Of a stretch of 64,000 nt of DNA, positions 1 to 64,000 are shown piece after piece. Position 1 is the first letter of the stretch. Each line of letters begins with the position of its first letter. Location: the NCBI RefSeq assembly GCF_009193155.1, contig NZ_VUKD01000004.1, positions 1-64,000 of the forward strand. The letters run 5' to 3'. Source of the DNA: Georgenia subflava. Lineage in GTDB: Bacteria; Actinomycetota; Actinomycetes; Actinomycetales; Actinomycetaceae. Both the position numbers and the translations under genes were made by a program. Below the pieces are notes generated by a model. That model did not search any database. It saw only the letters and a program-made list of their open reading frames with translations, and had not been told where the DNA came from.

Positions 1-24
1 TACTAATTGGCCGACAACTTACCA
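1..24 (+). rRNA. 23S rRNA, 3' end only (partial)
   Basis: The first bases (tactaattggccgacaact) match the usual end of actinobacterial 23S rRNA, and a 5S gene follows about 105 bp on in the same direction. The exact 3' end cannot be fixed from sequence alone. Bases 25-129 are then the transcribed 23S-5S spacer. Confidence 0.65.
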
Positions 25-129
25 CACACCAAAACACTGTTTTGGAAGAAACAAGAATGCTATGCGTCCACTGTACGGTTCCCGAGATACGCCCCACAAC
101 CAGTTGGTTGGGTCGAATATCTCCATAGA

Positions 130-247
130 GTTACGGCGGTCATAGCGAGGGGGAAACGCCCGGTCCCATTCCGAACCCGGAAGCTAAGCCCCTCAGCGCC
201 GATGGTACTGCACGGGAGACTGTGTGGGAGAGTAGGACACCGCCGAA
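130..247 (+). rRNA. rrf: 5S ribosomal RNA
   Basis: About 118 nt with the conserved 5S core: gttacggcgg at the 5' end, cccattccgaacccggaagc in the middle, and a 3' strand gacaccgccgaac that pairs with the 5' end. It is the last gene of an rrn operon that enters from the left edge. Confidence 0.95.
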
Positions 248-257
248 CACCCATTCC

Positions 258-293
258 AGAAATGGCCGCGACCTTCGGGTCGCGGCCATTTCT
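258..293 (+). terminator. rrn operon terminator
   Basis: A perfect 16-bp stem (258-273 with 278-293) closed by a TTCG tetraloop lies 10 nt after 5S rRNA. A short T-rich stretch follows. Confidence 0.9.
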
Positions 294-566
294 GCGTTTG
301 CTCCCCGCTAGATCGGCAACGTCGTGCCGGCAGCGCTGCTGGCGCGGTCTTGGCTGCTGGTTGCCGCGAGTCGCCCGTACTGCACGGTGTCCGCAGCCAT
401 TGGGTGGCACGTCGGCAACCTCCCGCTCAGCGCCGCCTCGGGCGTGGCCCCGACCCACTGGTGGTTGCCGCGGGGCTCCGGCGTCTGCCTCATCGTTCGG
501 TGACTGGCTGGCTCCGGTCGCCGTCCGCACTTCGATCCTGTCCCGGTCTGGTCGCCGCGCGAGTCC
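294..566. other. Gap between rrn terminator and ilvD promoter, nothing recognised
   Basis: High-GC spacer. An open frame runs through it into ilvD, but it also crosses the 5S gene and terminator, so it is not coding. No leader peptide or attenuator like those before ilvB and cimA was found. Confidence 0.5.
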
Positions 567-572
567 TACACT
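567..572 (+). promoter_or_regulatory. ilvD -10 box, leaderless start
   Basis: TACACT is followed by exactly 7 nt and then the ATG at 580, which predicts a leaderless ilvD mRNA. No Shine-Dalgarno sequence precedes the ATG, and no convincing -35 box was seen. Confidence 0.6.
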
Positions 573-579
573 CGCCACC

Positions 580-2289
580 ATGAGTAACGACGCCCCGGCC
601 CGGCCGGACATCAAACCCCGCAGCCGCCAGGTGACCGACGGCATCGAAGCCACCGCGTCCCGCGGGATGCTGCGCGCCGTCGGCATGGGGGACGAGGACT
701 TCGCCAAGCCGCAGATCGGCATCGCGAGCTCCTGGAACGAGATCACGCCGTGCAACCTCTCCCTCGACCGGCTTGCGCAGGCCGCGAAGGAAGGCGTTCA
801 TGCCGGCGGCGGTTACCCGCTGCAGTTCGGCACCATCTCCGTCTCCGACGGCATCTCGATGGGCCACGAGGGCATGCACTTCTCCCTCGTCTCCCGCGAC
901 ATCATCGCCGACTCCGTCGAGACCGTGATGATGGCCGAGCGCCTGGACGGTTCGGTCCTCCTCGCCGGCTGCGACAAGTCGCTCCCGGGCATGCTCATGG
1001 CCGCGGCCCGCCTGGACCTCGCCAGCGTCTTCGTCTACGCGGGCTCGATCATGCCTGGCTGGGTGAAGCTCTCCGACGGGACCGAGAAGGACGTCACCCT
1101 GATCGACGCCTTCGAGGCGGTCGGCGCGTGCTCTCGCGGTCTCATGAGCACCGAGGACCTCGACCGCATCGAACGGGCGATCTGCCCGGGCGAGGGCGCT
1201 TGCGGTGGCATGTACACCGCCAACACGATGGCCTCGATCGCCGAGGCGCTCGGCATGTCGCTCCCGGGCTCGGCCGCCCCGCCGTCGGCGGACCGCCGGC
1301 GCGACGCATCCGCGCACCGTGCGGGTGAGGCGGTGGTCGAGATGCTGCGTCAGGGCATCACCGCCCGTGACATCCTCACCAAGGAGGCCTTCGAGAACGC
1401 CATCGCGGTCCTGATGGCATTCGGCGGCTCCACGAACGCCGTGCTGCACCTGCTCGCCATCGCGCACGAGGCCGAGGTCGACCTCACACTCGACGACTTC
1501 ACCCGGGTGGGTGCCAAGGTCCCGCACCTGGCCGACCTCAAGCCCTTCGGCCGCTACGTCATGAACGACGTCGACCGCGTCGGCGGCGTCCCCGTCGTCA
1601 TGAAGGCGCTCCTCGACGAGGGCCTCATCCACGGCGACTGCCTCACGGTGACCGGCAAGACGGTTGCCGAGAACCTCGCCGGCATCAACCCGCCCGCCCC
1701 GGACGGCAGCGTGCTCCACCCGGTCGAGGATGCGATCGCCGCGACCGGCGGTGTCACGATCCTGCACGGGACCCTCGCCCCCGAGGGCGCGGTCGTGAAG
1801 TCCGCCGGCTTCGAGACGGACGTCTTCGAGGGGACCGCGCGCGTGTTCGAGCGCGAGCGGGCCGCGATGGACGCGCTCGAGGACGGCACCATCACCCACG
1901 GTGACGTCGTCGTCATCCGTTACGAGGGTCCCAAGGGCGGGCCGGGGATGCGGGAGATGCTCGCCATCACCGGCGCCATCAAGGGCGCCGCGCTCGGCAA
2001 GGACGTCCTGCTCATGACCGACGGCCGGTTCTCCGGCGGCACGACCGGGCTGTGCGTCGGGCACGTCGCGCCCGAGGCGGTCGACGGCGGGCCGATCGCC
2101 TTCGTCCGGGACGGCGACCGCATCCGGCTCGACGTGGCCAACGGCAGGCTGGACCTGCTCGTCGACGAGGCAGAGCTCGAGGCGCGCAAGGCCGGCTGGG
2201 CACCGCTGCCACCGACGTTCACCAAGGGCGTGCTCGGCAAGTACACCAAGCTCGTCCAGTCCGCCTCGCGCGGCGCCATCCTCGAGTAG
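580..2289 (+). CDS. ilvD: Dihydroxy-acid dehydratase
   Basis: 569 aa, full length for IlvD/Edd dehydratases. It dehydrates 2,3-dihydroxy-isovalerate and -methylvalerate to the 2-oxo acids, the third step of valine and isoleucine synthesis, in the cytoplasm. Likely iron-sulfur ligands are Cys58 (TPCN), Cys131 (GCDKS) and Cys208 ([11 protein letters not shown]); the C-terminal DGRFSGGT motif is present. The ATG at 580 is preferred because a -10 box lies 7 nt upstream and family similarity begins just after it; the frame stays open upstream only through rRNA. It stands alone, 1.2 kb before ilvBNC, with a strong hairpin after the stop. Confidence 0.97.
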
Positions 2290-2306
2290 ACCAGACCGCC
2301 CAGGTC

Positions 2307-2340
2307 GACGACCCCGTCCCCGAACCGGGACGGGGTCGTC
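2307..2340 (+). terminator. Hairpin after ilvD
   Basis: Perfect 14-bp stem (2307-2320 with 2327-2340) and a 6-nt loop, 17 nt after the ilvD stop. There is no clear T-tract, as is common for hairpin terminators in very GC-rich actinobacteria. Confidence 0.65.
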
Positions 2341-2399
2341 GGCGTACAGGAGCTGCCGCACCGCTCGACGGCGGACCGGCGCGGTGCCACGCTGACCTC

Positions 2400-3074
2400 A
2401 TGCCAAAGGTGCTGAGCGAGAAGGACGTCCAGTCACGCCCTGGCCTGCAGGACTGGCGCGTAGTCGCCCGCCGCCTGCACGGCACGTTCCGCACCGGCTC
2501 GATGGTCGCCGGGATCGACCTCGTCCGGCGCATCGGTGATCTTGCCGAGCAGATGAACCACCACCCGGACATCGACCTGCGGTACTACCGGGTCCACGTC
2601 GTGCTCACCACCCACGACGCGGGCGGTCTCACAGAGAACGACGTCACGCTCGCCAACCGGATCTCCGCCCTGGCCGCCGAGCTCGGCATCGATGCCGAAC
2701 CGGCCAGGGCCAGCCGGGTGGAGATCGCCGTCGACGCCATCGACATCGCCGCTGTGCTGCCGTTCTGGCAAGCCGTGCTCGGGTACAAGAAGGAGGTCCC
2801 GGCGGGGGAGACCCAGGAGTCCTCGGTGGACCTGACCGACCCGGACGGCCGTCGGCCCAACGTCTGGTTCCAGCAGATGGACGTGCGGCGTCCGCAGCGC
2901 AACCGCATCCACGTGGACGTCCACGTGCCCCACGACGTCGCGGAGGCGCGTGTTGCCGCCGCGGTCGAGGCCGGCGGGCACGTCGTGACAGCCGGATACG
3001 CGCCCTCCTGGTGGGTCCTCGCGGACCCGGAGGAGAACGAGGTCTGCGTGTGTACCTGGCAGGCTCGGGACTGA
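2400..3074 (+). CDS. Pterin-4a-carbinolamine dehydratase fused to a VOC (glyoxalase-like) domain
   Basis: 224 aa. Residues about 1-105 are a pterin-4a-carbinolamine dehydratase (PCD/DCoH) domain with the EQMNHHPD signature and a downstream Tyr-Tyr/His pattern. Residues about 108-224 form a VOC/glyoxalase-type domain (VEIAVDAIDIAAVLPFWQAV at its start, PEENEVCVC near its end). The PCD half would dehydrate 4a-hydroxytetrahydropterin. The substrate of the VOC half is unknown; it could simply be a binding domain. The ATG at 2400 has no Shine-Dalgarno but has CACGCT 6 nt upstream, consistent with a leaderless message. The gene lies between ilvD and ilvBNC without obvious link to their pathway. Confidence 0.85.
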   Translation: MPKVLSEKDVQSRPGLQDWRVVARRLHGTFRTGSMVAGIDLVRRIGDLAEQMNHHPDIDLRYYRVHVVLTTHDAGGLTENDVTLANRISALAAELGIDAEPARASRVEIAVDAIDIAAVLPFWQAVLGYKKEVPAGETQESSVDLTDPDGRRPNVWFQQMDVRRPQRNRIHVDVHVPHDVAEARVAAAVEAGGHVVTAGYAPSWWVLADPEENEVCVCTWQARD

Positions 3075-3275
3075 CATTCGCCGCGGTGCCTTGACGAGCG
3101 GGTCAGGAGCCGCGCCCCGCGATCACCCCGCGCACGCGCGCGGCGGTCGGGCGCTTCAAGCACAGATCTGGCGTTCCGCCCGCAGACCGGCACGCCGACA
3201 ACATCACCTCGTCCAACATCACCTCGTCCATTTAGTGAGTCTGTGATCCACGATACGAGACGAAGCATGCGGGGC

Positions 3276-3304
3276 GTGACCTGCGCCGCCGGGAAGGCTA
3301 TGGT
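3276..3304 (+). promoter_or_regulatory. ilvB leader promoter
   Basis: A -35 box GTGACC (3276-3281), a 17-bp spacer and a -10 box TATGGT (3299-3304). Seven nt later comes the ATG of the leader peptide, so transcription should start at that ATG. This is the most complete promoter visible in the window. Confidence 0.75.
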
Positions 3305-3311
3305 GTGGATC

Positions 3312-3359
3312 ATGCAGTTCCGAGTCGTAGTACTTACGCAGCGCGCAGCGGCCCACTGA
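3312..3359 (+). CDS. ilvB leader peptide
   Basis: A 15-codon frame, [15 protein letters not shown], with three Val codons and one Leu codon in a row. It starts where transcription should begin (leaderless) and is followed by a hairpin and a terminator before ilvB. This is the layout of translational attenuation known for ilvB operons in Corynebacterium and Streptomyces: scarcity of charged Val or Leu tRNA stalls the ribosome and prevents termination. Confidence 0.85.
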
Positions 3360-3378
3360 GTCGGGGCACACTGCGCGC
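3341..3378 (+). promoter_or_regulatory. ilvB attenuator, upstream hairpin
   Basis: GCGCGCAG at 3341-3348 is perfectly complementary to 3371-3378. The 5' arm lies inside the leader-peptide frame, so ribosome position controls whether it can form. The exact antiterminator pairing could not be established by eye. Confidence 0.6.
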
Positions 3379-3379
3379 A

Positions 3380-3414
3380 CCCCTCGAGATCCCTGTCGGG
3401 ACGAGGGGTTTTTT
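3380..3414 (+). terminator. ilvB attenuator terminator
   Basis: The outer stem CCCCTCG (3380-3386) pairs with 3402-3408, with an inner TCCC/GGGA stem, followed by six T at 3409-3414. It lies 20 nt after the leader stop and 75 nt before ilvB, so it is an intrinsic terminator inside the mRNA leader. Confidence 0.88.
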
Positions 3415-3489
3415 CATGCCTCGCACCGCGGGGCGCACCGCACGACCTGCACGACCCCGGCATCACCCGAGCACCACAGGAGGTACATG

Positions 3490-5346
3490 ATGGCCAAGGC
3501 ACCGCACCCGGCGCCGCCACGCCCCGCAGCTCCGGCGGCGTCCTCTCCCGTCCGGGTGGCGCCGTCCGTAGCGCCTGCGCCGCGAGCAGCGATCGACGAG
3601 TCCTCCACCGGTGCGCGCAACATCGTCCGAGCGCTCGAGGAGTCCGGCGTCGACACCATCTTCGGCATGCCGGGCGGGGCGATCCTGCCCACCTACGACC
3701 CGCTGTACGACTCCACCAGGCTGCGGCACATCCTCGTTCGGCACGAGCAGGGCGCCGGCCACGCCGCGACCGGCTACGCGGCCGCCACCGGCAAGGTCGG
3801 GGTGTGCATGGCCACCTCCGGTCCCGGGGCCACCAACCTCATCACCGCCCTGGCGGACGCCCACATGGACTCCGTCCCGGTCGTGGCGATCACCGGCCAG
3901 GTCGGCGCGGCCATGATCGGCACCGACGCCTTCCAGGAGGCAGACATCGTCGGTGCCACCATGCCGGTGACCAAGCACTCCTTCCTCGTCACCGACGCCG
4001 ACGAGATCCCGTCCCGCATCGCCGAGGCATTCCACATCGCCTCGACCGGACGGCCCGGTCCGGTGCTCGTCGACGTCGCAAAGTCCGCGCAGCAGGCCGC
4101 CTCGAGGTTCGTCTGGCCGGCCGAGATGGACCTGCCCGGCTACCACCCGGTGACGAAGCCGCACGCCCGGCAGGTCCGCGAGGCGGCCCGGCTGCTGGCC
4201 ACCGCCCGCAAGCCGGTCCTCTACGTCGGCGGCGGAGCCATCCGCGCCAACGCCTCGCCCGAGCTGCGCAAGCTGGTCGACCTCTCTGGCGCCGCCGTCG
4301 TCACCACGCTCATGGCCCGCGGCGTCGTGCCCGACTCCCACCCGCAGAACCTCGGCATGCCCGGCATGCACGGAACCGTGCCGGCGGTGGCGGCACTGCA
4401 GCAGGCCGACCTCGTCGTCGCCCTGGGGGCCCGGTTCGACGACCGTGTCACCGGACGGCTCGACAGCTTCGCGCCGAAGGCGGCCATCGTCCACGCCGAC
4501 ATCGACCCGGCCGAGATCTCCAAGAACCGCACGGCGGACGTCCCGATCGTCGGTGACCTCAAGGAGGTCATTGCCGACCTGAGCGTCGAGCTCAAGGCCG
4601 CGCACGCCCAGCACGGCCTGCCGGACCTGGAGAAGTGGTGGAAGCAGCTCGACGAGCTGCGCACCACCTACCCGCTGGGCTGGACGCCCACCGAGGACGG
4701 CCTCATGGCGCCGCAGCACGTGATCTCCCGGCTCGGCGAGATCTCCGGCCCGGAGAGCATCTACGTCGGCGGCGTCGGCCAGCACCAGATGTGGGCCGCG
4801 CAGTTCATCTCCTACGAGCACCCCCGCACGTGGCTCAACTCCGGCGGGCTCGGGACGATGGGCTACTCCGTCCCCGCCGCCATGGGCGCCAAGGTCGGCA
4901 TGCCGGACACCACCGTCTGGGCGATCGACGGCGACGGCTGCTTCCAGATGACCAACCAGGAGCTGGCCACGTGCGCGCTGGAGGGCATCCCGATCAAGGT
5001 CGCGCTGATCAACAACTCCTCCCTGGGCATGGTCCGCCAGTGGCAGACCCTCTTCTACGAGGGCCGCTACTCCAGCACCGACCTGCACACGGGCCACGAG
5101 ACCCGGCGGATCCCGGACTTCGTCAAGCTCGCCGAGGCGTACGGGTGCGTCGGGCTGCGGTGCGAGTCGACCGCCGACGTCGACGCCACCATCAAGCGCG
5201 CCATGGAGATCGACGACCAGCCCGTCGTCGTGGACTTCGTGGTCAGCCGGGACGCGATGGTCTGGCCGATGGTCGCCGCCGGCGTGAGCAACGACGACAT
5301 CCAGTACGCGCACGGGATCACCCCGGCGTGGGACCGCGACGAGTGA
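3490..5346 (+). CDS. ilvB: Acetolactate synthase, large (catalytic) subunit
   Basis: 618 aa TPP enzyme that condenses two pyruvates to acetolactate, or pyruvate with 2-oxobutyrate. The first ~37 residues are Pro/Ala-rich and nonconserved. Catalytic Glu86 sits in [13 protein letters not shown]; the central FAD/DHS-like domain spans about 215-350; the C-terminal TPP site has GDG near 480 and NNSS near 507. Two ATGs are adjacent (3487 and 3490). AGGAGG at 3478-3483 is 6 nt from the second and only 3 nt from the first, so 3490 is preferred. First gene of ilvBNC, controlled by the leader at 3312-3414. Confidence 0.96.
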
Positions 5347-5359
5347 GCAGGAGCAGCAG

Positions 5360-5887
5360 ATGAGCACCAGGCACACCCTGTCCGTGCTGGTGGAGAACAA
5401 GCCCGGCGTGCTGACACGCGTGACGGCCCTGTTCGCCCGGCGGGCCTTCAACATCCACTCCCTGGCCGTTGGCGAGACCGAGCATCCGGAGATCTCGCGG
5501 ATCACCGTGGTCGTCGACGCCGCCGAACTGCCGCTGGAGCAGGTGACCAAGCAGCTCAACAAGCTCGTCAACGTGCTCAAGATCGTCGAGCTCGAGCGAG
5601 ACGCCTCCGTCCAGCGCGAGCTGCTGCTCGTCAAGGTCCGGGCCGACGACGCCTCCCGCACCGCCGTGCTGCAGGTCGTCGAGCTCTTCCGGGCGCACGT
5701 CGTCGACGTGGCCCCGGAGGCGGTCACGATCGAGGCCACCGGCTCGCACAACAAGATCCGCGCGCTCCTGGCGGCCCTCGAGCCGCACGGGATCCGCGAG
5801 ATCGTCCAGTCCGGGGCGGTCGCGATCACCCGCGGCTCGCGGTCGATGACCGACCGCACCGTCGAGCGGCCCGTCCGCTCCGCCTGA
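5360..5887 (+). CDS. ilvN: Acetolactate synthase, small (regulatory) subunit
   Basis: 175 aa. An N-terminal ACT domain (about 3-80, [17 protein letters not shown]) binds valine for feedback inhibition, and a C-terminal acetolactate synthase small-subunit domain (about 85-160) contacts the IlvB catalytic chain. The start is 13 nt after the ilvB stop with AGGAG upstream, so it is co-transcribed with ilvB. Length and domain order are typical of actinobacteria. Confidence 0.97.
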
Positions 5888-5949
5888 CCGGCATCCTTGC
5901 CGCCACCAACCACAACAACCGACGCAGTCCCAACCGAAGGAGAACCACC

Positions 5950-6978
5950 GTGGCCGAGCTGTTCTACGACGACGACGCCGACCTGTCCCTCATCCAGTCC
6001 AAGAAGGTTGCCGTCGTCGGGTACGGCAGCCAGGGGCACGCGCACGCGCTGAGCCTGCGCGACTCCGGCGTCGACGTCACCGTCGGCCTGCGCGAGGGGT
6101 CCTCCTCGCGTGCGAAGGCGGAGGAGCAGGGCCTGGCCGTCGCCAGCGTCGCCGACGCCGTCAAGGGCGCCGACCTCGTCGTCATCCTCGCCCCCGACCA
6201 GGTGCAGCGGACGCTGTACGCCGAGGACATCGCCCCGAACCTCAAGTCCGACGCCACGCTGCTCTTCGCGCACGGCTTCAACATCCGCTTCGGCTACATC
6301 AAGCCCGAGGCCGGCCACGACGTCGTGATGGTCGCCCCGAAGGGGCCGGGCCACCTGGTGCGGCGCGAGTACGAGGCCGGCCGCGGTGTGCCGGTGATCG
6401 TCGCCGTCGAGCAGGACGCCTCCGGCCAGGCCTGGGACGTCGCGCTGAGCTACGCCAAGGCCATCGGCGGCCTGCGCGCGGCCGGCATCAAGACCACCTT
6501 CACCGAGGAGACCGAGACCGACCTGTTCGGTGAGCAGACGGTCCTGTGCGGCGGTGTGTCCCAGCTGATCCAGTACGGCTTCGAGACGCTGACCGAGGCG
6601 GGGTACCAGCCCGAGGTGGCGTACTTCGAGGTGCTCCACGAGCTCAAGCTGATCGTCGACCTCATCTACGAGGGCGGCATCGCCAAGCAGCGCTGGTCGG
6701 TGTCCGACACCGCCGAGTACGGCGACTACGTCTCGGGCCCGCGGGTCATCACGCCGCAGGTGAAGGAGAACATGAAGGCAGTGCTGGGCGACATCCAGTC
6801 CGGTGCCTTCGCCGAGCGGTTCATCAACGACCAGGACGCGGGCGGCCCCGAGTTCAAGGAGCTGCGTGCCAAGGGGGAGGCGCACCCGATCGAGGCCACC
6901 GGCCGCGAGCTGCGCAAGCTCTTCGCCTGGGTCGAGACCACCGACGCCGACTACACCGAGGGCAGCGCCGGCCGCTGA
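5950..6978 (+). CDS. ilvC: Ketol-acid reductoisomerase (NADP+), class I
   Basis: 342 aa. Converts acetolactate or acetohydroxybutyrate to the dihydroxy acids. The N-terminal Rossmann domain has GYGSQG at 24-29, and the C-terminal knotted domain contains the metal-binding acidic/His cluster ([14 protein letters not shown]). The length fits class I enzymes. The start is GTG with AAGGAGA 7 nt upstream, 62 nt after ilvN, completing the ilvBNC operon. Confidence 0.97.
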
Positions 6979-7011
6979 CCGGCGCGCTCCGCCGGCCCGG
7001 TTTGGGACGTG

Positions 7012-7082
7012 GTCGGTGACCCGGTGACCGGTGGCCCGAGGACGCGGTGACCCGGTGACCCGGCGCCCTCCGTGGTGACCCG
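7012..7082. repeat. GGTGACCCG-type short repeats after ilvC
   Basis: At least five imperfect copies of ggtgacccg/ggtgaccgg in about 70 bp between ilvC and leuB. No coding content was recognised. Confidence 0.6.
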
Positions 7083-7170
7083 CGCGACGCGGCCGACAGC
7101 GCCCTCCCCGGTGCCCCAGCGACCCGGCGTGCGGCTCACGCAGGCGACCGGCGCTCGTGCGGCAGCCACG

Positions 7171-7213
7171 ACGGTGAGGATTCGGTGCGAATGGCGCACC
7201 GAATCCTCACCGT
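7171..7213. repeat. Long palindrome, copy A (ilvC-leuB gap)
   Basis: A perfect 19-bp inverted repeat (7171-7189 with 7195-7213) around a 5-nt loop, with core cggtgaggattcggtgcg. The same sequence recurs at 25030-25072 inside a gene. It has no T-tract, so it is probably a dispersed palindromic repeat rather than a plain terminator. Confidence 0.75.
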
Positions 7214-7263
7214 CGGGGCCACGCGGCGCGCAACGCTCCGCGGGACCGCGCCGCGAAGACCGC

Positions 7264-7278
7264 TGTCACATATTGAGA
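7264..7278. promoter_or_regulatory. Possible IclR-type operator before leuB
   Basis: The 15-mer TGTCACATATTGAGA shares T.TCA.....TGAGA with the perfect palindrome in front of leuC. In Corynebacterium the IclR-type regulator LtbR controls both leuB and leuCD, so a shared site is expected. The match is imperfect. Confidence 0.35.
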
Positions 7279-7319
7279 TTGCTATCCCGTCAGTTGGACG
7301 GAGGAGGTAGGTTCGCGGC

Positions 7320-8363
7320 ATGACGCGCGAGATCAAGCTGGCAGTGGTGGCAGGCGACGGTATCGGTCCCGAGGTTGTGGCCGAGGGGCTCAAGGTCCTC
7401 GACGCCGCTCTCGCAGGCACCGACGTCTCCGTGAGCACCACCGCGTTCGACCTGGGCGCCGACCGCTGGCACCGCACGGGAGAGACCCTCACCGACGCGG
7501 ACCTCGAGGCGATCCGGGAGCACGACGCCATCCTGCTGGGCGCGATCGGCCACCCGTCGGTCCCCTCCGGTGTCCTCGAGCGCGGCCTGCTGCTCAAGCT
7601 CCGGTTCGCGCTGGACCACTACGTGAACCTGCGGCCCTCGCGCCTGTACCCCGGCGTCCCCACCCCGCTGGCCGCCCCCGGAGACGTCGACTTCGTCGTC
7701 GTCCGCGAGGGCACCGAGGGGCCGTACGTCGGCAACGGCGGCGCGATCCGCGTCGGCACGCCGGCCGAGGTGGCGAACGAGGTCTCCGTCAACACCGCCT
7801 ACGGGGTGGAGCGCGTCGTCCGCGACGCCTTCGCCCGTGCCCACGCACGTCCACGCAAGAAGCTGACTCTCGTCCACAAGCACAACGTCCTCGTGCACGC
7901 GGGGCACCTGTGGCGGCGCACCGTCGAGGCCGTCGGGACCGAGTACCCCGAGGTCGCAGTCGACTATGCGCACGTCGACGCGGCGACCATCTACCTCGTC
8001 ACCGACCCGGCACGCTTCGACGTGATCGTGACCGACAACCTCTTCGGTGACATCCTCACCGACCTCGCCGCCGCCATCACCGGCGGCATCGGCCTGGCCG
8101 CCTCCGGGAACATCAACCCCGAGGGCACCACCCCGTCGATGTTCGAGCCCGTCCACGGCTCGGCGCCGGACATCGCCGGCCAGGGCAAGGCCGACCCGAC
8201 CGCCACCGTGCTCTCGGTCTCGCTCCTGCTCGAGCACCTCGGGCTGGACGCCCCGGCCCGCGCCATAGCCGACGCGGTCGCCGCCGACATCGCCGAGCGC
8301 GACGGCACCCCGCGCTCGACGACGACCGTCGGTGACGCGCTGGTCGCGCGAGTATCCGGCTGA
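7320..8363 (+). CDS. leuB: 3-isopropylmalate dehydrogenase
   Basis: 347 aa isocitrate/isopropylmalate dehydrogenase family. It oxidises and decarboxylates 3-isopropylmalate with NAD+, and probably 3-methylmalate from the citramalate route. Seen: an N-terminal GDGIGPEV motif, the substrate loop [13 protein letters not shown] near 125, and the metal/NAD signature [14 protein letters not shown] near 237, with [14 protein letters not shown] further on. ATG at 7320; GGAGGAGGT ends 11 nt upstream. It is not coupled to ilvC (341-bp gap with repeats). Confidence 0.96.
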
Positions 8364-8557
8364 CCCCGCCGGAACAAGGAACCAGGGCGCCCACCCCGCG
8401 CGTCCCGTCCGCGGTCCACAGCGGTCCGCGCCCCGCCGTCGGACGACGACGGACCTGCCGGCGTCGCGGTGAGGACCCCACGGCCCGACCACCGAGCACG
8501 GCCGACGAACCAGCAGCCGGTGTACGGCCTCGACCGCAGGTGACACCCGGCCGGCCC

Positions 8558-8622
8558 GGTCATCGGGCCTGGGCCGGTCACCGGGCCTGGGCCGTCACCG
8601 GGCCTGGGCCGGTCACCGGGCC
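8558..8622. repeat. 18-bp tandem repeat between leuB and ilvE
   Basis: About 3.6 copies of an 18-bp unit (ggtcaccgggcctgggcc). The remainder of the 372-bp gap shows no gene. TACCGT at 8694-8699 could be the ilvE -10 box. Confidence 0.8.
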
Positions 8623-8735
8623 GGACGAGCCGCGGCCGGCGCGCGGCCTGGTTCGCGACCGGCCGCCCCTCCCCGCCGGCGGGCAACCGGCGATACCGTC
8701 TGACGCAGCACCCGCACCCGAGAAGGGTTTGACTC

Positions 8736-9893
8736 ATGAGCACCTCCTCCGACCAGGTGGCGACCCTGTCCGGCCCCACCGCGGCCGAGCTCCGGCCCGC
8801 GGCCGAGCTCGCCCCCCGCTTCCCGCTGACCGCCAACGCGTCCCCGGCAGCTGCCGACGCGCACGCCCAGGTCATGGACCACCTCACCTTCGGCGTCGCG
8901 TTCACCGACCACATGGCCCGCGCCTCCTGGACGCCCGCGGAGGGCTGGCACGCCCACCGTGTAGGTGCCTTCGCGCCCCTGACGCTCTCGCCGGCCGCGG
9001 CAGTGCTCCACTACGGTCAGGAGATCTTCGAGGGCCTCAAGGCGTACCGGCACGACGACGGCTCGGTGTGGACCTTCCGACCTGGCTTCAACGCCGCCCG
9101 CCTCAACGCCTCAGCCCGCCGGCTGGCGCTGCCTGAGCTGCCCGAGGAGGACTTCGTCGCCTCCCTCGCCGCCCTCGTGGGCGCGGACGAGCGGTGGGTG
9201 CCCGAGGCCGCCGGGTCGAGTCTCTACCTCCGGCCGTTCATGATCGCCACCGAGCCGTTCCTGGGGGTGCGGTCCGCGCACGCGATCGAGTACCTCGTCA
9301 TCGCCTCGCCGGTCGGTCCGTACTTCGTCCACGGCTTCCAGCCGGTCGCGATCTGGGTCGCCCAGGACTACCACCGGGTCGGACGCGGCGGGATGGGAGC
9401 AGCCAAGACGGGCGGTAACTACGCCGCCTCCCTGCTGCCCCAGCAGGAGGCCTACGCCAAGGGGTTCGAGCAGGTCTGCTTCCTCGACGCCGCCACCGGC
9501 ACCCATCTCGAGGAGCTCGGCGGCATGAACGTCTTCGTCATCGACGCGGACGGGACCGTGCGCACGCCCTCGCTCACGGGCACCATCCTCGAGGGGGGCA
9601 CCCGCGCCTCGATCCTGCAGCTCCTGCGCGACGGCGGCCGGACCGTGCGCGAGGAGACGATCGCCCTCACGGAGCTGCTCGAGCAGATCCGCTCGGGCGA
9701 GGTCGTCGAGGCGTTCGCGTGCGGCACCGCCGCGGTCATCACCCCCATCGGCCGGCTGGCGGGAGAGGACTTCGACGTCACCGTGGCAGACGGGGCGCCC
9801 GGTCAGGTCACCACCGAGCTCTACACCACGCTCACCGACATCCAGTACGGACGCCGCGAGGACCCGCACGACTGGATGTACCGGCTGGTCTGA
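8736..9893 (+). CDS. ilvE: Branched-chain amino acid aminotransferase
   Basis: 385 aa fold-type IV PLP enzyme. It transfers the amino group of glutamate to the 2-oxo acids of valine, leucine and isoleucine. Lys224 in GAAKTGGNYAAS is the PLP Schiff-base lysine; LHYGQEIFEGLKAY and LEELGGMNVF are further family motifs. ATG at 8736 with AGAAGGG upstream. It lies between leuB and cimA, so it completes the branched-chain pathway locally. The stop codon overlaps the first unit of a tandem repeat. Confidence 0.96.
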   Translation: MSTSSDQVATLSGPTAAELRPAAELAPRFPLTANASPAAADAHAQVMDHLTFGVAFTDHMARASWTPAEGWHAHRVGAFAPLTLSPAAAVLHYGQEIFEGLKAYRHDDGSVWTFRPGFNAARLNASARRLALPELPEEDFVASLAALVGADERWVPEAAGSSLYLRPFMIATEPFLGVRSAHAIEYLVIASPVGPYFVHGFQPVAIWVAQDYHRVGRGGMGAAKTGGNYAASLLPQQEAYAKGFEQVCFLDAATGTHLEELGGMNVFVIDADGTVRTPSLTGTILEGGTRASILQLLRDGGRTVREETIALTELLEQIRSGEVVEAFACGTAAVITPIGRLAGEDFDVTVADGAPGQVTTELYTTLTDIQYGRREDPHDWMYRLV

Positions 9894-9975
9894 TGCCGGT
9901 GCGTCGTCGTGCCTGGTGCCGGTGCGTCGTCGTGCCTGATGCGGCTGCGTCGTCGTGCGTGATGCCGGTGCCTCG
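9892..9975. repeat. 23-bp tandem repeat after ilvE
   Basis: About 3.6 copies of a 23-bp unit (gatgccggtgcgtcgtcgtg plus 3 nt), starting at the ilvE stop codon. No T-tract or strong hairpin was seen. Confidence 0.8.
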
Positions 9976-10076
9976 CGCGGCCCGGCGCCGGTGCGCCGTC
10001 GATGTGCTGGCGCGTCGTCGACCGGGTCTCTGTCCAGATCCTGGCCACCGGCGCCACATGGCGGATCGTGCTGTGG

Positions 10077-10082
10077 CAGACT
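10077..10082 (+). promoter_or_regulatory. Probable -10 box of the cimA leader transcript
   Basis: CAGACT is followed by 7 nt and the GTG of the leader peptide at 10090, the same spacing as the ilvB leader. The -35 region is unconvincing. Confidence 0.45.
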
Positions 10083-10089
10083 GTGGCCC

Positions 10090-10119
10090 GTGACGCAGTC
10101 CCAGCTCATTATCGGCTAG
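10090..10119 (+). CDS. cimA leader peptide (Leu-Ile-Ile)
   Basis: A 9-codon frame starting with GTG reads MTQSQLIIG, followed by TAG. Leu-Ile-Ile codons lie in a row near its end, directly before two hairpins, the second an intrinsic terminator. Since CimA opens the citramalate route to isoleucine, Ile codons are the expected sensor. The start codon sits 7 nt after a -10-like box (leaderless). It is very short, so confidence depends on the architecture. Confidence 0.65.
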   Translation: MTQSQLIIG

Positions 10120-10146
10120 CGCATCGGGCACACCCGCCCGATGCGC
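10119..10146 (+). promoter_or_regulatory. cimA attenuator, first hairpin
   Basis: A perfect 11-bp stem (10119-10129 with 10136-10146) starting at the last base of the leader stop codon. A ribosome on the Ile codons or the stop would mask its 5' arm. Confidence 0.7.
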
Positions 10147-10175
10147 AGACCTCCCGTACCTCGGGGGGTCTTTTT
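10147..10175 (+). terminator. cimA attenuator terminator
   Basis: A 9-bp stem (10147-10155 with 10163-10171, one G-T pair) followed by five T, immediately after the first hairpin and 142 nt before cimA. It is placed to stop transcription before the gene. Confidence 0.82.
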
Positions 10176-10316
10176 GTTGCCGGGGCCACCTCACCCGGCA
10201 GCGCCGCCGCCGGGAAGGTCCCGGAAGGCACCGGTAGACGGCACCACCCCGCCGGTCGCTGGGAGTCGCGTCACGACCGCCGGTCGTACCGCACGACCCG
10301 TCGCAAGGAGCACCGC

Positions 10317-11966
10317 ATGTCCAGCACAGCCACCACCGGGCCGGCCCGGGCCGAGCAGGCGCGCGTCGAGCAGGCGCGCGCCACCGTCCAGGTCTACGAC
10401 ACCACGCTGCGCGACGGCGCCCAGCAGGAAGGCATGAACCTCTCGGTGGCGGACAAGCTCGCCATCGCCCCGCTGCTGGACGAGCTCGGCGTCGGGTACA
10501 TCGAGGGTGGCTGGCCGGGCGCGATCCCCAAGGACACCGAGTTCTTCGCGCGAGCGGCGAAGGAGCTCGACCTCAGGCACGCACGTCTGGCCGCCTTCGG
10601 GTCCACCTGCAAGGCCGGTTCGCAGCCGCACGAGGACGCCCAGGTGCGGGCCCTGGTGGAGTCCGAGGCGCCGGTGATCACCCTCGTCGCCAAGTCCGAC
10701 CTCCGGCACGTCGAGCGGGCGCTGCGCACCGACGGGCAGGAGAACCTGCGGATGATCGCAGCCACGGTGCGCTACCTCGTCGGTCTCGGGCGCGAGGTCA
10801 TCCTCGACGCCGAGCACTTCTTCGACGGCTACCGGTACGACCCGGTCTACGCGCTGTCCTGCGTGCGCACCGCCTTCGATGCCGGTGCCGCCACCGTGGT
10901 GCTGTGCGACACCAACGGCGGCATGCTGCCCGACTGGGTGACCCAGGTCGTCTCCGAGGTCCGGGCCGCGACCGAGGGGCGGCTGGGGATGCACGCCCAC
11001 AACGACTCCGGCTGCGCCGTCGCCAACACCCTGGCCGCCGTCGCCGCCGGCGCCGGGCACGTCCAGGGCACCGTCAACGGCTACGGTGAACGCACCGGCA
11101 ACGCGGACCTGCTCACCTGCGTGGCCAACCTCCAGCTCAAGCACGGCACCACGGTGCTGGCGGAGGACGGGCTCGCCGAGTCGAGCCGCATCTCCCACGC
11201 GATCTCGGAGATCACGAACATCAGCCCGTACGGCCGCCAGCCGTACGTCGGGGCCTCTGCCTTCGCGCACAAGGCCGGGCTGCACGCCAGCGCCATCCGG
11301 GTGGACCCGGACCTGTACCAGCACATCGACCCGGTCGCCGTCGGCAACGACATGCGGATGCTCGTCTCGGAGATGGCCGGCCGCGCCTCCATCGAGCTCA
11401 AGGGCCGCGAGCTCGGGTTCGACCTCGCCGGTCAGGCGGAGCTCCTCGGGCGGGTGACGCAGCGGGTCAAGGACGCCGAGGCGGCCGGCTACACCTACGA
11501 CGCCGCCGACGCCTCCTTCGAGCTGCTGCTGCGGGCGGAGCTCGAGCACGGGAGGGTGCCGCACTTCTTCGACGTCGAGAGCTGGCGGACCTTCGTCGAG
11601 CACCGGCCCGGCAAGGACGGGCAGGTGGACTCCGAGGCGACGGTGAAGCTGCGCACCGGGCACGGGCGCATGATCAGCACCGGCGAGGGCAACGGCCCGG
11701 TCAACGCCCTCGACCACGCCCTGCGCGGAGCGCTGGTGGGCACCTACCCGGAGATCGAGGACTTCGAGCTCATCGACTACAAGGTGCGCATCCTGGACAC
11801 CCAGCAGGGCACCGACGCCACCATCCGCGTCCTGATCGAGACGTCGGACGGTGTGGCGAGCTGGTCGACCGTCGGCGTGGGCACGAACATCATCGAGGCC
11901 AGCTGGGAGGCCCTGACCGAGTCGATCGTCTGGGGACTGCTGCACCACGGCGTCGAGCCCCGCTGA
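10317..11966 (+). CDS. cimA: Citramalate synthase
   Basis: 549 aa of the DRE-TIM metallolyase family. It condenses pyruvate with acetyl-CoA to (R)-citramalate, a threonine-independent entry to isoleucine. The metal/catalytic motif DTTLRDGAQQEGMNLS is at 28-43; the HAHNDSG metal ligands are near 225; a C-terminal LeuA-type allosteric domain spans about 425-540. EGGWPGAIPKDTEFF is typical of citramalate synthases rather than 2-isopropylmalate synthases, whose equivalent stretch differs. ATG at 10317 with AAGGAG upstream. Downstream steps need LeuCD and LeuB, both in this window. Control is probably by the leader at 10090-10175. Confidence 0.9.
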   Translation: MSSTATTGPARAEQARVEQARATVQVYDTTLRDGAQQEGMNLSVADKLAIAPLLDELGVGYIEGGWPGAIPKDTEFFARAAKELDLRHARLAAFGSTCKAGSQPHEDAQVRALVESEAPVITLVAKSDLRHVERALRTDGQENLRMIAATVRYLVGLGREVILDAEHFFDGYRYDPVYALSCVRTAFDAGAATVVLCDTNGGMLPDWVTQVVSEVRAATEGRLGMHAHNDSGCAVANTLAAVAAGAGHVQGTVNGYGERTGNADLLTCVANLQLKHGTTVLAEDGLAESSRISHAISEITNISPYGRQPYVGASAFAHKAGLHASAIRVDPDLYQHIDPVAVGNDMRMLVSEMAGRASIELKGRELGFDLAGQAELLGRVTQRVKDAEAAGYTYDAADASFELLLRAELEHGRVPHFFDVESWRTFVEHRPGKDGQVDSEATVKLRTGHGRMISTGEGNGPVNALDHALRGALVGTYPEIEDFELIDYKVRILDTQQGTDATIRVLIETSDGVASWSTVGVGTNIIEASWEALTESIVWGLLHHGVEPR

Positions 11967-11969
11967 CCT

Positions 11970-12164
11970 CGGCCCAGGCGTCGCGCGTCACCGGCCCCAC
12001 GCCGGGAGTGACCGGCCCCACGCCGGGACTGATGGGCGGCGTAGACGGTCATGCGTGACCGGCCCCGCGCCGGGACCGGCGGCCCGGGCGTCGTGCGTGA
12101 CCGGCCCTACGCCGGGACGGCTCGGCGGCCCAGGCGTCGCGCGTGACCGAGCCCACGCCGGGGG
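11970..12164. repeat. Degenerate tandem repeat between cimA and the lipoate-ligase gene
   Basis: Five copies of a core like gtgaccggccccacgccgg, partly nested in a longer unit containing ggcggcccaggcgtcg. It fills almost the whole gap. Confidence 0.75.
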
Positions 12165-12180
12165 CTGCCCCGCGGCGCCA

Positions 12181-12186
12181 TAGGGT
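12181..12186 (+). promoter_or_regulatory. -10 box, leaderless lipoate-ligase gene
   Basis: TAGGGT followed by 6 nt and the ATG at 12193. No Shine-Dalgarno sequence. Confidence 0.6.
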
Positions 12187-12192
12187 TGGGCC

Positions 12193-13242
12193 ATGCACGG
12201 TGAGTACAAGGTTCCTGGTGGCAAGCTCGTCGCGGTCGACCTCGAGGTCGAGGACGGACGCCTCGCCCGGGTGCGGGTCTCCGGAGACTTCTTCCTGGAG
12301 CCCGACGACGCCCTCGAGGACATCAACGCCGCACTGACCGGTATGCCCGAGGCCGCGGACGCCGAGCAGCTCGCCCACGCGATCCGCGGGGCCCTGGACG
12401 ACGGCGTGAGCCTGGTCGGCTTCTCCCCGGAGGCCGTCGGAATCGCGGTGCGCCGCGCGATGGGGCACGCGAGCAGCTGGTACGACCACACCTTCGACGT
12501 CATCCACGGCGACCCGGTCCACCCCGCCCTCAACGTCGCGCTCGACCAGGTCATCCCGGAAGAGGTCGCTGCCGGGCGGCGCGGTCCGACCCTGCGCATC
12601 TGGGAGTGGAACGCCCCCCTCGTCGTCATCGGCTCCTTCCAGTCGGTGCGCAACGAGGTCGACCAGGCCGGCCTCGACAGGCACGACATGATGGTCGTGC
12701 GCCGCATCTCCGGCGGTGGCGCCATGTTCATGGAGGCGGGCAACTGCATCACCTACTCGCTGGTGGTGCCCACCTCGCTGGTGGAGGGCCTCAGCTTCGA
12801 GCAGTCCTACGCGTTTCTGGACGACTGGGTGCTCGGCGCGCTCGCGGACGTCGGTGTCCGCGCCCGGTACGTCCCGCTCAACGACATCGCCTCCGAGCAG
12901 GGCAAGATCGGCGGCGCCGCGCAGAAGCGGTTCGCCTCCGGCGTCGTGCTGCACCACGTCACCATGAGCTACGACATCGACGCCGACAAGATGCTGGACG
13001 TCCTGCGCATCGGCCGCGAGAAGATGTCCGACAAGGGCACCAAGAGCGCGAACAAGCGCGTCGACCCCATGCGGTCGCAGACCGGCATGGCGCGCGAGGA
13101 CATCATCGACGCGTTCATCGAGCACTTCCGCGGTCGCTACGACACCCGGCTCTCGGACTACACGCCCGCCGAGCTGGCGCGGGCCGAGGAGCTCATGGAG
13201 ACGAAGTTCCTCTCCGACGCGTGGACCTACCGGGTGCCCTGA
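12193..13242 (+). CDS. Lipoate-protein ligase family protein with N-terminal accessory domain
   Basis: 349 aa. Residues about 1-90 (HGEYKVPGGKLVAVDLEVED, GDFFLEPDD) look like the small accessory domain that normally sits at the C-terminus of LplA. Residues about 95-349 form the biotin/lipoate A/B ligase catalytic domain, with RRISGGGAMFMEAGN near 171 and a lysine-containing KIGGAAQKR segment near 238. It would attach lipoate or octanoate to E2/H proteins in the cytoplasm. The histidine often found after the SGGG motif is replaced (AMFME), so the exact acyl substrate is uncertain. ATG 12193 is supported by the -10 box 6 nt before it. Confidence 0.8.
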   Translation: MHGEYKVPGGKLVAVDLEVEDGRLARVRVSGDFFLEPDDALEDINAALTGMPEAADAEQLAHAIRGALDDGVSLVGFSPEAVGIAVRRAMGHASSWYDHTFDVIHGDPVHPALNVALDQVIPEEVAAGRRGPTLRIWEWNAPLVVIGSFQSVRNEVDQAGLDRHDMMVVRRISGGGAMFMEAGNCITYSLVVPTSLVEGLSFEQSYAFLDDWVLGALADVGVRARYVPLNDIASEQGKIGGAAQKRFASGVVLHHVTMSYDIDADKMLDVLRIGREKMSDKGTKSANKRVDPMRSQTGMAREDIIDAFIEHFRGRYDTRLSDYTPAELARAEELMETKFLSDAWTYRVP

Positions 13243-13386
13243 GCGGCCGTCCGACGCCGTCCACGCCGCCCGCGACGGGCGGTCACGTCGTCCGAGAGCC
13301 GAGCACGCGTCATCCGCGCCGATGGTTCCGCCTCGATGATGGCGGCGCCGAACGGGGGCCGAGATGAACTGGGGCCGAGAGGGTGG

Positions 13387-14235
13387 TCAGGGCGGCGTCG
13401 GCCGGGCACCGAAGACGGCGGTGCCGACGCGCACGATCGTCGCCCCGGCCGCGACGGCGATCTCGAGGTCGCCGCTCATGCCCATGCTCAGCTCGACGGC
13501 GTCGCCCGTGCCGGGCGCCCCGCTCGCGAGCACCTGGTCGCGGACCTGGGCGAGCCTGTCGTAGGAGGCCCGGACGACGCCCGTGTCGGTGGAGTTGGCC
13601 CCGATCGTCATGAAACCGCGCAGTCGCAGGTGCGGGAGCGCGCCGACGGCGGCCGCGAGATCGGCTGCCTGTCGGGGGTCGGTCCCGGCCTTGGTGTCCT
13701 CCCCCGAGGTGTTCACCTGGATCAGCACGTCGAGCGGCGTGGCGTCTCCGGTGCCTCTCTCGGTGTCGCCATCCGTGCCGGAGCCAGTGCCGACGTCGGT
13801 ACCTGTGCCCTCGGTGCGTGTGCCGGTGCTGGCACCGTGGCCGGTGCGGGGTCCGGTACTGCCGTCATCCGCCGAACGCCGCGCCACGGCACCGTCCAGC
13901 CGCCCGGCCAGGCGCAGCGAGTCCACGGTCTGCACGCAGCTCGCCCAGCGCAGCACCTGATTGACCTTGTTGGACTGCAGGTGGCCGATGAAGTGCATCT
14001 CGTGCGCCGGAGTGCCGGGCTCGGCGAGCCCCGGTCCGGTGCCGACCAGCTCCTGGGCGCGGTTGTGCCCCAGCAGGTCCGCGCCGGCGGCAAGGGCGGT
14101 CCGCACGGCCGACAGCGGCTGCGTCTTGACCGCCAGCAGGACGCGAACACCTGCCGGATCACGGCCCGCCCCGGTCGCGGCAGCGTCGATGCGACGGCGT
14201 ACGTCGGCGAGGTTCGCGGCAATGGCGTCGTCCAC
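13387..14235 (-). CDS. yggS: YggS-family pyridoxal phosphate homeostasis protein
   Basis: 282 aa, longer than the usual ~230. An alanine-racemase-like TIM barrel binds PLP through the lysine in LLAVKTQP (about residue 37). HFIGHLQSNKVNQVL, RGFMTIG and SMGMSGDLEIAV are family motifs. It buffers PLP and lacks known catalytic activity. Residues about 121-165 are an inserted Gly/Thr/Asp low-complexity stretch absent from relatives. GTG at 14235 is preferred because TAGGGT lies 6 nt upstream on the minus strand (leaderless). Confidence 0.9.
   Translation of the reverse strand: MDDAIAANLADVRRRIDAAATGAGRDPAGVRVLLAVKTQPLSAVRTALAAGADLLGHNRAQELVGTGPGLAEPGTPAHEMHFIGHLQSNKVNQVLRWASCVQTVDSLRLAGRLDGAVARRSADDGSTGPRTGHGASTGTRTEGTGTDVGTGSGTDGDTERGTGDATPLDVLIQVNTSGEDTKAGTDPRQAADLAAAVGALPHLRLRGFMTIGANSTDTGVVRASYDRLAQVRDQVLASGAPGTGDAVELSMGMSGDLEIAVAAGATIVRVGTAVFGARPTPP
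13742..13875. repeat. Low-complexity GGT/GC-rich insert inside yggS
   Basis: Imperfect short repeats (ggtgccggt, gtgccgac and similar) encoding a Gly/Thr/Asp-rich segment, in frame and without a stop. Confidence 0.6.
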
Positions 14236-14265
14236 GGTCCGACCCTACGACGCGCGCGCCGTCGG

Positions 14266-15063
14266 TCAGGCGACGACGACTGCGCTCGTCGGGTCGAGGG
14301 TGACGCCGACGCTCAGCGCGCGGTGGTCGGACATCCCGAGGTTGTGCGAGCGGCCGGCCTCGGTCACCCGAACGTCGCCGTCGACGAGGATGTGGTCGAG
14401 CTGCTCGGTGGGGTCGGTGAGCGGGAACGTCGTGGCGCTCACCAGCGGACGGAGCCCGCTGTGCCGGGAAGGCTCGCCGCCGGCCAGGTTCAGGTCGCCC
14501 ATCAGCACGAACGGGCGCGGCAGCTCGCGGGTGCCCCGCACCAGATGGCGAAGCTGGGCGACGTTCCACTCGGGGATGAACGTCAGGTGCGTCGCGGCGA
14601 CGCCCAGCGGCCCCTCCGGCGTGTCGACCACGGCGGCGACGGCGGTCCGTTGCTCGTCCTTGACGAGGACAGGTCGCTGCCGGCCCGGGAACGTCACCGG
14701 CACCCGCTGCTGCGGCCCGGGCAGGGAGAGCACCTTCCAGTGCTCGACCGGGAAGCGGCTGAGCAGCGCGATGCCGTACACGGACGCCTCGGGCTGCTCG
14801 TCGCCGGTGGCCGCGGTCCACAGGTCCGGCAGACCGTGCATGGTCGCGACGAACCGGTGCTCCACGGCACCCATCGCCTCGGCGGCCACGCCCGTCAGGT
14901 CCGCGCCGTGGGAACGTGGCTGGTCCCGGTCGACCTCCTGCATCGCCAGGATGTCGGCGTCCAGGCTCCGCACGGCCGCGGCGAAGCGGTCGACGTCGAC
15001 CTGGTCGTCCTCGAGGGACCGGCCGTGGAGGATGTTGAAGGTAGCGATCCGCACCGGCCCCAT
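14266..15063 (-). CDS. Endonuclease/exonuclease/phosphatase family protein
   Basis: 265 aa single-domain metallophosphatase-like fold. It begins with RIATFNILHG, has the metal-binding Glu in LAMQEVDRDQ, and the C-terminal catalytic elements GDLNLAGG and SDHRALSV. No signal peptide is seen, so a cytoplasmic hydrolase of a phosphodiester or phosphomonoester is likely; the substrate is unknown. ATG 15063 has GGAGG 7 nt upstream on the minus strand. It is divergent from the nucleotidyltransferase-like gene at 15112. Confidence 0.85.
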   Translation of the reverse strand: MGPVRIATFNILHGRSLEDDQVDVDRFAAAVRSLDADILAMQEVDRDQPRSHGADLTGVAAEAMGAVEHRFVATMHGLPDLWTAATGDEQPEASVYGIALLSRFPVEHWKVLSLPGPQQRVPVTFPGRQRPVLVKDEQRTAVAAVVDTPEGPLGVAATHLTFIPEWNVAQLRHLVRGTRELPRPFVLMGDLNLAGGEPSRHSGLRPLVSATTFPLTDPTEQLDHILVDGDVRVTEAGRSHNLGMSDHRALSVGVTLDPTSAVVVA

Positions 15064-15099
15064 TGTGGCCTCCGCCGTGCGCCGGCGCCCGTCGTCGGG

Positions 15100-15105
15100 T
15101 AGACC
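15100..15105 (+). promoter_or_regulatory. -10 box, leaderless nucleotidyltransferase-like gene
   Basis: TAGACC is followed by 6 nt and the ATG at 15112, with no Shine-Dalgarno. Confidence 0.5.
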
Positions 15106-15111
15106 CGCACC

Positions 15112-15750
15112 ATGGACGATGACGACAGGGCAGACCTGCACGAGGCGATGCGGATCGTCGGTGCGGCCCTCGGGGGAGCACAGATCCCGTTCGCGCTCGC
15201 AGGTGGTTTCGCGGCCTGGGTGCACGGCGCGCCGCAGTCGGAGCACGACGCCGACTTCGTGATCCGCGAGCAGGATCTCTCCACCGCGCGCGACGCCCTC
15301 GAGGCGACCGAGCTGCGGGTGGAGGACCCGGTGGAGAACTGGCTCTTCAAGGCCTGGAACGGCGAGGCGCTCGTCGACATCATCTTCCGGCTCGACGGCG
15401 ACCCGATCGGTGACGACCTCTTCGAACGTACCGACAGCCACGACGTCTTCGGTGTCCCGATGCCCGTCATGCAGGCCACGGACATCCTGTCGGAGAAGCT
15501 GCGCGTGCTGACCGAGCAGCGCTGCAACTACTCCAACCTGCTGCCGGTCGCCCGGGCGCTGCGCGAACAGGTGGACTGGGACGCCGTCGCCCGGCGGACC
15601 GAGGGCAACCCCTACGCGGCGGCGTTCTTGTACCTGCTCGAGGCGCTCGACGTCATCGACCGGGTGCCCGGCTCTACCGGCGCCGACACGGAGCCGGAGT
15701 CCGGCGCCGGCGCGGAGCCGGGAGCCGTCACGGGGCACACGGCGTCCTGA
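15112..15750 (+). CDS. Nucleotidyltransferase-fold protein
   Basis: 212 aa. The pattern GGFAAWVHGAPQSEHDADF matches the GG...DxD signature of pol-beta-type nucleotidyltransferases, as in AbiEii/MNT-like proteins. Residues about 180-212 are an acidic/Gly/Ala low-complexity tail. No obvious antitoxin partner is adjacent; the next gene is a DNA-repair protein 18 nt downstream. The substrate is unknown, and it may be a stand-alone housekeeping member rather than a toxin. Confidence 0.7.
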   Translation: MDDDDRADLHEAMRIVGAALGGAQIPFALAGGFAAWVHGAPQSEHDADFVIREQDLSTARDALEATELRVEDPVENWLFKAWNGEALVDIIFRLDGDPIGDDLFERTDSHDVFGVPMPVMQATDILSEKLRVLTEQRCNYSNLLPVARALREQVDWDAVARRTEGNPYAAAFLYLLEALDVIDRVPGSTGADTEPESGAGAEPGAVTGHTAS

Positions 15751-15768
15751 GGCTGGCACACTCGTCCT

Positions 15769-16350
15769 ATGAGCCATGACCTGCATATCACCGGTGACGA
15801 CGCGGCGGACGAGCTGCTCAGCAAGGATCCGCTGGCGCTGCTGATCGGGATGCTGCTGGACCAGCAGGTCGCGATGGAGACCGCGTTCTCCGGGCCGAAG
15901 AAGCTCGCCGACCGGCTCGGCGGTCTCGACGTGCGTGCCCTGGCCGAGATGAACCCCGACGAGCTCACCGAGGTGTGCCGCACCCCGCCCGCGGTCCACC
16001 GTTACCCGGGCTCGATGGCCGGTCGCATCCAGGCACTGTGCGCGGCGCTCGTCGCCGACTACGACGGTGACGCCGCGGCGCTCTGGACGGCGGGCGACCC
16101 GGACGGGGCCGAGGTGCTCCGGCGGCTCAAGGCCCTGCCCGGATTCGGTGACCAGAAGGCGAAGATCTTCGTCGCGCTGCTCGGAAAGCAGTACGGGCTG
16201 CGGTCCGAGGGCTGGCGCGAGAGCGCCGGCGACTACGGCGAGGAGGGGTCGTACCGCTCCGTCGCGGACATCGTCGACGCCGACTCCCTCACCCGGGTCC
16301 GCGAGAACAAGAAGGCGATGAAGGCGGCGGCCAAGGCGGCGAAGAAGTAG
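15769..16350 (+). CDS. HhH-GPD-type base-excision repair family protein
   Basis: 193 aa. The helix-hairpin-helix segment LPGFGDQKAKIFVALLGK lies near 123-140, and the N-terminal LLIGMLLDQQVAMETAF resembles the start of HhH-GPD glycosylases. There is no C-terminal four-cysteine cluster, so no 4Fe-4S centre. It belongs to a small actinobacterial HhH-GPD group of unproven substrate. A Lys/Ala-rich C-terminus could bind DNA. The ATG at 15769 is 18 nt after the preceding stop, so co-transcription is possible, although CACACT 6 nt upstream could also serve as its own -10. Confidence 0.8.
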   Translation: MSHDLHITGDDAADELLSKDPLALLIGMLLDQQVAMETAFSGPKKLADRLGGLDVRALAEMNPDELTEVCRTPPAVHRYPGSMAGRIQALCAALVADYDGDAAALWTAGDPDGAEVLRRLKALPGFGDQKAKIFVALLGKQYGLRSEGWRESAGDYGEEGSYRSVADIVDADSLTRVRENKKAMKAAAKAAKK

Positions 16351-16419
16351 GACCACGCCGGCCCGGTGCCGCCGAGTGCACGAGGTGTGCGGGGGTGGGG
16401 GCGGCGAGGGGGTCGGTGG

Positions 16420-17079
16420 TCAGCGGATCGTGATGCCGAGCTCGCGGGCGAGGACCGGGAGTAGCTCGTAGGCGTCGGCCTCCGCCACGCTCGCCCCACG
16501 CAGTCCGCTGACGCCGCCGAGCCCGCTCACCCGGCAGCCCGAGAGGTGCACGTGCTCGCAGCGCACGCCGCTCAGCTGGGCCCCGGAGAGGTCGCAGTCC
16601 TCCAGGAGGACGTCGGTGAGCACGGCGTCGGTCAGGTCCGCCTCGCGCAGGTCGCAGCCGCGCAGCACCACGTGCTGCAGCAGCGCGCCGCGCCAGCTGC
16701 TCAGGGACGCCTGGGCGCCCTCGAGCAGCACGCCCCGCAGCCGCACGCCCGGCAGCTGGGCGCCGGTGAGCCGCACCTCGCGCAGCGAGCAGCGCACCAG
16801 GGTGAGGTCCTCGGCGCGGAGGTTGGCCAGGTCGGAGCCGTCGAGCCGGCAGTCCACGAACGTGGTGTGCCGCCAGCTGCCGCTCGCGCCCCGCACCCGC
16901 TCCAGCGCCGAGGCCTCCACCTGCACCTCGTCGAGCCCGGCCCCGAGCAGGTCGGCGCCGGTGAGGTCCACGGCGCTGAGGGTGGCGGATGTCAGCGCTC
17001 CGGCGTCGATCGGCTCGAGGTGGCGGGCGACGTCGGGCTCGGGCACGGCCGGGGCGCGGACGCGGCGCTCGGCGGTCAC
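16420..17079 (-). CDS. Pentapeptide-repeat protein
   Basis: 219 aa with many A(D/N)LXX-type pentapeptides from about residue 35 to 185 (such as ADLLGAGLDE, SDLANLRAEDL, CDLREADLTD), which fold into a right-handed quadrilateral beta-helix. Some members mimic DNA and protect gyrase from quinolones, but nothing here proves that role. The start is GTG at 17079, overlapping the ybaK stop by 4 nt (GTGA), so it is the third gene of a helicase-ybaK operon. Confidence 0.85.
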   Translation of the reverse strand: MTAERRVRAPAVPEPDVARHLEPIDAGALTSATLSAVDLTGADLLGAGLDEVQVEASALERVRGASGSWRHTTFVDCRLDGSDLANLRAEDLTLVRCSLREVRLTGAQLPGVRLRGVLLEGAQASLSSWRGALLQHVVLRGCDLREADLTDAVLTDVLLEDCDLSGAQLSGVRCEHVHLSGCRVSGLGGVSGLRGASVAEADAYELLPVLARELGITIR

Positions 17080-17570
17080 GAACGACCCACCGCCGCGACG
17101 ACGGCACTGGTGAGGGCGACCAGGTCGGCGGGGGAGAGCTCGACGTCGAGCCCGCGTCGGCCGGCGCTGACGAGGACCGTGGGGTGGTCCAGCGCGCTGA
17201 CGTCCACGACGGTGGGCAGGGCGGTGCGCTGCCCGAGCGGGGAGATGCCGCCGACCACGTAGCCGGTGGCGCGCTGGGCCGCGGACGGGTCCGCCATCGT
17301 GGCCCGGCGCCCGCCCGTCGCCGCGGCGAGGGCCTTGAGGTCGAGCTGACCGGACACCGGGACGACGGCGACCGTCAGCGTGCCGTCCACCTCGGCGACG
17401 AGGGTCTTCAGCACCCGGTTCGGGTCCATGCCGAGCGCCTCGGCCGCCTCGCGCCCGTAGTCGGACGCGTGTCGCGGGTCGTGGTCGTAGGCGCGGACCT
17501 CGTGCGGCACTCGCGCCTCGACCAGGGTCCGCAGCGCGGGCGTGCCGGTCGGCTGCGTCTTCCTGGCCAT
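17076..17570 (-). CDS. ybaK: Cys-tRNA(Pro) deacylase, YbaK/EbsC type
   Basis: 164 aa. A YbaK/aminoacyl-tRNA editing domain fills the protein (VKTLVAEVDG-like KTLVAEVDG near 55, GYVVGGISPLGQ near 105). It hydrolyses Cys-tRNA(Pro) made in error by prolyl-tRNA synthetase, in the cytoplasm. The ATG at 17570 shares a base with the stop of the upstream helicase gene (TGATG), so translation is coupled. Confidence 0.9.
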   Translation of the reverse strand: MARKTQPTGTPALRTLVEARVPHEVRAYDHDPRHASDYGREAAEALGMDPNRVLKTLVAEVDGTLTVAVVPVSGQLDLKALAAATGGRRATMADPSAAQRATGYVVGGISPLGQRTALPTVVDVSALDHPTVLVSAGRRGLDVELSPADLVALTSAVVAAVGRS

Positions 17571-20209
17571 CACCGCGGCCCGACGGTCAGCACCCGGACC
17601 ACAGCCCGCTCGGCGGCGTCGGAGGCGTCGAGGTCGACGAGAGCGGTGAGGCCCCAGTCGTGGTCGCCGGCCGGGTCGTCGAAGGTCTGCCGTGCCACCC
17701 AGGTGCGCGGGCCCAGGGCGGCGTCGACGCCGTCGGGCAGGTCCGCGTCGGTGGCCTGCTCGAGGATGGTCACGAGGGCGGCGGAGCGTGCCTCCGGACC
17801 GGCACCGAGCCAGTCGTACTCGGCCCAGTACGGGGCCATGGTGCCCTCCCAGCGCTCGGCGTCCCAGCCGTCGTCGCCGTCGAGGTGCCCGAGCGCCACG
17901 TACGCCTCCCGTGCGAGCGCGTCGACCCGCTTGAAGAGTGCGTTGCGCACCGCCACCCGGAAGGCGTGCCGGTTGCGGGTGAACGCGACGGAGCCGTCCG
18001 GTCCCTCGCCGAACCGGCGTTCGACGGCGGTCGGGGCGGCCTCCTCGGGCACGGCCACCGCGCCGGCGGCCGCCGCGGCCCCGGCGGACAGGGCCTCCCA
18101 CTCGTCGAGGAGGGAGGAGTCGACCGAGCGCACGAGGTCACCCAGCCACTCGATGATCGCGGCCACCTCCTCGGTGCGGGCCGCCGCCGGGACGACCTGC
18201 CGCAGCGCCCGGTAGGCGTCCGTGAGGTAGCGCAGGACCACGCCCTCCGAGCGGGCCAGCTGGTAGCGCGAGACCAGCTCGGAGAACGTCATCGACTGCT
18301 CGACCATCTCGCGCACCACCGACTTGGGCTTCAGCTCGTAGTCCGCGACCCACGGGTTGGTCTGCCGGTAGGTCGCCAGCGCCGCCTCCAGAGTCTCCGC
18401 GAGCGGCCGCGGCCAGCTCACGTCCTCCAGAAGCGCCATGCGCTCGTCGTACTCGATCCCCTCCGCCTTCATCGCGCCGATGGCGTCGCCGCGGGCGGCC
18501 CGCTGCTGCGCGTAGAGCAGCGGGCGCGGGTCCTCCTGGGTGGCCTCGATGACCGAGACGACGTCGAGCGCGAAGTCGGGGTCCTCGGGGTCGAGCAGGT
18601 CCAGGACCGCCAGCGCGAACGGGGACAGCGGGGCGTTGAGCGCGAAGTCGCGGGGCAGGTCGACCGTCAGGCGCACGTACGGCTCGCCCGGGTGGGCGCG
18701 CCGCCAGTCGGCGTCGAGGTGCTCGAGGACCCCGCCGGCGCGGAGCGAGCGGTAGATCTCGATGGCACGGCGCAGGTGCGGGTTCCGGTCCCGCTCGGGC
18801 TCGTGGTTGTCGGTGAGCAGGCGGTACATGGCCGCCACCGGGTCGCCCTCGCGGGCCAGGACCGAGAGCACCATCGTGTGGCTGACGTGGAACTGGCTGG
18901 TGAGCGGCTCCGGGTCCGCGTCGCGCAGCCGTTCGAACGTCTTGTCGGTCCAGTTGACCGCCCCGGCAGGGGCCTTCTTCCGCACGATCTTGCGCCGCTT
19001 GCGCTCGTCGTCGCCCGCCTTGGCCAGGGCCTTGGCGTTCTCGATGACGTGCTCGGGGGCCTGGACGATCACCTCGCCGGTGGTGTCGAAGCCGGCCCGG
19101 CCGGCGCGCCCGGCGATCTGGTGGAACTCCCGGGCGCTGAGGTGGCGCATCCGCTCGCCGTCGAACTTCGTCAGCGCGGTGATGACGACCGTGCGGATGG
19201 GGACGTTGATGCCGACCCCGAGGGTGTCGGTGCCGCAGATGACGCCGAGCAGCCCGTTCTGGGTCAGGCGCTCGACCAGCCGCCGGTAGCGCGGCAGCAT
19301 CCCCGCGTGGTGGACCCCGACTCCGTGGCGCAGCAGGCGGGAGAGGATCTGGCCGAAGCCGGGCCCGAAGCGGAAGTCGCCGAGGGCGTCGGCGATGCGG
19401 TCGCGCTGCTCGCGCGTGGCCACCTGCACCGAGGTGAGCGACTGGGCGCGCTCGACGGCGTCCTTCTGGGCGAAGTGGACCACGTACACCGGGGCGCGGT
19501 GGGTGGAGACGAGCTCGAGCAGCAGGTCCTGGATCGGCTCCACGGAATAGGTGAACGTCAGCGGCACCGGCCGTTCGGCGTCGTCCACGACGGCGACGTC
19601 GCGCCCCGTGCGGCGGGTGAGGTCCTCGGCGAAGAACGACACGTCCCCCAGCGTCGCGCTCATCAGCAGGAACTGGGCGTCGGGCAGCTCGAGCAGCGGC
19701 ACCTGCCACGCCCAGCCGCGCTGCGGGTCCGCGTAGAAGTGGAACTCGTCCATCACCACCACGCCCGCGTCGGTGGCCGCACCGTCGCGCAGGGCCTGGT
19801 TGGCGAGGATCTCGGCGGTGCAGCAGATGATCGGGGCGTCGGGGTTGATCGCCGAGTCGCCGGTGACCATGCCGACGTTCGCCGAGCCGAACAGGTCCAC
19901 CAGGTCGAAGAACTTCTCGCTCACGAGAGCCTTGAGCGGGGCGGTGTAGTAGCCGGTGCGGCCGGTGGCCAGGGCGGTGAAGAGGGCACCGACGGCGACC
20001 AGGGACTTCCCGGACCCGGTGGGGGTGGCGAGGATGGTGTGCGAGCCGGAGACGAGCTCCAGCACCGCCTCCTCCTGGTGGGGATACAGCGTCAGGCCGG
20101 TGCCGGTGGTCCACTGCTCGAAGGCTTCGTAGATCGCGTCCGGGCCGACGGCGTCGCCGGTGTCCTCGAGGTCGTCGAGGACGAGGTTCAAGGTGGCGGC
20201 GGCAGGCAT
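17570..20209 (-). CDS. DEAD/DEAH-box RNA helicase with DUF3516 C-terminus
   Basis: 879 aa superfamily 2, Ski2-like. The Walker A motif ATPTGSGKS is at 61-69, the DEFH box at 154-157, LMSATL follows, and the Q/R finger HQIAGRAGRAG lies near 355. The C-terminal half matches the DUF3516 region found in actinobacterial Ski2-type helicases. It probably unwinds RNA in decay or processing. It heads an operon with ybaK and the pentapeptide gene. GAGGAT lies 6 nt before the ATG, a possible leaderless start. Confidence 0.92.
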   Translation of the reverse strand: MPAAATLNLVLDDLEDTGDAVGPDAIYEAFEQWTTGTGLTLYPHQEEAVLELVSGSHTILATPTGSGKSLVAVGALFTALATGRTGYYTAPLKALVSEKFFDLVDLFGSANVGMVTGDSAINPDAPIICCTAEILANQALRDGAATDAGVVVMDEFHFYADPQRGWAWQVPLLELPDAQFLLMSATLGDVSFFAEDLTRRTGRDVAVVDDAERPVPLTFTYSVEPIQDLLLELVSTHRAPVYVVHFAQKDAVERAQSLTSVQVATREQRDRIADALGDFRFGPGFGQILSRLLRHGVGVHHAGMLPRYRRLVERLTQNGLLGVICGTDTLGVGINVPIRTVVITALTKFDGERMRHLSAREFHQIAGRAGRAGFDTTGEVIVQAPEHVIENAKALAKAGDDERKRRKIVRKKAPAGAVNWTDKTFERLRDADPEPLTSQFHVSHTMVLSVLAREGDPVAAMYRLLTDNHEPERDRNPHLRRAIEIYRSLRAGGVLEHLDADWRRAHPGEPYVRLTVDLPRDFALNAPLSPFALAVLDLLDPEDPDFALDVVSVIEATQEDPRPLLYAQQRAARGDAIGAMKAEGIEYDERMALLEDVSWPRPLAETLEAALATYRQTNPWVADYELKPKSVVREMVEQSMTFSELVSRYQLARSEGVVLRYLTDAYRALRQVVPAAARTEEVAAIIEWLGDLVRSVDSSLLDEWEALSAGAAAAAGAVAVPEEAAPTAVERRFGEGPDGSVAFTRNRHAFRVAVRNALFKRVDALAREAYVALGHLDGDDGWDAERWEGTMAPYWAEYDWLGAGPEARSAALVTILEQATDADLPDGVDAALGPRTWVARQTFDDPAGDHDWGLTALVDLDASDAAERAVVRVLTVGPR

Positions 20210-20301
20210 CTCCCGATCCTCTCATCAGCCGCCGAGGTGCAGGCGCGTCCGCGTCGCGCGCGGTCGGTCCGCCCCCGCAGGACGGCTGCGCGGCACGCTC
20301 C

Positions 20302-20307
20302 TACGCT
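20302..20307 (+). promoter_or_regulatory. -10 box, leaderless APC permease gene
   Basis: TACGCT, then 6 nt, then the GTG at 20314. It lies in the 104-bp gap divergent from the helicase. Confidence 0.55.
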
Positions 20308-20313
20308 CGGCCT

Positions 20314-21711
20314 GTGGCCACCGTCGACGAGGGCGACCAGCCCCACGCCGTCAGCCTGCGGCGTGAGCTGACCTGGCGCGACCTCGTCGTCTACGGGCTG
20401 CTCTTCATCGGCGTCACCGCCCCGATGGGCACGTTCGGCGTGCTCGACGCGCGCAGCGGCGGGGCAGTCGCTCTCGTGTTCGTCGTCGCGACCGTGGCGA
20501 TGTCCTTCACCGCCTGGTCCTACGCGCGGATGTCGACGGCGCTGCCGCAGGCCGGGTCCGTGTACGCCTACGCCACCGCCGGGCTCGGCCGCCGGCCGGG
20601 CTTCATGGCTGGGTGGATGATCGCGCTGGACTACCTGTTCATCCCTGCGCTCGCGGCCCTGTTCGCCGGACTTGCCTGCCACGCCCTCGTCCCGGGCGTG
20701 CCGGTGTGGGTGTTCACCGGTGCGGCGGTCCTGCTCACCACGGGGCTGAACATCGCCGGGGTCAGGCTCGCCGCACGGGTCGGCCTCGCCATGCTCGTCA
20801 TCGAGCTGCTCGTGCTAGGCGCCTTCGTCGTGCTCGCGGCCGTGCACCTCGTCGTCGTCGGTCCCGAGCGGGGCTGGCTCACGCCGCTCACCGGCGTCTC
20901 GGCGTTCGACGCCGGCGGGGTGGTCGGCGCCGTCTCCGTCGCGGTGCTGGCCTTCCTCGGTTTCGACGCCATCGCGACGTTCGCCGAGGAGACGACCGGC
21001 TCGTCCCGGCACGTGGCCCGCGCCCTGCAGGTGTGCCTCGTCCTCGCCGGCGTGCTGTTCGTGCTCCAGACGTACCTCGGTGCGCTGCTGTCCTCGACGA
21101 CCCCGGCCCAGCTGGCCGCCGAGCCGGCCGCCCAGGGCACCGCCTTCTACGACATGCTCGACGACGCGCTCGGGGTGTGGTTCGGCTCGCTCGTCACCGT
21201 CGTGCGGGCCGTCGGGCCGGTCTTCTCCGCGCTGGTCGCCCAGGCCGCCGTCGCCCGGCTCCTGTTCGCGATGGGCAGGGCAGGGGCGCTGCCCGGGGCG
21301 CTGGCCCGCGGCGGCGCCCGCGGCAGCACCCCGCGCAACGCGATCCTCCTCTCGGCGGTCGTGACCCTCGCCGTCGCGCTCGCCGCGGCGAGCCGGGCCG
21401 ACGGGCTGGACATCCTGTCCTCGATGGTCACGGTCGGTGCCCTTGCCGCGTTCCTGCTCCTGCACGCCTCGGTCGTCGGGCACGCCCGCCGCACCGGCAG
21501 CACGACCCCGGCCGCCGTCGTCGTCCCGGTCCTCGGGGCGCTGATCATCCTCGCCGTCCTCGTCGGAGCGAGCCGGCTGGCCCTTGCGATCGCGGCGGGG
21601 TGGTTCGTCGTCGGAGTCATCGTCATGCTGGTTCGCCCCGGCACCGCCCGCGCCCTCGCGGCCGGGCCGCCCGAGACGCCCGGCGAGCACGGGGAGCCGC
21701 CACGCAGCTGA
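20314..21711 (+). CDS. APC-family amino acid permease
   Basis: 465 aa with about 12 hydrophobic helices. The first helix region LVVYGLLFIGVTAPMGTFGV and the later GFDAIATFAEETTGSSRHV match the amino acid/polyamine/organocation family, most like the putrescine/amino acid importers. The substrate cannot be read from sequence. The hydrophilic C-terminus is short. GTG 20314 is chosen on the -10 box 6 nt upstream. It is not coupled to neighbours. Confidence 0.85.
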   Translation: MATVDEGDQPHAVSLRRELTWRDLVVYGLLFIGVTAPMGTFGVLDARSGGAVALVFVVATVAMSFTAWSYARMSTALPQAGSVYAYATAGLGRRPGFMAGWMIALDYLFIPALAALFAGLACHALVPGVPVWVFTGAAVLLTTGLNIAGVRLAARVGLAMLVIELLVLGAFVVLAAVHLVVVGPERGWLTPLTGVSAFDAGGVVGAVSVAVLAFLGFDAIATFAEETTGSSRHVARALQVCLVLAGVLFVLQTYLGALLSSTTPAQLAAEPAAQGTAFYDMLDDALGVWFGSLVTVVRAVGPVFSALVAQAAVARLLFAMGRAGALPGALARGGARGSTPRNAILLSAVVTLAVALAAASRADGLDILSSMVTVGALAAFLLLHASVVGHARRTGSTTPAAVVVPVLGALIILAVLVGASRLALAIAAGWFVVGVIVMLVRPGTARALAAGPPETPGEHGEPPRS

Positions 21712-21773
21712 GCTGTGCGCGCCTCGGGGTGCCGGCCCGCGGGACCGCACCGTGCGTGCGGCGACGGCGGCCG

Positions 21774-23018
21774 TCAGGCTCCTACCGACGGGCGATGAGT
21801 CCGCTGCCCTGCCGGGGGCGGCGCCGGGCCGACGACGGCCGCCGTCGCGGCACGCAGGAGACGCTCGAGGGGCCCGCGCCCGAGAAAGCGGCGCCAGAGC
21901 CAGGCGGCGGCCAGTGCGACGGCGATGAACCAGAGCAGCACCGCGTTGGAGACCGGGTACCAGACGATGTCGTTGCCGAGGAGGAAGATCGCCACGATGT
22001 GGAAGGAGTAGACGCTCAGGCTCGCGGCCCCGGCGGCCGCGACCGGCGAGAGCACCGCCGCGAAGGCGCGGCCGACCGGGTTGCCCGGGCGGGTCAGCAG
22101 CAGGCACACCGCGATCACGGTGAGCGAGCTGCCGCAGTTCCCGACCACCTCGAGGGTGGAGTACTCGTGGGCGCCGGCGCTGACCAGACGCCGCGCGAGG
22201 GGCGAGGCGCCGTCACCGAGGGCGTCGAGAGCGAGCCGAGAGGTACCCCAGCCCAGCACCCCGAGCGCGACGCCGGCACCGAGCAGCGCCAGCTGGACCC
22301 GCAGCGAGCTCAGCGCCGAGCGGCCCACGGCCATGCCGAGCAGGATGTAGGCGAGGAACACCAGGGCGGGGTAGGCACCGGTCGCGAAGACGTCCATTGG
22401 CAGCTCGACGGGGTCCGCCTCGCCGGTGACCGACGCCAGCGGGCTGGGGCCGCCGTCGGCCCGCTCCGTGGTGAGCAGGAAGATCACGGTGGGGGAGACC
22501 ACCGCGACGAGTGCCGCACCCAGCAGGAGCCATGCGCGTGCGAGCCCGAGGAAGGGCAGGGCGAGCACGAACATCGCCGCGTAGGCGGGCAGGATCACCA
22601 GGACCGGGGTGCCGAGCCCCACGAGGAAGACGCCCATGAGGAGGAGGATCCCGGCCCTGACCAGGGTGGTCAGGCGGGCACGGGCGAGGACGGCTCCGGC
22701 GGGCAGGGTCCCGCGCCCGTTCGCCAGTGCCATCGAGACCCCGGCGAGCAGCGCGAAGAGGGCCGCCGAGCGTCCGTCGGCGACGACGAACCACTCCGGG
22801 TCGTGCCGGCCCTCGGGCCCGTCGTCGCCCAGGTGTGCGACGAACATCCCCAGGATCGCCAGGCCGCGCGCGATGTCGATTCCCGTCAGGCGTCTGCCGC
22901 GGGGCCGGTCGGCGCCGGCCGCGGCGGCGTCGGGCGTCGTCCCGGCGCTCCCCGCGGGGGATCCGGCGGGGTTCTGACGGGGGTGGCCCGCGTGCGGCTG
23001 CTGCCGGGAGGTCGTCAC
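21774..23018 (-). CDS. Membrane acyltransferase-like protein (HGSNAT/DUF418-type)
   Basis: 414 aa. A disordered N-terminus (about 1-40) is followed by RLTGIDIARGLAILGMFVAHLG, the start of the heparan-alpha-glucosaminide acetyltransferase/DUF418 domain, and about 9-10 transmembrane helices. It presumably transfers an acyl group across or at the membrane; the acceptor is unknown. The GTG start overlaps the stop of the upstream APC permease by 4 nt, so the two are co-translated. Confidence 0.75.
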   Translation of the reverse strand: MTTSRQQPHAGHPRQNPAGSPAGSAGTTPDAAAAGADRPRGRRLTGIDIARGLAILGMFVAHLGDDGPEGRHDPEWFVVADGRSAALFALLAGVSMALANGRGTLPAGAVLARARLTTLVRAGILLLMGVFLVGLGTPVLVILPAYAAMFVLALPFLGLARAWLLLGAALVAVVSPTVIFLLTTERADGGPSPLASVTGEADPVELPMDVFATGAYPALVFLAYILLGMAVGRSALSSLRVQLALLGAGVALGVLGWGTSRLALDALGDGASPLARRLVSAGAHEYSTLEVVGNCGSSLTVIAVCLLLTRPGNPVGRAFAAVLSPVAAAGAASLSVYSFHIVAIFLLGNDIVWYPVSNAVLLWFIAVALAAAWLWRRFLGRGPLERLLRAATAAVVGPAPPPAGQRTHRPSVGA

Positions 23019-24301
23019 TGTCCGAGCGTAGGCGCCGGGGGCGTACCGGTGCGCTGTCGGACGATCCAGCGGGCGACCAGCCCGACGACGACCACCCCGA
23101 GCCCGGCCAGCACCGAGCCCGGTGGGAGGGTCAGTGCGAGGGTGGCGCAGCCGACCACCCCGACCACCTGCAGGGCGCGCGGGTACCGGCGCCGGTCGCG
23201 ACCCTGCGTCAGCGCGGCCAGGTTCGCGACCGCGTAGTAGAGCAGCACACCGAAGGAGCTGAAGCCGATGAGCTCGCGCAGGTCCGCCACGAGCACGGCG
23301 ACGACGACCACCGAACCGACGGCGGCCTCGGCGCGGTGCGGGACGTGGAAGCGCGGGTGGACCACCGCCAGGTGACGCGGCAGGTCGCCTTCACGCGCCA
23401 TGGCGAGGGTGGTGCGGCCGACGCCGGCGAGCAGGGCGAGCAGTGCGCCCAGAGACGCCGCCGCGGCGCCGACCCCCACGACCGGCACGGCCCACGACCC
23501 GGCCGTCGCGGCGACCGCGTCGGCGACCGGGGCGTCCGAGGCCGCGAGCCCGTCGACGCCGAGCACCCGCAGAAGGAGGACCGCGACGACGGCGTAGAGC
23601 ACTGCGACCCCGGCCAGCGCGGTGACGATGGCCCGCGGGATGGTGGCCGCCGGGTCCTTGACCTCCTCGCCGAGCGTGGCGATCCGCGCGTAGCCGGCGA
23701 GAGCGAAGAAGATCAGGCCCGCCGACTGCAGGACGTCCCGCACGTCCGGCCCGGCGGCCGGCGCCGTCAGGGGAGCGGACGCCTGCGCGCCGACGGGACC
23801 GCCGAGCACCATCGCCGCCACGGCCACAGCCAGCACGAGAAGCACCACGACCAGGATCACGCGCGCCAGCGCCGCGGTGCGGGTGATCCCGCGCCAGCTC
23901 ACCGCGGTCAGGGCGACCACGGCCGCGGCCGCCGTCGGGCGCTGCCAGTCGGCCGGCACCGTGTACGCCGCGACGGTGGCGGCCATCGCGGCGCACGAGG
24001 CGGTCTTGCCGATCACGAAGCACCAACCGGCGGTGAAGCCCCACCACGGTCCGAGCTGCTCGCGGCCGTAGACGTACGTCCCGCCCGACCTCGGGTAGGT
24101 GGCGGCGAGCTGCGCCGTCGAGGTGGCGTTGCACAGCGCGACGACGACGGCGACCGCGAGGCCGGCCAGCAGCCAGGTGCCGGCGGCACGGGCGGCCGGG
24201 GCGAACACGACGAAGACCCCTGCGCCGATCATCGAGCTCGCGCCGATGACGACGGCGTCGGTCAGGCCGAGCCTGCGGGCGAGGGATCCAGGACCGGTCA
24301 T
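23015..24301 (-). CDS. APC-family amino acid transporter
   Basis: 428 aa, about 12 transmembrane helices. The motif GLTDAVVIGASSMIGAGVFV and LIFFALAGYARIATLGEEVKDP-like helix 6 region (GYARIATLGEEVKDP) mark the APC superfamily. Substrate unknown. It is transcribed on the minus strand and overlaps the acyltransferase gene by 4 nt. It is unrelated in detail to the permease at 20314. Confidence 0.85.
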   Translation of the reverse strand: MTGPGSLARRLGLTDAVVIGASSMIGAGVFVVFAPAARAAGTWLLAGLAVAVVVALCNATSTAQLAATYPRSGGTYVYGREQLGPWWGFTAGWCFVIGKTASCAAMAATVAAYTVPADWQRPTAAAAVVALTAVSWRGITRTAALARVILVVVLLVLAVAVAAMVLGGPVGAQASAPLTAPAAGPDVRDVLQSAGLIFFALAGYARIATLGEEVKDPAATIPRAIVTALAGVAVLYAVVAVLLLRVLGVDGLAASDAPVADAVAATAGSWAVPVVGVGAAAASLGALLALLAGVGRTTLAMAREGDLPRHLAVVHPRFHVPHRAEAAVGSVVVVAVLVADLRELIGFSSFGVLLYYAVANLAALTQGRDRRRYPRALQVVGVVGCATLALTLPPGSVLAGLGVVVVGLVARWIVRQRTGTPPAPTLGQ

Positions 24302-24341
24302 GGCGCGCAGGGTAGCCCCGGGAGATGACCGGCCGGTGCCG

Positions 24342-25379
24342 TCAGGCCGGCGTCGCGCCGTCGGTGGGCTCGTGCGCGAGCAGCGTCGTCGTGACGTCTG
24401 TCAGGCGGGTCCGGAGGGGGTCGGCCCGGTCGGCGAAGCCTCGCTGGCGGGCGACGTACTCGGCGCGCCCGGCAGCGGTCTCGATCGCCACGGGTGCGTG
24501 CCCGAGCGACGTGACGTCGTAGGGAGAGGCCTGCATGTCGAGGACCCTGATGTCGTGGGCGAGCTCGAAGCAGTCGAGCAGCAGCTCGCCGGGGCACGCC
24601 GGGCCGAGCTTCAGCGCGGCCTTGAGGAGATCCATGTTCGCGTGCAGGCAGCCGGGCTGCTCCAGGTCCGGCTGAGTCGCTCGCGCGGGCTGGAGCCTGT
24701 TCAGCGGGCGCGCGGGAGCGGTGAAGAAGCGGAACGCGTCGAAGTGGGTGCACCGGACCGGGTGCGCCTCGACGACGGCGTCCGTGCCGGCCTGCCCGAG
24801 CCGCAGCGGCAGCTCGTGGCGGTGCTCGTCCTGCCGGTAGACCATCGCCCACTCGTGCAGGCCCAGGCAGCCGAGCTGGGCGGGGCGGGCGGCGGTCCGC
24901 CCCAGCAGGTTGTGGAGCCAGCGCACGCCCGGCCCGCGGTCCGTCATGAAGGCGGCGACGTCGAGCGTCACGGTGGGCCCGGCCGGACCGTCAGACGCGG
25001 TGCGGGGACCGGTGGACGCAGTCGGGGGATCGGTGAGGATTCGGTGCGCCTGGTGCACCGAATCCTCACCGACGTCCGGGCCGGCGGGAGTGACGGTGTG
25101 CCAGCGCCAGGTCGCGCGGCGCTCGAGCTCCTCGAGCGCGGCCGGTTCCGCGCCGGCCGCCTCCAGCGTGACCCCGACCCCGGGATGCCAGCGGGCGAGC
25201 TGGGCCGGCCGGACCGGGTAGTACTCGAAGAGGAAGTCCTCGACGGCGTCCTTCTCGTGGTGCGAGCGCCGCCGCCGTCGCGCCGCTGTCAGGGCGTCGG
25301 CCCGCGCGGCGTGCGCGGCGGCCCGGGCGGTCCAGACCGCGGGGGCGAGGGGCCGGGCCGGCGAGGTCACGGTCGGCAT
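24342..25379 (-). CDS. Putative 3-methyladenine DNA glycosylase (actinobacterial family)
   Basis: 345 aa. It resembles a conserved actinobacterial family commonly labelled 3-methyladenine DNA glycosylase: DFLFEYYPVRPAQLARWHPG near 50, CLGLHEWAMVYR near 173, then THFDAFRFFTAPARPLN and EQPGCLHANMDLLK. The activity is not proven for the family. ATG 25379 is chosen over GTG 25385 because TACCCT lies exactly 7 nt upstream. Residues around 103-120 (GEDSVHQAHRILTD) are encoded by a 43-bp palindrome also found at 7171, apparently inserted in frame in a linker. Confidence 0.7.
   Translation of the reverse strand: MPTVTSPARPLAPAVWTARAAAHAARADALTAARRRRRSHHEKDAVEDFLFEYYPVRPAQLARWHPGVGVTLEAAGAEPAALEELERRATWRWHTVTPAGPDVGEDSVHQAHRILTDPPTASTGPRTASDGPAGPTVTLDVAAFMTDRGPGVRWLHNLLGRTAARPAQLGCLGLHEWAMVYRQDEHRHELPLRLGQAGTDAVVEAHPVRCTHFDAFRFFTAPARPLNRLQPARATQPDLEQPGCLHANMDLLKAALKLGPACPGELLLDCFELAHDIRVLDMQASPYDVTSLGHAPVAIETAAGRAEYVARQRGFADRADPLRTRLTDVTTTLLAHEPTDGATPA
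25030..25072. repeat. Long palindrome, copy B (inside the putative glycosylase gene)
   Basis: A perfect 18-bp inverted repeat (25030-25047 with 25055-25072) with a 7-nt loop. The left arm shares 18 identical bases with copy A at 7171-7213. It is in frame and adds a short hydrophilic segment. Confidence 0.75.
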
Positions 25380-25431
25380 GGACACCAGGGTAGGGGCCCG
25401 GCCGACGGGAGGTCATGATCGACGGCCGCCC

Positions 25432-27585
25432 TCAGCCGACGGTGGCGGGCTCGCGCACGAGCGCCAGCACCTGCGCCGCCGCGCGGTCCGCGCCCGCGAG
25501 GAGCGGGGAGGGCAGCCCGGGTGTCGCGCCGATTGCCGAGCCGGGCTGGACGTCGCCGGCCGGGATGCCGATGACGATCACCTGGGGATCCGGGCGGCCG
25601 GCGGCGTCGACCAGCCAGAACTCCTCCGGCGTGACGTCGAGGCTGCGCGTGGTGACCGGCCGGCCGTCCGGGCCGGGGACCGCGTGGAGGCGGGCGCGAC
25701 CGGAGTCGAGCAGGGACCGCAGCAGCGGATCGTCGGTGACGTCGGTGTGCCCCTTGGACATCCGTGTCTCCACGAGCGCCCGTGCCCGGTGGACGCTGCC
25801 GCGGACCGCGGACCGGGCGACGAAGGCGTCGCCCTCCACGCTCACCGTCAGCCCCTCCCCGACGAGCTCGACGACGCCGGCGCGCACGAGGGCCAGCAGC
25901 TGGGCCGTCCGCTCCGGCGGTGGACCGGAGGCGAGCGCCAGTCCGAGGGCGTCGAACCAGCCGCGGACGTCGCGGGCGACCGAGGCGGCGTCGACCGCCC
26001 CGGCTCGCACGAGCCCGGCGACCTGCCCGCGCAGCGCCGCCATCGCCCTGCTGACCTCCGCCCGCGGGCTGGTGAGCGGGCTGCTGATCGACTCCAGCTC
26101 GGCGGCCGACCAGCGCCGGGTCCAGGCCCGCCACTGCGCGCCGGTCGGCTCCTCGACGTCCGGACGGTCGAGCCGCAGGACGTCGAGCCGACGGTCGGGC
26201 TCGACCACGAGCTCACGCACGAGATCGTTCAGCCCCGGCACGACCGCCTGCGCGATGCGGGCCAGCAGCTCCGCCGGCAGCTCGCCGTCGTCGGGGGAGA
26301 CGGACGGGACGGTCGCACGGTGGTGGCGCGCCAGGGTCGTCAGGTGGGCGACGACGAGCTCGCGCGCGAGCTGCGGCCAGACGTCCCGGGTGAAGTCCTG
26401 GTCGGGCACCGTGGCGGCCGCGCCGAACCACTCGCGGGTGGCCAGGCGCGGGGTGTACCGGGGCGGGAAGCCGCCGTAGAAGGACTTGGAGCGGTACGGC
26501 AGCCCGCGGCGAGAGCCGACGAGCAGGTGCGGTTCCCGCCCGGAGGGCTCGTAGGCGAGGTCGAGGTGATGGTCGCGGGCGACGAAGCGCCCGCCACGAC
26601 CGGCGGTGAGCACCGCGACCACGTCGAAGAAGTTCGCGCCGAGGCCGGCCACGATCACGTCTTCGCCGCCGGGGACGAGGTCCCAGTCCCGCTCGGCGGG
26701 CATGCCCGGCTCGAGGTAGACGAGGCCGTGCCGCCGGGCGGCGGCCACCCGCTCCGCGGTCGCGGGCGTACGACGCGCCTGGATCATGCCCTGTGCCAGC
26801 ACGACCGCCCGGGCCCGGAACGTTCTGCCGTCGGCCAGCCGGACGGTGCGCAGGGGAGGAGCCGCGGCGCCCTGCCCGGCGTCGGCGGGCTCGAGGCCGA
26901 CGACGGTGGCCACCACCCCCGTCAGCTCGACGCCGCCCCGGGCGAGGACCGCCTCGAGCTGCTCGCGGAAGTACACGCCCTGGAGCCGGCGGGTCGGGAA
27001 GGACCAGGGCTCGATCGCGGCGACCTCCTCGGCCACCCAGCCGGGCCGCGGGCCGGCGTGCCACCCGACGTCCGGGCCGGCGGTCACAGGTGGGGTACCG
27101 GCGAGAACCTCACGCGCCCAGGCAACGAGGTCCGGTCCGGGGGTGACCGGACCGGTCATCGGGGTGGAGTCGTCCGGGTAGATCGTGGTGTGGGCGCTGT
27201 AGGTGTTGTTGAGCAGCTGCGGGCTCTGGTCCGTGCGCCAGGTGGCCCCGGCGCCGACCTCGACGGCGTCGACGACGACGACGCGGACCGGCTCGCCCGT
27301 CGTCGACCGCGCCGTCAGCCGCTCGACGACGGACACCGCCCGCGGACCGCCGCCCACGATGACGAGGTCCGCCTCGACCGGATCCAGAGGCACGGGAGCG
27401 GTGAGGCGCGTGCCGACCGCCTCCGGCGGCTCGATGGTGGGCAGGCCGGCGGCGGTGAGGACGGTGCCGGCCGGCGGGAGACCGCCCGGCGCTGCCCCGG
27501 CCGGCGGGAGACCGCCCGGCGCTGCCCCGGCCGGCGCGAGACCGCCCGACGCTGCCCCGCCTGGCGTGGTGTGGTCGATGCTCAC
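25432..27585 (-). CDS. FAD/NAD(P)-binding protein of an ABC-importer operon
   Basis: 717 aa. Residues about 7-41 are a Gly/Pro/Ala repeat (PAGAAPGGLP units). A Rossmann FAD motif DLVIVGGGPRAVSVVERL begins near 73, and a second nucleotide-binding segment GGEDVIVAGLGANFFDVV lies near 305. It matches the broad FAD-NAD(P)-binding family (PF13454-like), distantly related to N-monooxygenases, and may act on an imported ligand. No signal peptide, so cytoplasmic. The GTG start overlaps the ATPase stop by 4 nt; it is the last gene of a five-gene operon. Function is inferred from context only. Confidence 0.75.
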   Translation of the reverse strand: MSIDHTTPGGAASGGLAPAGAAPGGLPPAGAAPGGLPPAGTVLTAAGLPTIEPPEAVGTRLTAPVPLDPVEADLVIVGGGPRAVSVVERLTARSTTGEPVRVVVVDAVEVGAGATWRTDQSPQLLNNTYSAHTTIYPDDSTPMTGPVTPGPDLVAWAREVLAGTPPVTAGPDVGWHAGPRPGWVAEEVAAIEPWSFPTRRLQGVYFREQLEAVLARGGVELTGVVATVVGLEPADAGQGAAAPPLRTVRLADGRTFRARAVVLAQGMIQARRTPATAERVAAARRHGLVYLEPGMPAERDWDLVPGGEDVIVAGLGANFFDVVAVLTAGRGGRFVARDHHLDLAYEPSGREPHLLVGSRRGLPYRSKSFYGGFPPRYTPRLATREWFGAAATVPDQDFTRDVWPQLARELVVAHLTTLARHHRATVPSVSPDDGELPAELLARIAQAVVPGLNDLVRELVVEPDRRLDVLRLDRPDVEEPTGAQWRAWTRRWSAAELESISSPLTSPRAEVSRAMAALRGQVAGLVRAGAVDAASVARDVRGWFDALGLALASGPPPERTAQLLALVRAGVVELVGEGLTVSVEGDAFVARSAVRGSVHRARALVETRMSKGHTDVTDDPLLRSLLDSGRARLHAVPGPDGRPVTTRSLDVTPEEFWLVDAAGRPDPQVIVIGIPAGDVQPGSAIGATPGLPSPLLAGADRAAAQVLALVREPATVG
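27473..27561. repeat. 30-bp tandem repeat in the N-terminus of the FAD protein gene
   Basis: Three copies of a 30-bp unit containing gccggcgggagaccgcccgg, in frame, giving a 10-residue protein repeat. Confidence 0.85.
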
Positions 27586-28418
27586 GCCAGCGCACCCTCG
27601 TCCAGCACGGGACGCACCTGGGTCTGGCCACCCTCGTGCCGCACCTCCACCGGGAGGCCGTAGACCTGCCCGAGCAGGTCGGCGTCGTAGGCCTCCGGCG
27701 CCGCGCCGTCGGCGACGATGCGGCCGCCGTCGAGCAGCACGACCTGCTGGCAGAAGGTGGCGGCGTGGTTGAGGTCGTGGATGGCGATGAGCGCGGCCAC
27801 ACCCTCCTCCCGGGCCACCTGGCGCACGATCTGGAGCGTCTCGACCTGGTAGCGCAGGTCGAGCGCGGACGTCGGCTCGTCGAGCAGGAGCACCCGCGGA
27901 CGCTGGGCGAGCGCCCGCGCGATGAGCACCCGCTGGGCCTGGCCGCCGGACAGGTCCGAGAGCCGTCGCTCGGCGAGCCCGTCCAGTCCGAGCCGCTGGA
28001 TCGCGTCCTCCACGACGGCGACGTCCTCGGCCGTGGGCCGCAGCCCCATGTGCGGGGTGCGGCCCAGCGTGACGGCCTCGCGGACCGTCAGCTCGAAGGG
28101 CACCTCGGAGGACTGCGGGACGTACGCCACGACCTTCGCGCGCTCGCGGGGCCGCATCGCGAGGAGGTCGACGTCCCCGAGCCGCACCGAGCCCTTCTTG
28201 GTCCGCAGCACGCCGGCGAGGATCTTCGTCAGCGTCGACTTGCCGGAACCGTTGGGGCCGAGGAGCGCGCACAGCGTCCCGTCGGCGACCGCGAGGTTCA
28301 CGCCGCGCAGCACCTGGTGCCTGCCGTAGGCGAACTCGACGTCATGGATCTGCAGCCCACCCGGGGCAGCCTGCGTGGGGGCTGCCACGGGTACGGCCAG
28401 CTCCTGGACAACGCTCAT
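27582..28418 (-). CDS. Iron-chelate-type ABC importer, ATP-binding protein
   Basis: 278 aa. Walker A GPNGSGKST at 54-62, signature LSGGQ at 156-160, Walker B LLLDEPTS at 177-184, and the H-loop in AIHDLNHAA. It is most like FecE/FepC/FhuC ATPases, which power siderophore, haem or cobalamin uptake. The ATG at 28418 overlaps the permease stop by 4 nt (ATGA). Fourth gene of the operon. Confidence 0.92.
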   Translation of the reverse strand: MSVVQELAVPVAAPTQAAPGGLQIHDVEFAYGRHQVLRGVNLAVADGTLCALLGPNGSGKSTLTKILAGVLRTKKGSVRLGDVDLLAMRPRERAKVVAYVPQSSEVPFELTVREAVTLGRTPHMGLRPTAEDVAVVEDAIQRLGLDGLAERRLSDLSGGQAQRVLIARALAQRPRVLLLDEPTSALDLRYQVETLQIVRQVAREEGVAALIAIHDLNHAATFCQQVVLLDGGRIVADGAAPEAYDADLLGQVYGLPVEVRHEGGQTQVRPVLDEGALA

Positions 28419-29650
28419 CTCGAGGCCCTCCTCGTCATGATCAGGTAGATGAAGACCGGGGCGCCGAGCATCGCCACGACGATCCCGACCGGGACCACCG
28501 ACGGCGCCACGACGGTGCGGCCGACCGTGTCGGCGGCGACGAGCAGGACCCCGCCGGCGAGTGCGGACATCGGCAGCAGGTACTGGTGGTTGGCACCGAT
28601 GATGAGCCGCGCGATGTGCGGACCGACCAGCCCGACGAACCCGATGACGCCGCACAGGGACACCGCCACCGACGCGAGCAGCACCGAGACGAGGATGAGG
28701 CCGACCCGCACCACCGTGACGTTGACACCCAGCGAGCGGGCGGCGTCGTCGCCGGCGAACGCGATGGCGTTCATGTCCTTCGCGAACCACAGCAGCAGCG
28801 GCAGGAGCACGACCACCACCGCGGCCATGATCTGCACCTCGGTCCAGCCGGCGTCGTTCACCGAGCCCAGCGTCCAGCGCACGATGGCCTGGAGCGTGTT
28901 CTCGTTGGCGACGTACTGCAGCCCGGCGGTGAGCGCCTCGAACAGCTGGGTGACGGCGATGCCGAGCAGCAGCAGCGTCGCGACCGCCATCTTCCGCGCG
29001 GAGGCCAGGCCCAGCACCAAGGCGGTCACCAGGCCCGAGGCCACGAGGGCGGACCCCATCACCACCGGGTTCGCCGAGCTGACCGTGCCACCGGAGAGCA
29101 GGATCGCGGCCGAGGCGCCGAAGGCCGCCGCGGGGGAGACGCCGAGCGTGAACGGGCTGACCAGCGGGTTCCGCAGCAGCCCCTGCATGACGGCGCCGGC
29201 GACCGAGAGCCCGGCACCGGCGGCCAGCGCCAGCAGCGCCCGCGGGAGGCGGAGGTCGCTGACGACGCCGAACGTCTGGACGAACTCGGGCTCGATCGTC
29301 CCGCCGGCCACGAGCAGCCACAGCACGTGCAGCGCGTCGCCGACGCTCACGCCGCTCGTGCCCACGGCCGTCGAGCCGGCCACGACGACGACCGTGAGCA
29401 CCGCGGCGACGACGAGGACGACCAGCCGGTGGTTGCCCAGCGTCCGCCGCAGGGCGTTCTGGCTCTCCGGCTGCCCGGGGGCCGCCGTCGGGCGGCCGCC
29501 GCTGCCGGACCTGCCCGGTCCGCCGGTGCCCGGTCCGCTTGTGCCCGGTCCGCCGGTGCCCCGTCCGACGGTGCCTCGCCCGACGGCGGTCGGCCTGCCG
29601 GCGCCGTCGGCGTCGGTGCGCGGCCGGTGCTGCTCGGTGCCGACGCTCAC
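28415..29650 (-). CDS. FecCD-family ABC importer permease
   Basis: 411 aa. A Gly/Thr/Pro-rich N-terminal tail (about 1-65) is unusual; then come about 9-10 transmembrane helices of the FecCD type, with LRLPRALLALAAGAGLSVAG near 135 and the coupling-helix region LCGVIGFVGLVGPHIARLI near 340. It is a single permease gene, so probably a homodimer. The GTG start overlaps the binding-protein stop by 4 nt. Confidence 0.92.
   Translation of the reverse strand: MSVGTEQHRPRTDADGAGRPTAVGRGTVGRGTGGPGTSGPGTGGPGRSGSGGRPTAAPGQPESQNALRRTLGNHRLVVLVVAAVLTVVVVAGSTAVGTSGVSVGDALHVLWLLVAGGTIEPEFVQTFGVVSDLRLPRALLALAAGAGLSVAGAVMQGLLRNPLVSPFTLGVSPAAAFGASAAILLSGGTVSSANPVVMGSALVASGLVTALVLGLASARKMAVATLLLLGIAVTQLFEALTAGLQYVANENTLQAIVRWTLGSVNDAGWTEVQIMAAVVVVLLPLLLWFAKDMNAIAFAGDDAARSLGVNVTVVRVGLILVSVLLASVAVSLCGVIGFVGLVGPHIARLIIGANHQYLLPMSALAGGVLLVAADTVGRTVVAPSVVPVGIVVAMLGAPVFIYLIMTRRASR
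29517..29590. repeat. Short tandem repeat in the permease N-terminus
   Basis: About five imperfect 15-bp units (ccggtgcccggtccg) encode GPGTGGPGTSG-like sequence ahead of the first membrane helix. Confidence 0.75.
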
Positions 29651-30729
29651 CGGTCACCTCCGGAGACGTACGCGTCCGCACCGGCGTAGTCGGGCACGCC
29701 CTGGAACTCGGTCGCCCAGCGCTGGAGGTAGTCGGCCGGGTCGACGTCGCTGAACTCCTCCGGGTGCAGCCAGCTCGCGAGGAAGATCGCGCCGAGAGCC
29801 TTCGACAGGCCCGAGGTCGCCCAGCCGTTCGTCACGTAGACCTGCTCGTCCTTCGCCGCGGCGATGTTCGACCAGCCGGGCCGGGCGACGATCCCGGCGG
29901 TGAGGTCGGCGATCTCCTGGTCGCCGTAGGGGGCGGCCGACGGCGGCATCTCGTGGACGATCACCGCTGGGTCGCGCTCGACGACCGCGGCCGGGTCGAC
30001 GGTGGTCTCGTGCTGGACGTCCCCGCCGGTGACCTCGCCGAAGATGTTGGTGCCGCCCGCGGCGGTGATGATCTGGTCGAAGCCGGAGCCGGGCAGCGCG
30101 GTCAGGTACGGCTGCTCGGTCTCCCAGTACACGGGGACCGGCTCGGTGCCCTCGACCCGCTCGGCGACCGTGGTGAAGATCTCGTCGTAGAAGCCCTGGA
30201 CCTCGTCGGCGCCCTCGGGCTCGGCGAAGACCTCGCCGAGCAGCTCGACGGTCTCGGGGAAGACGTCGAAGTCCCAGGCGGTGACCACGACGACCGGGAT
30301 GTCGAACTCGGCGAGACGCTCCTCCGCCTCCTGCCAGGTGCCGTTGCGGGGGATGATCACGACGTCGGGCTCGAGCGCGACGATCGCCTCGTAGTTGAGC
30401 TCGCCGATGCTCTCGCCGACGATCTCGTCCTCGGTGAACCCGAGGTAGGGCGCCCGCTGGAACGTGCCGCGGTCCACGCCGACGACGCGGTCGCCCGCGC
30501 CGATCGCCTGGACGAACTCGTTGTTGTAGCTCAGGGCGACGACGGCGCGCTCGACCGGGCCGAAGGTCACCTCGCGGTCCTGGTCGTCGACGACGGTGAT
30601 CTTCCCGGACGCGTCGGTGGCCGCGCCGGTCGGGTCGGCGGCTCCGCCGTCGGCGACGGAGACCTGGCCGCAGGCGGCCAGCACGAGGGTCGCGGCGAGC
30701 AGTGCTGCGGTGCGGATCGAGCGCTTCAT
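29647..30729 (-). CDS. Iron-chelate-type ABC importer, substrate-binding lipoprotein
   Basis: 360 aa. Signal peptide with lipobox LAAC, lipid-anchored Cys20, then a class III (TroA/FepB-like) binding fold: ITVVDDQDREVTFGPVERAV near 44 and LNYEAIVALEPDVVII near 112. Ligands of this class are usually Fe(III)-siderophores, haem or cobalamin; which one cannot be told. The ATG at 30729 overlaps the stop of the upstream AhpD-like gene by 4 nt. GTWQEAEERL and GATNIFGEV-type segments are typical of the family. Confidence 0.9.
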   Translation of the reverse strand: MKRSIRTAALLAATLVLAACGQVSVADGGAADPTGAATDASGKITVVDDQDREVTFGPVERAVVALSYNNEFVQAIGAGDRVVGVDRGTFQRAPYLGFTEDEIVGESIGELNYEAIVALEPDVVIIPRNGTWQEAEERLAEFDIPVVVVTAWDFDVFPETVELLGEVFAEPEGADEVQGFYDEIFTTVAERVEGTEPVPVYWETEQPYLTALPGSGFDQIITAAGGTNIFGEVTGGDVQHETTVDPAAVVERDPAVIVHEMPPSAAPYGDQEIADLTAGIVARPGWSNIAAAKDEQVYVTNGWATSGLSKALGAIFLASWLHPEEFSDVDPADYLQRWATEFQGVPDYAGADAYVSGGDR

Positions 30730-31955
30730 CGGGTTGCTCCGGTGGTCGTGGTGGGACTGGTGGTCGTGGTGGATGCGGCGGCCTCGGGCAGGTACGGCTC
30801 GCCGAGGGTGAGCATGAGCCGGTTGGCCCAGGAGAAGAACGCGACCGAGGCGACGAGGTCGACGAGGTCGGTCTGGTCCAGGCCGAGGGTGCGCAGCGCC
30901 TCGACGTGCGCGAGCGTGGCGCGGGCGGGGCTCGCGGCCAGGGCGGCGGCGAAGTCGATGATCGCCGCCCAGCGCCCGTCCTGGCCGGCGCTGAGCGGGG
31001 CGAGGTCGGTGGGCGCCCAGCCGACCGCCCGGCCGACGTCGGCGGAGAGCAGGCGGTCGACGTCGTCGGGACGCTTGCTCAGCTGGGCCGACTTCCGCGC
31101 GTGGACGGACGCGCAGAAGATGCAGTCGTTGACCTTGCTGGTCACCGCGGCGGCGAGCTCGCGCTCCGCCCGGGGCAGGCCCGCCTTGGTGAGGAAGACG
31201 GCGTGGTCGATCCGGGTGCGGGCGGCGAGGACGCCGGTCTGGCGGGCCAGCAGCCGGAAGTAGGCGCCGTCGCTCTTGCCGGCGAAGGCCGCACGGTGGG
31301 AGTCGGTGAGGTCCTCGCTCGCGATGGGCTCGACCCACGGCAGCCAGCCGAGCTGGTCACGGGTGAACTCGTGCGGCGTCGGCAGGCCGTTGGGTGCGGC
31401 CGCCGGGGAGTGCTTGGCGCGCTCCCCGGTGTCCGCGACGGCGGGCTCCGGCGCCACGGAGCCCGCGCCTGCGCCGTCGTCGTGGCCCGCGACGAGCCGC
31501 AGGCCGACCACGAGCCGCGCCTCGTAGGCGGTGACGGCGACGACCTGGCTCAGGAGCACGAGGCCGTCGGCGTCGATCCCGAGGTCGGCGAGCGCCGCGA
31601 CGTCCCGTGGGCCGACCAGCGCGGGGGAGAGGCTGAGGAGGTCGGCGTGGCGCACGAGGGCGGCGACGGTCGGGTCGGCGGTCGCGATGGCGAGGTCGAC
31701 GGCGTCGTGCTCGCGGTGGTGCCCGGCCAGCCGCGGGGCGCCGTGCTGCTCGGCGACCCGGGCCGCGAGGGCACGACGCAACGCCGGCGAGAGCAGGCCC
31801 GGATCGGCGAAGAGGTGCTCGTGGGCGCGCTGGGTGTGGTGGATGACGTCGGGTTTGGTAAGCCTGGCGAGAGCGGTGGCCTCGTCGGGCTCGGCGAGAG
31901 CGCCGACGAGGTCCTCGGTGGCCGTCGGTGGCCGGTGGTCGGTGGTGGTGGACAC
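30726..31955 (-). CDS. Fused double AhpD/CMD-domain protein
   Basis: 409 aa, apparently a fusion of two proteins that are often separate neighbours (CMD-domain, Avi_7170-like, and alkylhydroperoxidase-domain, Avi_7169-like). The C-terminal half (about 195-400) has the redox motif Glu266, Cys278-x-x-Cys281 and His285 (DCIFCASVH). The N-terminal half (about 10-160) has no cysteine at the matching place (HGAPRLAGHH). They are joined by an Ala/Pro/Gly linker (160-190). It probably has peroxidase or disulfide-reductase activity. GTG at 31955 with AGGAG upstream; it heads the five-gene operon. Confidence 0.78.
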   Translation of the reverse strand: MSTTTDHRPPTATEDLVGALAEPDEATALARLTKPDVIHHTQRAHEHLFADPGLLSPALRRALAARVAEQHGAPRLAGHHREHDAVDLAIATADPTVAALVRHADLLSLSPALVGPRDVAALADLGIDADGLVLLSQVVAVTAYEARLVVGLRLVAGHDDGAGAGSVAPEPAVADTGERAKHSPAAAPNGLPTPHEFTRDQLGWLPWVEPIASEDLTDSHRAAFAGKSDGAYFRLLARQTGVLAARTRIDHAVFLTKAGLPRAERELAAAVTSKVNDCIFCASVHARKSAQLSKRPDDVDRLLSADVGRAVGWAPTDLAPLSAGQDGRWAAIIDFAAALAASPARATLAHVEALRTLGLDQTDLVDLVASVAFFSWANRLMLTLGEPYLPEAAASTTTTSPTTTTGATR

Positions 31956-32160
31956 GGGTACTCCTTGATTCCAGTGCGCGGGAGGGTGGGCCGACGGCCA
32001 GGCGAGAGGCAGGCCGCAGGGTGGCGAGGCGTGAGCGCAGCAGCGCGTCGCGGCGGAGCCGCGGACAGGGCTGCGCCTCGAGGTGCGCGGAGCTACGGGT
32101 CATCAGCGCCGGGGACAGGGCTGCGCCGTCGAAGGGCGGAGCCATGGGCCGGCGGCGTCT

Positions 32161-32309
32161 GCCGGTTGATCGGCGTTCAGCTGACCCCGAGCCGGCGTGT
32201 GCCGAGTGATCGGCGTTCAGCTGACCCCGAGTCGGGGTGTGCCGGCTGATCGGCGTTCAGCTGACCCCAGTCGGCGTGGGCAGGCTGATCAGTGCTCAGC
32301 TGCCCCGAG
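32161..32309. repeat. 40-bp tandem repeat with TCAGCTGA core
   Basis: About 3.7 copies (32161-32200, 32201-32240, 32241-32280, 32281-32309), each with gatcggcgttcagctgaccc in which TCAGCTGA is a perfect 8-bp palindrome. It sits 206 bp upstream of the operon start and could be an operator array or a neutral minisatellite. Confidence 0.85.
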
Positions 32310-32647
32310 ACGCCGGCGTTCGGTCACTGAACGGGCAGCGGGCAGCGGTGCGCGAGGTGGCCTCAGGCGGGACAACAACACATGCACGCAGCGGCGCGCA
32401 TGCACATGCACACGGAGGCGCGCGGCGCGAGATGCGGCCTGGCACTCATGTGCATGCTCATGATGTCCTCTCATGTCGCGGACGGACGCCGCGATCGACC
32501 TGGATGCCGTGGGAGCAAGAGGCACCCTCGACAAGGCGTGACGCTACGTGACCACCGTTGAAGTGCCAACCGGTCCCGGTGGGCGTATCACCCTTCGGAC
32601 GCACGTCGAGTCAGCGGCCGCGCGGCCGGCGGACCTTACCCGGCGGG

Positions 32648-32763
32648 CCGCATGCAGGCGGGCCGCAATCGTTCCGGGCGCGCTGGTGCCGGGCCGTACT
32701 GCCGGCGGGCCGTGATCGTTCCGGGCCGTAATCGCGCCGGGCCGCGCTGCCGGCGGGCCGCAC
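32648..32763. repeat. Degenerate GC repeat before the FAH gene
   Basis: Repeated gcgggccg, cgttccgggc and gccggcgggccg blocks end at the -10 box of the following gene. Confidence 0.65.
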
Positions 32764-32769
32764 TAGGGT
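32764..32769 (+). promoter_or_regulatory. -10 box, leaderless FAH gene
   Basis: TAGGGT, 6 nt, then ATG at 32776. Identical box and spacing to the lipoate-ligase gene and yggS. Confidence 0.6.
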
Positions 32770-32775
32770 TGCCCT

Positions 32776-33549
32776 ATGCGCATCGCACGGTTCATCACGG
32801 GGGAGAACCCTCAGTACGGCATCCTCGACGAGGACGCGGACGAGCTCGTCGCCCTGCGCGGCGACCCGATCTACGGCGATCTGGAGACCACCGGCCAGCG
32901 GGTCGCGCTCGACGAGGTGCGGCTCCTCTCCCCGGTGATCCCGCGCTCGAAGGTCGTCGGCATCGGGCGCAACTACGCCGACCATGCCGCCGAGATGGGC
33001 AATGAGGTCCCGGATGAGCCGCTCGTCTTCCTCAAGCCGAACACGTCGGTGATCGGCCCGGACGACCCGATCGTCCTGCCGGCCTTCTCCGGCGAGGTCC
33101 ACCACGAGGCCGAGCTCGCCGTCGTCATCTCCCGGCTGTGCAAGTTCGTGCCCGCGGAGAAGGCCTCGGACGTCATCTTCGGCTACACCGTCGCCAACGA
33201 CGTCACCGCCCGGGACGTCCAGCGCACCGACGGCCAGTGGACCCGCGCGAAGGGCTTCGACACCTCCTGCCCGCTGGGTCCCTACCTCGCCCTGGACCTG
33301 GACGTCTCCGACCTGGCCGTGCGTGCCCGCGTGGACGGCGAGCTCCGCCAGGACGGGCGCACCTCCCAGCTGGTGCACAAGGTGCCCGAGCTGATCGCGT
33401 ACGTGTCCTCGATCTTCACCCTGCTGCCCGGCGACGTGATCCTCACCGGGACCCCGGCCGGGGTCGGCCCGATCGACGTCGGTCAGCGCGTGGAGGTCGA
33501 GGTCGAGGGGATCGGCGCCTTCTCCAACCCGGTCGTGCGCCGGGACTGA
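32776..33549 (+). CDS. Fumarylacetoacetate hydrolase (FAH) family protein
   Basis: 257 aa. The FAH fold covers about 55-255: KVVGIGRNYADHAAEMGN near 59, metal-binding GEVHHEAELAVVI near 108, and LTGTPAGVGPI near 221. Members hydrolyse or isomerise acylpyruvates and 2-hydroxyhepta-2,4-dienedioate; conserved actinobacterial copies near gltX may be fumarylpyruvate hydrolases or oxaloacetate decarboxylase-like. Cytoplasmic. The start is set by the -10 box 6 nt upstream. Confidence 0.88.
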   Translation: MRIARFITGENPQYGILDEDADELVALRGDPIYGDLETTGQRVALDEVRLLSPVIPRSKVVGIGRNYADHAAEMGNEVPDEPLVFLKPNTSVIGPDDPIVLPAFSGEVHHEAELAVVISRLCKFVPAEKASDVIFGYTVANDVTARDVQRTDGQWTRAKGFDTSCPLGPYLALDLDVSDLAVRARVDGELRQDGRTSQLVHKVPELIAYVSSIFTLLPGDVILTGTPAGVGPIDVGQRVEVEVEGIGAFSNPVVRRD

Positions 33550-33711
33550 GCGCCCGCGCCCCCTGTTGCCGTCGGGTCGACTTGCACAGTGGCGCCTGTC
33601 TGTCCGAACGCCCGCCACCAGCGGCACCGTCACCGCCTTTGCGGCCGGGCACGTGTGGAGGAGACGTCCGGACAGTCCTGGCTCTTCCCCCACGCGCTGC
33701 CCGCGCGTCGC

Positions 33712-34890
33712 TCAGGACGCGCTGCGCGCGGCGGTCAGGGCCGCGCCCATCTGCTCGACGGCCCGGCGTAGGATCGGCCGCGGCGTCGCCATGACGATGC
33801 GCACGAACCCTGCGCCGGCCTCGCCGCACGAGATCCCGTCGGTCAGGGCGACGCCGGCCTCGCGGCGGAAGAAGGACGCCGCGGAGCCCTCCAGGCCGAG
33901 GCCACGGCAGTCCAGCCACGCGATGTAGGTGCCCTCGGTGCGCGAGAGCACGGCCCCGGGCAGATGCTCGGCGACGAGCTCGGCCAGGAGGTCCCGGTTG
34001 CCGCGCAGGTAGTCCACGACCTCGGCGAGCCAGCCGCCGTCGTCGGTGTAGACGGCCGTGGCGGCTCGTGCGCCGAGCAGCCCGACGGTGTCCGAGACGT
34101 CCGCCGCATAGGGGGCGAACGCCTCGGCGTCGGCGTCGTTCGACAGGACCATCTGCCCGCACTTCAGACCGGGCACGTTCCATCCCTTCGACGCCGCGAC
34201 AGCGGTGACGGTGTGCCCGGCGGTCCGCTCGTCCAGCGAGGCGTAGGGGACGTGGGGGAGGTCGTCGAGCAGGATCGGGGCGTGGATCTCGTCGGAGAAC
34301 ACCCGGCCGCCGTGGCGGTCGACGACCTCCGCGACGGCGAGCAGCTCCTCGCGGGTCAGGACCCGCCCCACCGGGTTCCACGGGTTGCACAGCACCAGCA
34401 GGCCGGCCCCGGCGGCGAACGCGGCGTCGATGCCGGCCAGGTCAAGGGTGTACCGGCCGTCGTCGTCGAGGAGGCTGGGCACCTCGACCACCTCGCGACC
34501 GGCGGCCGGGACGACTGTGAGGAAGGGCATGTACGCCGGCGTCGGCACGATGACGGCGGAGCCGGGCGCGGTGAAGTGCCGGATCGTCTCGCGCATGACC
34601 GAGAGCACGTCGGGCAGCAGGTGCACCCGGTCGGCGGGGACGTCCCAGCCCACGGTGCTCGCCAGCCAGCCCGCGCAGGCGGCCCGCGCCGCGTGACGCT
34701 CGTGCAGGGGCAGGTAGCCCAGGGCGCCGTCGTCGGCCGCACGTCGCACCACGTCCTGGACGACCGGCGGGACCCCGAAGTCCATCTCGGCGACGAAGGC
34801 GCCGATGCAGTCCGGGAACATCGCCCACTTCGTGCCCCCGGCCGCGCGCAGGTCCTCGATGGTGATGTCGTCGAAGCTCGTCGTGCTCAC
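33712..34890 (-). CDS. PatB/MalY-type aminotransferase / C-S lyase
   Basis: 392 aa fold-type I PLP enzyme. [16 protein letters not shown] near 185 and the PLP lysine near 232 in [15 protein letters not shown] are as in PatB/MalY cystathionine beta-lyases. It probably cleaves cystathionine or cysteine conjugates. The GTG start at 34890 is divergent from gltX, with 108 bp between starts. Confidence 0.87.
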
Positions 34891-34998
34891 GTGTCCTCCG
34901 TCTCGCTCCGCCCCGTGTCGGCCGGCCGTCCCGACGCTACCGCGCGCACGACGGCGTGGCCCGGCCCTCTCACGGCCGCGACTACGCTGGTGGCCACC

Positions 34999-36531
34999 AT
35001 GACCGAGAACCTCGCACCAGTCCGCGCCGACGCCCCCACCGGCTCCGCCGTCCGGGTCCGCTTCTGCCCCTCGCCCACCGGCACCCCGCACGTCGGCCTG
35101 ATCCGCACGGCCCTGTTCAACTGGGCGCACGCCCGGCACGTCGGCGGCACCTTCGTCTTCCGCATCGAGGACACCGATCCCGCGCGCGACTCCGAGGAGA
35201 GCTACCACCAGCTTCTCGACGCCCTGCGGTGGCTGGGGCTCGACTGGGACGAGGGCGTGGAGATCGGCGGGCCGTACGGGCCCTACCGCCAGTCCGAGCG
35301 GATGGACGTCTACCGCGACGTCGCGGGGAAGCTTCTCGCCGCCGGGCACGCGTACGAGTCCTTCTCCACGACCGAGGAGATCGAGGCCCGGCACCGTGCC
35401 GCGGGCCGTGACCCGAAGCTGGGCTACGACGGGTACGACCGCGACCTGACCGACGAGCAGAGGGCTGCCTACCGGGCCGAGGGGCGCGAGCCCGTGCTGC
35501 GCGTGCGCATGCCCGACACGGACGTCACCTTCACCGACCTGGTGCGCGGGGACGTGACGTTCAAGGCCGGCTCCATCCCGGACTTCGTCATCGTCCGCGC
35601 CAACGGCTTCCCGCTGTACACGCTGACCAACCCGGTCGACGACGCCCTCATGCAGATCACCCACGTGCTGCGCGGCGAGGACCTGCTCTCCTCCACCCCG
35701 CGCCAGGTGGTCCTCTACCAGGCGCTGATCGATGTCGGCGTCGCCTCGCTCGTGCCTGTCTTCGGGCACCTGCCCTACGTGCTCGGGGAGGGGAACAAGA
35801 AGCTCTCGAAGCGCGACCCGGAGTCCAACCTCTTCCTGCACCGGGAGCGCGGGTTCACCCCGGAGGGGCTGCTCAACTACCTGGCGCTGCTCGGGTGGGG
35901 CATCTCGCCGGACAACGACATCTTCTCCAAGGACGAGATGGTCGCCGCGTTCGACGTCGCCGACGTCAACCCCAACCCGGCGCGCTTCGACCTGAAGAAG
36001 GCCGAGGCGATCAACGCCGCGCACCTGCGCATGCTCGCCCCTGAGGACCTGCGCGCCCGCGTGGTGCCCTACCTCCACGCCGAGGGCCTCGTCTCCGCCG
36101 TGTCCTACGACGACCTCGACGCCCGCGAGCAGGATCTGCTGACGCGGGCGACGCCCCTCGTCCAGGAGCGGATGACCCTGCTCGGCGAGGCGCCCGGGAT
36201 GCTCGGGTTCCTCTTCCGCGCCGACGCCGACCTGGTCGTCGAGCCCGACGCGCTGAAGGCCTTGCGCGCCGAGGCGCCCCAGGTGCTGGACGCTGCTCTC
36301 GGCGCGCTGGAGCCGCTCGGCGAGTTCACGACGGCGGGCGTCGAGGCTGCGCTGCGCGAGGCCGTCGTCGAGGGGCTCGGCATCAAGCCACGACTCGCCT
36401 TCGGGCCGTTGCGCACGGCGGTGACCGGCCGTCGCGTCTCGCCGCCGCTCTTCGAGTCCATGGAGATCCTCGGGCGCGAGTCCTCCCTCGCCCGGCTGCG
36501 GAGCCTGCGCGACGAGCTCGGCGGCTCGTAG
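34999..36531 (+). CDS. gltX: Glutamyl-tRNA synthetase
   Basis: 510 aa class I synthetase. The HIGH equivalent is in [11 protein letters not shown] (about 25-35), the KMSKS equivalent is KLSKR near 268, with an anticodon-binding C-terminal domain. It charges tRNA-Glu; actinobacteria usually use it non-discriminately for tRNA-Gln as well. Both tRNA-Gln and two tRNA-Glu genes lie 1.7-2.2 kb downstream. ATG at 34999, with TACGCT 10 nt upstream giving a very short leader at most. Confidence 0.96.
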
Positions 36532-36605
36532 CCGACCGCCTGAGCTCGTCGGTGCGGCCGGCTCGCCGGCTCGTCCGCCCTGAGCTCGTCTGCGCGTGAC
36601 GACGT

Positions 36606-37211
36606 TCAGCGCACGGCGGCGTCCCAGCGCCAGGACGAGAGCCTCCCGTGCCCGGCCAGCTCTGCCCGGCCGGTCTGCCACAGCAGGACCTCCTGGGGGC
36701 TGCCCGCGTCGGGCGACCCCGGAAAGAGGCGTGCCAGGACGCCCTCGCACAGGTCCTCCGGGAGGTCGGCGACCTCGTCGTCGAGTGCGCTGAGCACGTC
36801 CCAGCCGTGCACGATCACCTCGAGCACCGACATCGCCGCGAAACCACGCGGGTCGGAGTCCCCGTACGGGTGGTAGGCCCGCGCGGTGCCGGGCTGGAGC
36901 TGCACCTGGGCGGCCATCAGCTCGGCCATCGCCTCCAGGGACGCGGCCATGCCCGCGACGCCGGCCCCGCGGTCGACCCGCGTGATGCCGTCGCTGCCGT
37001 CGGCCGCCATCAGGGGGAGGTAGTCGTCCTGGACGTGGCCGGCTACCTGGAGGGCGAAGGCGAGGAGGTCGTCGAGCGCGTGCTCGAGGGTGTACCAGCA
37101 GGTCCACTCCAGCCCGTGCGCGGGCTGGTCGTAGTCGTAGTCCTCGGTGGGGCGTGCCCGCAGCTCATTGGCGAGCCACTGGGCGGCATGGCGCACGTCG
37201 TCGGGATCCAT
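36606..37211 (-). CDS. DinB-fold, maleylpyruvate isomerase-type protein
   Basis: About 201 aa. The metal-binding DinB four-helix pattern is seen with HALDDLLAFALQVAGH near 42 and LEVIVHGWDVLSAL near 135, as in mycothiol-dependent maleylpyruvate isomerase relatives. The substrate is unknown; many use mycothiol as cofactor. Two starts are possible, GTG 37235 and ATG 37211. The ATG is chosen because similarity to relatives begins there (MDPDDVRHAAQWL). Monocistronic on the minus strand. Confidence 0.7.
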   Translation of the reverse strand: MDPDDVRHAAQWLANELRARPTEDYDYDQPAHGLEWTCWYTLEHALDDLLAFALQVAGHVQDDYLPLMAADGSDGITRVDRGAGVAGMAASLEAMAELMAAQVQLQPGTARAYHPYGDSDPRGFAAMSVLEVIVHGWDVLSALDDEVADLPEDLCEGVLARLFPGSPDAGSPQEVLLWQTGRAELAGHGRLSSWRWDAAVR

Positions 37212-37325
37212 GCCTCGGAACGCTATCGCTCGCACCTGCTCGGGTGCACCGCCGGAGCCGGTGCACTTCCCGAGCGGGGTCGGCCCGCCGCCCGGGCCGA
37301 CACCGCGCGCGGCGCGCCGAGCGAC

Positions 37326-37976
37326 TCAGAAGCTGGTGGCCGTGGTGCCGTGCAGCGTGGTGCCCGAGACGAAGGTGTCCCAGGCGGCCTCGTCGAGGGT
37401 GCCCGCGGGGCAGATGTTCACGATCCCGACGAGCACCTGGTCGGCGGATGCGGCGCGCAGGAGCATCTTCACGTCCATCTGTGCCTCTCCCGCGGTGACG
37501 GTGAGGGAGACCTCGCGGGCGTCCATCGCGCCGGCGTCGGTGTTGAGGGTGACGTCCTCGCGGCCCGTCTCGGTGGACTCGCCGAGGGCGCCGGTCGCGT
37601 TCTCGATCGCCGTGTCGGTGTAGGTCGAGTCGTCGATGCCGGCGTCGGGGATGATCTCGTGCGTCAGCTGGATGACGCACGCGAGCGTACTGTTTTCGAG
37701 CTGGACCACCGTCTCGGTCGGCGGGTTCTCCGAGAGGGTGTACCCCTCGGCCTCCGGGTGGTCCCAGGTGACCACGGCGGGCTCAGCGGCCGCGGGCTCC
37801 TCGGTCTGCTCGGCCGAGGTGGTCTCCGCACCGGTCGGCTCCTCGGTTCCGGTCGCCGTCGTGGGCTCCTCCGCGGGCGCCGGTGCGGGGTCCTCGCCGC
37901 ACGCGGCGAGCGTGACGGTGAGCGCGGCTGCGGCGAGCAGGGCCGCGGTGCGTGAGCGAGTGACGGAGCGAGCCAT
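37326..37976 (-). CDS. Secreted lipoprotein, unknown function
   Basis: 216 aa. Signal peptide with lipobox LAAC (Cys about 26), an acidic Ala/Pro/Glu/Thr linker (about 28-65), and a globular domain of about 150 residues with three cysteines. No known family was recognised. The ATG at 37976 is supported by GGGGGA upstream on the minus strand; longer in-frame starts upstream lack a signal peptide. Confidence 0.75.
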   Translation of the reverse strand: MARSVTRSRTAALLAAAALTVTLAACGEDPAPAPAEEPTTATGTEEPTGAETTSAEQTEEPAAAEPAVVTWDHPEAEGYTLSENPPTETVVQLENSTLACVIQLTHEIIPDAGIDDSTYTDTAIENATGALGESTETGREDVTLNTDAGAMDAREVSLTVTAGEAQMDVKMLLRAASADQVLVGIVNICPAGTLDEAAWDTFVSGTTLHGTTATSF

Positions 37977-38206
37977 GGTGAGTCCCCCTGGTGGTGTGGA
38001 TGTTGTCCTGAACGTATCCGCCGCCGAGCTCGTGAGCGCCATCGGGACGATGGGGAGAGTTCCCCTTGTGGGTTGCCCCACACATCGAGGACCGATGGCG
38101 GGTGAGGTCGCTCACGGTGGGCGTTCCGGGTTTGGTCAGCGCGACTCGCTCGGGTAGTGTTCTTCGACGGTACGACCCCCGCGGAACGGCGGCGGTTATA
38201 CCCCCT

Positions 38207-38278
38207 TGGGGTATGGTGTAATTGGCAGCACGACTGGTTCTGGTCCAGTTAGTCTAGGTTCGAGTCCTGGTACCCCAG
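38207..38278 (+). tRNA. tRNA-Gln (anticodon CTG)
   Basis: 72 nt cloverleaf. Acceptor tggggta pairs with taccccA; the anticodon stem actgg/ccagt encloses ttCTGgt; T-arm ggttcgagtcc. The CCA end is not fully encoded. Confidence 0.93.
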
Positions 38279-38325
38279 CAGTGGTCGGCACGTCAGTGCG
38301 GGCCACCCGGCACCTCAGGTGCCGA

Positions 38326-38398
38326 GCCCCCATCGTTTAGTGGCCTAGGACACCGCCCTCTCACGGCGGCGGCGCCGGTTCGAATCCGGCTGGGGGTA
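38326..38398 (+). tRNA. tRNA-Glu (anticodon CTC), copy 1
   Basis: 73 nt. Acceptor gccccca pairs with tgggggt; anticodon stem ccgcc/ggcgg with loop ctCTCac; T-arm gccggttcgaatccggc. Confidence 0.95.
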
Positions 38399-38404
38399 CC
38401 GCAA

Positions 38405-38437
38405 GATGGCTCCGTACCGGTCGGGTACGGAGCCATC
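38405..38437 (+). terminator. Hairpin after tRNA-Glu copy 1
   Basis: A perfect 14-bp stem (38405-38418 with 38424-38437), 5-nt loop, starting 7 nt after the tRNA. Confidence 0.75.
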
Positions 38438-38642
38438 GGTCGTTTCGGCGCCGTAACGTCGCCGCGCGTGCGCCGCAGGGGGTCGCCTGCGCGCGCGCCA
38501 GGGGGTTGGCCTGCGTGTGCCGCGGGGGTCGGCGTGTGCGTGACGTCACAGGAGTCGGAGGGCATCCCGGGTCGAGGCCTGGTCGGACCCTCTGGTAGTG
38601 TCTTCCACGGCCGCCGCGAGGTAGCCGAAAACTGCACAACAG

Positions 38643-38715
38643 GCCCCCATCGTTTAGCGGCCTAGGACACCGCCCTCTCACGGCGGCGGCGCCGGTTCGA
38701 ATCCGGCTGGGGGTA
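38643..38715 (+). tRNA. tRNA-Glu (anticodon CTC), copy 2
   Basis: 73 nt, identical to copy 1 except for one base in the D-loop region (tagtgg versus tagcgg). Same CTC anticodon. Confidence 0.95.
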
Positions 38716-38722
38716 CAAGCTG

Positions 38723-38754
38723 AGAGGCCCTCACCCGCACGGGTGAGGGCCTCT
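38723..38754 (+). terminator. Terminator after tRNA-Glu copy 2
   Basis: A perfect 14-bp stem (38723-38736 with 38741-38754) and GCAC loop, 8 nt after the tRNA, with a short T run. Confidence 0.85.
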
Positions 38755-38783
38755 TGCGTGCTCCTGACGGTCCCACGTCTCCC

Positions 38784-38852
38784 GTGGTGGCGCCCCGCCG
38801 TCGTGGTGCGCCCGCCGTCGTGGTGCGACCCGCCGGCGTGGTGGCGACCCGC
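38784..38852. repeat. 17-19-bp tandem repeat after the tRNAs
   Basis: Four imperfect copies of cgtggtgcgcccgccgt. Confidence 0.75.
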
Positions 38853-38926
38853 CTTGTCCCTCACCGGCGACGGCGAAGGGCTCCCACCCGGCCGGCGAGA
38901 CGACGACGCCGGCCGGAGAGACGACG

Positions 38927-38959
38927 AAGGGCTCCCTCTCCGCCGGGGAGGGAGCCCTT
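38927..38959. terminator. Hairpin between tRNA region and iclR-type gene
   Basis: A 12-bp perfect stem (38927-38938 with 38948-38959), 12 nt beyond the stop of the minus-strand regulator, and positioned to end transcription from both sides. Confidence 0.7.
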
Positions 38960-38971
38960 CTTGTCGGTACC

Positions 38972-39694
38972 TCAGCCCTCCTCGGTGCGCTTGAGCACCT
39001 CGGTGAGCCGGTTGGCGGCGGCGACGACGGCGGCCGCGTGCAGCCGCCCGGGCTGGCGACCCATGCGCTCGATCGGGCCGGAGACCGATACGGCGGCGAG
39101 CACACGCCCCGACGGGCCGCGGACCGGCGCCGAGATCGATGCCACGCCCGGCTCGCGCTCGGCAACCGACTGTGCCCACCCACGCCGGCGTACGGCGGAG
39201 AGCATGGTGGCGGTGAAGTTCGCGCCGTGCAGGCCGCGGTGGAGGCGGTCCGGCTCCTCCCAGGCGAGCAGCACCTGGGCGGCCGAGCCGGCCAGCATGC
39301 TCAGGGTCGCCCCGACCGGGATGGAGTCGCGCAGACCCATCGGACGCTCCGCGGCGGCGACGCAGATTCGCTGGTCGCCCTGGCGCCGGTAGAGCTGCGC
39401 GCTCTCGTTGGTGTGGTCGCGCAGCGCGGTGAGCACCGGCGTGGCCGCGGCGAGCAGCCGGTCCTCGCCGGCGGCGGAGGCGAGCTCCGCGAGGCGGGGG
39501 CCGAGGATGAACCGTCCCTGCATGTCGCGTGCGACGAGACGATGGTGCTCCAGCGCGACGGCGAGGCGGTGCGCCGTCGGGCGGGCGAGATGGGTGGCGC
39601 TCACAAGCTGGGCAAGGGTGGCTGGCCCGGCCTCTAGCGCACCGAGAACCGTGGCGGCCTTGTCAAGCACGCCGACTCCGCTAGAGTTGTCCAT
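38972..39694 (-). CDS. IclR-type transcriptional regulator of leucine genes (LtbR/NdgR-like)
   Basis: 240 aa. An N-terminal winged helix (about 10-65, [20 protein letters not shown]...[14 protein letters not shown]) and a C-terminal IclR effector domain. Its place divergent from leuCD matches LtbR of Corynebacterium and NdgR of Streptomyces, which control leucine and other amino acid genes. ATG 39694 has CAGTAT 6 nt upstream (leaderless), and a 21-bp palindrome lies directly behind that box, so it should regulate itself as well as leuCD. Confidence 0.9.
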
Positions 39695-39706
39695 GGGTCG
39701 ATACTG

Positions 39707-39727
39707 GCATCTCAGTGGCTGAGATGC
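39707..39727. promoter_or_regulatory. Palindromic operator between iclR-type gene and leuC
   Basis: Perfect inverted repeat: GCATCTCAG (39707-39715), 3-nt spacer, then its reverse complement (39719-39727). It abuts the -10 box of the regulator (39701-39706) and lies 57 nt before leuC. Confidence 0.75.
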
Positions 39728-39784
39728 AAATGTCGAGGTCAAGCCACGAAGAGCACGACGAGAAGCCGAGGAAGAGAGAACGCG

Positions 39785-41218
39785 ATGAGCGGAACGCTGG
39801 CCGAGAAGGTCTGGGACGCGCACGTGGTGCGCAAGGGCACCGACGGTGCTCCGGACCTGCTCTACATCGACCTGCACCTGGTGCACGAGGTCACCAGCCC
39901 GCAGGCGTTCGAGGGACTCCGTCTCGCCGGGCGGACCGTCCGTCGCCCGGACCTGACGATCGCGACCGAGGACCACAACACCCCGACGCTCAACATCGAC
40001 CGGCCGATCGCCGACCCCACCAGCCGCACGCAGATCCAGACGCTGCGCAACAACGCCGAGGAGTTCGGCATCCGGCTGCACTCCCTGGGCGACGCCGACC
40101 AGGGCATCGTGCACGTCGTCGGCCCGCAGCTGGGTCTGACGATGCCGGGTCTGACGGTGGTCTGCGGCGACTCCCACACGTCGACCCACGGCGCCTTCGG
40201 GGCGCTCGCCTTCGGTATCGGCACCTCCGAGGTCGAGCACGTCCTCGCCACCCAGACGCTGCCCCTGGCGCCGTTCAAGACCATGGCGATCAACGTCGAC
40301 GGAGCGCTGCGCGAGGGCACGACCGCCAAGGACATCATCCTGGCCGTCATCGCCAAGATCGGCACCGGCGGCGGTCAGGGCTACGTCCTGGAGTACCGCG
40401 GCGAGGCGATCCGCTCGCTGTCGATGGAAGCACGCATGACCATCTGCAACATGTCCATCGAGGCCGGTGCCCGCGCGGGCATGATCGCCCCCGACGAGAC
40501 CACCTTCGAGTACATCAAGGGTCGTCCGCACGCCCCCGAGGGTGCCGCCTGGGACGCGGCGGTGGAGCACTGGCGGTCGCTGCGTTCCGACGACGACGCC
40601 GTCTTCGACGCCGAGGTCACCCTGGACGCGGGCAGCCTCGAGCCCTTCGTCACCTGGGGCACCAACCCGGGGCAGGGCCTGCCGCTCTCGGCCACCGTCC
40701 CGGACCCCGTCGACATCGCCGACGAGGGCGAGCGCAAGGCCGCCGAGCGCGCCCTGGAGTACATGGCGCTGAACCCCGGCACGCCGTTGCGCGAGATCGC
40801 CGTCGACACCGTCTTCATCGGCTCGTGCACCAACGGTCGGATCGAGGACCTGCGCGCCGTCGCGGACATCGTCAAGGGACAGAAGAAGAACGACGACGTA
40901 CGCGTCCTCGTCGTACCGGGCTCGGCCCGCGTGCGGCTGCAGGCCGAGGCCGAGGGGCTGGACCAGGTCTTCCTCGACTTCGGGGCCGAGTGGCGCAACG
41001 CCGGCTGCTCCATGTGCCTGGGCATGAACCCCGACCAGCTCAAGCCGGGCGAGCGGGCCGCCTCGACGTCGAACCGCAACTTCGAGGGGCGTCAGGGCAA
41101 GGGCGGACGCACGCACCTCGTCTCCCCGCTGGTCGCTGCCGCCACCGCCATCCGCGGCACGCTGTCCGCGCCGTCGGACCTGGCGAACTCGCCGGCCGCC
41201 GAGCCCGTCAACGCCTGA
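39785..41218 (+). CDS. leuC: 3-isopropylmalate dehydratase, large subunit
   Basis: 477 aa aconitase-type enzyme binding a 4Fe-4S cluster. Motifs [20 protein letters not shown] near 126, FIGSCTNGR near 346 and GCSMCLGM near 406 carry the cluster cysteines. With LeuD it isomerises 2- to 3-isopropylmalate and, in the citramalate route, citramalate to 3-methylmalate. ATG 39785, 57 nt after a palindromic operator. Operon with leuD. Confidence 0.97.
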
Positions 41219-41235
41219 GGTAGGAGAGAACGACC

Positions 41236-41919
41236 ATGGAGAAGTTCACCCAGCACACAGGCGTCGGCGTCCCGCTGCGCCGCAGCAACGTCGACACCGA
41301 CCAAATCATCCCGGCTGTCTACCTCAAGCGCGTCACCCGCACCGGCTTCGAGGACGCGCTCTTCGCGGCCTGGCGCGGCGACCCCGACTTCGTCCTGAAC
41401 CAGCCTGCCTACGCAAGCGGCTCGGTGCTCGTGGCCGGCCCCGACTTCGGCACCGGCTCCTCGCGCGAGCACGCCGTCTGGGCGCTGAAGGACTACGGCT
41501 TCCGGGTCGTCCTCGCACCGCGCTTCGCCGACATCTTCCGCGGCAACTCCGGCAAGCAGGGCCTGGTCGCCGGCATCATCAGCCAGGAGGACGCCGAGAT
41601 GATCTGGAAGGTGCTCGAGAACGCCCCCGGCACCGAGATCACCGTGGACCTGGAGCACAAGACGGTCGTCTGCGGCGACGTCCACGCCACCTTCGAGATC
41701 GACGACTACACGCGCTGGCGCCTGCTGGAGGGGCTCGACGACATCGGCCTGACCCTGCAGAACGAGGCCGACATCACCACCTTCGAGGCGACCCGGGCCA
41801 CCTGGCGCCCGCAGACCCTCCCGGCCAAGCACCTGCCGCCCGTGCACGTCATGGCGGCACGCCCGGTCGGCGGCGACGGCGAGGGGCTGCCCGCCCACGC
41901 CGACGCGCCGCTGGCCTGA
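41236..41919 (+). CDS. leuD: 3-isopropylmalate dehydratase, small subunit
   Basis: 227 aa, slightly long because of a ~25-residue C-terminal tail. The swivel domain has [19 protein letters not shown] near 9 and [17 protein letters not shown] near 68. Partner of LeuC; 17 nt after the leuC stop with AGGAGAG upstream. The stop lies within the first unit of a tandem repeat. Confidence 0.97.
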
Positions 41920-42002
41920 CCGCCGCCGTCGCGGTTCGGCGCTGGCCGGACGGCCGCCGTCGCCGTTCGGTGTAGGCCTGACGGCCGCCGTCGTCCGGTG
42001 CG
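41911..42002. repeat. 31-bp tandem repeat after leuD
   Basis: Three copies of a 31-bp unit (ctggcctgacggccgccgtc...), the first overlapping the leuD stop codon. Confidence 0.8.
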
Positions 42003-42033
42003 GAACGGCGCGGCGCGGCAGTGGTGAGGCGTA

Positions 42034-42119
42034 CGTTCTCGACGACGGCGGCCGCCACGGCATGCGTTCTCGACGACGGCCGGCACGGCATGCGTTCTCG
42101 ACGACGGCGGCCGGTCGCC
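42034..42119. repeat. 28-31-bp tandem repeat before murA
   Basis: Three copies beginning cgttctcgacgacggcgg, unrelated to the array just upstream. Together they fill most of the leuD-murA gap. Confidence 0.8.
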
Positions 42120-42313
42120 AGATGCCTTCTCGCCGGCGGCGTCCGGCCACCACGTGGTCCAGACGGCGCCGCGCGGCCGCGGCTCCTGTGGCCGAGTCGA
42201 CATGCCCGCCCCTGCGCGGGTCGTCGGTGCGACACGTATCCTGGCCGAGACGCGGACCCGCCGGGTTCGCACGGACCAAGGCCCCATCAGCACCCGGGGC
42301 CGGTGAGGTGTGT

Positions 42314-43633
42314 ATGAGCGGGCTCCTGACTGTCGAGGGCGGTGTGCCCCTGAACGGTGAGATCACCGTGCGCGGGGCGAAGAACTTCGTCTCCAAGGCG
42401 ATGGTCGCCTCCCTCCTCGGTGAGGCAGCATCCGAGCTGGCGAACGTCCCGGTCATCCGGGACGTCGACGTCGTCGCCGACCTGCTGCGCCTGCACGGCG
42501 TCAACGTCGAGCACGACCGCGCGGCCGGTGTGCTCCGCCTCGACCCGAGCAACGTCGAGTCCGCACACGTGGCCGACATCGACGCCTACGCCGGCTCCTC
42601 CCGGATCCCGATCCTCTTCTGCGGGCCCCTGCTGCACCGGCTCGGCGAGGCCTTCATCCCCGACCTGGGCGGCTGCCGCATCGGCGACCGGCCGATCGAC
42701 TACCACCTGGACATCCTGCGCCAGTTCGGCGCCGTCGTGGAGAAGAAGGTCCAGGGCATCCACATCCACGCCCCGAACGGGTTGCAGGGCACCAAGATCG
42801 AGCTGCCCTACCCCTCGGTCGGTGCCACGGAGCAGACGCTCCTGACGGCCGTGCGCGCACGGGGTCTGACCGAGCTGCGCAACGCCGCCACCGAGCCCGA
42901 GATCATGGACCTGATCGCCGTCCTGCAGAAGATGGGCGCGATCATCTCGGTCGATACCGACCGCACGATCCGCATCGAGGGCGTCGAGCACCTGGGCGGC
43001 TACCGCCACACCTCGCTGGCCGACCGCATCGAGGCAGGCTCGTGGGCCTCCGCCGCCCTGGCCACCCGCGGCAACGTCTTCGTCCGCGGCGCCACCCAGC
43101 CGGAGATGACCACGTTCCTCAACACCTTCCGCAAGGTCGGTGGCGCGTTCGACGTGCAGGACGACGGGATCCGCTTCTGGCACCCCGGCGGCGACCTGCA
43201 CTCCATCGTGCTCGAGACCGACGTCCACCCCGGGTTCATGACGGACTGGCAGCAGCCGCTCGTCGTCGCGCTGACCCAGGCCAAGGGGCTGTCGATCGTG
43301 CACGAGACCGTCTACGAGAACCGGTTCGGCTTCACCGACGCGCTGCGCGGCATGGGGGCCACCATCCAGATCTACCGCGAGTGCCTCGGCGGGCTGCAGT
43401 GCCGCTTCGGCCAGCGTAACTTCAACCACTCGGCGGTCATCTCCGGCCCGACGCCGCTGCAGGCGGCAGACATCGAGGTGCCGGACCTGCGGGGCGGCTT
43501 CTCGCACCTGATCGCGGCGCTCGCGGCCGACGGCACCTCCCGCGTGCGCGGGATCGACATCATCAACCGCGGGTACGAGTCGTTCATGGACAAGCTCGAG
43601 GCGCTCGGCGCCAGGGTCACTCTGGCGCAGTAG
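42314..43633 (+). CDS. murA: UDP-N-acetylglucosamine 1-carboxyvinyltransferase
   Basis: 439 aa EPSP-synthase fold. It transfers enolpyruvate from PEP to UDP-GlcNAc, the first committed step of peptidoglycan synthesis, in the cytoplasm. The Asn-Lys pair is near 22 (GAKNFVSKAMV) and the loop cysteine near 121 in GGCRIGDRP, so the fosfomycin-sensitive Cys form. ATG 42314 with GAGGT 5 nt upstream. It lies between leuD and a DinB-like gene. Confidence 0.93.
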   Translation: MSGLLTVEGGVPLNGEITVRGAKNFVSKAMVASLLGEAASELANVPVIRDVDVVADLLRLHGVNVEHDRAAGVLRLDPSNVESAHVADIDAYAGSSRIPILFCGPLLHRLGEAFIPDLGGCRIGDRPIDYHLDILRQFGAVVEKKVQGIHIHAPNGLQGTKIELPYPSVGATEQTLLTAVRARGLTELRNAATEPEIMDLIAVLQKMGAIISVDTDRTIRIEGVEHLGGYRHTSLADRIEAGSWASAALATRGNVFVRGATQPEMTTFLNTFRKVGGAFDVQDDGIRFWHPGGDLHSIVLETDVHPGFMTDWQQPLVVALTQAKGLSIVHETVYENRFGFTDALRGMGATIQIYRECLGGLQCRFGQRNFNHSAVISGPTPLQAADIEVPDLRGGFSHLIAALAADGTSRVRGIDIINRGYESFMDKLEALGARVTLAQ

Positions 43634-43737
43634 CCCGACGCCGGAGCCGGCTCGCACAGACCCCGACCGTGAACGCGTCGGCCCCGGCTCACCGCGGCGA
43701 CCGTGCACGTCGTCGGGGCGGGCAGCACACTGGTGGC

Positions 43738-44244
43738 GTGAACACCGCCGAGCTGCTCATCGAGGCCTACTCGCGCGTCCCCGACGAGGCAGCCCGCATC
43801 CTCGACGGTCTGGACGAGGCTGCCCTGACCTTCCGGCCCGACCCCGGGGCGAACACGATCGCGTGGCTGGTGTGGCACCTCGCCCGGGGGCAGGACGCCC
43901 AGATCGCCGACGTCGCGGGCACGGACCAGGCCTGGACGGCGGAGGGCTGGTCGCAGCGCCTGGACCTGCCGTTCGACACCTCGGCGACCGGCTACGGGCA
44001 GTCCAGCTCCGAGGTCGCCGCCGTGCGGGCGAGCGCCGCAGAGCTCACCGGCTACCTCGAGGCGGTCCACCGTCGCACCGTGGAGTTCCTCGCCACCCTC
44101 GCCGAGGAGGACCTCGACCGAGTGGTCGACGACTCCTGGGACGAGCCCGTGACGCTCGGGGTCCGCCTCGTCAGCATCGTCGGCGACGACCTGCAGCACC
44201 TCGGGCAGGCCGCCTACGTGCGTGGCATCGTCGAACGGTCCTGA
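43738..44244 (+). CDS. DinB-family (mycothiol-transferase-like) protein
   Basis: 168 aa four-helix DinB fold with likely metal-binding histidines in WLVWHLARGQD (near 45), AVHRRTVEFL and DDLQHLGQAAYVRG near the C-terminus. The substrate is unknown; actinobacterial members often use mycothiol. GTG 43738 is chosen on CACACT 6 nt upstream (leaderless). Stands alone after murA. Confidence 0.8.
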   Translation: MNTAELLIEAYSRVPDEAARILDGLDEAALTFRPDPGANTIAWLVWHLARGQDAQIADVAGTDQAWTAEGWSQRLDLPFDTSATGYGQSSSEVAAVRASAAELTGYLEAVHRRTVEFLATLAEEDLDRVVDDSWDEPVTLGVRLVSIVGDDLQHLGQAAYVRGIVERS

Positions 44245-44281
44245 CCCGCCGGGCCACCGGGTACCCAGGAGTCTCACCGGC

Positions 44282-44301
44282 GGCATGACATCTGTCATGC
44301 C
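44282..44301. promoter_or_regulatory. 20-bp palindrome before the ABC/two-component operon
   Basis: ggcatgaca, 2-nt spacer, then its exact reverse complement. It lies 76 bp upstream of the ATPase start and is a likely operator for the response regulator encoded by the operon's last gene. Confidence 0.7.
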
Positions 44302-44377
44302 CCGCCCGTGCGGACGTCAGCGCCACCGGTGACACCACGCACCGGCCCGGCCACGGATCCCGGGGGACCGTAGAGGC

Positions 44378-45334
44378 ATGAACAACTCAGTGATCACAGT
44401 CGACGGAGTCCGCCGCACCTACGGCACCGCCGCGCACAGCTTCGAGGCCGTGCGCGGCGTCGACCTGCACGTGCGCCGCGGGGAGCTCTTCGCCCTGCTC
44501 GGCACCAACGGCGCCGGGAAGACCTCGCTGCTGGAGGTGATGGAGGGGATCGCCCCCGCCACGCACGGCGAGGTCGCCGTCTTCGGGCGCAACCCCTACC
44601 GCGAGCGCCGCGCCGTCCGTCCCCGGGTCGGCATCATGCTGCAGGAGGCGGGGTTCCCCTCGGACCTCACGACGGCGGAGACCGCCCGCATGTGGCACGG
44701 CACCCTCGGTGCGCCGCGCACCGTGGCCGAGTCCCTCGAGCTCGTCGGTCTCGCCGGGCGCAGCGACGTCCACGTCTCCTCCCTCTCCGGCGGCGAGCGT
44801 CGGCGCCTCGACCTCGCCCTCGCCGTGATGGGCCGTCCCGAGATCCTCTTCCTCGACGAGCCGACCACCGGGCTCGACCCGCAGTCCCGCCGCGATGCGT
44901 GGACCCTGGTCCGCTCCCTGCTGGACGACGGCACCACCGTCGTGCTCACCACGCACTACCTCGAGGAGGCGCAGGAGCTGGCCGACCGGCTCGCGATCAT
45001 GCACGGCGGACGCGTCGTGCGGACCGGCACCGTCGACGAGATCGTCGCGACCGAGCCGGCCCGCATCCGCTTCCGCACGGCCGACGCCACCCTTGCCGAC
45101 GTCGACCTCCTCTCGGCGCTGCCGGCGCTTGCCGACTGGCCGCGCTCCGACGCCACCGGCGTCGAGCTGGAGACCACCGACCTCCAGGTCACCCTGACCG
45201 CACTGCTCCGGCGCGCCGAGGACACCGGCGCCGCACTCATCAACCTGGACGCGAGCCCGGCATCGCTCGAGCGGGCGTTCCTCGCCGTCGCCGAGCGTGA
45301 CGTCGAGGCCGCAACCGAGCCGGTTGCTGCGTGA
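44378..45334 (+). CDS. ABC exporter ATP-binding protein
   Basis: 318 aa. Walker A GTNGAGKTS near 44-52, signature LSGGERRRLDLAL near 131, Walker B ILFLDEPTTGLD near 160, and a C-terminal extension of ~90 residues as in ABC-2 drug/lipid exporter ATPases. It works with the permease encoded next. ATG at 44378, 76 bp after a palindromic operator. The stop overlaps the first possible GTG of the permease gene. Confidence 0.92.
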   Translation: MNNSVITVDGVRRTYGTAAHSFEAVRGVDLHVRRGELFALLGTNGAGKTSLLEVMEGIAPATHGEVAVFGRNPYRERRAVRPRVGIMLQEAGFPSDLTTAETARMWHGTLGAPRTVAESLELVGLAGRSDVHVSSLSGGERRRLDLALAVMGRPEILFLDEPTTGLDPQSRRDAWTLVRSLLDDGTTVVLTTHYLEEAQELADRLAIMHGGRVVRTGTVDEIVATEPARIRFRTADATLADVDLLSALPALADWPRSDATGVELETTDLQVTLTALLRRAEDTGAALINLDASPASLERAFLAVAERDVEAATEPVAA

Positions 45335-45375
45335 GCTCCGCGCCCCCTCGCCCCACCACCACGGAAGGTTCCGTC

Positions 45376-46209
45376 ATGACGACCACCGCTTCGCCCACGC
45401 GCACGGACACCGTGCGGGCGCCCGCCGGGCGCCGACTCCTCTCGCTCGTCCGCGCCGAGATGCTCCTGCTCTTCCGCAACAAGACCGCACTGTTCAACGC
45501 CGTCGCGCTGGCGCCGCTCACCGTGGCGTTCGTCGCCTGGGCGAGCGGCGACCTGCTGACCGGCGGGGACGCTGCCGCCGGCGCCCTCGCCGGCACCCTC
45601 CTGGCGATGCTGACGGCGCTCGCGCTAGCCGTCGTCGTCTACTACAACCTCACCACCACGTTCGTGGCCCGCCGCGAGGAGCTGGTCCTCAAGCGGCTGC
45701 TGACCGGCGACGTCTCCAAGGGGGAGATCGTGCTCGCCTACGCCACCCCGGCGGTGCTCATCACCGGCGCGCAGATCGTCCTCGGGCTGGTGGCCATGGC
45801 GGTGCTGCTCGACCCGCCGGAGGTGCAGAACCCGGTCTGGCTCCTGGTGGCCCTCGCCGGCGGTGCCGTGGTGTTCGCCCTGCTCGCCGCGGCGAGCTCG
45901 GGCCTGACCCGCACGGTGGAGACCGCCCAGCTCACCACGCTGCCGATCCTCATGGTGGCCACCGCGCTGTCCGGGATCGTCGTCCCGCTGCACAGCTTCC
46001 CCGACGTGTTCCAGACGGTCGCCTCGTGGACGCCGATGTACCCGGTGGTCGCCCTCGTCCAGCACGGGCTCGGGGCGGTGCGCCTGGACGGCACCGCGGC
46101 CTCCGGCGCCCTGGCCGATGTCGCGCAGCCGCTGGCCTGCCTCGCGCTGTGGGCGGTGCTGGGGCTGCTGGCCGCGCGCCGCTGGATGCGCTGGGAGCCA
46201 CGACGCTGA
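45376..46209 (+). CDS. ABC-2-type exporter permease
   Basis: 277 aa (292 if the GTG at 45331 that overlaps the ATPase stop is used). Six transmembrane helices of the ABC-2 type, with a conserved cytoplasmic loop FVARREELVLKRLLTGDVSK near 100. ATG 45376 has GGAAGG 7 nt upstream and is preferred. Substrate unknown, perhaps a drug, peptide or lipid. Confidence 0.87.
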   Translation: MTTTASPTRTDTVRAPAGRRLLSLVRAEMLLLFRNKTALFNAVALAPLTVAFVAWASGDLLTGGDAAAGALAGTLLAMLTALALAVVVYYNLTTTFVARREELVLKRLLTGDVSKGEIVLAYATPAVLITGAQIVLGLVAMAVLLDPPEVQNPVWLLVALAGGAVVFALLAAASSGLTRTVETAQLTTLPILMVATALSGIVVPLHSFPDVFQTVASWTPMYPVVALVQHGLGAVRLDGTAASGALADVAQPLACLALWAVLGLLAARRWMRWEPRR

Positions 46210-46259
46210 GGCGGGAGACCGCCCGCCCCGCCTCGCCCGACCTGGGAGGATGGACGACC

Positions 46260-47522
46260 GTGACCTCCACGACGACGAACCGGCGCCGCACCGACCCGGA
46301 GCGGTTCGACCTCTACACCCGGTGGTCGCTCTACCTGCTCCTGGCCGGCGCGCCGTTCATCGGCCTCGCGGTCGTCGCCGAGGTGGGCGCGGACGCGCCG
46401 ACGGCGTCGGCGGCCTGGGGACTGTGCGTCCTCGGCCAGGCCGTCGTCGCCATCGTGGTCTGCGCGAAGGCGATCACACGGTTCCTGGGCGGTGCACGGG
46501 TGTCACCGCAGTGGCTCGTGGTGCTCGCAGCGGTCACGGCCGCGGCCGCGGTGATCGCTCTCGTCGGCCTGCCCACCGCCGAGGGTCTGGCGGGCCGGAC
46601 CGGAGGGCTCGCACTCCCGCTCGGGGTGGCCATGCTCGCGCTCGCCCCGCTCCTGAGCAGCGCCGTCATGGCAGCCGGGGCGGCGGCCGTCGCGCTCGTG
46701 GCCACCGCCGTCGGCGCCGTGGTGCCGGCGGACGCGCAGAACAGCACGGTCGCCACCTTCGTCTCCGTCGCGCTGATCGTCGGCGGGATGGCCGCCAGCT
46801 TCCGCGTCTCCGTCTGGATGCTCGGCGTGGTGTGGGAGCAGGAGCGCACCCGCACGGTCCACGCCCGCCTCGCCGTCGCCGAGGAGCGGCTGCGGTTCTC
46901 GCGCGACCTGCACGACGTCGTCGGTCGCACCTTCTCGGCGATCGCGGTGAAGAGCGAGCTGGCGGCCGAGCTCGCCCGCCGCGGTCAGGACGGCGCCGTC
47001 GAGCAGATGCTCGAGGTCCGTGAGCTCGCCCAGGACTCGCTGCGCGAGGTGCGCGGCGTCGTCGCCGGCTACCGCGCCACGGACCTCGGTGCCGAGCTCG
47101 ACGGCGCCCGGTCGGTACTGCGCTCGGCGGGGGTCGCCACCCGGGTGCTGGGGGAGGGGACCCTGCTCCCCGAGCAGGTCCAGGAGGCGCTCGGCTGGGT
47201 GGTGCGCGAGGCCGTGACCAACGTGGTGCGCCACTCGCACGCGAGCAGCTGCACCATCGACCTCGACGTCGTGCCGGGGGCCGGGGACGACGACCTCGCC
47301 CGACTGCGGATCACCAACGACGGCGTGGAGCGAGCGCCGGGCGGATCGGTCGGGTCGGGGCTCGTGGGCCTCGCCGAGCGGCTGGCGGCACTCGGGGGCG
47401 AGCTGACCGCGACGCCCGACGGCGCCACCTTCACCCTGACCGCGACGGTGCCCCTGGCCGGTGCTGTGCGTGGCTCCGACACGGGCACGCGGTCCGGCCC
47501 TGGCACGATGGGTGCACCATGA
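46260..47522 (+). CDS. Sensor histidine kinase, DesK/NarL-type
   Basis: 420 aa. About five N-terminal transmembrane helices (residues 20-180), then a HisKA_3 domain with phospho-accepting His218 in SRDLHDVVGR, and a C-terminal HATPase domain ending GSGLVGLAERLAALGGELT. There is no large extracellular loop, so it likely senses membrane state or drug in the bilayer. GTG 46260 with GGGAGGA upstream. Its stop overlaps the regulator start by 4 nt. Confidence 0.92.
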   Translation: MTSTTTNRRRTDPERFDLYTRWSLYLLLAGAPFIGLAVVAEVGADAPTASAAWGLCVLGQAVVAIVVCAKAITRFLGGARVSPQWLVVLAAVTAAAAVIALVGLPTAEGLAGRTGGLALPLGVAMLALAPLLSSAVMAAGAAAVALVATAVGAVVPADAQNSTVATFVSVALIVGGMAASFRVSVWMLGVVWEQERTRTVHARLAVAEERLRFSRDLHDVVGRTFSAIAVKSELAAELARRGQDGAVEQMLEVRELAQDSLREVRGVVAGYRATDLGAELDGARSVLRSAGVATRVLGEGTLLPEQVQEALGWVVREAVTNVVRHSHASSCTIDLDVVPGAGDDDLARLRITNDGVERAPGGSVGSGLVGLAERLAALGGELTATPDGATFTLTATVPLAGAVRGSDTGTRSGPGTMGAP

Positions 47523-48124
47523 TCCGCATCCTCCTGGCCGACGACGAGACCCTCATCCGGGACGCCCTCGCCGGCCTGCTGTCGCTGGAGGACGACCTGG
47601 AGGTGGTCGCCACGGCTGCGTCGGGCACCGAGGCGGTCGCGGCCGGGCGCAAGCACACCCCTGACGTCGCCGTCCTCGACCTGCAGATGCCGGGGCTGGA
47701 CGGCATCGCGGCGGCGCAGCAGCTCTCCGGGGAGGTACCGGGCTGTCGTTCGGTGATCGTCACCAGCCACGGCCGACCCGGCTACCTCAAGAAGGCGCTC
47801 GCCGCGGGGGTCGCCGGGTTCCTGCCCAAGACCGTCTCCGCCCGGGTGCTGGCCGACGTCGTGCGACAGGTCCACGCCGGCGGGCGCTATGTCGACCCCG
47901 AGCTGGCGGCCGAGGCGATCGGGGCGGGGGAGTCGCCGCTGACACCACGCGAGGCCGACGTCCTCGAGCTCGCCGCCGGCGGCGCCTCGGTGGAGGAGAT
48001 CGCCGGCCGCGCCCACCTCAGCCCCGGCACCGTGCGCAACTACCTCTCCGCGGCGGCGGCGAAGCTCGGCGCCGCCAACCGGCACGAGGCCGTGCACGTC
48101 GCCCGGCGGCACGGCTGGATCTGA
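47519..48124 (+). CDS. LuxR/NarL-family response regulator
   Basis: 201 aa. The receiver domain has acidic Asp8/Asp9 and phospho-accepting Asp54 (VLDLQMPG); the C-terminal LuxR helix-turn-helix covers about 140-195 (LTPREADVLELAAGG). It forms a pair with the preceding kinase and likely binds the palindrome at 44282 to control the exporter. ATG overlaps the kinase stop (ATGA). Confidence 0.94.
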   Translation: MIRILLADDETLIRDALAGLLSLEDDLEVVATAASGTEAVAAGRKHTPDVAVLDLQMPGLDGIAAAQQLSGEVPGCRSVIVTSHGRPGYLKKALAAGVAGFLPKTVSARVLADVVRQVHAGGRYVDPELAAEAIGAGESPLTPREADVLELAAGGASVEEIAGRAHLSPGTVRNYLSAAAAKLGAANRHEAVHVARRHGWI

Positions 48125-48289
48125 CAGCACGCGGGCCGACGGCGTCCCGCCCGTTCGTCCTGCGGCGGCGTCCCGCCCGTGGTGTCGTGTCGTGGCCGCC
48201 CTGCCGGTGCGTCCCGTCGGCGGCGTGCGCCGGACGGGCGCCGGCACGCGCACCGCTCGCCGCGGCACGCCGCTGGGTCCGGGGACCAC

Positions 48290-48295
48290 TAGCAT
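48290..48295 (+). promoter_or_regulatory. -10 box, leaderless acyltransferase gene
   Basis: TAGCAT followed by 7 nt and the GTG at 48303. It resolves the start in favour of 48303 over an earlier in-frame codon. Confidence 0.55.
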
Positions 48296-48302
48296 CGCCA
48301 AG

Positions 48303-49190
48303 GTGCAGGAACGCAAGCAGTCCGCCGTCTACCGGGTACTGGCCGGGTTGCTCCGTCCCACGATGCGCCTGACGACGCGGCGCAGCTGGCGGGGCGCGGA
48401 GCACCTGCCCGCGACCGGCGGCTTCGTGGCGGTGGCCAACCACGTCTCGAACTTCGACCCCCTCACGCTGGCGCACTTCCTCTACGAGCACGGCGCCGCA
48501 CCGAAGTTCCTCGCCAAGTCCTCGTTGTTCGAGGTGCCGGTCCTCGGCCGGCTGCTGAGCGCGGCGGACCAGATCCCCGTCTACCGAGGCACCGACCGCG
48601 CCGGCGACTCGCTGCTCGCCGCCAGGACGGCCCTGGCGTCGGGAGAGTGCGTGGCGATCTTCCCCGAGGGCACGCACACCCGCGACCCCGGCATGTGGCC
48701 CATGGTCGCGAAGACCGGCGTGGCCCGCCTTGCGCTGGCAACCCGCGTCCCCGTGATCCCCGTCGCGCAGTGGGGCGCCCACCTCGTGCTGCCGCGCTTC
48801 CAGGCGGCCTTCCACCCTTTCCCGCCGAAGCCGGTCACCGTGGTGGCCGGGCCGCCGGTCGACCTCGACGACCTCTACGACCGTCCCGTCGACCAGGAGG
48901 TCCTCACCGAGGCCACCGCCCGGATCATGCGCGCGATCACCGACCAGCTCGCCGACATCCGTGGTGAGGAGCCGCCGGCGCGGCCGTACGACGTCCGGCG
49001 CGACGGCGACCCGCGTGCGGCCTACGACGCCGCCCGCGCCGAGCGAGGCGCCGCCCGCCGGGCACGCAGAGCGACGCGGGGCGGCCGGCTGGCCGGTGTC
49101 CACGCCGTGGTGAGGAGCTCCCGGGCCAGGATCGCCGGCGCTGCGGGCCGGGCCGGTCGCGCACGGCGCGGGCCGGGGGCGGGCCGGTGA
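48303..49190 (+). CDS. 1-acyl-glycerol-3-phosphate acyltransferase, PlsC type
   Basis: 295 aa. The catalytic His47-x4-Asp52 motif is in NHVSNFDP; FPEGTHTRD near 120 and VPVIPVAQWGAH near 150 are the second and third family blocks. It makes phosphatidic acid at the inner face of the membrane. The C-terminus (about 230-295) is Arg/Ala-rich. GTG 48303 has a -10 box 7 nt upstream. The stop overlaps the gpsA start by 4 nt, so both phospholipid genes are coupled. Confidence 0.92.
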   Translation: MQERKQSAVYRVLAGLLRPTMRLTTRRSWRGAEHLPATGGFVAVANHVSNFDPLTLAHFLYEHGAAPKFLAKSSLFEVPVLGRLLSAADQIPVYRGTDRAGDSLLAARTALASGECVAIFPEGTHTRDPGMWPMVAKTGVARLALATRVPVIPVAQWGAHLVLPRFQAAFHPFPPKPVTVVAGPPVDLDDLYDRPVDQEVLTEATARIMRAITDQLADIRGEEPPARPYDVRRDGDPRAAYDAARAERGAARRARRATRGGRLAGVHAVVRSSRARIAGAAGRAGRARRGPGAGR

Positions 49191-50212
49191 CCACCTCTGA
49201 CGACGCGCGGCCGTTGCGCGCCGCGGTGCTCGGCACCGGCGCGTGGGGCACCACCTTCGCGGCAGTCATGGCCGATGCCGGCTGCTCGGTTCGCCTGTGG
49301 GGCCGCAGCCCCGAGGTGGTCGCCGAGATCAGTTCCGGCGGCCGCAACTCGCGGAACCTCCCCGGCGTCGAGCTGCCCGCGGCCGTCACGGCGAGCACCG
49401 ACCTCCACGCGACCGCCTCGGACGTCGACGTGCTCGTCGTCGCCCTGCCCTCGCAGTCCGTGCGCGAGGTCCTCGCGCCCCTGGCCGGCACGCTGCCCGA
49501 CCGCACGGTGGTCGTCTCGCTCATGAAGGGCGTCGAGCTCGGGACCCACCAGCGGATGAGCGAGGTGCTCGCCCAGGTGCTGCGGATCGGGTCCGACCGG
49601 GTCGCCGTCGTCTCGGGCCCGAACCTCGCGAAGGAGATCGCCGCCCATCAGCCGGCGGGTGCGGTCGTCGCGGCGGAGCGGCACGAGGTCGCAGAGCTCG
49701 TGGCCAGGTCGTGCGCCGCACCGTACTTCCGGCCCTACACGCACACCGACGTGGTGGGGGTCGAGCTCGGCGGGGCGCTGAAGAACGTCATCGCCCTCGT
49801 CGTCGGCATGGCGCAGGGCAGGGGGTACGGGGACAACACCAAGGCGCTGATCATCACCCGCGGGCTGGCCGAGACGGCGCGTCTCGGAGCGGCGCTCGGC
49901 GCCCAGCCGGAGACGTTCGCCGGGCTGGCCGGCATGGGCGACCTGGTGGCCACGTGCGCCTCGCCGCTCTCTCGCAACCACACCCTCGGCGCCCACGTCG
50001 GCGCGGGGATGTCGCTCGAGGACGCGCTGACCGCTACCGGGGGGACCGCGGAGGGCGTGAAGTCGTGCCGCTCGGTCCTCGAGCTCGCCCGGGCGCACGG
50101 CGTCGACATGCCCATGACCCAGGCCGTCGTGGCGGTGCTGCACGAGGGCTGGCCGGTCGCCGAGATGACGGCGATGCTGCTCGCCAGGCCGCTCAAGCAC
50201 GAGCGCGGCTGA
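49187..50212 (+). CDS. gpsA: Glycerol-3-phosphate dehydrogenase (NAD(P)+)
   Basis: 341 aa. The nucleotide motif GTGAWG is at 16-21; catalytic Lys is in GGALKNVIAL near 198; AGMGDLVATC follows. It makes sn-glycerol-3-phosphate for phospholipids. GTG start overlaps the plsC-type gene. In many relatives ddl follows directly; here ddl lies 7 kb further on. Confidence 0.96.
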   Translation: MTTSDDARPLRAAVLGTGAWGTTFAAVMADAGCSVRLWGRSPEVVAEISSGGRNSRNLPGVELPAAVTASTDLHATASDVDVLVVALPSQSVREVLAPLAGTLPDRTVVVSLMKGVELGTHQRMSEVLAQVLRIGSDRVAVVSGPNLAKEIAAHQPAGAVVAAERHEVAELVARSCAAPYFRPYTHTDVVGVELGGALKNVIALVVGMAQGRGYGDNTKALIITRGLAETARLGAALGAQPETFAGLAGMGDLVATCASPLSRNHTLGAHVGAGMSLEDALTATGGTAEGVKSCRSVLELARAHGVDMPMTQAVVAVLHEGWPVAEMTAMLLARPLKHERG

Positions 50213-50414
50213 CCGAGCCCCGGGACGCGTGGGTGCCAGGTCCGCACCCGGCGCCGAGGTCCGCTGCTGGACTCGCGGACCGCCGGACGCGGCTGCGGAC
50301 TCCACGGGGATGCCCGTCTCGGCGCCATCTGTTGTCCGTGGGCCCGACCCGGGCAAGACTGGCGACCCCGGCACGTTGAGGACGACGTGCAGAGAGCGAC
50401 GACAGGAGCACATC

Positions 50415-50624
50415 ATGTCCGAGCACGACACGTACAAGGTCACCGAGATCGTCGGCACGTCGCCCGATGGCGTCGACGCGGCCATCCGCAGCGGGATCGA
50501 GCGCGCGAGCAAGACGCTGCGAAACCTCGACTGGTTCGAGGTCGTCTCCGTCCGCGGACACCTCGAGGAGGGCAAGGTCGCGCACTACCAGGTGTCGCTG
50601 AAGGTGGGCTTCAAGCTGAACTGA
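50415..50624 (+). CDS. Dodecin family protein
   Basis: 69 aa, full length for dodecins, which form hollow dodecamers that bind flavin or CoA-like ligands. DTYKVTEIVGTSPDGVDAAI near the start and HYQVSLKVGFKL at the end are characteristic. Trp40 in LDWFEV is the residue that stacks on flavin. ATG 50415 with AGGAG 6 nt upstream. It probably stores or buffers flavin in the cytoplasm. Confidence 0.92.
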   Translation: MSEHDTYKVTEIVGTSPDGVDAAIRSGIERASKTLRNLDWFEVVSVRGHLEEGKVAHYQVSLKVGFKLN

Positions 50625-50699
50625 TACCGGCCGAAGGCGGGCGGCAGGCGGCCACAGGGCAGGTCGCCGCCCGTCGTCGGACGCCGTCAGCGGTGGGGC

Positions 50700-50784
50700 A
50701 GCCGGCACCGGTGCGACAGTTGGCGGGTGCCGGCTCGGTCAGCCGGCACCGGTGCGACAGCTGGCTGGTGCCGGCTCCCGGTCA
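50700..50784. repeat. Two ~42-bp direct repeats, each a hairpin
   Basis: 50700-50740 and 50741-50784 each contain gccggcacc...ggtgccggc inverted arms. They lie between dodecin and a convergent lipoprotein gene, so may also end transcription. Confidence 0.75.
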
Positions 50785-50794
50785 GCCGGCGGTG

Positions 50795-51463
50795 TCAGCT
50801 CTCGCCCAGCTGGAGGTCGACGACGAGGCGGCTCGGGTCGGTGAGCGTGAACACCCGGAACGGCACCTGCTCGTCGAGACCGATGAAGGCCTGGTTCTGG
50901 CCCTCGAAGATGCCGGTCACGAAGACCTCGTCGACCAGGTCGGTCTGCTCGGTGTCGAACGAGCCCTGGGCGAGGAGGTCCGTCTCGGCCTCCTCGGGGT
51001 AGCGCACGCCCGTGGCGATGACCTGCAGGATCGCGTCGCCGTCGAGGTCCACCTCCTGCCCGCGTCCCTCCTCGATGGCGGCGTCGACGTACTCCACGCG
51101 CCAGCCGGGGGTCTCGGACCCCTGGAAGTCGAAGACGACCCGCTCGTAGCCCTCGTGCGCTCCCACGCGGACACCGGTGGGCAGCAGGTCTCCGCCCGAG
51201 CCCGGCCAGTCCGGGTCGTTCTGCGGCTCGGTGCTGTAGGTGACGTCCTCTGCCGGCTCGTTGGTCTCCTCGGCCGGGGCCGCGACGGGGCCGTCGTCGT
51301 CATCGGTGGGGGACGTCGTCGTGGGCTCGTCCGTCGGCGCCTCCGTCACGGGTGCGGACGTCCCCTCGGTGGGTCCGGCGGGCGGGTCGTCCGTCGTGTT
51401 CGCGCAGGCGGCGAGCAACGCCAGGCCCGCGACGGCCGTGGCGACCTGTACCGATCTCCTCAT
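50795..51463 (-). CDS. AMIN-like-domain lipoprotein 1
   Basis: 222 aa. Signal peptide with lipobox LAAC (Cys about 20), a Thr/Pro/Asp linker (to about 85), and a C-terminal AMIN-like beta domain (VGAHEGYERVVFDFQGSE...WRVEYVD). Such domains occur in actinobacterial cell-envelope lipoproteins; ligand unknown. ATG 51463 with GGAGG upstream. A second lipoprotein gene of similar layout lies immediately upstream (102-bp gap). Confidence 0.78.
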   Translation of the reverse strand: MRRSVQVATAVAGLALLAACANTTDDPPAGPTEGTSAPVTEAPTDEPTTTSPTDDDDGPVAAPAEETNEPAEDVTYSTEPQNDPDWPGSGGDLLPTGVRVGAHEGYERVVFDFQGSETPGWRVEYVDAAIEEGRGQEVDLDGDAILQVIATGVRYPEEAETDLLAQGSFDTEQTDLVDEVFVTGIFEGQNQAFIGLDEQVPFRVFTLTDPSRLVVDLQLGES

Positions 51464-51564
51464 GGCTCCTCCTCGGTCCTGGGGCGTACCGCCCTCGCTG
51501 CTCACGCTAGCGGTCGAAACCGGACGGGCCGCGCACGCCGGGCCGTCGATGCCGATCCGTGACC

Positions 51565-52308
51565 TCAGCCCGTCGCCTCGGGGTCGGTGACCACGAGGAC
51601 CAGGACACCGGGGTGGTCCACGACCGCCCAGAGCACAGCACCTTCCTCGAGGCCCACGTACAGCCCGGTGCCCATCTCGGGCTCCGGGGCGCCGATGCTC
51701 ACCCCGGCGATGCGAGAGCCGGCGGGCGGCTCGACGACCGTGCCCGGCTCCAACCCGCCCCCGAGCGGCTCGTGGGCACCGGTGAGGAACACCAGGCCCG
51801 TGTCGACGCCGCCCGGCAGCACCACGTCGGGCGGGAAGTCGGTGGCGCCGGCGACGGAGAGGTTCAGCCCGGACAGGCCTGTGCCGCCCTCGTAGGTCAC
51901 GACGACGCGCGACTGGTCGGGCCCCTCCTCGTAGATCTCGACGCCCGTCACCGCGTAGGTGGGCTCGCCGTCATGGGCGATCTCGACGAACCCGTCGACG
52001 TCCCGCGTCGACAGCCCGCCGATCCAGGGCTCACCGTCGACCGCGCCGTCGTTCTGCGGCGGTGGCTCGGCCCGCGGCTCCCACGGGTAGTCGGCGGGCA
52101 GCGGTGACCCGGCGGACGGTGGCTCGCTGGTGTCGTCGGTCGGTTCCTCGGTGGGCGCGGCGCTCGTGGGCGGCGGGTCCTGGGTGGGGCCGGCGGTGGT
52201 GGTGGGTGCCGACGGCTCGTCGGGCTCCTCCGGCCCGACGGCGGAGCAGGCGGTCAGCAGGAGCGCTGCGGCCGCCGCGGCGGCCATGGCTGTGCCGGTT
52301 CGTTGCAC
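51565..52308 (-). CDS. AMIN-like lipoprotein 2 (probable paralogue)
   Basis: 247 aa. Signal peptide with lipobox LTAC (Cys about 21), a Pro/Thr/Glu linker to about 75, and a beta-rich C-terminal domain (TYAVTGVEIYEEGPDQSRVV) with the same general layout as the lipoprotein at 50795. Sequence identity is low, so common ancestry is inferred. GTG 52308 with GAGGGGGAA upstream. Same strand as its neighbour, possibly one operon. Confidence 0.68.
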   Translation of the reverse strand: MQRTGTAMAAAAAAALLLTACSAVGPEEPDEPSAPTTTAGPTQDPPPTSAAPTEEPTDDTSEPPSAGSPLPADYPWEPRAEPPPQNDGAVDGEPWIGGLSTRDVDGFVEIAHDGEPTYAVTGVEIYEEGPDQSRVVVTYEGGTGLSGLNLSVAGATDFPPDVVLPGGVDTGLVFLTGAHEPLGGGLEPGTVVEPPAGSRIAGVSIGAPEPEMGTGLYVGLEEGAVLWAVVDHPGVLVLVVTDPEATG

Positions 52309-52497
52309 GGTTCCCCCTCGGTACGGGCCGACGGACGTCGCCGTCCCGTAATCCGAGTGTGCCGGTCGTCACCCGGCCCTGCCCACCCCTTTTGGGCTCA
52401 CGCTCACGGTGCCGGGCCGGTCGGGCCGGTCGGGCCGGTTGGGACCTCGACGGGCTGCCCCCAGGCGGCGAGCCTCGCGTGGGTGCGGTCGCAGCCG

Positions 52498-53670
52498 TCA
52501 GCCGGCCGCAGCCTGCAGCGCCCGGTCCAGGTCCGCCCAGAGGTCCTCGACGTCCTCGATGCCCACGCTCAGGCGCAGCAGGTCCTCGGGCACGGTGGCC
52601 GCCTCGCCCGCGAGCCGGCGACGGCGCTCCAGGCTCGACTCGACCCCGCCGAGACTCGTGGCCGGCACCCACAGCCGGACCGCGCGGGTCAGCGCCTCGG
52701 CCACTGCCGCACCACCGGCCGGCCGCACCGTCAGGATCGAGCCGAAGCCGTTCATGAGGGCGGCGGCCCGCTCGTGCTGCGGGTGGGTGGGCAGTCCGGG
52801 GTGGCGGACCTCGGCCACGAGCGGGTGCTCGGCCAGCCGCTGCGCCAGCTCCAGGGCGGTGGCCTGCGAACGCTCGACCCGCAGCGCGAGCGTGCGCAGC
52901 CCGCGCAGCGCGAGCCAGGCCTCCCACGGCCCGGCGATGGCGCCGCCCGTCGTGCGCCGGGCGTGCAGGCGCCCGCGCAGGTCGGGGTCGTCGGAGACGG
53001 CCGCCCCGAGGAGGACGTCGGAGTGCCCGGCGAGGTACTTCGTCACCGAGTGCACGACGACGTCGGCGCCCTGGGCCAGCGGCCGCTGCCCCAGCGGGGT
53101 GGCGAAGGTGTTGTCGACGACGGTCAGGACGCCGGCGGCCCGGGCCGCGGCGGTCAGCGCGGGGATGTCGGCGACCTCGAGCATGGGGTTGGTGGGCGAC
53201 TCGATCCACAGCACGCTCGCCGGCACCTCGCCCGCCGGGGCCAGCGCGGCGACGACGGCGTCGGTGTCGGCGATGTCCACCTCGCGCAGCGCCCCGCCCT
53301 CGCGGGCGACCTGCTCGGACGCCGCGTTCAGGGTCGCCAGGTACGCGTGCCGCGGGGCGACGATCGCGGTGCCCGGGGCGGCCAGCCGGAGCACGGCGTC
53401 GATCGCCGCCATGCCGGAGGCGTAGACCAGTGCGGGCAGCGTCGAGCCCTCAAGCGCACCGATGGCCTCCTCGAGCGGCAGCCAGGTGTCGGTGTTGTAC
53501 CGGGTGTACATCATCTCCGCCCCCGGCGTGCCGGTGGAGACGTACGTGCTCGAGAGCACCACCGGCGGGTTCACCGGCTCGCCCTGCCCGCGCGGCGGGC
53601 GTCCGGCCGCGACGGCGGTCGTGGCCGGTGCGAGGCCGGCGAGGTCGGGGTGCGTGCTCTCGGTGGTCAC
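52498..53670 (-). CDS. Cystathionine gamma-synthase/lyase family enzyme
   Basis: 390 aa Cys/Met metabolism PLP enzyme. PLP Lys211 in SVTKYLAGHSD; earlier YASGMAAIDAVL near 83; the substrate-specificity Arg/Tyr region MYTRYNTDTWLPLEEAI near 54. It could be cystathionine gamma-synthase, gamma-lyase or methionine gamma-lyase; the active-site loop does not decide which. GTG 53670. A tandem repeat array separates it from the ABC genes upstream. Confidence 0.88.
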   Translation of the reverse strand: MTTESTHPDLAGLAPATTAVAAGRPPRGQGEPVNPPVVLSSTYVSTGTPGAEMMYTRYNTDTWLPLEEAIGALEGSTLPALVYASGMAAIDAVLRLAAPGTAIVAPRHAYLATLNAASEQVAREGGALREVDIADTDAVVAALAPAGEVPASVLWIESPTNPMLEVADIPALTAAARAAGVLTVVDNTFATPLGQRPLAQGADVVVHSVTKYLAGHSDVLLGAAVSDDPDLRGRLHARRTTGGAIAGPWEAWLALRGLRTLALRVERSQATALELAQRLAEHPLVAEVRHPGLPTHPQHERAAALMNGFGSILTVRPAGGAAVAEALTRAVRLWVPATSLGGVESSLERRRRLAGEAATVPEDLLRLSVGIEDVEDLWADLDRALQAAAG

Positions 53671-53721
53671 CTGCCCAGGCTAGGCCGCGTCGTCGCGGCG
53701 ACGTCGCGACCGTCCATCGCG

Positions 53722-53840
53722 GGCTGGTCGGCCGGGGACGACCTCGGGGCCGGTCACGCGGGGACGACCTCGTAGGGCTGGTCGGCCGGGGGAAGACGTC
53801 GCGGGGTGGTCAGCGGGGGACGACCTCGCGGGCTGGTCAG
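53722..53840. repeat. 26-29-bp tandem repeat between transsulfuration gene and ABC permease
   Basis: About 4.4 imperfect copies of ggctggtcggccggggacga plus 8 nt. The last copy overlaps the permease stop codon. Confidence 0.8.
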
Positions 53841-55498
53841 CTGACGACGTCCCGACGGCGCAGCCCGAGGAACCCGGCCGTGGCGAGTGCCGCGGCGACG
53901 GCCAGCATGATGAGGAGCGGCGCGGCCTCGAGCTCCCCGGCCGGCACGAGCGGGGTGTGCGAGAGCGGCGAGAGGTCCGCCGCCCAGCCCGGCAGGTCCA
54001 GCAGGGAGCCGAGGAAGCCGACGATCGCGACCCACACGACGAGCACCCACGCGAGCGCAGCCGCCCGCGGGACCAGCCCGTACAGCGCGACGGCGACCGC
54101 TCCGACGAGCAGGACCGCGGGCACGTAGGCCAGGGACGCCGCCGCCAGTCTGCCCACCCACGACCCGTCGCCGGTGACGGCGGCGACGCCGATCCCCACG
54201 CCGAGGCCGAGCGTGAGGAGCACGAGCACCGTCTCCACCGCGACGACGGCGAGCCAGCCGGCGAGCAGCCGGGGCCGCGAGCTGCCGGTGACCAGGACCG
54301 CCTCCACCCGGCCCGCCTCCTCCTCGGTGCGCAGCCGCAGCACCCCGGAGACCACGAGGGCGACCGGACCGATCACGAGGAAGGAGAGCATGGCGCTCGC
54401 GAACGACGTCGTGAGGTCGTCCAGATCCGCCACCCCGAACCACTCGCCGAGGTCGGGTATCTCCTCGATCATGCCCTCGAGCGAGTTCGCCAGCGCTCCG
54501 AAGGCGATCGCGAAGAGGAACAGCCCGATCGCCCAGCCGAGGAACGTCCCGGAGACGAGCCGCCGCGCGAGGCCGGCCGGCGAGAGCAGGGACGACGACG
54601 CCGACGCCGGTCCCGGCCGGGCGGGGCGCAGCCCGGCCCCGAGGTCGCGCCGCTGGGCGAGGACGACGGCGAGGACGAGCAGCAGCAGGGTGGCGACGGC
54701 GGAGAGCGCGAGCGGCCACCACCGCAGGTCGACGAAGACCCGCGTCTGCTGCGCCCACGCGAGCGGCGAGAACCAGGAGAGCCAGGAGCCCTGGTTGTCG
54801 ATGACGTCGCCCACCCCGCGGACGATGAAGGCCACCGCGAGGACGCCCATGGCGAGGCCGGAGGCAGTGCGGGCGTGCTCGGTCAGCTGCGCCGTCACCG
54901 CCGCGACCGCGCCGAAGACCAGGCCGGTCAGCGCCGTCGCGAGCCCCATGGCAGCGGAGTCCACGACCGCCATCCCGGTGCCGGTGAGCGCCGCGACGAC
55001 GGCGACGGCCACGGCGAGGTTGGCCAGGGCCACGGTGACCAGGGCCGCCGTCGCCGGGGCGAACCGGCCCACCGGCAGGGCCCGCAGCAGCTCCAGGCGG
55101 CCGGACTCCTCCTCTGCGCGGGTGTGCCGCACCACGAGCAGCACGCTCATGATCGCCGCGGCCAGGTAGATGTAGAGGGCGAGCTCGTTGGCGAGCATGG
55201 CCCCGAACGTGTAGTTGTCGGCGGCGAACAACGGTCCGGTCATCATGACGGCGGACGGGTTGGACAGCAGGGCGGCGCGGGCCTGCAGCGACTCCGGGGT
55301 GGGGTAGGTGACCTCGAGCGAGGCGACGGAGCCCGCGACGAGGACGGCGAACGCCAGCGTCCACACGATGATCCGCACGCGGTCGACCCGCAGGAACAGC
55401 CGCAGCAGACCGGCGGTGCCGGTCCAGGGCTCCGGACGGGTGTCGACGCTCGGGCCAGGGAGGACGGTCGCGACGCGGTCGCTGGTGGGAGCGGTCAT
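53837..55498 (-). CDS. ABC exporter permease, polyketide/antibiotic-export type
   Basis: 553 aa with about 12 transmembrane helices in two homologous halves, joined by a cytoplasmic loop around 300-325 (RDLGAGLRPARPGPASA). EEESGRLELLRALPVGR and EEEAGRVEAVLVTGSSRPR are the paired conserved loops of the antibiotic-exporter permease group. Substrate unknown. The ATG overlaps the ATPase stop by 4 nt. Downstream of the TetR-type gene in the same direction. Confidence 0.88.
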   Translation of the reverse strand: MTAPTSDRVATVLPGPSVDTRPEPWTGTAGLLRLFLRVDRVRIIVWTLAFAVLVAGSVASLEVTYPTPESLQARAALLSNPSAVMMTGPLFAADNYTFGAMLANELALYIYLAAAIMSVLLVVRHTRAEEESGRLELLRALPVGRFAPATAALVTVALANLAVAVAVVAALTGTGMAVVDSAAMGLATALTGLVFGAVAAVTAQLTEHARTASGLAMGVLAVAFIVRGVGDVIDNQGSWLSWFSPLAWAQQTRVFVDLRWWPLALSAVATLLLLVLAVVLAQRRDLGAGLRPARPGPASASSSLLSPAGLARRLVSGTFLGWAIGLFLFAIAFGALANSLEGMIEEIPDLGEWFGVADLDDLTTSFASAMLSFLVIGPVALVVSGVLRLRTEEEAGRVEAVLVTGSSRPRLLAGWLAVVAVETVLVLLTLGLGVGIGVAAVTGDGSWVGRLAAASLAYVPAVLLVGAVAVALYGLVPRAAALAWVLVVWVAIVGFLGSLLDLPGWAADLSPLSHTPLVPAGELEAAPLLIMLAVAAALATAGFLGLRRRDVVS

Positions 55499-56412
55499 CG
55501 GGCCGGTACCTCCTCGGCGGCGATCTCGTCGCCGTAGTGGCGCATGAAGAGCTCCTCCAGCGACGGCGGGGTGATGGTGAGGTTCTCGACACCGGCGTCG
55601 GTGAGCAGGCGCAGCACGTCGTTGACGTGGGAGTTGTCCACGTCGAACTGCAGCCGCGGGCCGTCGGCGGCGAGGTCGTGCACGCCCGTGGCGGCGGCCA
55701 GCGCGGCCGGGTCGGCGACCGTCGTCACGGTCACGGTGGAGCGCGTCAGGTGGCGCAGCTCGGCGAGGGTGCCGGACTCCACGTCCCGTCCGCCCCGGAT
55801 GATGGTGACCGTGTCGCAGAGCTTCTCCACCTCGGCGAGGATGTGGCTGGAGAGCAGCACGGTGCGGCCGGCGTCGCGCAGCCTGCGGACCTCGTCGGTG
55901 AAGACGGCCTCCATGAGCGGGTCGAGGCCGGACGTGGGTTCGTCGAGGAGGTAGAGCTCGGCGTCGGCGGCCAGCGCCGCCACGAGCGCCACCTTCTGCC
56001 GGTTGCCCTTGGAGTAGGTGCGCGCCTTCTTGGTGGGGTCGAGCTCGAAGCGCTCGAGCAGCTCCTGACGGCGTCGACGGTGCGGCTCGCCGCCGTGCAG
56101 GCGGGTCAGCACGTCGATCGCCTCGCCGCCGCTGAGGTTCGGCCACAGGCTGGTGTCGCCGGCGACGTAGGCGATGCGCCGGTGGACGGCGACGGCGTCC
56201 TGCCACGGGTCCATGCCGAGGACCCGGGCCGAGCCGGAGTCGGCGCGGAGCATCCCCAGCAGCACGCGGATCGTGGTGGACTTCCCGGCCCCGTTGGGGC
56301 CGAGGAAGCCGGCCACCTCGCCCGCCCGGACCGTCAGGGAGAAGCCGTCCAGGGCGCGGGTGGTGCCGAAGGTCTTGGTCAGGTCGTGGGTCTCGATGGC
56401 GATGTCTGCCAT
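55495..56412 (-). CDS. ABC exporter ATP-binding protein
   Basis: 305 aa. Walker A GPNGAGKST near 40-48, a signature region altered to YSKGNRQKVAL near 135, as is common in this exporter group, Walker B ELYLLDEPTSGLDP near 155, and a regulatory C-terminal domain. It pairs with the permease at 53837. ATG 56412; 24 nt separate it from the TetR-type gene upstream, so the three form one operon. Confidence 0.93.
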   Translation of the reverse strand: MADIAIETHDLTKTFGTTRALDGFSLTVRAGEVAGFLGPNGAGKSTTIRVLLGMLRADSGSARVLGMDPWQDAVAVHRRIAYVAGDTSLWPNLSGGEAIDVLTRLHGGEPHRRRRQELLERFELDPTKKARTYSKGNRQKVALVAALAADAELYLLDEPTSGLDPLMEAVFTDEVRRLRDAGRTVLLSSHILAEVEKLCDTVTIIRGGRDVESGTLAELRHLTRSTVTVTTVADPAALAAATGVHDLAADGPRLQFDVDNSHVNDVLRLLTDAGVENLTITPPSLEELFMRHYGDEIAAEEVPAR

Positions 56413-56436
56413 GGGGTTTCCGATCGTGGGTGGTGG

Positions 56437-57144
56437 TCAGTCTGCCCGCGAGCCGTCGGTGGCCGCGGCCGGGCCGGAGGCGCCGGCCGGCGCACCGGCC
56501 GGGCGGGCGGCGAGGTAGCTGTCGAGCAGCGTCGAGTCGGTCAGGAGCGGCTCGGTGTACATCTCCAGGAGCGGGGGGATGATGCGTTCGGAGTAGGCGG
56601 CGAGCCACACCGGGAGCTCGTCGAGGTCCAGGTGGTCCTGCTGGGCCGGGAGCTGGAGCAGCAAGGCGCCGAGCGACTGCTCGGCCAGCACCCGGGCGCG
56701 GGCCTCGGGGTATCGGCTGGGCCGGACGGTGCCCGCCTCCTCGGCGTCGTGCAGGTAGCCGACGGCGTCCGCGACGATGTGGTCGATGAACTGTGCGGAG
56801 ACCGCGCCACCGGCCTGGAGGCAGCGGAGCACGTACCCGACGAACGGGGCGTAGCCCTCGATCCGTGCGAGCTGGGCCAGCAGCGCACCGGTGTTGCCCG
56901 GCGTGCCGAGCACCGACGCCTTGTCCTGGCGGATCTGCGCGAGCACGTGCTCGTCGCACGCCTCTCGCAGCCCCGTGCGGGAGCCGAAGTGGTGCAGGAT
57001 CAGGCCCGCGCTGACCCCGGCGTCGGCCGCCACCGCCCGGAGCGGCGCGGACATGCCGTCCATCGCGAAGCGGCGCACGGCCGCGTCCCGGATCCGCGCC
57101 CGGGCTGTCAGGTCGGTCGAGCCCGCGCGGGTGGTTGAATGCAT
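56437..57144 (-). CDS. TetR-family regulator of the ABC exporter
   Basis: 235 aa. The N-terminal helix-turn-helix (about 15-60, RIRDAAVRRFAMDG...VSAGLILHHFGSRTGLR) is TetR-type; the C-terminal ligand domain is followed by a Pro/Ala/Gly tail. It likely represses its own operon and senses the exported compound. ATG 57144 has TAGCGT 7 nt upstream, so leaderless; direct repeats flank that box. Confidence 0.9.
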   Translation of the reverse strand: MHSTTRAGSTDLTARARIRDAAVRRFAMDGMSAPLRAVAADAGVSAGLILHHFGSRTGLREACDEHVLAQIRQDKASVLGTPGNTGALLAQLARIEGYAPFVGYVLRCLQAGGAVSAQFIDHIVADAVGYLHDAEEAGTVRPSRYPEARARVLAEQSLGALLLQLPAQQDHLDLDELPVWLAAYSERIIPPLLEMYTEPLLTDSTLLDSYLAARPAGAPAGASGPAAATDGSRAD

Positions 57145-57171
57145 GTTCAGTACGCTACACACGTGTTCAGT
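57144..57171. promoter_or_regulatory. TetR promoter/operator with direct repeats
   Basis: TGTTCAGT occurs at 57144-57151 and again at 57164-57171, exactly 20 bp apart, flanking the minus-strand -10 box TAGCGT (57157-57152). ACACGTGT (57158-57165) is a palindrome between them. Confidence 0.55.
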
Positions 57172-57257
57172 GGGTGTCCAGAGCTTTGCTCCTCCCGCCT
57201 CCACGCCGGGCGCTCCGTGCGGGCCGGCGTCGGTCGGCGACGGTAACCTCGCTGGCG

Positions 57258-58418
57258 ATGGACACCCACCACGCATCCGAGCCCGCCCTCGTCCCCGAGC
57301 CGTCCGGCGGCGCGTCCGACGCGAAGGTGCGTGTCGCCGTCGTCTTCGGCGGGCGCAGCGGCGAGCACCCCGTCAGCTGCGCCACCGCCGCGGGCGTGCT
57401 GCGCGCCATCGACCGCGAGCGGTACGACGTGCTGCCGGTGGGGATCACGCGGGCGGGGGAGTGGGTCCTGGTGCCCGACGACCCGACCCTGCTCGAGGGC
57501 GGCCGCGCCGAGATCACCGCCGCCGACGCCCAGGTCCTCGTCCCGCTCGGCGCCGCCCCGGGGCCGCTCGTGGTGGCCGCCCCAGGGCAGGTGCCGCGCG
57601 AGCTCGGCACCGTCGACGTCGTCCTGCCGCTGCTGCACGGCCCCTTCGGCGAGGACGGCACCCTGCAGGGCCTGCTGGAGATGGCCGGCGTGCGCTACGT
57701 CGGGTCCGGTGTGCTCGCCTCCGCGGCCGCCATGGACAAGCACTACATGAAGGTGGTCCTGGCCGGCCACGGCCTGCCGGTGGGGCCGTACACGGTCATC
57801 ACCCCGCGGCTGTGGCGCACCGACCGGGCCCGGGCGCTCGACGCCGTCGCCTCGCTCGGGTTCCCCGTGTTCGTGAAGCCGGCCCGGGCGGGCTCCTCCC
57901 TGGGGATCACGCGGGTCGAGCGGGCCGAGGACGTCGAGGCCGCCGTCGAGGAGGCCCAGCGGCACGACCCCAAGGTGGTCGTCGAGGCCGGTATCCCCGG
58001 CCGCGAGATCGAGTGCGCAGTCCTCCAGGGCCGCGGCGACGACGCCCCGCGCGCCTCCGTGCCGGGCGAGGTCGTCCTGGACGCGCCGGCCGCCGGGTTC
58101 TACGACTACGAGACGAAGTACCTCGACACCGCACCGCTGACGATGTCCGTGCCCGCCGAGCTGCCGGCAGAGGTCGCCGAGCGGGTGCGCACCCTGGCCG
58201 GGGAGTGCTTCGAGGCGCTCGGCTGCGAGGGCCTCGCGCGCGTCGACTTCTTCTACACCGACCGTGGCGAGGTCGTGGTGAACGAGGTCAACACCATGCC
58301 CGGGTTCACCCCGTTCTCGATGTACCCGCTGCTGTGGGAGAGGTCCGGGCTGCCCTACCCCGAGCTGCTCGACGAGCTCATCACGCTCGCGCTCGAGCGT
58401 CCCGCCGGTCTGCGCTGA
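57258..58418 (+). CDS. ddl: D-alanine-D-alanine ligase
   Basis: 386 aa ATP-grasp enzyme. VRVAVVFGGRSGEHPVS near 23 is the Ddl N-terminal block; LPLLHGPFGEDGTLQG near 118, the ATP-grasp Lys-containing FVKPARAGSSLGI near 208, and EVNTMPGFTPFSMYP near 340 carry the Mg and D-Ala sites. It makes the D-Ala-D-Ala dipeptide for peptidoglycan. The Phe in GPFGEDG in place of Tyr-type residues is not a clear D-Lac signature. ATG 57258; TAACCT lies 8 nt upstream. Confidence 0.95.
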   Translation: MDTHHASEPALVPEPSGGASDAKVRVAVVFGGRSGEHPVSCATAAGVLRAIDRERYDVLPVGITRAGEWVLVPDDPTLLEGGRAEITAADAQVLVPLGAAPGPLVVAAPGQVPRELGTVDVVLPLLHGPFGEDGTLQGLLEMAGVRYVGSGVLASAAAMDKHYMKVVLAGHGLPVGPYTVITPRLWRTDRARALDAVASLGFPVFVKPARAGSSLGITRVERAEDVEAAVEEAQRHDPKVVVEAGIPGREIECAVLQGRGDDAPRASVPGEVVLDAPAAGFYDYETKYLDTAPLTMSVPAELPAEVAERVRTLAGECFEALGCEGLARVDFFYTDRGEVVVNEVNTMPGFTPFSMYPLLWERSGLPYPELLDELITLALERPAGLR

Positions 58419-58516
58419 GGCCTCCTGCGGCGGTGCGCCGGGCTGCGCGAACGGTCCACCCGGTCCGTCGCGGGCGCTTGGGCACGCGCTGATCCCCGGA
58501 TGCCGCGGCTGCGGGG

Positions 58517-59923
58517 TCAGTCGTCCCGGTCGTCCCGGTCGCCGTCCCGTGTCATCGCATCGAGCACCAGGTCGTGGATGTCGGTGCTGTGGGTGACGCG
58601 CGTCATCGCCGAGGCGCCGGGTCCCTCCGCGGTCACCGGGACGGCCGCCGCGGTGTGCCAGCCGGTCGTCCAGTCGACGGTGATCGTGAGGTCCGTCCCC
58701 ACGAGAGGGATCACACCGTCCGCCGCCCGGTCGGGGCCGTCGTCGGAGTTCGCCGGGTCGACGGTCTCGCTCGGGTGGGCACGCGTCTCGTGGTCGACGA
58801 GGTCGGCGGCGACGCTGCCCGTCCCGTCGACGAGGGTGGGCGCGAGAACTCCCGGCCCGCTCTCGACCTGGTCGAGCGGCCCGCTCTCGACCAGGTCGAC
58901 CACGAGGCCCCCCGTCTCGTGGTCGCCGACCACCACCACGAGAGTGTCGCCACGGTCGGCCGCGAAGTCACGGACCACCGCCACGGCCGCCTCCAACGCG
59001 CGTCCCGCCTCGACCACCATTGCCGCGTCGGCGTCGTGAGCCATGGCGTCGATGCCCTCCTCCTCGAGCAGGAGGAAGAACCCGTCCCGGTCCCGGGAGA
59101 GGACGTCGAGCGCCTTCGCCGCCATGACGTGCACCGGGACGGAGGGGTCGTACGCGGCGCCGTCACCCTCGCCGGCGTGCTCGAACATCTCCTCGTTCGC
59201 GAACAGGCCGAGCAGCTTGTCCTCGGCAGCGGCGGCGAGCTCGTCGCCGTCGCTGACGTAGGCGTAGCCGAGGACCTGTGCCCGGGCGACGAGGTCACCG
59301 GCCGTCCCCCTGCTCTCCTCCGCCGGGTCGGCCGGTGGGTTGTCCCGCCACCGGCCCGCGTCGCCCGCCGGGTACCACCAGTCCTCGCCGCCGCCGAGGA
59401 CGACGTCGACCTCGCTCTCCTCGAGGTACTGCCGGGCGATCTCGCTGTGGTCGCCGCGGTCGGGCGTGTGCGAGGCGAACGAGGCCGGTGTGGCGTCGGT
59501 GACCTGCGACGTCGTCACGAGACCGGTCGCCTTGCCCAGGTCCGCGGCGAGCTCGAGCAGGGTGCGCACCGGGTTGCCCTCGACGTCGACGGCGATCGCC
59601 CCGTTGTCGGTGCGCACGCCGGTCGAGAACGCCGTGGCTGTGGCAGCCGAGTCGGTCGCCACGTCGTCGGGGTCGACGGGATCGGTGCGTGCCCAGCCGC
59701 GGTACCGCAGCCGGTCCATCTCTAGCACGCCGCCGGGGCCGACGGTCGCCAGCCGGATGAGCTCGCGGTGCGCGGCTCCCATGCCGTCACCGACGACGAA
59801 GACGACGTTCCGGGCGGGCCGACCGTCGTCCCGGTCCGCCCCTGCGGCACCGGCAGCGAGGAGCACGACGGCGAGGCCCGATCCGAGCGACCGCAGCGCC
59901 GCGGTGCGTGTCGAGCGCATCAT
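58517..59923 (-). CDS. Alkaline phosphatase
   Basis: 468 aa. A signal peptide (about 1-29), metal ligand Asp46 in VVGDGMG, catalytic Ser92 in TDSAATATAFSTG, GDHETGGLVV near 330 and the C-terminal TGWHTAAAVPV zinc site match the PhoA family. It would hydrolyse phosphomonoesters outside the cell. A very acidic tail (GDRDDRDD) ends it. No Pho-box-like repeats were seen upstream. ATG 59923 is followed by a second ATG. It interrupts the ddl-DUF3515-thiL order. Confidence 0.92.
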   Translation of the reverse strand: MMRSTRTAALRSLGSGLAVVLLAAGAAGADRDDGRPARNVVFVVGDGMGAAHRELIRLATVGPGGVLEMDRLRYRGWARTDPVDPDDVATDSAATATAFSTGVRTDNGAIAVDVEGNPVRTLLELAADLGKATGLVTTSQVTDATPASFASHTPDRGDHSEIARQYLEESEVDVVLGGGEDWWYPAGDAGRWRDNPPADPAEESRGTAGDLVARAQVLGYAYVSDGDELAAAAEDKLLGLFANEEMFEHAGEGDGAAYDPSVPVHVMAAKALDVLSRDRDGFFLLLEEEGIDAMAHDADAAMVVEAGRALEAAVAVVRDFAADRGDTLVVVVGDHETGGLVVDLVESGPLDQVESGPGVLAPTLVDGTGSVAADLVDHETRAHPSETVDPANSDDGPDRAADGVIPLVGTDLTITVDWTTGWHTAAAVPVTAEGPGASAMTRVTHSTDIHDLVLDAMTRDGDRDDRDD

Positions 59924-60072
59924 CGCCCGCTCTCCCTGTGTCGTGGACGCGGAGTCCGCCGCGGCCTGCTGGCCCTCGCCAGGGCCGTCACGCCCGCGGC
60001 CGGCCTGACCGTCCGACGGTACGTCGCAGGACGACGCCGGCAACCGGTGCCCGCCGGTGCGCCCGTGCGTCG

Positions 60073-60669
60073 TCAGGAGATGTCGGTCGCACCCACGCAG
60101 AACCGCTCCGCCGTGCTGAGCTCGACCGCCTCGGCGAGGTCCACGAGGAAGGCCGTCGGCTGGCCCGACACCTGCTCGACCGGCACGACCACCTCGACCG
60201 CCGGCTCGCGGCCGTAGGTCACGAAGCTCCACGACCCCTGCCCCTGCCGGGCGTGCTCCGGCAGGTCCGGGTCGTCGCCCTCGAGCGCGATCCAGTCCAC
60301 GAAGGTGCCGTCGGCGTTCTCGACGTTCAGGCACCGGTCCGTGGTCGGGCCGGGCGGGGTGACGCCGCAGCGCACCGTCACCGCCGGGTCGCCCCAGGCG
60401 GTGGTGGCCTGGGCGGTGGTCGAGCGCCGCTCCAGCCCGCCGAGGGAGTCCGGGGTGGCCATGATGATCCGCGCACAGGTGGGATCGGCGGCGAGCTCGC
60501 CGGGCGGCAGGTCCGCGGGGGAGGAGCACCCGGCGAGCACGATGCCGGTGGCGACGGCGGCCGTCACGGTCCGCCGTCGCGCACGTCGCCCGCGGATGGG
60601 CAGGTCCGCTCGCAGCCGGATGGCGGTGGGACGATCGGGGTCCGGCCGGGTGGAGGGTCGTGCGGGCAC
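60073..60669 (-). CDS. DUF3515 lipoprotein
   Basis: 198 aa. An Arg-rich start, hydrophobic stretch TVTAAVATGIVLAGC with a lipobox LAGC (Cys about 48), and the DUF3515 domain (PTCARIIMATPD near 62, AVTVRCGV near 97, DRCLNVENADGTFVDWIAL). The family lies beside thiL and ddl in most actinobacteria; function unknown. GTG 60669 with TACAGT 6 nt upstream on the minus strand. Four cysteines suggest disulfides outside the membrane. Confidence 0.85.
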   Translation of the reverse strand: MPARPSTRPDPDRPTAIRLRADLPIRGRRARRRTVTAAVATGIVLAGCSSPADLPPGELAADPTCARIIMATPDSLGGLERRSTTAQATTAWGDPAVTVRCGVTPPGPTTDRCLNVENADGTFVDWIALEGDDPDLPEHARQGQGSWSFVTYGREPAVEVVVPVEQVSGQPTAFLVDLAEAVELSTAERFCVGATDIS

Positions 60670-60675
60670 GCTGCC

Positions 60676-60685
60676 ACTGTACGGT
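60676..60685. promoter_or_regulatory. Overlapping divergent -10 boxes (DUF3515 / thiL)
   Basis: Minus-strand TACAGT (60681-60676) is 6 nt before the DUF3515 GTG. Plus-strand TACGGT (60680-60685) is 7 nt before the thiL GTG. They share the TA at 60680-60681, and only 23 bp separate the two coding regions. Confidence 0.65.
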
Positions 60686-60692
60686 GACGGGC

Positions 60693-61685
60693 GTGACCCC
60701 CTCCGCCGAGCAGCGCGTCGCCGACCTGGGCGAGGACGAGCTCATCGCCTCCTTCGTGCCGCTGCTTCCGCGCGGGCGGCACACGCTGGTTCCCACCGGG
60801 GACGACGCCGCCGTCGTCGCGGCTCCCGACGGCCGGTTCTGCGTCTCCACCGACGTCCTCGTCCAGGACCACCACTTCCGGCTGGACTGGGGCACCGGCG
60901 CCGACGTGGGGTGGCGCGCCGCGATGCAGAACCTCGCCGACATCGCGGGCATGGGGGCCGAGCCCACCACCGTTGTCATCTCGATGGTCCTCCCGCCGGA
61001 CACGCTCGTGGCGTGGGTGCACGACTTCTGCCGCGGGCTGGCCGAGGCCTGCGAACCGCACGGCGTCGGCGTCGACGGCGGCGACCTCTCGGCCGGGGAG
61101 CAGCTCGTCGTCGCGGTCACCGTCCACGGCGACCTGGCCGGCCGTGATCCGGTGCTCCGCTCGGGCGCCCGGCCCGGGGACGTGCTCGCCCATGCCGGTT
61201 CGCTCGGGCGGGCGGCCGCGGGCCATGCGCTCCTGACCGGCGGGCGGCGCGGCGGCAGCGACGACGGGCTCGTCGCCGACTTCCTGCGTCCGCGGCCACC
61301 CCTCGCCGCGGGTCCCGCGGCCGCCGACGGCGGCGCGACGGCGATGATGGACGTCTCCGACGGCCTGCTGCGCGACGGGGGACGCCTGGCCCGCAGCTCC
61401 GGCGTCGTCCTCGACCTGGACCCGCTCGCGCGCACGGTGCCCGACGTGCTGGACGCGCTCGCCGACGTCGGAGCCCGCCTGGAGACCGACCCCGCGCAGT
61501 GGGTGCTGTCCGGCGGCGAGGACCACGGCATGCTCGCGACCTTCCCGGCCGACGTCGAGCTGCCCGAGGGCTTCCGCCGGCTCGGCGACGTCCGTGCGGC
61601 GGACGAGCACCCCGCCGGGACGGTCCTGCTCGACGGCGGGCCGCCCGCCGTCGCCCGTTCCGGTTGGGACCACTTCCGCAGCTGA
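60693..61685 (+). CDS. thiL: Thiamine-monophosphate kinase
   Basis: 330 aa PurM/HypE-fold kinase that makes thiamine diphosphate, the cofactor of IlvB. VPTGDDAAVVAAPDGRFCV near 31, VGVDGGDLSAGEQLVVAVTV near 125 and MMDVSDGLLRDGGRLA near 219 are diagnostic. GTG 60693 is chosen over GTG 60684 because the -10 box ends 7 nt before it. Convergent with rpmB. Confidence 0.94.
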   Translation: MTPSAEQRVADLGEDELIASFVPLLPRGRHTLVPTGDDAAVVAAPDGRFCVSTDVLVQDHHFRLDWGTGADVGWRAAMQNLADIAGMGAEPTTVVISMVLPPDTLVAWVHDFCRGLAEACEPHGVGVDGGDLSAGEQLVVAVTVHGDLAGRDPVLRSGARPGDVLAHAGSLGRAAAGHALLTGGRRGGSDDGLVADFLRPRPPLAAGPAAADGGATAMMDVSDGLLRDGGRLARSSGVVLDLDPLARTVPDVLDALADVGARLETDPAQWVLSGGEDHGMLATFPADVELPEGFRRLGDVRAADEHPAGTVLLDGGPPAVARSGWDHFRS

Positions 61686-61704
61686 GCTCCAGGCCGGACA
61701 TGCG

Positions 61705-61737
61705 AAAGGCCGCCTCCCCGGTGGGGTGGCGGCCCTT
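61705..61737. terminator. Hairpin between thiL and rpmB
   Basis: A GC-rich stem-loop (61705-61718 with 61723-61737, two mismatches), loop about 4 nt. It lies between two convergent genes, so it can serve both. Confidence 0.6.
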
Positions 61738-61764
61738 GCGGTGCGCGGCGACGCCGCGGGTGCG

Positions 61765-61956
61765 TCAGACGGCGCGGGTGACCTTGTCGGCCTTGAGGCA
61801 CGAGGTGCAGACGTTCACGCGCTTGGGGGCGCCGTTGACGAGGGCACGCACGCGCTGGATGTTCGGGTTCCAACGGCGGCTGGTCCGCACGTGGGAGTGC
61901 GAGACGCTCTTGCCGAAGCTCGGGCGCTTGCCGCAGACGTCGCAGGTGGCAGCCAC
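61765..61956 (-). CDS. rpmB: 50S ribosomal protein L28, zinc-ribbon form
   Basis: 63 aa. CDVCGKRPSFGKSVSHS at the start and CTSCLKADKV near the end give two CxxC pairs, the zinc-binding (C+) L28 type. Binds 23S rRNA. GTG 61956 with AGGAG upstream. The C+ form is often paired with a zinc-free duplicate elsewhere; none is in this window. Confidence 0.96.
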   Translation of the reverse strand: MAATCDVCGKRPSFGKSVSHSHVRTSRRWNPNIQRVRALVNGAPKRVNVCTSCLKADKVTRAV

Positions 61957-62251
61957 GGTCGTTCTCCTGATCTTCTCGCTGACGCACAGCCGGGTCGACG
62001 GTGCGAGGGTTCTGGTGAGCCCGCGAGGACGCAGGCAGGTGCCTGCCCGGGACGGGCAACCTGGAAAGAGTACCCGAGAAAGACCCCGGCCCTCAAACGA
62101 GAGGACTGCCGTCTCCAGTGGCGTCGCCCACAGCGTAGGGGGTCGGGCGCCGGTCCGGACAACCCCGGGCAGCCGGTGGGTGTCGTCGTGCGGCGGGTCC
62201 GCGTGGTGCCGAGAATGGGGTCGCCGCGACAACGACGACCGGAGGCCTCCG

Positions 62252-62620
62252 ATGCCCCAGCTCTCCCTCAGTGCGACAGTCCTCGACGCCCGCGACCCCC
62301 GTGGCCTGGCGCACTTCTACCGCGATCTGCTCGACTGGCCGGTCAGCACCGACGAGGACGGCTGGGTGATGCAGCGGGACCCCGCCGGTGGTGCCGGGCT
62401 GTCGTTCCAGCGGGAGCAGCTGCACGTCGCGCCGACCTGGCCGGCCGAGGACGGACGGGAGCAGATGCAGCTCCACCTCGACATCCACGTCGACGACCTC
62501 GAGACCGCCGTGGCGCGGGCTGTGGCGCTGGGGGCAAGGCTCGCGTCGTTCCAGCCGCAGGAGCACGTGCGGGTCATGCTCGACCCGGAAGGGCACCCGT
62601 TCTGCCTCTTCGTCGAGTGA
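62252..62620 (+). CDS. VOC-family (glyoxalase-like) protein
   Basis: 122 aa single VOC module. ARDPRGLAHFYRDLLDWPV near 14 and VRVMLDPEGHPFCLF near 106 are typical. A possible metal site is formed by His and Glu residues at those points. The substrate is unknown; many are antibiotic-binding or glyoxalase-related. ATG 62252 with GGAGG upstream. A short hairpin follows it. Confidence 0.83.
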   Translation: MPQLSLSATVLDARDPRGLAHFYRDLLDWPVSTDEDGWVMQRDPAGGAGLSFQREQLHVAPTWPAEDGREQMQLHLDIHVDDLETAVARAVALGARLASFQPQEHVRVMLDPEGHPFCLFVE

Positions 62621-62653
62621 GCGACACGGGCTCGTTGTCCGCCGGCGACCCGT

Positions 62654-62671
62654 CCTGACCGTGCGGTCAGG
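62654..62671. terminator. Short bidirectional hairpin
   Basis: cctgacc and ggtcagg (7 bp) around GTGC, between the VOC gene and the convergent Hpt-like gene, covering the latter's stop codon. Confidence 0.55.
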
Positions 62672-63011
62672 CGACCTCGACGGCCTTCGTCAGCGCGCCG
62701 GACGTGGCACGCACGCACGCCGGCAGGTCGCCCAGGACAGCCCGGGCCGGCACGAGGTCTCCGCGGCGCAGCGGTGCGAGTGTGCAACGTAACGTCTCCG
62801 CCAGATCGGTGGCACCGACCATGACGGCGGAGGCGTGCAGGGACAGGGCGGCGACGTACGCCTCGCCGGTGTCGCAGGCGTCGACCGCGCCCGACAGCCG
62901 TCCGACGCGGGACTCGAGGGTGGCCAGGAAGCACACGACGAACCCGCGTGCGTGGTCCTCGCCGACGTCGGCGCGCAGCGCGCTGAGCGCCTCGGGCCGG
63001 AGCCGGCTCAC
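62667..63011 (-). CDS. Hpt-like (histidine phosphotransfer) domain protein
   Basis: 114 aa all-helical. LSLHASAVMVGATDLAETL around His59 resembles the phospho-accepting helix of Hpt proteins (AHxLKGxxxxxG), though Lys after His is Ala. It might carry phosphate from a hybrid kinase elsewhere, or be a non-catalytic relative. The GTG start overlaps the signal-peptidase stop by 4 nt, a puzzling pairing. Confidence 0.6.
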   Translation of the reverse strand: MSRLRPEALSALRADVGEDHARGFVVCFLATLESRVGRLSGAVDACDTGEAYVAALSLHASAVMVGATDLAETLRCTLAPLRRGDLVPARAVLGDLPACVRATSGALTKAVEVA

Positions 63012-63592
63012 GGGTCCGCCCGCTCTGCGGTCGCTCGTTCGACCTCGCGGCGCGCCCGGCCGGCGACCTCCTGGCGGCGGAGGCGGATGCCGGAGACGAC
63101 GAGGTAGGCGGCATAGCCGAACAGGGCGACGGCGCCGGCGGTGATGCCGGCCGACTTCTGGTCGCCGTCCAAGGCGTTCGCGAGGTACCCGGCGTAGGGG
63201 AGGTGGTAGCGGACGTGGCCGCGGACCTGCTCGACGGTGATCTCCCACGGGTCGGCGACGTCGTTCGCGTCGCCCCGGGTGGTGAAGACGTGACCTTCGG
63301 GGCCCTGGGTGATCCCGACGATGCGGTGCGTCACCAGGGTGGGGTCGTCCGGGTACGGCAGGTACGTGATGACGTCGCCCACCCGGAGCTCAGAGGCGTC
63401 CTCGTCGCCCTCCACCAGCTCGAGGACGACCTGGCTGCCGGTGGGGATCGCGGGCTCCATCGAACCGGTCAGGATCGTCACCGGGGCCCAGCCGAGGACC
63501 CGGGGGAGGACGACAATGCCGAGGGCGAGCAGGACGATCGCGGCCAGGACCAGCCCGAGGACTGCCCGGACGACCATGCGGACAACGGTCAT
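63008..63592 (-). CDS. Signal peptidase I, SipW/archaeal type
   Basis: 194 aa. N-terminal transmembrane helix (about 8-30), catalytic Ser44 in TGSMEPAIP, and His89 in THRIVG where bacterial-type enzymes have Lys; this Ser/His pairing marks the S26B (SipW-like) group. A C-terminal transmembrane helix lies near 150-170. SipW enzymes process special exported proteins such as biofilm fibres or pilin-like subunits. The ATG overlaps the upstream gene's stop by 4 nt (ATGA), so it is coupled to the partial gene before it. Confidence 0.88.
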   Translation of the reverse strand: MTVVRMVVRAVLGLVLAAIVLLALGIVVLPRVLGWAPVTILTGSMEPAIPTGSQVVLELVEGDEDASELRVGDVITYLPYPDDPTLVTHRIVGITQGPEGHVFTTRGDANDVADPWEITVEQVRGHVRYHLPYAGYLANALDGDQKSAGITAGAVALFGYAAYLVVSGIRLRRQEVAGRARREVERATAERADP

Positions 63593-64000
63593 GACGTGGC
63601 TCCCGCGGTGCCGGTCGGCTCGTCGCGCGTGCGGTCGCCGCCGTCGAGGCGTACTACGTCCACCCGTACGAGCTCGTCGGTGCCGGTGAGATGGATGCGC
63701 ACGGTCAGGCGGTCGCCTGCCGGGACCGCGACGGCGAGGCGGGTGGTGCGGTTGGTGGCGGGGAGCAGGTCGGTCAGGGGCGCGGCCGCACCGGTCTCGT
63801 CGAGCCCGAGGACCTGCCAGGTGGCAGCGTCGTCCACATCGGCGCGGTCCCACGCGATCTCGACGACGCCGTCCGGGAGGAGGGTCGCGGTCGCTCCGGC
63901 ATCGGCGGAGCGCTCGTGGGTGGACTGCTCGTCGACGGGTGGCTCGTCGGCGGGCGGCTGGTTGGAGGCCTGCTCGTCGATGGATCCGCCGCTACCGGGC
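63589..64000 (-). CDS. Unknown protein, 5' end outside window (partial)
   Basis: An open frame without stop runs from the right edge (about 136 residues visible). The visible part begins with a Glu/Asp/Pro/Ser-rich stretch (EPPVDEQSTHERSAD) and ends in a beta-rich segment (TLLPDGVVEIAWDRADV, RLTVRIHLTGTDELV). No family was recognised. Coupling to a SipW-type peptidase suggests an exported product, but the N-terminus is not in view. Confidence 0.6.
   Translation of the reverse strand, partial: PGSGGSIDEQASNQPPADEPPVDEQSTHERSADAGATATLLPDGVVEIAWDRADVDDAATWQVLGLDETGAAAPLTDLLPATNRTTRLAVAVPAGDRLTVRIHLTGTDELVRVDVVRLDGGDRTRDEPTGTAGATS

Follow-up and report, generated by a model that had tools for sequence, protein, structure and literature searches.

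The window, the whole 64,000-nucleotide stretch of DNA that was analysed, carries the genes ilvB-ilvN-ilvC-leuB-ilvE followed by cimA. The genes ilvB, ilvE, and cimA were named by family match, and ilvN, ilvC, and leuB by reading. A leader element sits between ilvE, which stops at 9893, and cimA, which starts at 10317 (Table 1). The first-pass annotation had described a nine-codon frame (MTQSQLIIG) followed without a gap by an 11-bp hairpin and a terminator with five T residues, and all of these parts were read where it had placed them. The hairpin, called stem 1 here, takes as its first base the G of the leader TAG stop codon. The T-run of the terminator spans 10171-10175, and its first T is paired. 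The terminator is the longest of three overlapping sites returned by the terminator scan, compared to 0.1 expected from shuffled sequences. The RNA from 10090 to 10180 folds with a z-score of -5.1, and none of 200 shuffles was equally stable. The sequence AAGGAG, which resembles a ribosome binding site, directly precedes the cimA ATG 140 nt past the terminator. No Rfam 15 family matched at E <= 1 in window positions 5000-16000 or 2900-3600. T-box riboswitches were among the families without a match in 5000-16000, and the Ile signal is accounted for by the leader ORF. Short degenerate GC-rich repeats (GTGCGTCGTCGTGCCTGATGC..., GTGACCGGCCCCACGCCGGGA...) flank cimA on both sides (window 9900-10000 and 11975-12170).

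Table 1. Features of the cimA leader element and of its sister element before ilvB, in window coordinates.
Feature	Position	Strand	Details and basis
ilvB sister element	3312-3414	+	leader 3312-3359; stem 1 3341-3348/3371-3378; terminator 3379-3409 plus T-run; gap 0
ilvB, acetolactate synthase large subunit	3487-5346	+	NF005860, 1103.6 bits (cut-off 881)
Extended -10, TGG-CAGACT (TGGCAGACT)	10074-10082	+	sequence reading and motif TGN[TC]ANNNT
Leader ORF MTQSQLIIG*	10090-10119	+	GTG start 10090-10092; TAG stop 10117-10119; probably leaderless
Ile codons, proposed regulatory	10108-10113	+	ATT 10108-10110; ATC 10111-10113; followed by GGC, then TAG
Stem 1, 11 bp	10119-10146	+	10119-10129 with 10136-10146; loop 10130-10135; proposed antiterminator or ribosome-position sensor
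Intrinsic terminator	10147-10175	+	10147-10156 with 10162-10171; U-tract to 10175; terminator scan and reading
cimA, citramalate synthase	10317-11966	+	NCBIfam TIGR00977, 605.7 bits (cut-off 450)

The hexamer CAGACT (10077-10082) of the extended -10 ends 7 nt before the leader GTG, and the leader ORF is therefore probably leaderless. The first-pass annotation had called the frame leaderless outright; the spacing fits that call, and the leaderless state itself is deduced from it. Of 94 distinct cimA elements, 80 have the motif TGN[TC]ANNNT 22-60 nt ahead of stem 1 (3.1 expected from shuffles), a less biased test than the start codons in our leader table, which were chosen with the help of the -10 and are wrong in some rows (overlong starts in L048, L114, and L144, for example). 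An in-frame start codon is found 6-7 nt past the motif in 63/94 elements, 10 nt past it in 11/94, and 5-11 nt past it in 81/94. This spacing fits leaderless or nearly leaderless transcripts. Leaderless transcripts make up 17% of the total in S. lividans according to the available part of PMC8079986. A generic sigma-70 consensus scan returned no promoter, and its hexamer rules do not suit a -10 of this type.

The distribution of the element was determined with a covariance model (R1) built on 28 diverse elements. The CimA relatives consisted of 29 loci of the window's family (L003-L031, own excluded) and 80 loci from named genomes, and R1 was run against the window together with all 29 family loci and 69 of the named loci. 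The element was located upstream of cimA in 47 places, which are the window, 15 of the 29 family loci, and 31 of the 69 named loci. Carriers include members of Cellulomonas (C. carbonis included), Cellulosimicrobium, Isoptericola, Demequina, Pedococcus, Nocardioides, Nonomuraea, Acrocarpospora, Planotetraspora, Kutzneria, Amycolatopsis, Lentzea, Pseudonocardia, and Motilibacter. R1 did not match in 14 of the 29 family loci (L012, L019-L031), at the Brachybacterium locus (L054), or at the searched loci with non-actinobacterial titles. The other 11 named loci (L094, L099, L101, L103, L105-L111), which are non-actinobacterial or distant, were covered by a pattern scan only, and it found nothing there. 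Dropped rows were the L113 match, which at E 5.3 is noise, and three short matches (14-16 bits, model positions 50-73).

A class sample of 394 genomes gave a model match in 236 (E <= 0.01) under stricter filters that lose weak matches, and CimA in 310 (E <= 1e-90). Match and CimA occur together in 226 genomes, a match only in 10, CimA only in 84, and neither in 74. A match may be an ilvB or leuS leader, so the number of cimA leaders among the matches is at most 226. The best 30 matches by score all lie upstream of cimA, the window's own among them, and the 40 weaker matches that were fetched comprise leaders of cimA, ilvB, and leuS plus a single LeuA-like case. The first-pass annotation had proposed comparing cimA upstream regions across Micrococcales, and had held that a terminator kept without conserved Ile codons would speak against the leader. 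Ile codons and terminator are both conserved, so that objection does not arise, and the element spreads far wider than Micrococcales. It is not universal, since 84 of the 310 CimA-positive genomes have no model match. Thirty-nine of these 84 belong to family f34 (1.2-2.2 Mb) and 28 to family f26 (3-11 Mb), and this clustering in two families indicates that small genome size is not the whole explanation of absence. A long form of the element, approximately 123-134 nt, occurs in large genomes of one genus (g72), and its hairpins abut likewise in the four examples fetched (L183-L186).

A leader ORF was parsed in all 106 CimA-class instances, which comprise 105 cimA genes and one LeuA-like gene (L145). 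L145, whose product is 31% identical to CimA and whose leader has a Leu run, was left out of the cimA statistics. At least two Ile codons are present in 87 of 92 distinct cimA leader ORFs by a whole-ORF count, and the other five (L011, L035, L186, L191, L195) have a single one. Ile-Ile occurs in 87/92 distinct leaders. The ATT codon is present in 88/92 and absent in L011, L034, L041, and L143. The first-pass annotation had taken the Leu-Ile-Ile run as the signal. The Ile codons are conserved, usually with the rare ATT among them, but the preceding Leu is not, and Leu, Ile, Val, Met, Ser, Glu, and other residues occupy that position. The last nine codons of the leaders contain 101 ATT and 110 ATC among 211 Ile codons (48% ATT), compared to 47 ATT, 990 ATC, and 4 ATA among 1041 in up to 1.3 kb of the cimA coding sequences (4.5% ATT). 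The odds ratio for ATT enrichment is 19 (p = 1.5e-52), calculated from related sequences that are not independent.

The codons track the gene: Ile for cimA, Val/GTA runs for ilvB, and CTT-containing Leu runs for leuS. With automatic start choice, GTA is found in 20/20 ilvB leaders and accounts for 23/47 leader Val codons versus 19/688 in ilvB, and CTT is found in 9/10 leuS leaders and accounts for 10/27 leader Leu codons versus 1/265 in leuS. L156 was left out of the ilvB codon counts owing to its misparsed frame. ATT and ATC are normally read by one tRNA, which makes slow wobble decoding and structure avoidance the candidates for the ATT preference; the two are not separable as its cause. Retention of ATT for base pairing was considered and rejected, since no partner was seen and the A/T-ended choice recurs as GTA and CTT in the sister leaders. 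Selective codon choice in attenuators is known theory, as set out in the accessible part of PMC1183508.

The ilvB gene of the window is preceded by its own element of this kind, with the branched-chain run GTC GTA GTA CTT (element window 3299-3414). It matches the cimA model weakly (18.3 bits, E 0.1) and has a DNA match in 9/9 genomes of the genus, its own included. The leuS gene of the same genome (L216, contig C5) has the leader MTAVVLLTQPR* with a stem 1 and a terminator in the same layout. With cimA, ilvB, and leuS leaders in one genome, there are at least three leaders of this type there. LeuS was the best family at all ten leuS-type loci of the class sample, with six above the cut-off and four partial or lower where the fetched stretch cuts the gene. 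A leader with a Leu run (MKHLLLIESARH*) and this architecture precedes the LeuA-like synthase of L145, so the layout is reused with codons that match the gene. The change of codons to Val or Leu before ilvB or leuS lends further support to the Ile attenuation that the first-pass annotation had suggested for cimA.

Two further features of the ilvB and cimA upstream regions were observed. The first 11 nt of the window's ilvB leader (ATGCAGTTCCG) are those of the cimA leader in the relative L013, an identity hinting at copying between leaders. A motif like CACGATGTGAGACG / ATGNNGAGACG was seen by eye about 35-50 nt upstream of the ilvB leader's -10 (window ~3248-3263) and also upstream of ilvB in L204, L205, L207-L209, L150, L151, and L170. 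It is possibly a candidate operator for a branched-chain regulator. A similar TGAGACG precedes the cimA leader of L179.

A MAFFT alignment of the 28 sequences was used to assess the two hairpins. Base pairing is found in 97.8% of the pair cells, and both partners have changed in 9 of the 18 pairs. The covariation score, 0.322 versus 0.152 in shuffles, was reached by none of 500 shuffles. Four of the five covariation measures gave 0/500 in this way, and for the fifth, the number of pair types, 85/500 shuffles attained the observed value. The foot of stem 1 (GCGC/GCGC) is unchanged in 28/28 sequences, and the terminator foot is mostly unchanged in 28/28 (ACC.C/GG.GGT; conserved ACCTC...GG.GGT TTTT). 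The loops and upper stems of both hairpins vary. The invariant feet place the conservation where the two hairpins adjoin.

Spacing is constrained at both ends of stem 1. The last Ile codon starts 8 nt before stem 1 in 69/94 distinct elements and 7-8 nt before it in 80/94. In the CimA class (106 instances with L145 included), 96 have no nucleotide between stem 1 and the terminator, eight have 1 nt, and two have 2 nt, these and the following gap counts being instances that were not deduplicated. The gap is 0-2 nt in 105/105 cimA instances. The ilvB elements have gaps of 0 (18), 1 (2), and 4 nt (1, the misparsed L156), and the leuS elements of 0 (7) and 1 nt (3). An abutting hairpin of at least 8 pairs and at least 12 kcal/mol accompanies 107/117 element terminators versus 5/45 other terminator-like sites, or 11/45 of those sites if the energy limit is dropped, in a comparison over the loci at hand that was not deduplicated and has a small background of 45 sites. 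The distance from the leader stop to the terminator is 17-37 nt in 90/94 elements, 77 of which fall at 20-30 nt; the four remaining elements have 50-54 nt. The part of PMC4824070 at hand places attenuator terminators >20 bp past the leader stop, a separation that keeps a ribosome on the stop codon from blocking them. At 20-30 nt, as in 77/94 elements, a ribosome at the stop should likewise leave the terminator free to form. Two other pairings were rejected. An extension of stem 1 into the terminator 5' arm via the GGC codon is contradicted by the alignment, in which the GG is not conserved. A weak outer helix closing both hairpins appears in some folds and in 17/137 instances (13 of the CimA class), and as a switch it would use bases after the U-tract and come too late to matter.

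The cimA element follows the order of actinobacterial branched-chain amino acid leaders, namely an upstream ORF with branched-chain codons, a hairpin, and a terminator, and it is leaderless by -10 spacing only. The trp-type hallmark, an antiterminator sharing bases with the terminator, was not seen in the element. Stem 1 abuts the terminator and shares no bases with it. Duplex energies with species swaps, the best contiguous helix, and constrained folding were used to look for a competitor, and no conserved base-sharing antiterminator helix was found in the 94 distinct elements, with the proviso that a helix of invariant bases escapes the swap test. Native combinations were on average no better than species-swapped ones in four comparisons (-15.5 versus -16.0 kcal/mol for the whole stem 1 region). 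The best competing contiguous helix has 4-6 bp in 82/94 elements and 7-10 bp in 12/94. It uses the G-rich 3' half of the terminator in 71/94, and the partners in those 71 are the stem 1 5' arm (22), the loop (32), and the 3' arm (17). When terminator pairs were forbidden, the window RNA folded to stem 1 alone. These data weigh on the idea of a classical attenuator with an overlooked base-sharing antiterminator, such as a pseudoknot or a long-range helix, in which stem 1 is only a pause or protector hairpin. Mutually exclusive hairpins are the textbook arrangement. They also figure in the ilvB models of C. glutamicum and Mtb in the consulted parts of PMC11857589 and PMC13236596, and the 7-10 bp helices of 12 elements would allow them here. 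The shortness of the competing helices in the other 82, their use of differing parts of stem 1, the folding of stem 1 alone when the terminator is forbidden, and the lack of an average native advantage (which a helix of invariant bases would evade) make this arrangement unlikely.

Stem 1 and the terminator coexist thermodynamically, and a view restricted to secondary structure would predict termination in both states. A ribosome footprint reaches 15 nt past the first P-site base, and this value was used to model the ribosome on the leader. With ATT in the A site, 9 of the 11 stem 1 pairs are left (-19.2 kcal/mol). With ATC there are six pairs (-11.0 kcal/mol), with GGC three (-3.6 kcal/mol), and with the stop codon none, leaving a residual hairpin of -1.6 kcal/mol. 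The terminator (-18.0 kcal/mol) folds at every modelled position. Stem 1 varies with ribosome position and the terminator never does, which identifies stem 1 as the part that the ribosome would control. The first-pass annotation expected a stalled ribosome to affect folding, and the model bears this out for stem 1 formation but not as the textbook competition for terminator bases.

The leader ORF with codons for the end product, the Ile runs conserved before cimA, and the intrinsic terminator between the leader ORF and the gene are the components of a ribosome-mediated attenuator in the broad sense. In the instances found across the class, the Ile codons and the terminator are retained upstream of cimA jointly with stem 1 and the spacing of the parts, which supports the Ile attenuation of the first-pass annotation. 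We conclude from these comparisons that the cimA leader is likely a ribosome-mediated transcription attenuator that senses charged tRNA-Ile, and that the element itself is real, widely conserved, and probably functional. In the mechanism that we propose, transcription would start at or beside the GTG, and a ribosome would initiate on the 5' end and trail RNA polymerase. With ample Ile, the ribosome would cross ATT-ATC and reach the TAG, where its footprint would extend over the entire 5' arm of the hairpin. Stem 1 would then be blocked, the terminator would fold, and transcription would end before cimA. With scarce Ile, the ribosome would wait with an Ile codon in the A site and its leading edge at the stem 1 foot, and stem 1 would form first. 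Because stem 1 ends where the terminator starts (gap 0-2 nt), the basal pairs of the terminator could not close in the polymerase exit channel, and the polymerase would read into cimA. An antiterminator at the foot of the terminator is the simplest reading of stem 1 because feedback should raise cimA at low Ile. The steric step, in which stem 1 blocks the terminator by contact, is an evenly balanced proposition if the attenuator is granted. According to the available section of PMC4824070, termination reportedly requires closure of the last 2-3 pairs. Hairpins near terminators change efficiency with T7 polymerase in the literature partly at hand, which neither proves nor excludes the steric step.

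The opposite polarity for stem 1 was considered. A hairpin upstream of the terminator hairpin is reportedly needed for L4-mediated attenuation in the S10 operon, and polymerase could pause at a hairpin like stem 1 during synthesis of the terminator. If stem 1 promoted termination or pausing, a ribosome unfolding it would lower termination, and Ile would induce or only time expression. A rise of cimA when Ile is plentiful has the wrong sign for feedback, and the placement of the Ile codons where a waiting ribosome spares stem 1 is left unexplained, so we regard this polarity as improbable. A constitutive terminator of the ilvE transcript beside a chance short ORF, with the cimA promoter downstream, would agree with a terminator between ilvE and cimA and with the AAGGAG before the ATG, but it is highly implausible given the joint conservation of ORF, -10, Ile codons, stem 1, and spacing in many genomes, also where no ilvE is found within 1.5 kb upstream (e.g. 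L117, L118, L121, L122).

Experiments on ilvB leaders bear on the antiterminator reading of stem 1. Replacement of the LVVI codons by Ala abolished induction of an Mtb ilvB1 reporter in the part of PMC13236596 available, and this supports codon dependence in this leader group by analogy. Removal of the leader start codon of C. glutamicum ilvB lowered expression by 80% according to the accessible portion of PMC11857589. This result opposes our model because the model predicts high cimA expression without leader translation. The C. glutamicum leader differs from the cimA leader in having an extra hairpin. Mutations of leader codons in S. coelicolor ilvB were reportedly without effect (PMC1262725, in the part at hand). 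The S. coelicolor and C. glutamicum mutants warn, by analogy, against simple models.

The route to isoleucine that cimA opens is independent of threonine and is used in metabolic engineering. A widespread Ile sensor before cimA would be immediately usable as a reporter and as a target through which feedback could be relieved. The three sister leaders of the window's genome offer a way to study attenuation without base competition between hairpins, and they also bear on why the regulatory codons are rare A/T-ended ones in GC-rich genomes. The first-pass annotation did not know Ile attenuation of cimA as an established mechanism, and none was found in the literature searched on cimA and citramalate synthase. 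Lopatovskaya et al. are said to have surveyed such attenuators in 2010 (Mol Biol 44:128), and their survey could hold a prior cimA prediction. The terms cimA and/or citramalate have no occurrences in the available parts of PMC1262725, PMC8079986, PMC4833913, PMC13236596, PMC8269248, PMC8914203, PMC11109978, and PMC2965389. The ilvB and leuS leaders of actinomycetes are already in print in sources of which parts were at hand. The cimA leader very probably adds an Ile-specific member to the actinobacterial branched-chain leader group, with a non-overlapping antiterminator as the proposed switch. More tentatively, and with the balance slightly against it, cimA, ilvB, and leuS may each have one example of a general actinomycete attenuator type in which a non-overlapping, GC-clamped antiterminator touches the terminator foot and by its bulk keeps it from closing in the polymerase exit channel, a ribosome on a rare-codon hinge (ATT, GTA, CTT) decides, and the untranslated default is readthrough, the opposite of the trp operon.

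The known systems differ in how closely they resemble the cimA element. The S10 operon leader with its L4-mediated attenuation is similar in that a hairpin upstream of the terminator hairpin matters there. Its hairpins are not known to share bases, and it is protein-controlled, pro-termination, and devoid of a leader peptide. The enterobacterial trp, his, and ilv attenuators share the logic that starved codons stall the ribosome and a terminator decides readthrough. Those attenuators have overlapping segments (2:3 versus 3:4) and leadered ribosome binding, whereas the hairpins of the cimA element share no bases. The actinobacterial ilvB leaders (Streptomyces ilvL MRTRILVLGKRVG, the Corynebacterium ilvB-II motif, Mtb ilvB1) are closer, with a leaderless or nearly leaderless branched-chain ORF, a GC-rich hairpin, a terminator, and a biosynthetic gene. 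The ilvB leaders of the present set carry the rare GTA where the cimA leaders have ATT (20/20 ilvB leaders), and the cimA leader differs from the ilvB group in sensing Ile only and in often stopping at the foot of stem 1. The published ilvB leader models invoke base-sharing antiterminators in the portions available, whereas no conserved one was found for the cimA element; the antiterminator/terminator switch of C. glutamicum ilvB is described through one boundary trinucleotide in the consulted part of PMC11857589. The leuS leaders (S. lividans LeuL2 MRAVRLLLSEPR) have the same order of parts as the cimA leader, with 0-1 nt between the hairpins in 10/10 leuS instances, and they differ from it in that Leu is sensed and the gene is a tRNA synthetase.
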